Virus record (IMG/VR): IMGVR_UViG_3300021964_000425
Coordinates: 1 to 26,956 of that record
Strand: one strand, 5' to 3'
Origin: a virus
Length of the DNA: 26,956 nucleotides
Below are positions 1 to 26,956 of this stretch, in pieces. Numbering within the stretch: the first letter of the stretch is position 1; every line of letters begins with the position of its first letter. The translations under genes and the position numbers were made by a program. The notes beneath the pieces were generated by a model. The model ran no database searches. It was not told the origin of the DNA and saw only the letters and a program-made list of their open reading frames with translations.

Positions 1-930
1 AAGTGCACTATCAGCAATTACGTTTCCATTTACTGTAACACCTGTAGTAGTCGTCGCGAGTCTTTCGGTTGAAGGTCCGTGATATAATTTAACTGCTCCA
101 TCTGCATTACCACCAGTGATAAGCATCTGATCATTATAATTATACACATAACCTTCACCATTTTTAAATCTGATTGAAACGTTATCTGGCATTTCGATAC
201 CAGCATGGAATGTTTCTCTAATATTTGTTCGTGCTATATCTGAATCATTTAAGCTAAATTGACCAGAAGTACTATCATATGATAATAAGCCACCATCTGC
301 ACTAAACATTCCTTTAATAATACTTGCGGCTCTATCTGAATCTGAATATGAGAATACACCAGTAGAAGGATTGTATGATAAGTTACCACTAGCACTAAAT
401 AAGTTTCTGATGTCTGAATCTGCACCAGAATCGCCATTAACTAAAATAGAATTTCCATTAAAGTTAAGTGTTCCTCCTATAGAATCATAGGACAATGTTT
501 GACCGTTGATGAATAAACTATTTCCACTTAAATATAAGTGTCTCCATTTTTTAGACGAAGAACCTAAGTCATATGCACTATCAGTTGCTGGTACAAGACT
601 TTCTGGTACAGCATCAAACTTAATCGATACTGAACCTGAATCTCCAACAGTAAAGTCAGATGATATGAATTTTGCAATACCTGGATTGTTCGAATCTGCA
701 AATTCAGCAGAAAGAGTCCACTTATCAGCAGCAGAATCCCAACTTAAATTAAGACCTTCTCCTGAATCAAGTGATGCATTTTCCCATTCGCTTGTTAAAG
801 CGTTATAAACAAGTATTTGTCCGTTAGCTACGCTTGTTATAGTTACGTTGGCTAGAGAACCTAACGCTGAGTTAGATCCTTGTAATCTTCGTATTGGAGT
901 ACCGACTATAATCTTACTAACGCTTGACAT
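1..930 (-). CDS. Tail fibre-like protein, 3' end outside window
   Basis: The frame opens with ATG at 930 and stays open for 310 codons to the left edge, so the C-terminus is missing. GGAAG lies six bases upstream of the ATG. The N-terminus has a phage-fibre motif (GQILVYNALTSEW, about residues 37-49). A second fibre hallmark, TDSAYDLGSSSKKWRHLYL, lies near 117-134. Three related repeats follow: DSDIRNLFSASGNLSYN near 171, DSDRAASIIKGMFSADGG near 197 and DSDIARTNIRETFHAG near 229. Such 'NLFSASGDLSY' repeats are familiar from long tail-fibre proteins of marine T4-like phages. The last residues (RLATTTTGVTVNGNVIADSAL) resemble the stretch before a C-terminal chaperone or receptor domain, but that part is not visible. 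It probably acts in host recognition. It starts 10 bases after the 117-aa gene and should share its late promoter. Confidence 0.85.
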   Translation of the reverse strand, partial: MSSVSKIIVGTPIRRLQGSNSALGSLANVTITSVANGQILVYNALTSEWENASLDSGEGLNLSWDSAADKWTLSAEFADSNNPGIAKFISSDFTVGDSGSVSIKFDAVPESLVPATDSAYDLGSSSKKWRHLYLSGNSLFINGQTLSYDSIGGTLNFNGNSILVNGDSGADSDIRNLFSASGNLSYNPSTGVFSYSDSDRAASIIKGMFSADGGLLSYDSTSGQFSLNDSDIARTNIRETFHAGIEMPDNVSIRFKNGEGYVYNYNDQMLITGGNADGAVKLYHGPSTERLATTTTGVTVNGNVIADSAL

Positions 931-940
931 ATTATCTTCC

Positions 941-1294
941 TTATGTTGTTACCGAAGGATTCACGTAAATACTTCCTTCTAAAAGTCGCTCTACTAATGA
1001 GTTGCCACTATCGTCTATAAAAGATAGCTCAACATCGTATACGTACCTTTTCTTTGGTTTTAATGCATTTGTTTGTGTATTAGTTAGTGTTAACAAACAA
1101 ACTCCTCCAGTTGCATCTGTAATAGCAGTTCCAAAAGATATTGTGTTTGAACTATCAGCGTTGTAACTTAGTTTCATCGTTGCTGCTAGTGTCATGTCTG
1201 TCAAATTTTTCACAGAGCCATCAGCGCTATCTACATAAAGCTCAATTGCTACATCTGCGCCTTGGTCAATTTCAAGATCTTCTTGTTGTGCCAT
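941..1294 (-). CDS. 117-aa beta-sandwich structural protein (LtfC/p132/Gp6-like)
   Basis: This small protein opens with LEIDQGADVAIELYV and closes with LVERLLEGSIYVNPSVTT. Between these are NLTDMTLAATMKLSY and KKRYVYDVELSF. The order 'D-x-QGA ... LT ... A-x-M ... Y-x-Y-D-x-E ... R-L-L-E-G ... V-x-P' is what I remember for a common small beta-sandwich domain in phage tail-fibre or baseplate-appendage regions, where it may help attach or assemble fibres. The family name is from memory and untested. No signal peptide or membrane segment is visible. A perfect late promoter (1331-1338) lies 36 bases upstream, and TAGG stands about ten bases before the ATG. It is the first gene of its unit, and the fibre gene follows ten bases later. 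Confidence 0.75.
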   Translation of the reverse strand: MAQQEDLEIDQGADVAIELYVDSADGSVKNLTDMTLAATMKLSYNADSSNTISFGTAITDATGGVCLLTLTNTQTNALKPKKRYVYDVELSFIDDSGNSLVERLLEGSIYVNPSVTT

Positions 1295-1330
1295 TCTCTA
1301 CCTAACTAAATTATTATGGATATATTGTTT

Positions 1331-1338
1331 TATTTATA
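1331..1338 (-). promoter_or_regulatory. T4-type late promoter (TATAAATA)
   Basis: The minus strand reads TATAAATA exactly, the consensus recognised by the T4 late sigma factor gp55 with gp33 and the gp45 clamp. It lies in the 93-base gap before the 117-aa gene. Its first T is also the last T of the terminator's T-run. Confidence 0.85.
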
Positions 1339-1361
1339 AAAAAAGGCAACTAGAAGTTGCC
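1338..1361 (-). terminator. Rho-independent terminator after the oxygenase-like gene
   Basis: A seven-base-pair stem (GGCAACT, 3-base loop, AGTTGCC; 1345-1361) is followed on the minus strand by seven Ts (1338-1344). It begins 26 bases after the stop codon of the 219-aa gene. The plus-strand side lacks an uninterrupted T-run, and no plus-strand gene ends here, so it probably works for minus-strand transcription. Confidence 0.9.
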
Positions 1362-1387
1362 TCTCTTTTAACTATTTTTTAATTTAT

Positions 1388-2047
1388 TTATTCTATGGAG
1401 ATCTCTTCAATGACCTGTTTTTGAAATTCTTTTCCTATTTCAGTATCATAAGGACTATAGATGTAAGATATCGTCATCCTCCACACTTCTGTATAAGCAC
1501 AATGATAAACTAATCTATCTTTTGGTTCTTTATATGATCCGAAAAATCCATATTTACATGACCATCCTTTTGGATCTCTCATTTCTACTGTTTTACCTGT
1601 TTTCCAATCATGCATCTTAAAATATCCATAACCGCCAGGATTATATGTAAAAATTAAATTATATGATGAAGCATTTGCATTATTATGCCATGATAGAAAT
1701 GCACCAGGACTGTAAACATGAAATAGAGCATTCCATCTACTCCCGAAAAAAGACATAAGCTGTGTATTTACACTTTCATACCTGTTCGGTATTTCATCAT
1801 TATAGTTATTATATTTTATTTGTTCTGGTTTTATGTTATAGCCAGAAGCACATTCTGGATATCCCTCATGAGCTGTTCCTTCATTAATAACTTTCCATTT
1901 AAACTCTTCACTTACATATTTAGAAGCATCAACCCCTACTCCTCCGGGTTTTACATATTTCTCAACCTTCTCATGATTTTCTACAAACCACTGTGCTTCT
2001 TCTAATATTTCAAGTAGATCTTTATTTCGAATATCAATTAACTTCAT
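1388..2047 (-). CDS. 2OG-Fe(II) oxygenase-like protein
   Basis: This 219-aa protein has the late-domain pattern of a double-stranded beta-helix oxygenase. FHVYSPGAFLSWHNNAN (about 109-125) would carry the first metal-binding His (H121). YHCA supplies the distal His (H182), and WRMTISY supplies an Arg (R190) for the 2-oxoglutarate carboxylate. I remember similar proteins with 'GWHTNAN ... WHC' in T4-like cyanophages annotated as 2OG-Fe(II) oxygenases. The usual HxD motif reads H121-N-N123, so one iron ligand is altered or comes from elsewhere. The substrate is unknown. The gene overlaps the glycosyltransferase gene by ATGA and ends just before a strong terminator, so it closes a four-gene unit that starts with the 856-aa repeat fibre. 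A role in modifying virion proteins or surface sugars is inference. Confidence 0.72.
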   Translation of the reverse strand: MKLIDIRNKDLLEILEEAQWFVENHEKVEKYVKPGGVGVDASKYVSEEFKWKVINEGTAHEGYPECASGYNIKPEQIKYNNYNDEIPNRYESVNTQLMSFFGSRWNALFHVYSPGAFLSWHNNANASSYNLIFTYNPGGYGYFKMHDWKTGKTVEMRDPKGWSCKYGFFGSYKEPKDRLVYHCAYTEVWRMTISYIYSPYDTEIGKEFQKQVIEEISIE

Positions 2048-2790
2048 AATATTTTATCTTTTGGAGCCATATAAGAATAATGTTGAACAACTTCTGGTTT
2101 CTGTATTATAGTTCGTGTTCTATCATAACCTGTGTACCAATTCCATCGTGCATCATCTTCAAATATACCGATTTTTAAGTCTTTATATTTATCCCACTTT
2201 TTAGTTAACCACCATAAGGTAAACTGATCCCATACTTTTAGAGATCGAGGGAAATTTATTTCATCCCAGTTGCCTTTTTCATCCATCGGCCACCACTGAT
2301 TATTCCATTGTTTGTGAAATAATTCAAACCAGTCTTTTATAAATTCTTTTACGATTGGTTTTGAATAGTCGTATAACCATGTACCTCCACAATATTCCAT
2401 TCTATTTCTGTTTTCAGGAGGTCCAAAATACAACTCACTAAATACATATTTACGATCATCTCCCAAATATGTACACATCATATCATTGTCACCGAGCTGA
2501 TCAAAGACTGTTGCGATATCTTCGTGCACTACTTCACAGTCAGCATCAATATAGAACGTCTTATCAAATGGAGTTTGTGCCATACCCCAAATCTTGGCGC
2601 GATAATGATCGTCACAATGTATGATGTGATCAGCAACGTTCTCAGCTCTTACGTCTAAGAAACGTTCTTCGGTGACTAAACAAATTTTTGCATCTTCGTA
2701 ATAGTCTTTAATTGATTCGGCAAGATTAATTGCCATAGAATAAAATGCGGATTTGCGAGAAGCAACTATTAGGTAACCACTGTTTTCCAT
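2044..2790 (-). CDS. Glycosyltransferase, GT-A fold, DxD type
   Basis: This 248-aa protein looks like a small GT-A nucleotide-sugar transferase related to GT8-like enzymes. The N-terminus (SGYLIVASRKSAFYSMAINL) fits the first strand and helix of the nucleotide-binding fold. FDKTFYIDADCEVV places a DxD motif at D82-A-D84, which binds the metal and sugar diphosphate. CGGTWLYD (about 134-141) fits the acceptor side, and VQHYSY near 237 could give the late metal-binding His. The donor and acceptor cannot be read from the sequence. The ATG has AGGAC upstream, inside the end of the 146-aa gene, and the stop overlaps the oxygenase start. It lies between structural genes and so is probably expressed late. 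Targets could be fibres, host glycans or DNA; this is not resolved. Confidence 0.82.
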   Translation of the reverse strand: MENSGYLIVASRKSAFYSMAINLAESIKDYYEDAKICLVTEERFLDVRAENVADHIIHCDDHYRAKIWGMAQTPFDKTFYIDADCEVVHEDIATVFDQLGDNDMMCTYLGDDRKYVFSELYFGPPENRNRMEYCGGTWLYDYSKPIVKEFIKDWFELFHKQWNNQWWPMDEKGNWDEINFPRSLKVWDQFTLWWLTKKWDKYKDLKIGIFEDDARWNWYTGYDRTRTIIQKPEVVQHYSYMAPKDKIL

Positions 2791-2791
2791 G

Positions 2792-3232
2792 TTACAGTCC
2801 TAAGGCTTCTTTGACGATGAGCTGCGCATAGATCTGCAGCTCAACCAAATTCTTTGATTTCCGTAATTTCGATTTAAGTTCACGATTACTAGAGTTCTTA
2901 ATTTCATCAATTTCAAATGCAGACAGCTTTGCTTCAAATAACTGTGCTAATTCCCTTTGTTTCTTTTGTTGCTGCTCTCTAGTGTGTTTTTGTCTAGCCT
3001 CTTCAGCTTTCTTATCATTCCTTTGAGCAGTGTTTTTATCTAGTGTTTCAACACCTAACTGATCTATAATTTCTTGAAAGTCTGGGTTATCAGAACCATC
3101 TGGATTTAGCTTATATACAGTTAATTGTTGTTTAGTTGATTTATTACCATCTTCGGTAACGAGTATTCCAGTTATTCTATCTTTTTGATAATTTTCCCAG
3201 AAAGCATGTCTTTGCCAAGTTCGCTTTGCCAT
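2792..3232 (-). CDS. Conserved-looking 146-aa coiled-coil protein, unknown function
   Basis: I do not recognise a family. The N-terminus (KRTWQRHAFWENYQKDRITGILVTEDGNKST) could form a small folded domain. A long charged helix of Lys, Glu, Gln and Arg runs from about residue 68 to 102 and is very probably a coiled coil; a second helical part (about 103-146) follows. There is no membrane segment or signal peptide. GAGG seven bases before the ATG is a strong ribosome binding site. It follows the 856-aa fibre gene by 38 bases, with no late promoter or terminator between them, so they should be cotranscribed. A fibre-assembly chaperone or small tail component is possible, but only from position. 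Confidence 0.7.
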   Translation of the reverse strand: MAKRTWQRHAFWENYQKDRITGILVTEDGNKSTKQQLTVYKLNPDGSDNPDFQEIIDQLGVETLDKNTAQRNDKKAEEARQKHTREQQQKKQRELAQLFEAKLSAFEIDEIKNSSNRELKSKLRKSKNLVELQIYAQLIVKEALGL

Positions 3233-3270
3233 AATTTACCTCAATTGTTATAATGTTATATATTCAAATA

Positions 3271-5841
3271 TTAAGCTACTCTACAATATAGAGTATAAGT
3301 TTCAACTGTTGCTGCACTCGATTGTATTGTCTCACCAAGGAAGTTTCCAGTAAATACTTGTCCAAACGTTCCTGTAAATGTTCCAACATAATCTTCAGTA
3401 GCATTTGCAGTAGAATTTCGTGTATAGTCTGTCGTGAAGTTTCCTTCAAAGTCTCCAGTGTAAGTGATAGGACCTAAGAAGTTACCTGTAAAGTCTCCAG
3501 TAAAGTCTCCAATGTAATCACCAACATAGTTACCACCATAGTTAGTCGTAAAGTTTTCATCTACGTCTGTGGTATAATTACTTGTAAAGTTTTCATCTGA
3601 AGGACCAGTTGAATTACTTGTAAAGTTTTCATCAACTGGTGTTTCATAATCTGATGTAAAGTTTTCATCTTGATCAGCTGTTGAGTTAGCAGTACTATTT
3701 GCAGTAAAGTTTTCATCTGCATCTGCTGTGCTATTTCTTGTAGAGTCAGCAGTAAAGTTACTAGTTGAGTTTGCAGCTGGATCATCAGGGTTTGTATAGT
3801 TACTTGTAAAATTTTCGTCTTGATCTGCGGTGCTATTACGTGTACTATCTCTTGTAGAATCTCTTGTAAAATCACCAGCATCAACGTTTACATAGTTACC
3901 AGCATATGCTGGACCTGGACCATAATAGTTTGCAGCATTGACGTTTACATAGTCACCAGCATAAGCAGGTGATGGTCCATAATATGTCGGTCCTGGACCA
4001 TAATATGTAGGACCTGGTCCATAGTAAGTAGGACCTGGACCCTGATAGTTAATTTGGTTAACGTTTGTATATGCAATCTGATTGACATTGGTATAAGCAA
4101 TCTGGTTAACGTTTACAGAGTTTCGAGTATAGTTACCAGTAAAGTTTCCAAGATAGTACACTTCGTTCACATTACTATATCTATTTCGTGTATATGTACC
4201 TTCGAAGTTACCTGTATATGTTGGACTTGGTCCATAGTAAGTAGGTCCAGGTCCATAATAAGTTGGGCCTGGTCCATAGTAGTTAATTTGGTTAACATTG
4301 GTATAAGCAATCTGGTTAACGTTTGTATATGCTATTTGGTTTACGTTAGTATAAGCAATCTGGTCGACGTTAACATAGTTACCAACATAGTTAATTGGAC
4401 CCTGATAGTTGATACCGTCTAGGTTAATGTAGTCTCCTACATAATCAATTGGTCCTAAATAGTTACCTGTGAAGTTACCCGTAAAGTTACCAGTGAAGTC
4501 TCCAGTGTAAGTTCCAGTAAAGTCTCCAGTGTATGTAATTGCACCTAAGAAGTCTCCTGTAAAGTCACCAGTATAGTTACCAGTAAAGTCTCCAGTATAA
4601 GTACCTACGAAGTCTCCGACGAAGTCACCTACGAAATCACCAGTATAAGTTCCAATAAAGTCTCCTGTAAATGTACCGACATATGTACCAACGAAGTCTC
4701 CTACGAAGTCTCCAACATATGTACCTACGAAATCTCCAACGAAGTCACCTGTGTATGTTCCAACAAAGTCACCTACGAAGTCTCCTGTATAATCTTCTTC
4801 TGCATTTGCAGTAGAATTTCGAGTAGAGTTTCTTGTTGAATCTGCAGCTGGATCATCAGGATTTGTGTAATCTGATGAGTATGCTCCTACGAAATCTCCA
4901 ACAAAGTTACCAGTAAAGTCACCAACATAATCTCCAGTAAATGTTGTTTCATAATCTGTTTCGTAAACTGTTCCTTCATATTCTGTGGTATAATCAGCAT
5001 CTGCAGTTTCTTTTCTTGTATCAGTTGCAGTTCCTCTTGCGACCCAAGTACCTGTGATTCCAGCACTTGCTGGTGTTCCTGCACCTGAATTACGAAGAAG
5101 GTACCTTCCTACTTTTAACTCAGTGGCAGAATCTGTAGCCATTATTCTTGTGAGAGCTCTTTGACCAAACGTGAACTGAGTTTGTCTTTGAGTCATCTCT
5201 ATCAAACCTTGCCAATCACCACTTCCTCCTGCAGATCTTTTTATAGTAGCAGGAAGCACTGCTGTTGGTGGAGAACCAGCATAGTCTGTGTAAATATTAC
5301 TATTTTGAGTTCTCTTATAAATGTTGTATGTTACAGTTGTACCATCTGTTTGAGTATCTGTAAAAATACCTGATAAAAGAACAGAATAATCTCCACTCGG
5401 TGCAGAGGAACCAAGTCTAAATGTACCTGGATGTTCGTATGTCATGATACGATTTAACAATACATCTGTTAGATCATTTACCTCAGATGATGTTTGTTCT
5501 CTTAAATCGTTTGTTGCACCTACGTCTTGTTTTAAAGGAGATCTGATATCAGAATCAGTCTCAGCAGCAGTTCCTTTTTTCTGATACAGATATTGGGTTG
5601 TTTGACCGATGCTGAGGGATGAGCCTGGGTGAGTACCTACAGACTGATTATAGAAGGTGTCTATCATTCCACCTACTTTATAGTGTCCTGCAGAATCAGT
5701 AAATTGAAGTGCTAATATGCCTGGATCGGCAGAATCTGAAGCAGCAAGTTGTAGTGCAGCCTGATAAGCTATATATTCATAGTTATCTGAATCAAATTCA
5801 CGTAAGTCTTTAGTATTGACTAATTTAAGAGGTGCTGCCAT
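3271..5841 (-). CDS. 856-aa tetrapeptide-repeat fibre protein
   Basis: Residues 1-280 form a non-repetitive head; almost all of 283-838 is repeat; a short tail ends GETIQSSAATVETYTLYCRVA. The basic unit is four residues, [DN]-[FYS]-[TVI]-[GRAS], as in TGDFVGDFVGTYTGDF, so an aromatic residue recurs every fourth position. Other sections use an eight-residue unit (VNQIAYTN) and a seven-residue unit (YYGPGPT). Head and tail closely match the 561-aa protein encoded just upstream, for example FRLGSSAP and DTQTDGTTV, so the two are tandem paralogues. No enzymatic motif is visible. A long fibrous or solenoid virion protein in the baseplate/fibre region is the best reading. A perfect late promoter lies only seven bases before the ATG, and no Shine-Dalgarno sequence is visible. 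Confidence 0.85.
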   Translation of the reverse strand: MAAPLKLVNTKDLREFDSDNYEYIAYQAALQLAASDSADPGILALQFTDSAGHYKVGGMIDTFYNQSVGTHPGSSLSIGQTTQYLYQKKGTAAETDSDIRSPLKQDVGATNDLREQTSSEVNDLTDVLLNRIMTYEHPGTFRLGSSAPSGDYSVLLSGIFTDTQTDGTTVTYNIYKRTQNSNIYTDYAGSPPTAVLPATIKRSAGGSGDWQGLIEMTQRQTQFTFGQRALTRIMATDSATELKVGRYLLRNSGAGTPASAGITGTWVARGTATDTRKETADADYTTEYEGTVYETDYETTFTGDYVGDFTGNFVGDFVGAYSSDYTNPDDPAADSTRNSTRNSTANAEEDYTGDFVGDFVGTYTGDFVGDFVGTYVGDFVGDFVGTYVGTFTGDFIGTYTGDFVGDFVGDFVGTYTGDFTGNYTGDFTGDFLGAITYTGDFTGTYTGDFTGNFTGNFTGNYLGPIDYVGDYINLDGINYQGPINYVGNYVNVDQIAYTNVNQIAYTNVNQIAYTNVNQINYYGPGPTYYGPGPTYYGPSPTYTGNFEGTYTRNRYSNVNEVYYLGNFTGNYTRNSVNVNQIAYTNVNQIAYTNVNQINYQGPGPTYYGPGPTYYGPGPTYYGPSPAYAGDYVNVNAANYYGPGPAYAGNYVNVDAGDFTRDSTRDSTRNSTADQDENFTSNYTNPDDPAANSTSNFTADSTRNSTADADENFTANSTANSTADQDENFTSDYETPVDENFTSNSTGPSDENFTSNYTTDVDENFTTNYGGNYVGDYIGDFTGDFTGNFLGPITYTGDFEGNFTTDYTRNSTANATEDYVGTFTGTFGQVFTGNFLGETIQSSAATVETYTLYCRVA
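3328..4995. repeat. In-frame tandem repeats coding for four-residue units (856-aa protein)
   Basis: The DNA shows many degenerate 12-base units, on the plus strand built around words such as aagtctcc, aagttacc and aaatctcc separated by short variable words. Each codes for a four-residue unit. Third positions vary between copies, so the array is not freshly amplified throughout. Array changes by whole units would keep the reading frame. Confidence 0.9.
3934..4374. repeat. Two copies of a VNQIAYTN/YYGPGPT block
   Basis: Residues about 490-553 (4183-4374) and 576-636 (3934-4116) share the same order: several VNQIAYTN units, then several YYGPGPT units, then an Ala/Thr-Tyr-x-Gly linker. This is a higher-order duplication inside the repeat array, with near-identical DNA words such as ataagcaatctggttaac in both copies. 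Confidence 0.85.
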
Positions 5842-5848
5842 AATGTAT

Positions 5849-5856
5849 TATTTATA
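5849..5856 (-). promoter_or_regulatory. T4-type late promoter (TATAAATA)
   Basis: A perfect TATAAATA on the minus strand in the 23-base gap before the 856-aa fibre gene. Only seven bases separate it from the ATG (TATAAATAATACATTATG), so a transcript starting here would have almost no leader. Confidence 0.85.
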
Positions 5857-5864
5857 TGTTTTTA

Positions 5865-7550
5865 TTATGCTACACGAACATAAAGCGTATAAGTTTCAAC
5901 AGTTTCTGCTGAGGATTGAATTGTTTCTCCGAAATAGTTACCTGTAAAGTCACCTGTGTATGTTCCTACGAAATCACCAGTAAATGTGCCAATATAGTTT
6001 CCAGTAAAGTTCGTAGTAGATGCTGCGGTTGAGTTTCTTGTAGAATCTGCGGTTGAATTACGTGTAAAGTTTTCATCCTGTACTCTTGTATATGTACCAG
6101 TAAAATCACCCGTAAAACCTGAACTATAATTGCCTGCATAACCAGCCGCATCTGGATTAACTGAACCACGTGTAGAATCTCTCGTAGAGTTTCTTGTATA
6201 GTTTCCTTCATAAGGAGCAATTAAGAAGTTACCAACATAGTTACCAAGATAGTATGTCTCATTGATAGGACTGTACACGCTTCGGGTATAATCAGTTACT
6301 CGTGCTGGAGCACCAAGATAATCTGTGCCTGCATAATCAGTTTCATAGTTAGATTGAATTGGTCCAACCCAGTTACCCTGATAGTCTATATTTTGTAAAG
6401 GACCACCTACCCAGTTTCCAACAAAGTCTGTAGGTCCAGCAAAATTACCAGTATAATTAGTTGAAAATGCTTGTCCATCTGGATTTATGTAAGTTCCAAT
6501 AAAATCTCCTGTGAAATCTCCTGTAAAATTTCCAGTATATGTAATCGCACCAAGATAAGTTCCTTCAAATGCTTCTATTTGTACTCTTGTATATGCACCT
6601 TCGAAGTTACCTGTGTATGGACCAACGAAGTCTCCTGTAAAGTCTCCTATATAATTACCAGTAAAGTCACCGACAAAATTACCCTCATAATCTGCTGTAT
6701 AGTCTGTTTCATATACAGATGTAAAGTTTTCATCAGCATCTGCAGTACTATTACGTGTATAATCAACATCTGATGTTGTCTTTTTCGTATCAGTTGCAGT
6801 ACCTCTTGTTGACCATGTACCTGCTAATGTAGGTGCACCTTGAGTTGAAGATCTTAATTGATAATTACCAATGTTACCTGATGAATCCATCATATAATAC
6901 TTCATATGATTTCCGAGGGTGTACACACACTGAGCACTATCCATCGCTTGTAATCCTTGGAAAGTACCTGTGTAACCGCCAGATCTCTTGATCGACATTG
7001 GATTTACTTTTGTAGGTTCTGATATTCCGGATGTTCTCTTATAAATGCTATAGTTTACAGTTGTGCCATCTGTTTGTGTGTCTGAAAACACATTCGATAA
7101 GTGTACGGTATAACCAGCTGGAGCAGACGAACCTAATCTAAATGAACCTAAATATTCATTTACCATCGCGTGACCAGCTAATCTTTTTGATAGTTCATAA
7201 AATTCAGCAGATGACATTTCACCTATATCTGAATTTGATTCTACATTTATTGGTGTTCTAAAGTTTGCATTTGCTGAATCTAAGTCACTACCATTTCTTT
7301 GATATAAAGTAGTAACTGTTGAACCAGTAGATAATGCTGAACCTGGATGAGTTCCTACTGCTTCATTAAAGAATGTGTCTGTGAATGAACCAATGCTGTT
7401 TCCTGATAGAGTCGATAATTGATATGGAGCTGTAGAATCGTCCATCATCAAGCGAAGACTTGCCTGATAAGCTAGCCAATGCTCTTCATCACGAGTGAAT
7501 CTTTGTATGTCCCCGTCTGCTTGATGTTTAAGTGGGTAACGATTAGCCAT
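5865..7550 (-). CDS. 561-aa tetrapeptide-repeat fibre protein
   Basis: This is the shorter paralogue of the 856-aa protein encoded next. Residues 1-260 form a non-repetitive head (WLAYQASLRL, FRLGSSAP, SDTQTDGTTVNYSIYKRT, RGTATDTKK). Residues about 262-542 are four-residue repeats such as VGDFTGNYIGDFTGDF and RNSTRDSTRG, and the tail is GETIQSSAETVETYTLYVRVA. Here the repeats are broken by more irregular inserts (VGGPLQNIDYQGNWVGPIQ). AGGA and GAG occur upstream of the ATG. The gene follows the 269-aa fibre-like gene by 11 bases and is the last gene of the unit driven from 16287-16294. It is probably a virion fibre or baseplate-associated filament; exact role unknown. Confidence 0.85.
   Translation of the reverse strand: MANRYPLKHQADGDIQRFTRDEEHWLAYQASLRLMMDDSTAPYQLSTLSGNSIGSFTDTFFNEAVGTHPGSALSTGSTVTTLYQRNGSDLDSANANFRTPINVESNSDIGEMSSAEFYELSKRLAGHAMVNEYLGSFRLGSSAPAGYTVHLSNVFSDTQTDGTTVNYSIYKRTSGISEPTKVNPMSIKRSGGYTGTFQGLQAMDSAQCVYTLGNHMKYYMMDSSGNIGNYQLRSSTQGAPTLAGTWSTRGTATDTKKTTSDVDYTRNSTADADENFTSVYETDYTADYEGNFVGDFTGNYIGDFTGDFVGPYTGNFEGAYTRVQIEAFEGTYLGAITYTGNFTGDFTGDFIGTYINPDGQAFSTNYTGNFAGPTDFVGNWVGGPLQNIDYQGNWVGPIQSNYETDYAGTDYLGAPARVTDYTRSVYSPINETYYLGNYVGNFLIAPYEGNYTRNSTRDSTRGSVNPDAAGYAGNYSSGFTGDFTGTYTRVQDENFTRNSTADSTRNSTAASTTNFTGNYIGTFTGDFVGTYTGDFTGNYFGETIQSSAETVETYTLYVRVA
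5925..6767. repeat. In-frame tandem repeats coding for four-residue units (561-aa protein)
   Basis: Degenerate 12-base units encode [DN]-[FYS]-[TVI]-[GRAS] quartets over residues about 262-542. They are less regular than the array in the neighbouring paralogue, with several unique inserts between short runs. Confidence 0.85.
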
Positions 7551-7561
7551 ACCACTCTATC

Positions 7562-8371
7562 CTATGATGCTGGGTTTAATAACGTTCCTGCACTGTCGTA
7601 TACGTTAATTACTCTTGCGTTAAGTATATTTTTATCGCTGTCTAATAAATCTATTTGTGTATGTAATTCATTGATCGCAGCACCGTGTGTTTGTGCTGTC
7701 GTATCAAGTGCAATTGATGTAATTGTACCTGCAAATGTAACATTTGCTCCACTGAAGGTAGCTGCAGTTGTTGTGCCTGATTTAATAATCAAGTTACCTG
7801 AAGTATTTGTTAAACTACCAAATTGTGTTCCATCGTCTTTTAATACAACGTCTCCACCACCTGCATCTAAATTAATGTCTGCAGCTGCATCAACTGTAAA
7901 AGCACCTGTGGTAAGTACTGATAAAGCACCTGTTACACTCATACTTGGAGGTGAACCTGCTATATTGAAATCTATAACATCAGCACCACCGTCTTGGAAT
8001 TTAATATTACCACCATCAGCATCAATGAATATATCATCTGAAGCATCAAGTGTAATATCAGTAGAAGTTACAACAAGATTAGTTGAACTATTTTGTAATG
8101 TACCAAAGCTAGCTGAATCATCTCGTAGCGTGATTATACCACCACTTGCATCGAGGGTAATATTACCAGCATCGTTGACATATAATCCAGTTGACTTAAT
8201 TTGATTTGCTGATGCATCAAATACTGCATCTATTTCGTTAATAGCTCCTACTAAATCTGAATCTACATTTGTAGTGAGTGCAGCACTGTCACCAGCAAAC
8301 TTAGAAACAACATTGACTTTGTTTCTTAAATTCAGTATATTGTCGTCTAAATTTACTACCTTATATGCCAT
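7562..8371 (-). CDS. 269-aa beta-rich tail fibre-like structural protein
   Basis: The N-terminus contains LTTNVDSDLVGAINEID (about 32-48), a motif widely seen at the start of phage fibre and baseplate-attached proteins. Residues 70-103 (ITLDASGGIITLRDDSASFG onward) and 166-198 (INLDAGGGDVVLKDDGTQFG onward) are internal repeats, with a weaker third copy between them (106-140). All have the short beta-strand and turn pattern of a beta-helix or beta-prism shaft. The C-terminal 45 residues are helical and may trimerise (AAINELHTQIDLLDSDKNIL). The start overlaps the end of the 80-aa gene by 11 bases, so translation is probably coupled. It likely forms a short fibre or spacer in the tail; the name rests on architecture, not on a proven family. 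Confidence 0.75.
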   Translation of the reverse strand: MAYKVVNLDDNILNLRNKVNVVSKFAGDSAALTTNVDSDLVGAINEIDAVFDASANQIKSTGLYVNDAGNITLDASGGIITLRDDSASFGTLQNSSTNLVVTSTDITLDASDDIFIDADGGNIKFQDGGADVIDFNIAGSPPSMSVTGALSVLTTGAFTVDAAADINLDAGGGDVVLKDDGTQFGSLTNTSGNLIIKSGTTTAATFSGANVTFAGTITSIALDTTAQTHGAAINELHTQIDLLDSDKNILNARVINVYDSAGTLLNPAS

Positions 8372-8603
8372 TTTTCTCGTCCAATAATCTTAAGATTAAA
8401 TCGTTAATTTTATTTATTCCGTCCTCAACTTTCTCAAGTCGATTAATTAATTGTTTCTCTTCTTCAGCCTTTTTCAATCTCAACGCTTTTCGTTGTCGAG
8501 CTTGCATAACTTCATTTTCACTTATGTTAATAATAACACCAGTTTTTCTATCTCGTGCTAACCCTTTATGTCCTTCTACTCTTATTAAGTCCATAAACTT
8601 CAT
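8361..8603 (-). CDS. 80-aa coiled-coil protein, unknown function
   Basis: The N-terminal half (RVEGHKGLARDRKTGVIINI) fits a small domain that I remember in short proteins of marine T4-like phages, with 'VEGH-x-x-L-x-R-D-x-x-T-x-x-I-I-N' as its signature; no function is known to me. Residues about 38-77 form a charged helix suited to a coiled coil (KKAEEEKQLINRLEKVEDGI). The ATG overlaps the stop of the giant gene (TAATG), and the next gene begins before this one ends. It could be a small linker or assembly factor for the fibres on both sides. Confidence 0.75.
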   Translation of the reverse strand: MKFMDLIRVEGHKGLARDRKTGVIINISENEVMQARQRKALRLKKAEEEKQLINRLEKVEDGINKINDLILRLLDEKNGI

Positions 8604-11600
8604 TAATCAATCATTGCTATTGCTCTAAAGTCTCTTAATTTAGGGACTCTTGAAGAGTTTGTTGATCTCATTACAATTTTAAATTGCATTTTTGTAAATG
8701 GATCTAACACACCGTTCTGACCACCAGCTAGATATTCATAATCTCTAAAGATTGTAGGATTATCATCTGGAGCTGGAGTTGATTGTGGTGCTAATAGTAC
8801 CCAGTTAACTTGATCTAAGTTAGTATCTTCTCCACCAACTCTGTAATATAAGTCTACAGAAGCTACTGAAGGTCTATTGACTGCTAAGAATACTTTAATA
8901 CCTACTGAAGCGTTTGCAAGAGTAGCAGGTATTGAGATGTGTCTTGCAACTTCTTTACCGTTTGTTGCTACAGTTTCTGCAGAATCTTCAATTGTAAATT
9001 TATCAACAGTTGTATCTGTAATGTGGTTTCCAATCAGAGTCATTGAAGCTCTTTGTAAGTCAACAATTGGAGATACAAAGTTATTTGTTGTGCTAATAGG
9101 TACACTTATTTCTGATGAATAGTTTCCACCCAATCCTTCAGAACCTACTACTAAGTTTTCTCTCGTTCTATTGGCAATCATCTTAGGTGCAGAGAATGAA
9201 GTGTTTCTATTGAATCTTAATGCTGACCAAGCTGTATCTTTTGTCATTCTTGTTTCTGAACCAGCTACTGATCTACCTGAAGTAAACTTACCTCTTAATG
9301 CTAAACCTGTTAAGTCAGGTACCATTGTTTGTAGATCAACTTTTGCTAAGTTAAATTGAATGTTTCTATCTACAACTTTAACATTCGAACCACCTGAATA
9401 TGTTGATTTAGTTGGCGCAAGTGTTCCAGCTGGTACTGAGAACACAATACCGGAAGCATCAAAATGTTTTACAGTATGTGTTGAATCGAGTACGCTGCCT
9501 AATACACCACCATAACTTGTTCCACCTGTTAATCCAGTTATTTCGAAAGTATCTCCTGAATCTAAACCGTGATCTGGGAAATGAAGGATAATATCTGAAT
9601 CGCCAGCTGTAGTTTTAATTGGGTTAGGATCTAATCTGTAAGCAGGAACATTTGCATTTCTCAATCTTACGTCACCAGATGTCTTATTAAATGATGCCCT
9701 TACAAGTTTCATCATTAAATCTTTCTTCTGATCTGGCTCCCATGTTCTACCATTTTGTGATTTAAATAGTGAACCAAGTGAAGGTTGAGTTGTAATTCTC
9801 TTCGATGTAGAACCTAACTGGAATTGTCCAACTTCTGAAACATAAACCGTGTATTTGTTACTATCAGCAAGTAATACGACTGCATATTCCTCTTGTGGTG
9901 AGAGATATACAGGTTCATCTAACTCAAATGATGTAGGAGCTGCCAAAACTCCAGCAACTGTTTGTGTTGATACAGTTGTTACTTGAGAAGATGTAAGCGT
10001 TTTAGTTGCAATATACTTTGTAGAATGTGGATGTCCATTTTCCATTGGTCTGATTTGTAAAGTTACAGGTAGTGTACTATCTTTAGTTTTAAAGTATACT
10101 TTAACTTTTGTTAAGAATACACCTGTTAAATCGTTGACCAAGAAAGATTGAGCAAGAGGATCTCGATATCCACATCTTGTTCTCATCATCTTATTACCAA
10201 TGAATGTGTCACCTACGAATCTAGAACCAAAGTTACTAAATGTTAAGGCTGCATCAGGTAAAGTATTGTCTGCTGTAAATGTTGCTGCACCAGTTCTGAG
10301 TGGGCTAATAAGTTTACCAAGCGATGGCAAGAAACTCTTAACTTTCTTACTATTAGATGTAGTAGTTTCTTCACCTAAAACATTAAGTACGCGAGTTGTC
10401 TTAACTGTTTCTTGTACAGTTTCGATTGTACCTTTTGCTTCATACGTTGCTGTTGCAACAGATAATGCTTGGTTGTCTAATCCACCAGAAATATCTAATA
10501 GTTTAAATTGTCTCGTACCAGTTTTAAATTGTTTATGAGGAATAAAGAATGAACCCTCAATTGCACCATTTGTATCAGATACAAGTGATGATGAACCTTC
10601 TGGGTGAGATGTAGCTGCATCGTATTGGTTACCATAGTCAGTAGTATCAGCTGAGAAGTTCACAAATGTTTCTTCTCTAACCCAACTGTCAACTGCCTTA
10701 TTATCAAAGTAAGGATAGTATTTAGTGTTAGGTCTTAATCCACCAACTTTAAAGTAAATCTTACGTGATCGTATCCAAGGTATAAGTGCAACGTCAACAA
10801 CTTTATTTCCAACAACTTCTCTTATCGTTTCTGATGAAACAATTCGATTAACTTTCGTTGGGTTAGCTCTTTCGTCGGCATCTGCATTATATCTTGGTGA
10901 GTCAGGTTGATCTCCCCAAGCATCAGCTCTTCTGGCTTGTGCTGTTCTGTAATCTCTATCAGGTGTTGATGATGTTAATGATCTATTTGCATCGTCACCA
11001 ACTTCTAAATCTTCGATATTTTTACCGCCCCAGTTCCATTCCCAGTTATTCCATAGGTAAGCTTGAGTGGTATCTAATTTAGTTCCACCTTGGACAACCT
11101 TTTGTCCAGTTTGTTTTACTTCTCTCCATTCATCTGATGCTGGAGATAGTGTAATATTACCTCTTGATGAAGTAACATTGAATGGGTTTACATTCTCTGT
11201 GCCTGAACAAATGTCAATTGCTTGATATTCAGCTGAGTCATATGATAACATAACTAAGTCACCGACTTTAGTTACATTTGATGATGAGTCAGCATTGTAT
11301 ATAAGTCTTATGTTATTTTCGTGGAAAGATGGTCTTAATATCTTTTCACCTGGATCAATAGATGCACTATAACCAGCATCAGCAGTTTGTGCAAATGCTT
11401 GATCACTAAAGTTATCAACTAAGAATCCAGCTTTTGTTCTAGCATTACCAGTACTATCTAATACTTGTAAGTTCTTTGTATCAACTTCAAGTAATGATAG
11501 AGCAGTAAGTTCTTCTAATCTTTGGACTTGTTTATCCAACTTAGAGATATCGTTCATAGTGTATCTCTTCGCATCGATTGGACTTAAAACAACATCAGAG

Positions 11601-13927
11601 TCGTTAGTCGTATTTGCGTTAAGAGCTATGCGATATAATTCTAAAGTTCCATCTGGTGTGTTAGGGAATTTAGGATTAAAATCTGGTGTACCTTGTACAT
11701 TAATCAATACTCCATTTTCATCGATAACTAATTTATCTGAACGAGGTTGATATGTATCAACGTCTGCTAATAGAGTATCACCATTTCTTGGTAATTTATT
11801 AATGTCTGTAAATCCTGCACTTGCGACAATACCTTGTTTGGTAGGTCTAAAGTCTAGGACATCTCTAAGTTGTATGGTTCCTTCTACAGGTGAAGTGTGA
11901 GAAGGAATGTTTCCATAAGATACTTGACCATCGTATGAGTTGACTGAATAGAAGTCACCTGAACCATGTGCAAAGTATCTGAATTGACAGTAAGTGGCTG
12001 ATGGCTTGCTTAGTCCTGATTTAAGAATAAGTCTTGAATTTTGATAATAGTTATCTCTTTGTCCGTTATCAACGTTAAAGTTATCACTAATATCAACAGC
12101 AGTACCACCTGCACTGTCTTGAATTGCAAGTATATCGTATAAGTCAGCTTGACCTAAGTCGATATATGTAATACCATCTGAATCTACGTAATCAGCAGCT
12201 GTCGTAGAAGTCTTGGTAGTAGTTGTAAGTGTTTTAGCTCTTTCTGTTACGCTCTTTGATACGTAATAGACGAGAGTAAATCCTGCAGAAGCTGATAATC
12301 CACCAATTGTTACTGATGTAGAGCTTGATGAAACGATTGTAGGAGCAACTAATTGTCCATTTGAAGTTGCTATCCATAATCCTGTATCTGTTAAAGCTTC
12401 TGGAGCTGAAACTGTAATTGTTGCTTGACCTGAACCATTTGCAGCACCAGTTGTTCTTCTTTGTGAAGTTACTGTAATATCTGTAAGTTCTTTAGGTCGT
12501 ATTCTTGGCATATCAAAGAATACATTATTGTCTCTTGGTTGTTTAAGTATAGCTTTAGCTACTCCATTTAAAGTTTCAGTCGTAATTGTTAATCTGTCTC
12601 CAGCACTATCACCAACTTGTAAATGTCTTGCATCTATTTCAAAGTTTTTACCAGCGTTCATCTTTGTATCAAAAATGTATGCTCTATAATCAGCACCATC
12701 TTCTTCAATAGCTCTAATTCTGGTTGTACCTACAACTGATTTAGAATTATCTAAAATACTAATTGAACCTAAAGTATCGATAGTTGGAATAGTTAATCCA
12801 CTTGCACTTGAACTATCATTTACAATCAGATAGTTTCCATATACAACTGGAATGTTTACGTTAGCTTCTGAAACGTATGTTTGTGGTTTAGCAATTGCTA
12901 AAGTATTTGCAGTTTGTGTTTCTGCTCTATAACCATTTACATATGCAACACCAGGTGAAACGTCTAAGTCTAAGTAATTAGCATCAGAATCGTTTAATGA
13001 GAAAGTTGCTTTAAATGGTTTAACGATATAGTTACCAGATTCCTCGTAAGTTCTCTTAGCAAGTAAGTCGTTAATTTTATTGTAATTGTCAGTTGCCGAA
13101 ATTTGAGAGACGATTTCAGATTGTTTAACTTTACAATAGAATATAAAATCTTCATCTGCGGCCACGTCTGCTTCATCGATAAGAGTTAATCTTATTCGAT
13201 ATCTGTCAGCACCTGGAGCAGAAGTATTCGGTGTTGCACCTTGATTATCGTATAATGCTGAATTATCACCTGAAGTTACAATATCTTGTGTAACTTTAAA
13301 TCCAACATTACCACTATAATCATTTGAATAGTAACTTAATATGAGTGATTGTGCACTTGAATATACGAAGTGACCTTGTGTAAAGAATGCACCATCACCG
13401 AATGAAATTCTTGTACCTGTACCTGTTGCACTTGTTGAAGCTGATTTGATATCACCAACAGATGCATTTTCTAATGTTTCGTTATCAGCAGCTTTAATAT
13501 ATGTTCCACTTGAGTTACCACCAATGTATTGTACATAAATGGTATCAACTGCACCAGTTTGTGCTGCTGTATAATACTCTAAGATTCTAAATGTAACACC
13601 AGAAGTTGCTCCTGTATATTCAGCATCAATTAGAGTTGATGTGTCTGCTGGAAGTGCTAAACCACCAGCACCAGTATCTGTATTAAGTTTAATGTAGTCA
13701 TAAGATTTATTGATAGTAACAGTTGAACCAGATACACAAGCACCTTCTTTAAAGATATTCTTACCGAATCTCTCCATTTCCTTGTTGATGATTGTTTGTA
13801 ACTGAGTTAACTCTCTTGCTTGTAGAGCTCTACCAGCATTAAACAGTATTCGATAGTAAGCATCACTATCGTTATAATCATCTTTATATGTTGATGCAAA
13901 TATTCCTGAGTTGTATGCTGTTGCCAT
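8603..13927 (-). CDS. Giant DUF4815-type virion structural protein (1774 aa)
   Basis: The N-terminus carries the signature I know from DUF4815 proteins of marine T4-like phages: STYKDDYNDSDAYYRILF, then RALQARELTQLQTIINKEM and FGKNIFKEGACV (about 12-64). A helical stretch near residue 790 (DISKLDKQVQRLEELTALSL) is also typical. Around residues 1240-1400 a beta-sandwich-like part (DPLAQSFLVNDLTGVFLTKV, then IRPMENGHP, PVYLSPQEEYAVVLLADS) resembles a sugar-binding or fibre-interface domain. The last 120 residues (VDLYYRV, KMQFKIVMRSTNSSRVPKL) are again beta-rich. No catalytic motif is apparent. Its place right after gp8 suggests a peripheral baseplate or fibre-network protein, perhaps in the position of T4 gp9-gp12, but equivalence is unproven. 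It starts eight bases after the gp8 stop. Confidence 0.85.
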   Translation of the reverse strand: MATAYNSGIFASTYKDDYNDSDAYYRILFNAGRALQARELTQLQTIINKEMERFGKNIFKEGACVSGSTVTINKSYDYIKLNTDTGAGGLALPADTSTLIDAEYTGATSGVTFRILEYYTAAQTGAVDTIYVQYIGGNSSGTYIKAADNETLENASVGDIKSASTSATGTGTRISFGDGAFFTQGHFVYSSAQSLILSYYSNDYSGNVGFKVTQDIVTSGDNSALYDNQGATPNTSAPGADRYRIRLTLIDEADVAADEDFIFYCKVKQSEIVSQISATDNYNKINDLLAKRTYEESGNYIVKPFKATFSLNDSDANYLDLDVSPGVAYVNGYRAETQTANTLAIAKPQTYVSEANVNIPVVYGNYLIVNDSSSASGLTIPTIDTLGSISILDNSKSVVGTTRIRAIEEDGADYRAYIFDTKMNAGKNFEIDARHLQVGDSAGDRLTITTETLNGVAKAILKQPRDNNVFFDMPRIRPKELTDITVTSQRRTTGAANGSGQATITVSAPEALTDTGLWIATSNGQLVAPTIVSSSSTSVTIGGLSASAGFTLVYYVSKSVTERAKTLTTTTKTSTTAADYVDSDGITYIDLGQADLYDILAIQDSAGGTAVDISDNFNVDNGQRDNYYQNSRLILKSGLSKPSATYCQFRYFAHGSGDFYSVNSYDGQVSYGNIPSHTSPVEGTIQLRDVLDFRPTKQGIVASAGFTDINKLPRNGDTLLADVDTYQPRSDKLVIDENGVLINVQGTPDFNPKFPNTPDGTLELYRIALNANTTNDSDVVLSPIDAKRYTMNDISKLDKQVQRLEELTALSLLEVDTKNLQVLDSTGNARTKAGFLVDNFSDQAFAQTADAGYSASIDPGEKILRPSFHENNIRLIYNADSSSNVTKVGDLVMLSYDSAEYQAIDICSGTENVNPFNVTSSRGNITLSPASDEWREVKQTGQKVVQGGTKLDTTQAYLWNNWEWNWGGKNIEDLEVGDDANRSLTSSTPDRDYRTAQARRADAWGDQPDSPRYNADADERANPTKVNRIVSSETIREVVGNKVVDVALIPWIRSRKIYFKVGGLRPNTKYYPYFDNKAVDSWVREETFVNFSADTTDYGNQYDAATSHPEGSSSLVSDTNGAIEGSFFIPHKQFKTGTRQFKLLDISGGLDNQALSVATATYEAKGTIETVQETVKTTRVLNVLGEETTTSNSKKVKSFLPSLGKLISPLRTGAATFTADNTLPDAALTFSNFGSRFVGDTFIGNKMMRTRCGYRDPLAQSFLVNDLTGVFLTKVKVYFKTKDSTLPVTLQIRPMENGHPHSTKYIATKTLTSSQVTTVSTQTVAGVLAAPTSFELDEPVYLSPQEEYAVVLLADSNKYTVYVSEVGQFQLGSTSKRITTQPSLGSLFKSQNGRTWEPDQKKDLMMKLVRASFNKTSGDVRLRNANVPAYRLDPNPIKTTAGDSDIILHFPDHGLDSGDTFEITGLTGGTSYGGVLGSVLDSTHTVKHFDASGIVFSVPAGTLAPTKSTYSGGSNVKVVDRNIQFNLAKVDLQTMVPDLTGLALRGKFTSGRSVAGSETRMTKDTAWSALRFNRNTSFSAPKMIANRTRENLVVGSEGLGGNYSSEISVPISTTNNFVSPIVDLQRASMTLIGNHITDTTVDKFTIEDSAETVATNGKEVARHISIPATLANASVGIKVFLAVNRPSVASVDLYYRVGGEDTNLDQVNWVLLAPQSTPAPDDNPTIFRDYEYLAGGQNGVLDPFTKMQFKIVMRSTNSSRVPKLRDFRAIAMID

Positions 13928-13935
13928 TTCTTATC

Positions 13936-15414
13936 CTAAATTGTAATTACTATCTTCAAGTCTTCAGTTTGAGCTGCTGATCTAGCTACTGCCGCACGAT
14001 TATCGATGTATAAAACATCTCCACTCATTCTATCTATCTCAGTGGCATCTGCTGAATCTCCCAACTGAATAACTGTTGCAGATCCACCACCTGGACTACT
14101 TGTAATTGCTGATGAATCAAAAGCAGTAAATCCAGTAGTTTCGTTCTGATGATAATATATGTATGTAGCATCTGCAGAGTCAACTAAAGCTTTAGCTCCT
14201 GTTGCAGATTGTGTAATTGTATCATCGTTATCAAACTGATCATTTGAACCAGTTACCGTTAATCTTCGAAGTGTACTTCCGACTGAACCAGTGTAGTAAT
14301 CTCTAGCACTGTCGTATTTCCAATTCAATGGATTTTTTACAAGAAGCACTTGTCTAAAGTCATTTAATGGGAACTCTCCACCTTCAACACCTGCAGGTTG
14401 AGTGTTAAACATAATTGAACTTGATTTTAAATCTTGTCGAGGATCAGCACCAATACCACCTGAAGGACCAATTACTGGTCTTGCAACAGCTGGTTTAGTT
14501 ACTCCACTTGAGTCTGCAACTGTTATACTTGCATAAGTATAACCTGAACCAAAGAATGAAGCTGAATCAAATGCTATCTTCTTAATAACTCCACCACTTA
14601 TATAAGCGTGAGCCGTAGCACCTGAACCATCTCCAACAACTGTAATTCCAGGAGCATTTACATAACCAGCTCCACCAGAATCTAATTCGATGTTTAATAT
14701 TGCACCATCAACTGCAGCATTCTGCACACCGACTTGTTGTGTTTGAGCTGCTGATAAAGTTGGATCGTTAGCTGAGTCAGCTACGACTTTCTCAACTGGC
14801 ATATAGTTAGCAGCTAAGTACTTATTCGCATTTGTAGCATCGATAGTGTATAAGAATTTCCAAACATATCCATCAGCAGTACTAAATGCAGAAGTGGCAA
14901 CACCACTTGGTTTTACTGTTGATGGTTGTGCTGTACCAGAAGCGTTCTTAGCTCTCTGTAAGCAAATGTAAACGTTATTCTCATCAGTTAGTACATAATA
15001 AGCATTTGAAGGATAACCTGTTTGATTATCATCGTATGCACTGTATGTTGCACCCGATGTCCAGTTGTATCTTGGAACTACAAATTTATAATCGTTAACT
15101 TGTTTTAAAGCCTGTAAAGTATATTGTGCGGTTCTAACTGTTCTTGGATTTAATCCTGGTGCTGGAGCTGAATCGCTAGCATTCCAGTCTTCAGATCTAG
15201 CTATACCTGCATATACTCTGTTAAATTCGTGTTTCTTTACAACATGAGGTCCAGTTAAATTTCCTAGACCTTTAAAGTTCTGTTGAGCAGAGTCTGCTAA
15301 ACCAAAATTAGATGCGGTAGCACTATCGTTTAAGACAACATATTGCTGACCAACATCATCGAATAGCTTTTCTGCTTGTTGAAATTTTGTTATTGTACTA
15401 ATTACTGCTGCCAT
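13936..15414 (-). CDS. gp8: Baseplate wedge protein gp8
   Basis: This 492-aa protein matches the T4 gp8 plan. It has the NNVYICLQRAKN strand (about 146-157), the TVKPSGVATSAF...DGYVWKFLYTID segment (166-192) and a C-terminal GDVLYIDNRAAVARSAAQTE element (465-484). In T4, gp8 is a dimeric wedge protein that binds gp7 and gp10 and changes contacts during sheath contraction. T4 gp8 has about 334 residues; the extra length here includes a Gly-rich domain (235-315: SGGAGYVNAPGITVVGDGSG and a second GSGYTYASITV repeat). Eight DSA tripeptides are spread along the chain. It starts 12 bases after the small fibre-like gene, without a promoter of its own. Confidence 0.9.
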   Translation of the reverse strand: MAAVISTITKFQQAEKLFDDVGQQYVVLNDSATASNFGLADSAQQNFKGLGNLTGPHVVKKHEFNRVYAGIARSEDWNASDSAPAPGLNPRTVRTAQYTLQALKQVNDYKFVVPRYNWTSGATYSAYDDNQTGYPSNAYYVLTDENNVYICLQRAKNASGTAQPSTVKPSGVATSAFSTADGYVWKFLYTIDATNANKYLAANYMPVEKVVADSANDPTLSAAQTQQVGVQNAAVDGAILNIELDSGGAGYVNAPGITVVGDGSGATAHAYISGGVIKKIAFDSASFFGSGYTYASITVADSSGVTKPAVARPVIGPSGGIGADPRQDLKSSSIMFNTQPAGVEGGEFPLNDFRQVLLVKNPLNWKYDSARDYYTGSVGSTLRRLTVTGSNDQFDNDDTITQSATGAKALVDSADATYIYYHQNETTGFTAFDSSAITSSPGGGSATVIQLGDSADATEIDRMSGDVLYIDNRAAVARSAAQTEDLKIVITI

Positions 15415-15426
15415 ATCTTTACCCTA

Positions 15427-16263
15427 TTAAGCTACGGTTACTTCACCTTGGTTACCAACTATGTACCAACCTGTATCTGAATCCCAAATTGTTGTACACC
15501 CATCATATTGTGCTAAGGCAAATGTCGTACCTTGAGCGAATGTTGTAGGAGTCACGGTCATTGCACCTGCTCCCTTATTAATCCAAACTTTATATTCTCC
15601 TATTGTAGTTCCATCTGCTAAAGTAACTGCAAGTGCACTTCCCTTATTACCTATAATAAGAGATTTAGTTGCTGAAGCTGCGCCATTAGCAGTAATCTCC
15701 TGATGGTCAAATGCAGCTTTACTTACTTCAACTGAACCATTACCTTTAGCAATTAAATTTAAATTAATGTTTGTATCACCACCTGTAGCAGATAGTGATG
15801 GACCATTTGTTGTAGCAGCATTTGCAACTGTTATTTCGTTAACAGCTGAACCTGCTGCAGAAACTTTAAATAGTTCATTTGCATTTGTATCATTAATCGA
15901 TGTACCAATCTTAGGAGTGTTTAAAGTTCCACTGTTAATTGTTGGACTTGTTAATGTTTTATTTGTAAGTGTATCTGTAGTTGCTAAACCTACAAGAGTA
16001 TCACTTGCATTTGGCAAGTTAATCGTTCTATTTGCTGTAGGTGTAGTTGCTTTAAGTGATACAGTATAACTTGCACTATCAAACGTAAGTGCACTGCTAT
16101 CAAAACCCATAACGGTTGATAGATTATTTGCATCAGCTACACCAGCTCCTAGTTTAGAATATAATTCAGAAAAGTTCTGATTAATCTTTAAACCAGCTTG
16201 ACGAAGAGTATCACCGCTTCCGTCGTTTGCTGTTGTTCCTCGATTTAAATTTTGTCTTGCCAA
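15427..16263 (-). CDS. 278-aa small fibre-like structural protein, TTG start
   Basis: The N-terminus (RGTTANDGSGDTLRQAGLKI, then NQNFSELY) is a motif often found at the start of baseplate-attached proteins in T4-like marine phages. It is followed by TLTNKTLTSPTINSG, a widespread tail-fibre motif (about 98-112). The C-terminal 55 residues (YKVWINKGAGAMTV, CTTIWDSDTGWYIVGN) look like a small beta-structured cap domain. The start is TTG at 16261-16263: no in-frame ATG precedes the conserved N-terminus, and AGGA lies eight bases upstream. A perfect late promoter is 23 bases upstream, so this is the first gene of the gp8/giant/fibre unit. It may be a short wedge-associated fibre; no specific function can be assigned. 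Confidence 0.8.
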   Translation of the reverse strand: MARQNLNRGTTANDGSGDTLRQAGLKINQNFSELYSKLGAGVADANNLSTVMGFDSSALTFDSASYTVSLKATTPTANRTINLPNASDTLVGLATTDTLTNKTLTSPTINSGTLNTPKIGTSINDTNANELFKVSAAGSAVNEITVANAATTNGPSLSATGGDTNINLNLIAKGNGSVEVSKAAFDHQEITANGAASATKSLIIGNKGSALAVTLADGTTIGEYKVWINKGAGAMTVTPTTFAQGTTFALAQYDGCTTIWDSDTGWYIVGNQGEVTVA

Positions 16264-16270
16264 TTTAATT

Positions 16271-16274
16271 TCCT
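16271..16274 (-). promoter_or_regulatory. Ribosome binding site supporting the TTG start
   Basis: AGGA on the minus strand, eight bases before TTG at 16263. It supports this unusual start, since no ATG or GTG in frame fits the conserved N-terminus. Confidence 0.7.
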
Positions 16275-16286
16275 ATATTATGGTTT

Positions 16287-16294
16287 TATTTATA
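16287..16294 (-). promoter_or_regulatory. T4-type late promoter (TATAAATA)
   Basis: A perfect TATAAATA on the minus strand in the 40-base gap between the gp7-like gene and the 278-aa gene. It would drive the unit running through gp8, the giant protein and the fibre genes. Confidence 0.85.
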
Positions 16295-16303
16295 CACATT
16301 TTA

Positions 16304-17296
16304 CTAGTCAGCTGAGTCATCTCTCTGAATTATTTGCACTTGATAATCAGCAGAATCAGGATCCCACCAGAAATATCTTTCTTGGTCGATAGTTTCAAAT
16401 GTGTTAGATAATCCTACGCCACTTGAGTCAGCATCGTGATCTTCATCAAGTGTTGGTGCGTTAGATTCAACTTGCTCAATGAGTGTTGAGTACTGATCTG
16501 CAATCTGTTGTATTGTCATTGTGCTGTATAGAGATATAGTATCTCCAAGATTCAATCTATATTGATCATTCGCACTATCACCAAAGAATATTTCAGTTTG
16601 TTCACCAAGTCCAGCTGCAGCAGCAAATCCTTCTCCAACTACTGCGATTGGTTCATCTGGTGCAGGTATGACATCTGGCATATTATCAGCTTCTAAATTT
16701 GCCTCATTAACTAACTGCACTAATCCTTCAAGGTACATACCTGATGGATGCACAAATAATTTATAGATTGATTCCCAATCTGATACAGGTAAACCAATCT
16801 TAATCAGAATAGCAAAGATTTGATATAACTTATTGTTTGTTATTCTCTTATCTGAAGCTGCACCAATCTCTGATGCAGAATCATTAAGTTTAAATATCAA
16901 ATCTTTACCATACACGACATCTGGATCTTCATTATAGAACATACGAAAAAATTGCTCTATAGAAAATTTAGATCCCTTTGCTCGATATAAAGTACTTGCA
17001 AATTCAGATGCTGCTCTTGGATTACTAAATCCTTGAAAGTATGCTTGACCTAAAAGCAATTCATCTTCAATGTATTGAAGCAAATCAACATCAGTTGCAA
17101 TGATATCTTTCTTTTCGTGTAAGTGTCTTAGTAATTCTACAGGTGAATCAGAATCTAATTGCTGATAATACTTCTCAAGAAAAGTAACTAATGTAGGATA
17201 ATCTTCCTGGAAATGCTCAGGCAGAACAGACTTAACTTCATACTTCGATAAGTTAATTTCTCTTCTTTTCTTATCTACAAAAGATCTATGTGACAT
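16304..17296 (-). CDS. gp7: Short gp7-like baseplate wedge protein
   Basis: Residues about 24-195 resemble the C-terminal part of T4 gp7: an N-terminal helical pair (YPTLVTFLEKYYQQL), then LYRAKGSKFSIEQFFRMFYN with the 'Y-x-x-K-G-x-x-x-S' pattern, then SDWESIYKLFVHPSGMYLEG, which parallels T4's 'SRWKSDVIRFVHPVGFG'. In T4, gp7 is a wedge protein of more than 1000 residues that binds gp6, gp8, gp10 and gp53. Here only about 330 residues exist, and the acidic last 130 residues (rich in D, S, A and Q) do not look like gp7. The position directly after gp6 supports the call. The ATG lies seven bases after the gp6 stop, with AGG upstream. The alignment is from memory and should be tested by profile comparison. 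Confidence 0.75.
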   Translation of the reverse strand: MSHRSFVDKKRREINLSKYEVKSVLPEHFQEDYPTLVTFLEKYYQQLDSDSPVELLRHLHEKKDIIATDVDLLQYIEDELLLGQAYFQGFSNPRAASEFASTLYRAKGSKFSIEQFFRMFYNEDPDVVYGKDLIFKLNDSASEIGAASDKRITNNKLYQIFAILIKIGLPVSDWESIYKLFVHPSGMYLEGLVQLVNEANLEADNMPDVIPAPDEPIAVVGEGFAAAAGLGEQTEIFFGDSANDQYRLNLGDTISLYSTMTIQQIADQYSTLIEQVESNAPTLDEDHDADSSGVGLSNTFETIDQERYFWWDPDSADYQVQIIQRDDSAD

Positions 17297-17303
17297 GATT
17301 TAC

Positions 17304-19190
17304 CTAAGTTTGTGCTGTTGTTTCTACGACTCTTACAGCACTTCGTGATTCGTCATAACCAACAATATCATTTCTTGTTGGTGCAATAACCGATTGATTA
17401 GCAGGTACAGCTGCAATCTTCAAGTAAGTTCCAGTAATTGCAGATGGAGCAAATCCTTCAAGTCTAACTGTTCCAGCAGTGGTGTTATAACTACCAATGT
17501 TATCAACCACAACAGATTTATCAGATGCTTTTACAATTTCTAATACATTTGAATTTAATCTATTTCTTAATTCACAGAGTACTCCATTATATGTAAATTT
17601 AGTACTCGTTACAATATAATTTACATCATCTGGAGCTGCAATAGTTGTTGGATATGTAAGTGTATATGTTCTAGAAGTTGATAATAAAAGACTACCAACA
17701 ACAGTTGAATCAGCAGCCAATCCTGGTGTCGATACATTCAATCTTTGTTGCATTCGAATATCTGCTCTTGATGATAATACTGCAGTACTTACTGCGTCAA
17801 CGTCAGTTAACAAATTTGATCTTCTAAATGCTCTTTTAAATTTACCAGCATTTGTTGTAGTATTAAACAATAAAGTGTCTTCAAAGTAATCTATAATTGC
17901 TTGCCTTACATTTGTTCTTGTTGTGTTTTCTGATACAGTTGTAAGTTTAGGATTGAATTGAAAGAATACATCTGCTTCAACAAATGTAATAGCAGGATCT
18001 GCAAATTCTACATCAAATGATATAACACCTAAGTCTCGAACAAGTGTTCTAATACCATCTTCTGTCGCTGTCTTTTGTGCATCTGTTACGTCTGTATCAT
18101 ATAAAATAGAAACATAAGTTGAACCAAATTTAGGTTCTGTATTTTCTTCTCCACCCCATGCATTGATATCATCAATCAGAGTAGAATAGTTTCTCAAAAT
18201 AAGTGATGAGTAGTCAGTAGCTGTCACCATTCTGTTTTGTGATGCATACAAGAATGGTGCATTTTTTCTAACCGATTCTATTGATTCTTTTACTTTACCA
18301 CTTGTTGAGTTAGCAACAGTAGTAGCAGAAATAGTGTAATTTTCTGAACCAACACTTAATTGAGTAGATGGTGTAAATGTAGAAGCACCATTTGCATCTG
18401 GACCAGAAACTGATAAGTAATCAACAACAATTTGTTTACCTGCAGTCGGTGTAACACCTAAAGTATTACCATCACCAAATGTTAATTCAAAGTAACCATT
18501 TGGAGCTTCTTTTAAGATGTATACAGTCGAAGCTGAAGTTAATTCTTGAGCATCGGCTATATTTGTATAAGTTGTGTAAAGTGAAGATGATGGTGAATCA
18601 TATACTTTTACGATTGCAGTTGTAATATCCATATTTGCATCTGGTATAACATAAGTTAAATTTTCAGAATATGGACCTACAATAAAAGTCTTAGTTCTTT
18701 GTGCTCCTTCATATACCAATATTGAACTGCTTCCAGCTGCAGTTTGGAAATTATATGTTCCACTTGCATTTGTTGCTGATAACTCTTCTCTTGTTTGAAA
18801 GGTATAAGTTGTATCATCTATCGTAGCAGTAAGTTTGGTGTTAATTGGCATTGTTACGATATCTGGTCTTGTATCAGTTACAGGTATAGTGATACTTAAA
18901 TTAACTGTTCCACGAGATGCAATGCGTGAATCAGGTATGTAACCGATTGCTGTTGCTAAAGATACAATTGAACTTCTTAGTTGTGCTGTACCTAAGTATG
19001 ATTCATTTAAAGCAAAATTTGCTATAAGTGCATTATAGTGTGTATTATAAGCTAAAACATCGAGGATGTTTGATAAGCCCGATGCTTCAAAATCATAATC
19101 AGCAAACTCATCTTGTGCTGCTAAAAAAGTCTTTAGATTATTTTTAATTGAATTAAAATCTAAAGCTGTAGATTTAATTGTTGTTGCCAT
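17304..19190 (-). CDS. gp6: Baseplate wedge protein gp6
   Basis: This 628-aa protein is close in length to T4 gp6 (about 660) and starts with the family signature STALDFNSIKNNLKTFLAAQ, followed by SGLSNILDVLAYNTHYNALI and NESYLGTAQLRSSIVSLATA (about 8-87). Its middle and C-terminal parts contain baseplate_J-type sequence, such as GYFELTFGDGNTLGVTPTAG (about 232-251), ENRxVT-like QNRMVTATDYSSLI (318-331) and SFDVEFADPAITFVEADVFF (about 379-398). gp6 makes the ring that joins neighbouring wedges around the hub and is conserved in all contractile baseplates. The start is one base after the gp25 stop, as expected for a tightly coupled pair. Confidence 0.95.
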   Translation of the reverse strand: MATTIKSTALDFNSIKNNLKTFLAAQDEFADYDFEASGLSNILDVLAYNTHYNALIANFALNESYLGTAQLRSSIVSLATAIGYIPDSRIASRGTVNLSITIPVTDTRPDIVTMPINTKLTATIDDTTYTFQTREELSATNASGTYNFQTAAGSSSILVYEGAQRTKTFIVGPYSENLTYVIPDANMDITTAIVKVYDSPSSSLYTTYTNIADAQELTSASTVYILKEAPNGYFELTFGDGNTLGVTPTAGKQIVVDYLSVSGPDANGASTFTPSTQLSVGSENYTISATTVANSTSGKVKESIESVRKNAPFLYASQNRMVTATDYSSLILRNYSTLIDDINAWGGEENTEPKFGSTYVSILYDTDVTDAQKTATEDGIRTLVRDLGVISFDVEFADPAITFVEADVFFQFNPKLTTVSENTTRTNVRQAIIDYFEDTLLFNTTTNAGKFKRAFRRSNLLTDVDAVSTAVLSSRADIRMQQRLNVSTPGLAADSTVVGSLLLSTSRTYTLTYPTTIAAPDDVNYIVTSTKFTYNGVLCELRNRLNSNVLEIVKASDKSVVVDNIGSYNTTAGTVRLEGFAPSAITGTYLKIAAVPANQSVIAPTRNDIVGYDESRSAVRVVETTAQT

Positions 19191-19191
19191 A

Positions 19192-19629
19192 TTATCTTAA
19201 CCTCGATACTACGAATGAAAAATTAATTTGTTGTGTTGTATTTTTTACTTGTACAATTAAGTTAACTCGTATTTCATTATTATTTTCTAAAGGAAATACA
19301 CTTAATCCTAAAATCTCAGCACGAGGTTCAAATATCTCTATTGAAGTAATTATGTTTCTTCTTATTTCATTAGGAGTATCAGTACCAATGAGTTCAAATA
19401 AGTAAGACCTAATATTTGCACCAAATGCAGGTTGAAAAGGTCTCTCAAGTCTATTTGTTAATAAAAGACTACGAATAGCTTGCTTAACAGCAGCAGCATC
19501 TTCTTTTTTATAGACATCACCCGTTTGCTTTTTTGCAAACGTTAAATCTATATCTTTATACTTTCTAACTCGAGAAGTTAATATACTCGATGTTAAATTT
19601 TGATCTTCTGCTGATAATGCTCGTGCCAT
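19192..19629 (-). CDS. gp25: Baseplate wedge protein gp25
   Basis: This 145-aa protein belongs to the GPW_gp25 family, close to the 132 residues of T4 gp25. The family's conserved core is clear: VKQAIRSLLLTNRLERPFQP (49-68), then GANIRSYLFE, and the EPR motif in IFEPRAEILG (about 99-108). gp25 seats the sheath on the wedge and bundles with gp6 and gp53; despite an old lysozyme label it is structural. The ATG has no visible Shine-Dalgarno sequence, and a perfect late promoter ends only seven bases before it. The gp6 gene follows immediately. Confidence 0.95.
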   Translation of the reverse strand: MARALSAEDQNLTSSILTSRVRKYKDIDLTFAKKQTGDVYKKEDAAAVKQAIRSLLLTNRLERPFQPAFGANIRSYLFELIGTDTPNEIRRNIITSIEIFEPRAEILGLSVFPLENNNEIRVNLIVQVKNTTQQINFSFVVSRLR

Positions 19630-19636
19630 AATACAT

Positions 19637-19644
19637 TATTTATA
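19637..19644 (-). promoter_or_regulatory. T4-type late promoter (TATAAATA)
   Basis: A perfect TATAAATA on the minus strand in the 21-base gap before gp25. Seven bases separate it from the ATG (TATAAATAATGTATTATG), almost the same layout as at the 856-aa fibre gene. Confidence 0.85.
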
Positions 19645-19650
19645 ATACTA

Positions 19651-20178
19651 TTAAGAAAATTCTACTAATTCATTTGTTGCCTGAACATAGTTATTATACA
19701 AAGTTTCGATTTGTCCACTAAATGTTACGTCAAAAGACTCAGGCACAGATGGCATGTGTAATAAGATAGAAACACTTAAAGTGCCATCGGGATTAAAGTG
19801 ATCATACCACAATTGTATTTTTTCAAAGTTAATATAATCTTTCCAAAATTCTGCTACGTCAAAGGTTTGTGGTATATCAACCTTACCATCTTTACCAACA
19901 ACCTGATAACCGACAATTTGTCCATTCGTTTGTACATCAGTCGGTACTAATCGAATGGAGTTAAAATTTTTATTATCATGCACAATTCTCATTGCTTCAG
20001 CTTGCAAATATAAGTTTCTTGCTAACTGAAATTCACTTCCTTTATAATCTTGCATTGTACTTGGTGTTCCTGGTGCACCAATAAATTTGGCTACAGTAAT
20101 TCCAGGACCAAGTGGAGTAGAAGATTCTATTGCACTTCTAAAATTTGGATTGTATAATGGGTCAACTAATATAATCAT
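19651..20178 (-). CDS. 175-aa protein of the hub operon, unknown function
   Basis: I do not recognise a family. The chain looks like a folded soluble protein with no signal peptide or membrane segment. Visible parts are a Pro/Gly-rich N-terminus (STPLGPGITVAKFIGAPGTP), a helical stretch (FQLARNLYLQAEAMRIVHDN, about 50-69) and a beta-rich end (LSVSILLHMPSVPESFDVTF). The start overlaps the stop of the needle gene (TAATG), making it the seventh link of the coupled hub chain, and gp25 follows after a late promoter. Its position between hub/needle and wedge genes suggests a hub-associated structural or assembly factor, but this is only from context. Confidence 0.75.
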   Translation of the reverse strand: MIILVDPLYNPNFRSAIESSTPLGPGITVAKFIGAPGTPSTMQDYKGSEFQLARNLYLQAEAMRIVHDNKNFNSIRLVPTDVQTNGQIVGYQVVGKDGKVDIPQTFDVAEFWKDYINFEKIQLWYDHFNPDGTLSVSILLHMPSVPESFDVTFSGQIETLYNNYVQATNELVEFS

Positions 20179-21590
20179 TATTTTCTCTCAGCTGGTATAA
20201 ATCGTTTACTTCTATTTTCGATAGCGTTATTTCCAATTGCATCATAACCAAATCTAGAAGTTGGTTGTCTTCCAACAGATCTTTCAATCTTTTCATCTGC
20301 TGGCATTGCATCAGCATACTTAACATTAATTTTATTTTCTTTTACTAATTGATCTGCGAGTAAACCGCCACTTGAATTACTTCTTAGTAAGTGTCTGATC
20401 TCATGAATGTTTGGCTCATGATTTAATAAGTTCTGATATCGTGCTCTTGTCTGATTATCTTTAATTAGATTATTTGGATCGATACTTACATTTCTAACAC
20501 CATAGTTTGATGATGCAAGTAATCCTTGAACAATCGGTGTACTTCCTGTTTTATCAACTGCAGAAGGAGTAACAACATAAACTAAAGGTTTTTTCAATGG
20601 TGATTTTACAACAGCTGCTCCAGTTGGTGCAGCTCCAGCAGTCGTAGCATAACTAGCAAAAGGAGTTGATCCAGCTCTATTCGCAAATAATGCACTACTC
20701 GCTGTTCCAACAAGTGAACCAAAAAATGTTGTAGCTTTTCCAACACCAATTCCGGAATAAGTTCTACCTAAGTGATCGACTAAATCTCCACCAACTACAC
20801 CCGTATTACCAGTAACACTAATTGAATTACCTGTAAACATTGCAGTTGTTTTAGCTGCAATTGCATATGTTTGTCCAGATTGTCTAACTTTTCCATTACT
20901 ACTAAAGTCTACATCACCTTCAACATAATCTTTTCTTTCTCCTTTTACAAATACGTTATGATTGCCTAAAGAAGTAAGTGTGTTTGTTCCAACAACACTT
21001 TTAGATGATGCACCGTCAACACTAATTCTTTCATTACCGTGAACAGTAGTAACTCTATTTTCGTATATGTCTTCGTCTAAACCATTTTTTACTTTTACTG
21101 CCATGTTACCACCGACAGTTAAGTTATAATCTCCAGTTACTTCTACATCTAAGTTACCATTGTAAATAAGTTTTGCTGTACCTTCAACGATAACTGTATC
21201 ATCGCCTCCAACAACTTCAACACGATTTCTTTTTGAGCTGTGTACAGTACTACCGTCTGCTCTAAGTTCTACTCCAGAACCAGATTTATGTTTAATCAGT
21301 ATTCTTTCACCGCCTGGAGTATCATCAATCTCAATTACATGACCTGATGAGGTTTCTTGTACTTGATTGTGTGGATATTCTGATGCTCTTTGATCTGGTA
21401 AATCAATTGATACGTCTAATTCTCCACCACCCGTGTATAACTCATTTACTTTTGCACCACGAGCTGCAGCATTAATTGAAGTTCCAAAGAAATAATCTTT
21501 ACGAGGATATTCTCCAGTGGGATCGTTAAAGCCTTCTGTCTTTATTCCTTGCGATTGATTAATTTGATCTTTTTCTGCTTCTGTAGTCAT
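20178..21590 (-). CDS. gp5C-like beta-helix needle protein
   Basis: Residues about 82-240 are a run of short repeating beta-strands with Gly/Asn turns (GVELRADGSTVHSSKRNRVE, VEVTGDYNLTVGGNMAVKV, RVTTVHGNERISVDG), as in the T4 gp5 C-terminal triple beta-helix and VgrG spikes. The N-terminus (GEYPRKDYFFGTSINAAARG) and the segment at about 84-100 (HVIEIDDTPGGERILIKH) fit the entry into such a spike. The lysozyme and OB domains of T4 gp5 are absent; they are encoded separately upstream. Residues 250-470 form a Gly/Ala/Ser-rich segment followed by a polar tail of unknown fold. It probably forms the membrane-piercing needle under the hub. The ATG overlaps the amidase stop (ATGA). Confidence 0.82.
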   Translation of the reverse strand: MTTEAEKDQINQSQGIKTEGFNDPTGEYPRKDYFFGTSINAAARGAKVNELYTGGGELDVSIDLPDQRASEYPHNQVQETSSGHVIEIDDTPGGERILIKHKSGSGVELRADGSTVHSSKRNRVEVVGGDDTVIVEGTAKLIYNGNLDVEVTGDYNLTVGGNMAVKVKNGLDEDIYENRVTTVHGNERISVDGASSKSVVGTNTLTSLGNHNVFVKGERKDYVEGDVDFSSNGKVRQSGQTYAIAAKTTAMFTGNSISVTGNTGVVGGDLVDHLGRTYSGIGVGKATTFFGSLVGTASSALFANRAGSTPFASYATTAGAAPTGAAVVKSPLKKPLVYVVTPSAVDKTGSTPIVQGLLASSNYGVRNVSIDPNNLIKDNQTRARYQNLLNHEPNIHEIRHLLRSNSSGGLLADQLVKENKINVKYADAMPADEKIERSVGRQPTSRFGYDAIGNNAIENRSKRFIPAERK

Positions 21591-23050
21591 GGTAATACCG
21601 TTGAATTAATTTCTGCAGGTTCAAATGCTGTACCAACAGATGGATCCGCAAATAGAGACTTCTTATTGAAAACATCCTCAACGTAATCTCTTACGTCAAA
21701 TCCAGGATCAATAAATTCTGGATCTAAATCATTGTGACCAATAATTTGCCCTCCAGGAAATCTTAAATAAAAAGCTGCACATAATTTTTCAAACGTTGCA
21801 AATTGTGCTTGTGTTAGTGATTTAGAAGATAAGTATTTGTCAGGATTTTCTGTCTGTGTTGGACAATTATATCCACCAACAAAAGCAACACCTAAACTCT
21901 TTGTATTGTGATTTAATTTTGTTGTATGATTAGATGTCAAACCTGTAGGTCGACCTCTTTGTAGTGAACCATCTCTACGTATCACAAAATGATATTGTAT
22001 ACCATCTTCACCTAAGTCTATTGCTGTATTATGAATTTCTTCTGAACCTATATCTTGGTTTGAGAAATGTTTAGTCCAATGCACCACAACTCCAGTAATA
22101 GGTCTAAGTATAGCTGCTAAGTCTGCTCTTAACTCTTCAACTGTGTTAATGTAACTAAAAATAATTGTTCTCTTATTTGAAACTTGCCACTCAGCAACAT
22201 TTGATCCAATCTGAAATGGTGGATCAAATGCAGATTGACTTGTGTCAATCTCTAATGCATCTGTGATTGTAGAAATATTCGGATCAACTTTTTGTGATAC
22301 TCTTTGAACTAGACCAAGAGCTTTATTTCCGCCTAATACACTACTTACTCTGTTTTGAAAATTTTGTACGCTGTTTTGAATATTATTTACATTGTCTTTT
22401 AAACTCTGTACTGAATTAAGTACTGTTTGACCATCAGCTCCAGTTAATTCTGAAACCTGTTCTTGAACATTAAATTTTTCTGTACTAAATGTTCTAAACT
22501 GATTAATGATATCAATATCGCTATCTGTAGCATTAGATGGTATAAAATCAGAACTTACATACTGACCAATCTTATCTTTCGCTGCATTCTTTGCAGCATT
22601 AATGCCTTCAGTTACTCCTAAAGTAACAACTGACTGTAAACCTCCATCTGCTAAATCTGTGAGTGTACTAAAATCTGACATTACATTTAATAAGCTATCA
22701 GTTGTACTTGTTACAGCTTCAGTAGTTCCAACTGGAAATCCTGCTGAATCGTATTCTATTGTAATTTCTTTTGATTTAAGTACTATACTTGCAACACCAG
22801 ATATAGAACCTAAAGCATTACCTAATCCTGCAATATTTCCTGAAGCTAAAGCATTAATCGCTTCGGTTCCTCCAGTTTGTAAAGCCTGTAGTCCACCTTT
22901 TATTTCGTCTATTTTTCCAGTAAAAGTACTTAAGGTAGAATTGGTAAAATCAGAAATTCCTTGAGACACCAGATCTTTAACGTTTTGAAGCTGAGCTGCT
23001 TCTTGTATCTGCTTTTTAGTTTGTTCTACTTGTCTTATCTTAGCACCCAC
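21587..23050 (-). CDS. Tail-associated N-acetylmuramoyl-L-alanine amidase
   Basis: The C-terminal domain (about 315-460) is an Amidase_2/PGRP-type zinc amidase. VVVHWT gives zinc ligand H324, QYHFVI gives Y353, and GHNDLDPEFIDPG gives H439 and D448, with spacing near that of T7 lysozyme and AmpD. It would cut the bond between MurNAc and the stem peptide during tail penetration. Residues 1-300 are Ser/Ala/Asn/Val-rich with predicted coiled coils (LNSVQSLKDNVNNIQNSVQN, about 211-230), suiting a structural extension that holds the enzyme at the baseplate; no signal peptide is visible. The start is GTG in a TAGTG overlap with the OB-fold gene. Its place between gp5-like OB and needle genes indicates a virion-borne rather than an endolysin role. 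Confidence 0.88.
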   Translation of the reverse strand: MGAKIRQVEQTKKQIQEAAQLQNVKDLVSQGISDFTNSTLSTFTGKIDEIKGGLQALQTGGTEAINALASGNIAGLGNALGSISGVASIVLKSKEITIEYDSAGFPVGTTEAVTSTTDSLLNVMSDFSTLTDLADGGLQSVVTLGVTEGINAAKNAAKDKIGQYVSSDFIPSNATDSDIDIINQFRTFSTEKFNVQEQVSELTGADGQTVLNSVQSLKDNVNNIQNSVQNFQNRVSSVLGGNKALGLVQRVSQKVDPNISTITDALEIDTSQSAFDPPFQIGSNVAEWQVSNKRTIIFSYINTVEELRADLAAILRPITGVVVHWTKHFSNQDIGSEEIHNTAIDLGEDGIQYHFVIRRDGSLQRGRPTGLTSNHTTKLNHNTKSLGVAFVGGYNCPTQTENPDKYLSSKSLTQAQFATFEKLCAAFYLRFPGGQIIGHNDLDPEFIDPGFDVRDYVEDVFNKKSLFADPSVGTAFEPAEINSTVLP

Positions 23051-23880
23051 TATGCATTCTCCGTCTCTAATTTAGCAACTAAGCACTGTTCTAATACTTC
23101 GTTTTCGTCAACTGGGTCAAAATTATCTATATAGTATCTTTTAATGATTTGTGCAGAGCCATTATCGCCCTCTACTTTTGTTGACTTAAGTAATTTACCA
23201 TTTGCAAATCCCTTTGAACCTCTAAGTTCATAAAGCACAAATCGTAATTGAATTAAATATCTTTGAGATAGTAACGCTGAAGCTTCACCACCTTTAGTAA
23301 ATTTTAAAGAAAAATCAATTAATTCACTTTGTCTATTTTGATTCCAGTTTCCTATACCACTACCTGCAGGATTTAATAATGATGCGTGATCTAAATTACC
23401 TACAATTCCAGCAGCCTGATTTATTGTATAACCATTATCGATAAAGAATTTCATTCCTTCAGATCTTCTTCTCAATCTTTTTGTTGCTGCGCTTGTAATC
23501 GTATCACTTTGTAATGCTTCAACAGGTAAGTTTTCAACTTTGTCTCCAAATGCATATTTTTGTGCTGCTGTTGGATATTCATCTTTTGGTAAAGATCCAA
23601 CTACTAATGGTAATTGAGATGCAGCACCATCCATAAAAAATCCAAAGACCAAAGCACCTGCTGTTAATTTTGGTGTTCTGCCTAAACCTGAAACTCCAGC
23701 TTCAGTTGTCGGTAAAAGTACCTGAGCCCAAGGTAAATCTGCTTCTGGTATATCTCCTGTACTTGGAGAATGAACACCACGTATTCTTATTTTTACTCTA
23801 CCTTCTAAGCCATAAGGTGGAGTACTGTTTATCACAGTTGCAACAAACCATCGACTTCTATCTCCGTAATGCTCTAACAT
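23050..23880 (-). CDS. gp5: gp5-like hub protein: OB fold plus lysozyme-like domain
   Basis: Residues about 8-98 form the OB domain that connects gp27 to the spike (RWFVATVINSTPPYGLEGRV, then LPWAQVLLPT, GALVFGFFMDG, LPLVVGSLP). Residues about 140-276 resemble a phage tail lysozyme domain (Phage_lysozyme2 type): INQAAGIVGNLDHASLLNPA, then GIGNWNQNRQSELIDF and LIQLRFVLYEL. In this family I expect a catalytic Glu in 'GN-L-x-x-E-S'; here the site reads G-N-L-D-H-A166-S, so Glu appears to be Ala. The domain may be inactive or binding-only. There is no C-terminal beta-helix, unlike T4 gp5 (575 aa); that part is in a separate gene. TAATG overlaps the gp27-like stop. Confidence 0.82.
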   Translation of the reverse strand: MLEHYGDRSRWFVATVINSTPPYGLEGRVKIRIRGVHSPSTGDIPEADLPWAQVLLPTTEAGVSGLGRTPKLTAGALVFGFFMDGAASQLPLVVGSLPKDEYPTAAQKYAFGDKVENLPVEALQSDTITSAATKRLRRRSEGMKFFIDNGYTINQAAGIVGNLDHASLLNPAGSGIGNWNQNRQSELIDFSLKFTKGGEASALLSQRYLIQLRFVLYELRGSKGFANGKLLKSTKVEGDNGSAQIIKRYYIDNFDPVDENEVLEQCLVAKLETENA

Positions 23881-25229
23881 TATGCAAATACCTCATAGTT
23901 TCGTGATAACTTAGTTGCGTACAATGATACACTAACTTGAGAAGCTACAAACTTATATCGAAGAGAGTGAATCATGTAATCTCCAGTTTTTTCTAAATCA
24001 ATTACGTCTGTTAATTCTGACGTATTATCTTGTGATGAGTTATTACTGTTAAATATAAACGATGCAATAGATGATACAGGAGCTCCAGCAGCTATAAAAT
24101 TATAACCTGGTACTTCTGCTGTAATCATATTTTCTAACAAGAAAGCTTTCGTTGCCATATTCTCTACTTTCTTTCTATGATCTGATTTACTATTCTCATC
24201 ATAGTAAGTTCGATAATCTGCATAAACATTCGATGAGGTGATCTGATGAAAGTACATCGATGGTTGATTATTATAATCATCAAATGCATCAAATACATTT
24301 TGTCTTGGTACTATCTCTTTATTTTTTAAATTTGTAAAATGAGTATTGCTTTTATATTCAGTTTCTAAAGAAGTATTTGAATTAATATCTGACACTGAAA
24401 ATTTAGAATGAATAGCACCAGTATCAAGAAGTTTAAACGTACTATGTTGATTATCAAATACATGATGCTTAATAACCTGATACTCTGGATTTGTCCATCC
24501 TGGTGCTGAGTTTGTAAATGCAACAGATTGAACAAATGGTGCAGTCTTATATCGAGACTGATTGTTGAATGGAGGCTGTACTAAAATATTGTCTAATGAA
24601 TCTAAAAATATTCCATCTTCTCTTATTGTAGAATACATGAAATATGGTGTGCCATTTACAGATGTACATCTATTCAATAACCATTTTATGGCTTGTAATG
24701 GAGTAAGATATGGAATAACAACTTTTATTGGCTTTTGTATTGGATCATCAGTTAGTTTTATTAATCCACGCTCATCACCTAATAAATTGTCATCCGTAAG
24801 TATCTTGTTGATAATTTCTACGGGTGTTCCAGTATATGATCGACTAAATTTTTTAAATCGATCAATATAATAAATTGGTTCGCATAGATCAAACTGAACC
24901 ATAGCAGCTCTATCATTTGCTTTTACCATACTTCTCATATTTGTCATCACAAATTCTTTTTCGATAGTGTAACTATTTTCAGTTAAACTAAATACTTCGA
25001 TAAAAACTTTTAATCTCTCAGTTCCTTTGAATTGAAGATGTCTATTTCCATCAAAAATAGAGTTATCATCGAGCATTGATACTCTACCTGTAAGATAAGG
25101 TCTATCTAAATTTTCAAATATGTCTATTTCTAAAATTGCACCAGACACGTCGAAAGTATTATCACCTGTAGCATTAGAGGTAATAACTGCCCTAGATATT
25201 CTATATTGTGATTGATTTGAAGTTGGCAT
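23880..25229 (-). CDS. gp27: gp27-like baseplate hub protein
   Basis: This 449-aa protein resembles the T4 gp27/gpD tube-like hub family (T4 gp27 is 391 aa). The N-terminal barrel signature is visible in FDVSGAILEIDIFENLDRPY with LTGRVSMLDDNSIFD after it (about 26-60). GTERLKVFIEV and VQFDLCEPIYYIDRFKKFSR follow, then a helical part VEIINKILTD (about 146-155) that is usual in this family. PIKVVIPYLTPLQAIKWLLNRC fits the second domain. The gp27 trimer adapts the six-fold tail tube to the three-fold spike. The next gene encodes the OB fold that binds it, which agrees with the role. Similarity at the sequence level is modest, so the call rests on pattern and position. Confidence 0.75.
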   Translation of the reverse strand: MPTSNQSQYRISRAVITSNATGDNTFDVSGAILEIDIFENLDRPYLTGRVSMLDDNSIFDGNRHLQFKGTERLKVFIEVFSLTENSYTIEKEFVMTNMRSMVKANDRAAMVQFDLCEPIYYIDRFKKFSRSYTGTPVEIINKILTDDNLLGDERGLIKLTDDPIQKPIKVVIPYLTPLQAIKWLLNRCTSVNGTPYFMYSTIREDGIFLDSLDNILVQPPFNNQSRYKTAPFVQSVAFTNSAPGWTNPEYQVIKHHVFDNQHSTFKLLDTGAIHSKFSVSDINSNTSLETEYKSNTHFTNLKNKEIVPRQNVFDAFDDYNNQPSMYFHQITSSNVYADYRTYYDENSKSDHRKKVENMATKAFLLENMITAEVPGYNFIAAGAPVSSIASFIFNSNNSSQDNTSELTDVIDLEKTGDYMIHSLRYKFVASQVSVSLYATKLSRNYEVFA

Positions 25230-26017
25230 TAGCTTTCGACTGATTTAAAGTACTCAGACACCACTTTTCTAATAATATCTTTTCTGAAAACTTTAATCTG
25301 TCTCAGCTCGTCGTTACGTTCTCTGAAATTGTCTTCAAAAGTTTTAGTCACAAGTCCTGATGGCGTCCTTGTTGTGATTTCAAATGGATCTACATCTTGC
25401 CATACTCCACTTGAGTTTTCGTAATGATGTACTCCATTTTTTTCTTCAGTTACAGAGATGACACGAAGATATTGTGCAATACCTTCATCATCATTGTATG
25501 TTAAAAATTGGTCTGTAGAGAATGCATTTGTATTGCTTGAACTGATAATGAATTGACCAATATCGATTTGTCTATCTTGTATGACTCCAGTATGTCCACT
25601 GTTATAACCAGTTACTGCTTGTCCTACAGTAAATAAAGTACCAATGTTATCATCAGCAACATCGCTGTTTAATTTTGTGCCTGTGATATCTCTACAGTTA
25701 GAGGTAATAGCTCTATCTGGAAAATTCTTTGTTAGCTGTTCTGATATTTCTTGTTCGGTTAATGGCCAACCAGATTCTCTTAATTGTTCATTTAGTAAGT
25801 AAAAGGTCCAATGATAATCCGTTGTTCCATATAATTTATATGACAAAGTATCGGCTCTATCACCATCAAGTATATTGTATTTCTGATAAAATACTACTTC
25901 GTCAGATACCTGATCGATTAAATCACTATAAACACTTATATTGTTAAATATAGAAGTTGAAACTTCATCACCAAATTTATATCCTACAACTGGAAAATTT
26001 TTAAAATACTGAGACAT
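25229..26017 (-). CDS. gp53: Baseplate wedge protein gp53
   Basis: This 262-aa protein has the gp53 pattern: a start MSQYFKNFPVVGYKFG, then VVFYQKYNILDGDRADTLSY with LYGTTDYHWTFYLLN (about 41-76), the LysM-like part known in T4 gp53. The C-terminus (IRKVVSEYFKSVES) is short and charged. T4 gp53 has about 196 residues; the surplus is an inserted beta-rich stretch at about 110-205 (LFTVGQAVTGYNSGHTGVIQ). In T4, gp53 completes the wedge and clamps neighbouring wedges around the hub. Start and stop overlap neighbours by TAATG. Confidence 0.92.
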   Translation of the reverse strand: MSQYFKNFPVVGYKFGDEVSTSIFNNISVYSDLIDQVSDEVVFYQKYNILDGDRADTLSYKLYGTTDYHWTFYLLNEQLRESGWPLTEQEISEQLTKNFPDRAITSNCRDITGTKLNSDVADDNIGTLFTVGQAVTGYNSGHTGVIQDRQIDIGQFIISSSNTNAFSTDQFLTYNDDEGIAQYLRVISVTEEKNGVHHYENSSGVWQDVDPFEITTRTPSGLVTKTFEDNFRERNDELRQIKVFRKDIIRKVVSEYFKSVES

Positions 26018-26956
26018 TAGTTATCACCAAATGTTACTATAGGGTCCTGATAATTTACGTTAAAATCAATGCTTAGATTTCGGTTTAATCGTGAAGGATC
26101 AAATCCTTGACGATCAGCTCCATCAGCAACTGCTATATCTGTTTCATTTATCTCAACTTCGTGTGTTTTACTTCTACCATCTAGTCCATCGTCACCTTTA
26201 TGTAAAGCTCTTTCCTCTACAAAGTTTAATGTTAAAGTAGTTTCATTAAAATTACCATCTTCGTACATACCCATTTGAGTTGGATTATATGTAGCATTTA
26301 CACCTCTTAAATAACATGGTAGCATTTCTGTACCTGGTATTTGTTTTCCATTGTGTTTCATTGTGATCTCAAACTTATTAGGAAATTCGTATCCTACAGC
26401 TACTCCAGTATCTCCAGCAACAATCTGTGTTGGGTACATTTCTGTTCTGAATTTTCTAACAATCTTTTGAATTGCTTCAGCTTCTTTTTTACTTGTAGGA
26501 ATAAGCTGAAAAGTAAAAGAAAATTCTCTTATATTTGGATGTTCGAACAATGTCCTTTGATTAGGATTCAAAGTTGTTTGAGTAGCTCTTCTAAATGCTC
26601 CACCTACTTGAGCATTCACACTTGCTACCATTCCTGCAACACCCGCTCTTGCTAATGCACTGTTTGCTGCTGCACCAGGATTTCCTAACAATTGACTTCC
26701 AATTCCCATAATACCAGCACCAACAGCAGCTAAACCACCAGCACCAGCATTCAATGCTGCCTCTGTTACAGCTCCTAATTGACCTAATGCCAATTGATTA
26801 TATATTGCCACATCTGCAAACTGAATGGCCTGAGGCATATACAATGTTATAGGTGCACCAACCGGTTCAACCATGGCTCTAGAATCAGCTTGAAAATCTA
26901 CACCTGAAAATTGATTAAGTCTTTTTTGTAATTGGCCAGTAAGACTTCCAAAAGCT
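26017..26956 (-). CDS. gp48: gp48-like baseplate tail tube cap, 5' end outside window
   Basis: The frame is open to the right edge: 27 residues (beginning AFGSLTGQLQKRLNQFSG) precede the first internal Met at 26874, so that Met is probably not the true start. VEPVGAPITLYMPQAIQFAD is the 'V-E-P-x-G-x-P-I-x-L-Y-x-P' feature of the gp48/gp54 group. An Ala/Gly-rich helical section follows. The tube-like domain (IREFSFTFQLIPTSKKEAEA, KIVRKFRTEMYPTQIV, YEFPNKFEITMKHNG) closely fits gp48/gp54 tube-initiator folds. gp48 sits on the hub and starts tube polymerisation. gp48 is preferred over gp54 because gp53 follows directly, but gp54 remains possible. Confidence 0.88.
   Translation of the reverse strand, partial: AFGSLTGQLQKRLNQFSGVDFQADSRAMVEPVGAPITLYMPQAIQFADVAIYNQLALGQLGAVTEAALNAGAGGLAAVGAGIMGIGSQLLGNPGAAANSALARAGVAGMVASVNAQVGGAFRRATQTTLNPNQRTLFEHPNIREFSFTFQLIPTSKKEAEAIQKIVRKFRTEMYPTQIVAGDTGVAVGYEFPNKFEITMKHNGKQIPGTEMLPCYLRGVNATYNPTQMGMYEDGNFNETTLTLNFVEERALHKGDDGLDGRSKTHEVEINETDIAVADGADRQGFDPSRLNRNLSIDFNVNYQDPIVTFGDN

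Follow-up and report, generated by a model that had tools for sequence, protein, structure and literature searches.

GlyE of Streptococcus pneumoniae is a GT8-type glycosyltransferase that glycosylates serine-rich repeat adhesins, which are long repetitive surface proteins, and we know of no oxygenase in that system. In the Skp1 pathway of Dictyostelium and Toxoplasma, a cytoplasmic 2OG hydroxylase acts first, and glycosyltransferases, including a glycogenin-like one, act after it (PMC3515798, PMC11570480). Mimivirus L230 has been shown to possess both lysyl hydroxylase and collagen glucosyltransferase activities, and hydroxylysine is present in the particles (PMC9614988). In the host-recognition cluster of pelagimyophages, GT8 and hydroxylase genes have been reported; the sections of that report that we consulted assign the glycosyltransferase to host lipopolysaccharide and do not describe the cassette presented here (PMC7029224).

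Exploring a 26,956-nucleotide stretch of viral DNA (the window), we found a repeat fibre gene followed by genes for a probable coiled-coil (cc) protein, a glycosyltransferase (GT) and a 2OG oxygenase fold. As in Mimivirus L230, a virus-encoded 2OG hydroxylase and glycosyltransferase would act on the virus's own repetitive structural protein. Unlike L230, which is one bifunctional protein of a giant amoebal virus acting on Lys of Gly-X-Y collagen, the cassette belongs to a tailed phage and has two enzyme genes, a GT8-like GT and tetrad repeats nearly without Lys or Pro. The pairing of a 2OG hydroxylase with a glycogenin-like GT recalls the Skp1 pathway; there the substrate is one proline of a cellular regulator, whereas proline is rare in the presumed fibre substrate. 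With GlyE the cassette shares a GT8-type enzyme and a long repetitive protein as substrate, here a presumed one; unlike the cassette GT, GlyE extends existing glycans and carries an extra domain. The cassette occupies the same genome place as the pelagimyophage host-recognition cluster, after VrlC, and the VrlC-like protein of the window can be aligned with VrlC of HTVC008M. The genome stretches of HTVC008M, Mosig and Melnitz that were compared hold no cassette fibre, GT or oxygenase. In the literature searched we found no paper describing the cassette or the decoration by phages of their own fibres, and a search for mycobacteriophage virion glycosylation found nothing. From the gene order, late-promoter layout, folds and active-site conservation that we observed, and from how strictly fibre and enzymes are linked, we consider it probable that this is a dedicated fibre-maturation cassette in which GT and oxygenase modify the fibre repeats.

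Organization and transcription of the cassette

All parts named by an earlier note on this DNA were found on the minus strand, at or near the places it had assigned to them (Table 1). The cc, GT and oxygenase genes nearly abut or overlap and lie within the late promoter unit of the fibre. Family scans and a PDB search with the 146-aa cc protein gave no match; it may be a fibre chaperone or an enzyme adaptor.

Table 1. Parts of the cassette and its flanks, in coordinates of the window.
Feature	Position	Strand	Remarks
TATAAATA T4-type late promoter element	5849..5856	-	before 856-aa fibre gene
856-aa repeat fibre	3271..5841	-	~262-aa conserved N-terminal domain, aromatic tetrad repeats, conserved C-terminal tail
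561-aa paralogous repeat fibre	5865..7550	-	upstream of 856-aa fibre; shares N-terminal domain
146-aa basic, probably coiled-coil (cc) protein	2792..3232	-	between fibre and GT
248-aa GT-A/GT8-like glycosyltransferase (GT)	2044..2790	-	D82xD84, D188Q189, H237, K244
219-aa 2OG/Fe(II)-oxygenase fold	1388..2047	-	H121-x-N123 ... H182 ... R190; 4-nt overlap with GT
Intrinsic terminator	1338..1361	-	3' of oxygenase gene
TATAAATA late promoter of next unit	1331..1338	-	before 117-aa gene
117-aa neighbour, L-shaped-tail-fibre-assembly-like	941..1294	-	phrog_1084/3304; outside cassette

Minus-strand copies of TATAAATA occur in the window at 5849-5856, 19637, 16287 and 1331 (4 observed, ~2 expected in the shuffled strand). 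Motif scans of the window by themselves could reflect chance; the promoter layout, however, is kept in relatives, where TATAAATA stands before 41/69 fibre genes, before 0/98 of the cc genes, 0/98 of the GT genes and 1/98 of the oxygenase genes, and before 93/98 of the genes that come next. T4-type late promoters flank the cassette and are nearly absent from its interior, and the copy at 1331-1338 is that of the gene after the unit. The unit had been described as free of internal promoters and terminators; indeed no TATAAATA lies within it, but nothing closes off the genes upstream: since there is no terminator between the 561-aa paralogue and the 856-aa fibre, upstream genes can read into the unit. 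The strong terminator claimed at its end held up, with a hairpin of minimum free energy -16.3 kcal/mol (z -5.1; equalled by 0/200 shuffles) that is followed by a T run. Under a strict test a terminator was detected in just 3/98 relatives, and it is therefore no conserved part of the cassette.

The glycosyltransferase and its linkage to the fibre

The enzymes of the window gave nothing usable in Pfam, NCBIfam and PHROG scans, and a sequence search of solved structures found no relative, so that both folds were assigned by structure modelling only; the models and their fold matches agree with the GT and 2OG oxygenase predicted before. The AlphaFold model of the GT (pLDDT 94.6) has the GT-A fold of GT8 type and matches glycogenin/GT8 at Z 17.6 (rmsd 3.5, 194 aligned residues); Skp1 galactosyltransferase (6mw5, Z 15.3), GlyE (5gvv, Z 15.1) and LgtC (Z 14.6) are also among its matches. 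Protein-modifying enzymes, namely glycogenin, GlyE and Skp1 galactosyltransferase, are thus among its best fold matches. D82, D84, D188, Q189 and H237 are present in 108/108 sequences and K244 in 106/108; the DxD, the DQ and the downstream His are equivalent to metal/donor residues of LgtC/glycogenin. Against Pfam Glyco_transf_8 the GT of the window had no match above cut-off, and the divergent orthologue of locus L242 reached E 3.2e-4, under the gathering score.

Linkage was counted over distinct related loci (~120). The oxygenase gene lies at most three genes after GT in 119/120, cc directly precedes GT in 130/133, and a fibre is upstream in 114/115. A search seeded from the oxygenase found the cassette in all loci; seeded from GT, it found cc and oxygenase in all loci as far as the contigs reached; and a search with the repeats only led to cc-GT-oxygenase in every locus with a long enough contig. 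The linkage persists among the most divergent members of the family, whose GTs have 29-40% identity. Co-occurrence across related phages, proposed earlier as a check, is strict for fibre and enzymes from all three starting points, and the finding named earlier as a refutation, a wide occurrence of the enzymes in related phages devoid of repeat fibres, was not made. The four genes make up a conserved cassette, and the arrangement is a general one, carried by many uncultured marine phages. L242 and L252 have a divided set, with a second repeat ORF directly before GT and fibre-cc-oxygenase elsewhere, and in L111-115 a second fibre gene stands between GT and oxygenase. The 117-aa gene is more loosely linked (78/88 within the next three genes), lies on the opposite side in L253-259 and is present as well in cultured phages that have no cassette. 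Because fibre and enzymes stay linked in L242, L252 and L111-115 while the 117-aa gene shifts, the association is more than synteny. When repeat composition was compared with enzyme divergence in Mantel tests, the signal was no greater than that of a neighbouring control gene, which does not favour the enzymes acting on the repeats.

These data also bear on the possibility that GT alters host surface glycans (the lipopolysaccharide O-chain) and so blocks other phages, with its location among host-recognition genes a matter of convenience and the oxygenase separate. The GT8 enzymes of the pelagimyophage cluster are read in this way in the sections consulted (PMC7029224), and LgtC, found among the fold matches, is a lipopolysaccharide GT8. 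We consider this unlikely, however, as the link of GT with fibre, cc and oxygenase holds in 119-130 of 120-133 loci, GT sits within the late promoter layout of the fibre, and a repeat ORF comes before it in the rearranged loci too.

Composition of the fibre repeats

The 856-aa fibre had been said to carry GPGPT-type repeats and hundreds of Ser, Thr, Asn and Tyr residues; these four sum to 326, and exact GPGPT occurs 5 times. All the fibres share one unit, the tetrad aromatic-x-(Gly/Arg)-(Asn/Asp/Thr); their aromatic residues are spaced by 4 in 58% of steps, and the 856-aa gene has DNA tandem periods of 12/24/36/48/72 nt. Relatives commonly carry two fibre copies, and the N-terminal domain of the fibre is too variable to be used as a scanning profile. 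An S-RIM2 protein considered as a fibre match was rejected, as it has no aromatic tetrads.

Across 42 non-redundant fibres, Pro makes up a median of 1.1% of the repeat region (minimum 0) and Lys 0.5%. Motifs of GPGPT type hardly occur outside this phage and the relative closest to it. A collagen-like fibre with Pro-rich Gly-X-Y triplets is ruled out by the aromatic spacing of 4 and the Pro median, and proline hydroxylation, the first idea, was dropped on repeat composition. Given that Pro and Lys are scarce and GPGPT nearly private, the collagen, Pro and Lys reading is not supported; of the earlier proposal that the two enzymes may modify this fibre, it is the gene linkage that argues strongly in favour, and the collagen-like part falls away. 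Candidate targets in the fibre are Thr, Tyr, Asn or Asp. Only aromatic residues, Gly and Thr are abundant in every fibre, which, as regards the target residue, counts against the modification proposed here.

It is also improbable that the enzymes act not on the repeats but on another part of the virion, such as the fibre N-terminal domain, the cc protein or the neighbouring fibre-assembly protein. The N-terminal domain and cc are found just as strictly as the repeats, whose sequences vary widely; yet the dense Thr/aromatic/Gly pattern is kept in the repeat regions of 42/42 non-redundant fibres, and in L242 and L252 the ORF before GT bears repeats and is not matched by the profile of the N-terminal domain.

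The oxygenase active site

The AlphaFold model of the 219-aa protein (pLDDT 94.9) is a double-stranded beta-helix matching 4iw3 (Foldseek E 3.3e-6), PHD2/P4H (prolyl hydroxylase; Z 11.5, VIA) and AlkB-type structures. In the PDB and viral fold lists a collagen-specific enzyme is not clearly ahead of other 2OG oxygenases, an absence that we do not take as evidence. One of 43 family members matches phrog_81 '2OG-Fe(II) oxygenase' at 8.5e-4, and none matches Pfam or NCBIfam. H121, N123, H182 and R190 are invariant in 118/118 distinct sequences. R190, 8 residues past H182, provides the basic residue for the 2OG carboxylate, and the H121-H182 spacing of 61 is the same as in PHD2. Instead of the H-x-D/E ... 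H iron triad, all 118, paralogues included, have H-x-N ... H, which counts against oxygenase activity on the fibre. So do the paralogues elsewhere in the same genomes, beside tail-tube/uvsY, NifU or ThyX genes, because of which the oxygenase family as a whole is not fibre-specific.

The H-x-N could mean that the oxygenase fold of the 219-aa protein is dead and serves as a binding or folding factor, with glycosylation alone being real. We regard this as very unlikely: invariance of the four residues is unlike a decayed site, and AspH is active with two His ligands only and no carboxylate, single-ligand variants being active too (PMC8252765). Finally, that the enzyme pair modifies phage DNA by hydroxylation and then glucosylation is extremely improbable and was dropped on genomic context: AlkB-type structures are among the oxygenase matches, but the genes lie in a late fibre operon and not among replication genes, GT is glycogenin/GT8-like with no DNA glucosyltransferase fold, and linkage to the fibre is strict. 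A 2OG oxygenase with a glycosyltransferase is a known DNA-modification pairing, which is the other point in favour of that reading.

Proposed maturation of the fibre

Returning to modification of the fibre repeats, a long fibre with a run of (Tyr/Phe)-x-(Gly/Arg)-(Asn/Asp/Thr) tetrads would be made late in infection, and the cc protein, produced next, would probably aid its folding or its presentation to the enzymes. The GT8-like enzyme, acting in the bacterial cytoplasm, would transfer a sugar, probably from a UDP-sugar, onto hydroxyl-bearing repeat residues, the acceptor most likely being Thr or Tyr, or a hydroxyl first added by the 2OG oxygenase (e.g. on Asn/Asp). Late cytoplasmic hydroxylation and glycosylation of the tetrad repeats (Thr/Tyr, Asn/Asp) is our best guess; the fibre as substrate, the residue, the step order and the sugar are those that we infer, and the role in the virion may be protection, stiffness or receptor binding. 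That widespread uncultured aquatic T4-like phages have their own post-translational hydroxylation/glycosylation system, which uses an H-x-N oxygenase family, for a new class of aromatic-tetrapeptide fibre is a proposition that we hold to be as likely as not.

Genome annotation is blind to the cassette because its proteins have no assigned family. If the proposal is true, tailed phages possess a two-enzyme fibre-modification system on a non-collagen scaffold, with a natural H-x-N 2OG oxygenase family. Some abundant aquatic phages would then decorate receptor-contacting fibres, with effects on adsorption, on host range and on the stability of the particles. For GT8 genes in the host-recognition regions of phages, hitherto ascribed to host lipopolysaccharide, there would be a different reading. 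Fibre, adaptor, GT and oxygenase would also make a compact genetic system for studying repeat-protein modification. The rearranged loci, together with ~20 loci that carry an additional GT-like gene immediately after the oxygenase, are compatible with glycan building on the fibre.

Conservation of the four-gene cassette

The genes and the promoter and terminator signals described in the earlier note are all present in this 26,956-base virus fragment, whose main genes lie on the minus strand. Searches seeded with the oxygenase, the glycosyltransferase or the repeats alone all recovered the same gene order: fibre, small basic probable coiled-coil protein, glycosyltransferase, oxygenase. The loci sampled were the best 80 matches per list, and the counts describe these loci rather than a census. 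Among the matches listed, the coiled-coil gene immediately preceded the glycosyltransferase gene in 130/133 distinct loci, and the oxygenase gene immediately followed it in 134/141. Enzyme and fibre genes likewise co-occurred across related phages among the matches listed, with the fibre upstream in 114/115 distinct loci and the oxygenase within three genes after the glycosyltransferase in 119/120. Seven related loci lacked an immediately following oxygenase (L111, L115, L261, L269, L297, L252 and L053); in the first five a further fibre gene separates the two enzymes, and in the rearranged L252, the one locus with no oxygenase within three genes, it lies a few genes on. Second fibre genes inserted at this position were seen in L111-L115, L261, L264-L267 and L269-L271; the one inserted fibre studied, that of L115, has aromatic spacings mainly of 6 and 8, not 4. 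Searching bacterial genome contigs with the glycosyltransferase yielded three, each of which has phage structural genes nearby and carries the full cassette or as much of it as is visible.

Conservation of the cassette exceeds synteny. In L242 and L252 the cassette is split, with a repeat-bearing ORF directly before the glycosyltransferase, the gene of the 117-aa tail-fibre-assembly-like neighbour next, and fibre, coiled-coil and oxygenase genes further on; in L253-L259 the 117-aa gene lies upstream instead, and in cultured pelagiphages and cyanophages it is present and none of the four cassette genes was found. The four cassette genes thus stay together even as the genes around them change.

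Coordinates of the cassette and related features
Feature	Locus	Position	Strand
Fibre, 856 aa	window	3271-5841	minus
Coiled-coil protein, 146 aa	window	2792-3232	minus
Glycosyltransferase, 248 aa	window	2044-2790	minus
Oxygenase, 219 aa	window	1388-2047	minus
TATAAATA to fibre start codon	window	5841-5856	
VrlC-aligned protein	window	8603-13927	
Further glycosyltransferase-like or sulfotransferase-like genes	L284	9460-10227	
	L024	10648-11313	
	L254	9281-10006	
Extra oxygenase copies	L086 (C48C1)	18267-18920	
	L086 (C48C1)	40130-40804	
Epimerase and UDP-glucose dehydrogenase genes	L086 (C48C1)	35326-37226	
Four annotated 2OG oxygenases	L167 (HTVC008M)	26443-28682	

Promoter layout

The T4-type late promoter element TATAAATA was found no more than 60 nt from the gene following the oxygenase in 93/98 distinct relatives and from the fibre start in 41/69 relatives, and was nearly absent before cassette-internal genes (coiled-coil 0, glycosyltransferase 0, oxygenase 1; 98 distinct relatives). 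With these counts, the layout cannot be put down to chance matches. When all labelled genes were counted separately, 45 of the 650 others that are 150 aa or longer had the element. The glycosyltransferase and oxygenase genes overlap by 4 nt, and in relatives the median overlap between the coiled-coil and glycosyltransferase genes is 17 nt. In the window the fibre start codon lies 7 nt past the element, a spacing that would leave the mRNA with little or no leader. Of the relatives' fibre genes, 56 have the element, at a spacing of 5-7 nt in 10 and 21-52 nt in the others.

Predicted enzymes

The glycosyltransferase model (pLDDT 94.6) matched glycogenin (Z 17.6), with matches also to GlyE, LgtC and the Skp1 galactosyltransferase; five residues (Asp82, Asp84, Asp188, Gln189 and His237) do not vary among 108 distinct sequences. 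Divergent loci carry further genes directly after the oxygenase, glycosyltransferase-like in about 20 loci and sulfotransferase-like in one lineage. Their family scores are weak; genes of this kind would be expected where a glycan is assembled.

The oxygenase model (pLDDT 94.9) matched prolyl hydroxylases (Z 11.5) and a bacterial P4H (Foldseek E 3.3e-6), and its motif H121-x-N123...H182...R190 is invariant in 118 sequences. Asn replaces the usual Asp in the wider family, including paralogues adjoining tail-tube/uvsY, NifU and ThyX genes. As the carboxylate ligand is dispensable in AspH (PMC8252765), activity of the H-x-N enzyme is plausible by analogy. In the tree, tail-tube/uvsY paralogues nest among the cassette oxygenases, and those of the NifU/ThyX type branch separately. 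Extra copies in Phage C48C1 adjoin a tail-tube/uvsY pair and a NifU-like gene, and in relatives one copy adjoins a ThyX-like gene.

Fibre repeats and a proposed modification

The fibre begins with an N-terminal domain of ~262 aa that varies yet can be recognised, followed by repeats and a conserved tail. Across 42 non-redundant fibres, aromatic-to-aromatic steps are exactly four residues in 58% and eight in 13%, every fibre shows an aromatic-x-Gly enrichment of 2.3-fold or more, and the repeats contain at least 11% Thr and 13.5% aromatic residues, with medians of 1.1% Pro and 0.5% Lys. Asn and Asp are each nearly absent in some fibres (minimum 1.6% and 0.3%, respectively). The unit is (Y/F)-(T/S/A/V)-(G/R)-(N/D/T), with variants including YTGQ, YTGV, FTGS and FLGV; tandem periods in the window DNA are mostly multiples of 12 nt. 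The collagen comparison drawn earlier rested on GPGPT, a motif hardly found outside the window and its closest relative, and is not upheld.

In the simplest account, the enzymes would act on the fibre encoded in their own transcription unit. Because Thr and aromatics are universal in the fibres and the glycosyltransferase is of glycogenin type, it may O-glycosylate fibre Thr or Tyr, and the oxygenase may generate or adjust sites, Asn/Asp being one example; we infer substrate, residue, sugar and order of steps alike. A test of enzyme-repeat coevolution gave a signal no greater than that with a neighbouring control gene.

The nearest precedent is the Mimivirus protein L230, which adds both hydroxyl and glucose to lysines in collagen-like proteins (PMC9614988), and Skp1 modification is a cytoplasmic one; unlike the phage fibre, neither substrate has aromatic tetrad repeats. 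Given this difference, and as no description of such a phage cassette was found in the literature searched, we class it as a new form of the hydroxylation/glycosylation that viruses encode for repetitive structural proteins, the modification itself being predicted.

Genome setting

The large protein listed in the table can be aligned to VrlC from the Pelagibacter phage HTVC008M, which places the cassette in the region known to pelagimyophage workers as the host-recognition cluster (PMC7029224). In this region HTVC008M has four neighbouring genes with a 2OG oxygenase annotation, none of which matched the cassette-oxygenase profile at 1e-4. The window's baseplate genes have relatives in C48C1, HTVC008M and cyanophages; among 50,697 phage records, only C48C1 has relatives of the glycosyltransferase, oxygenase and coiled-coil protein, in the window's order downstream of a 3347-aa fibre. 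The replication region of C48C1 also has genes for a nucleotide-sugar epimerase and a UDP-glucose dehydrogenase, which might supply sugar donors.
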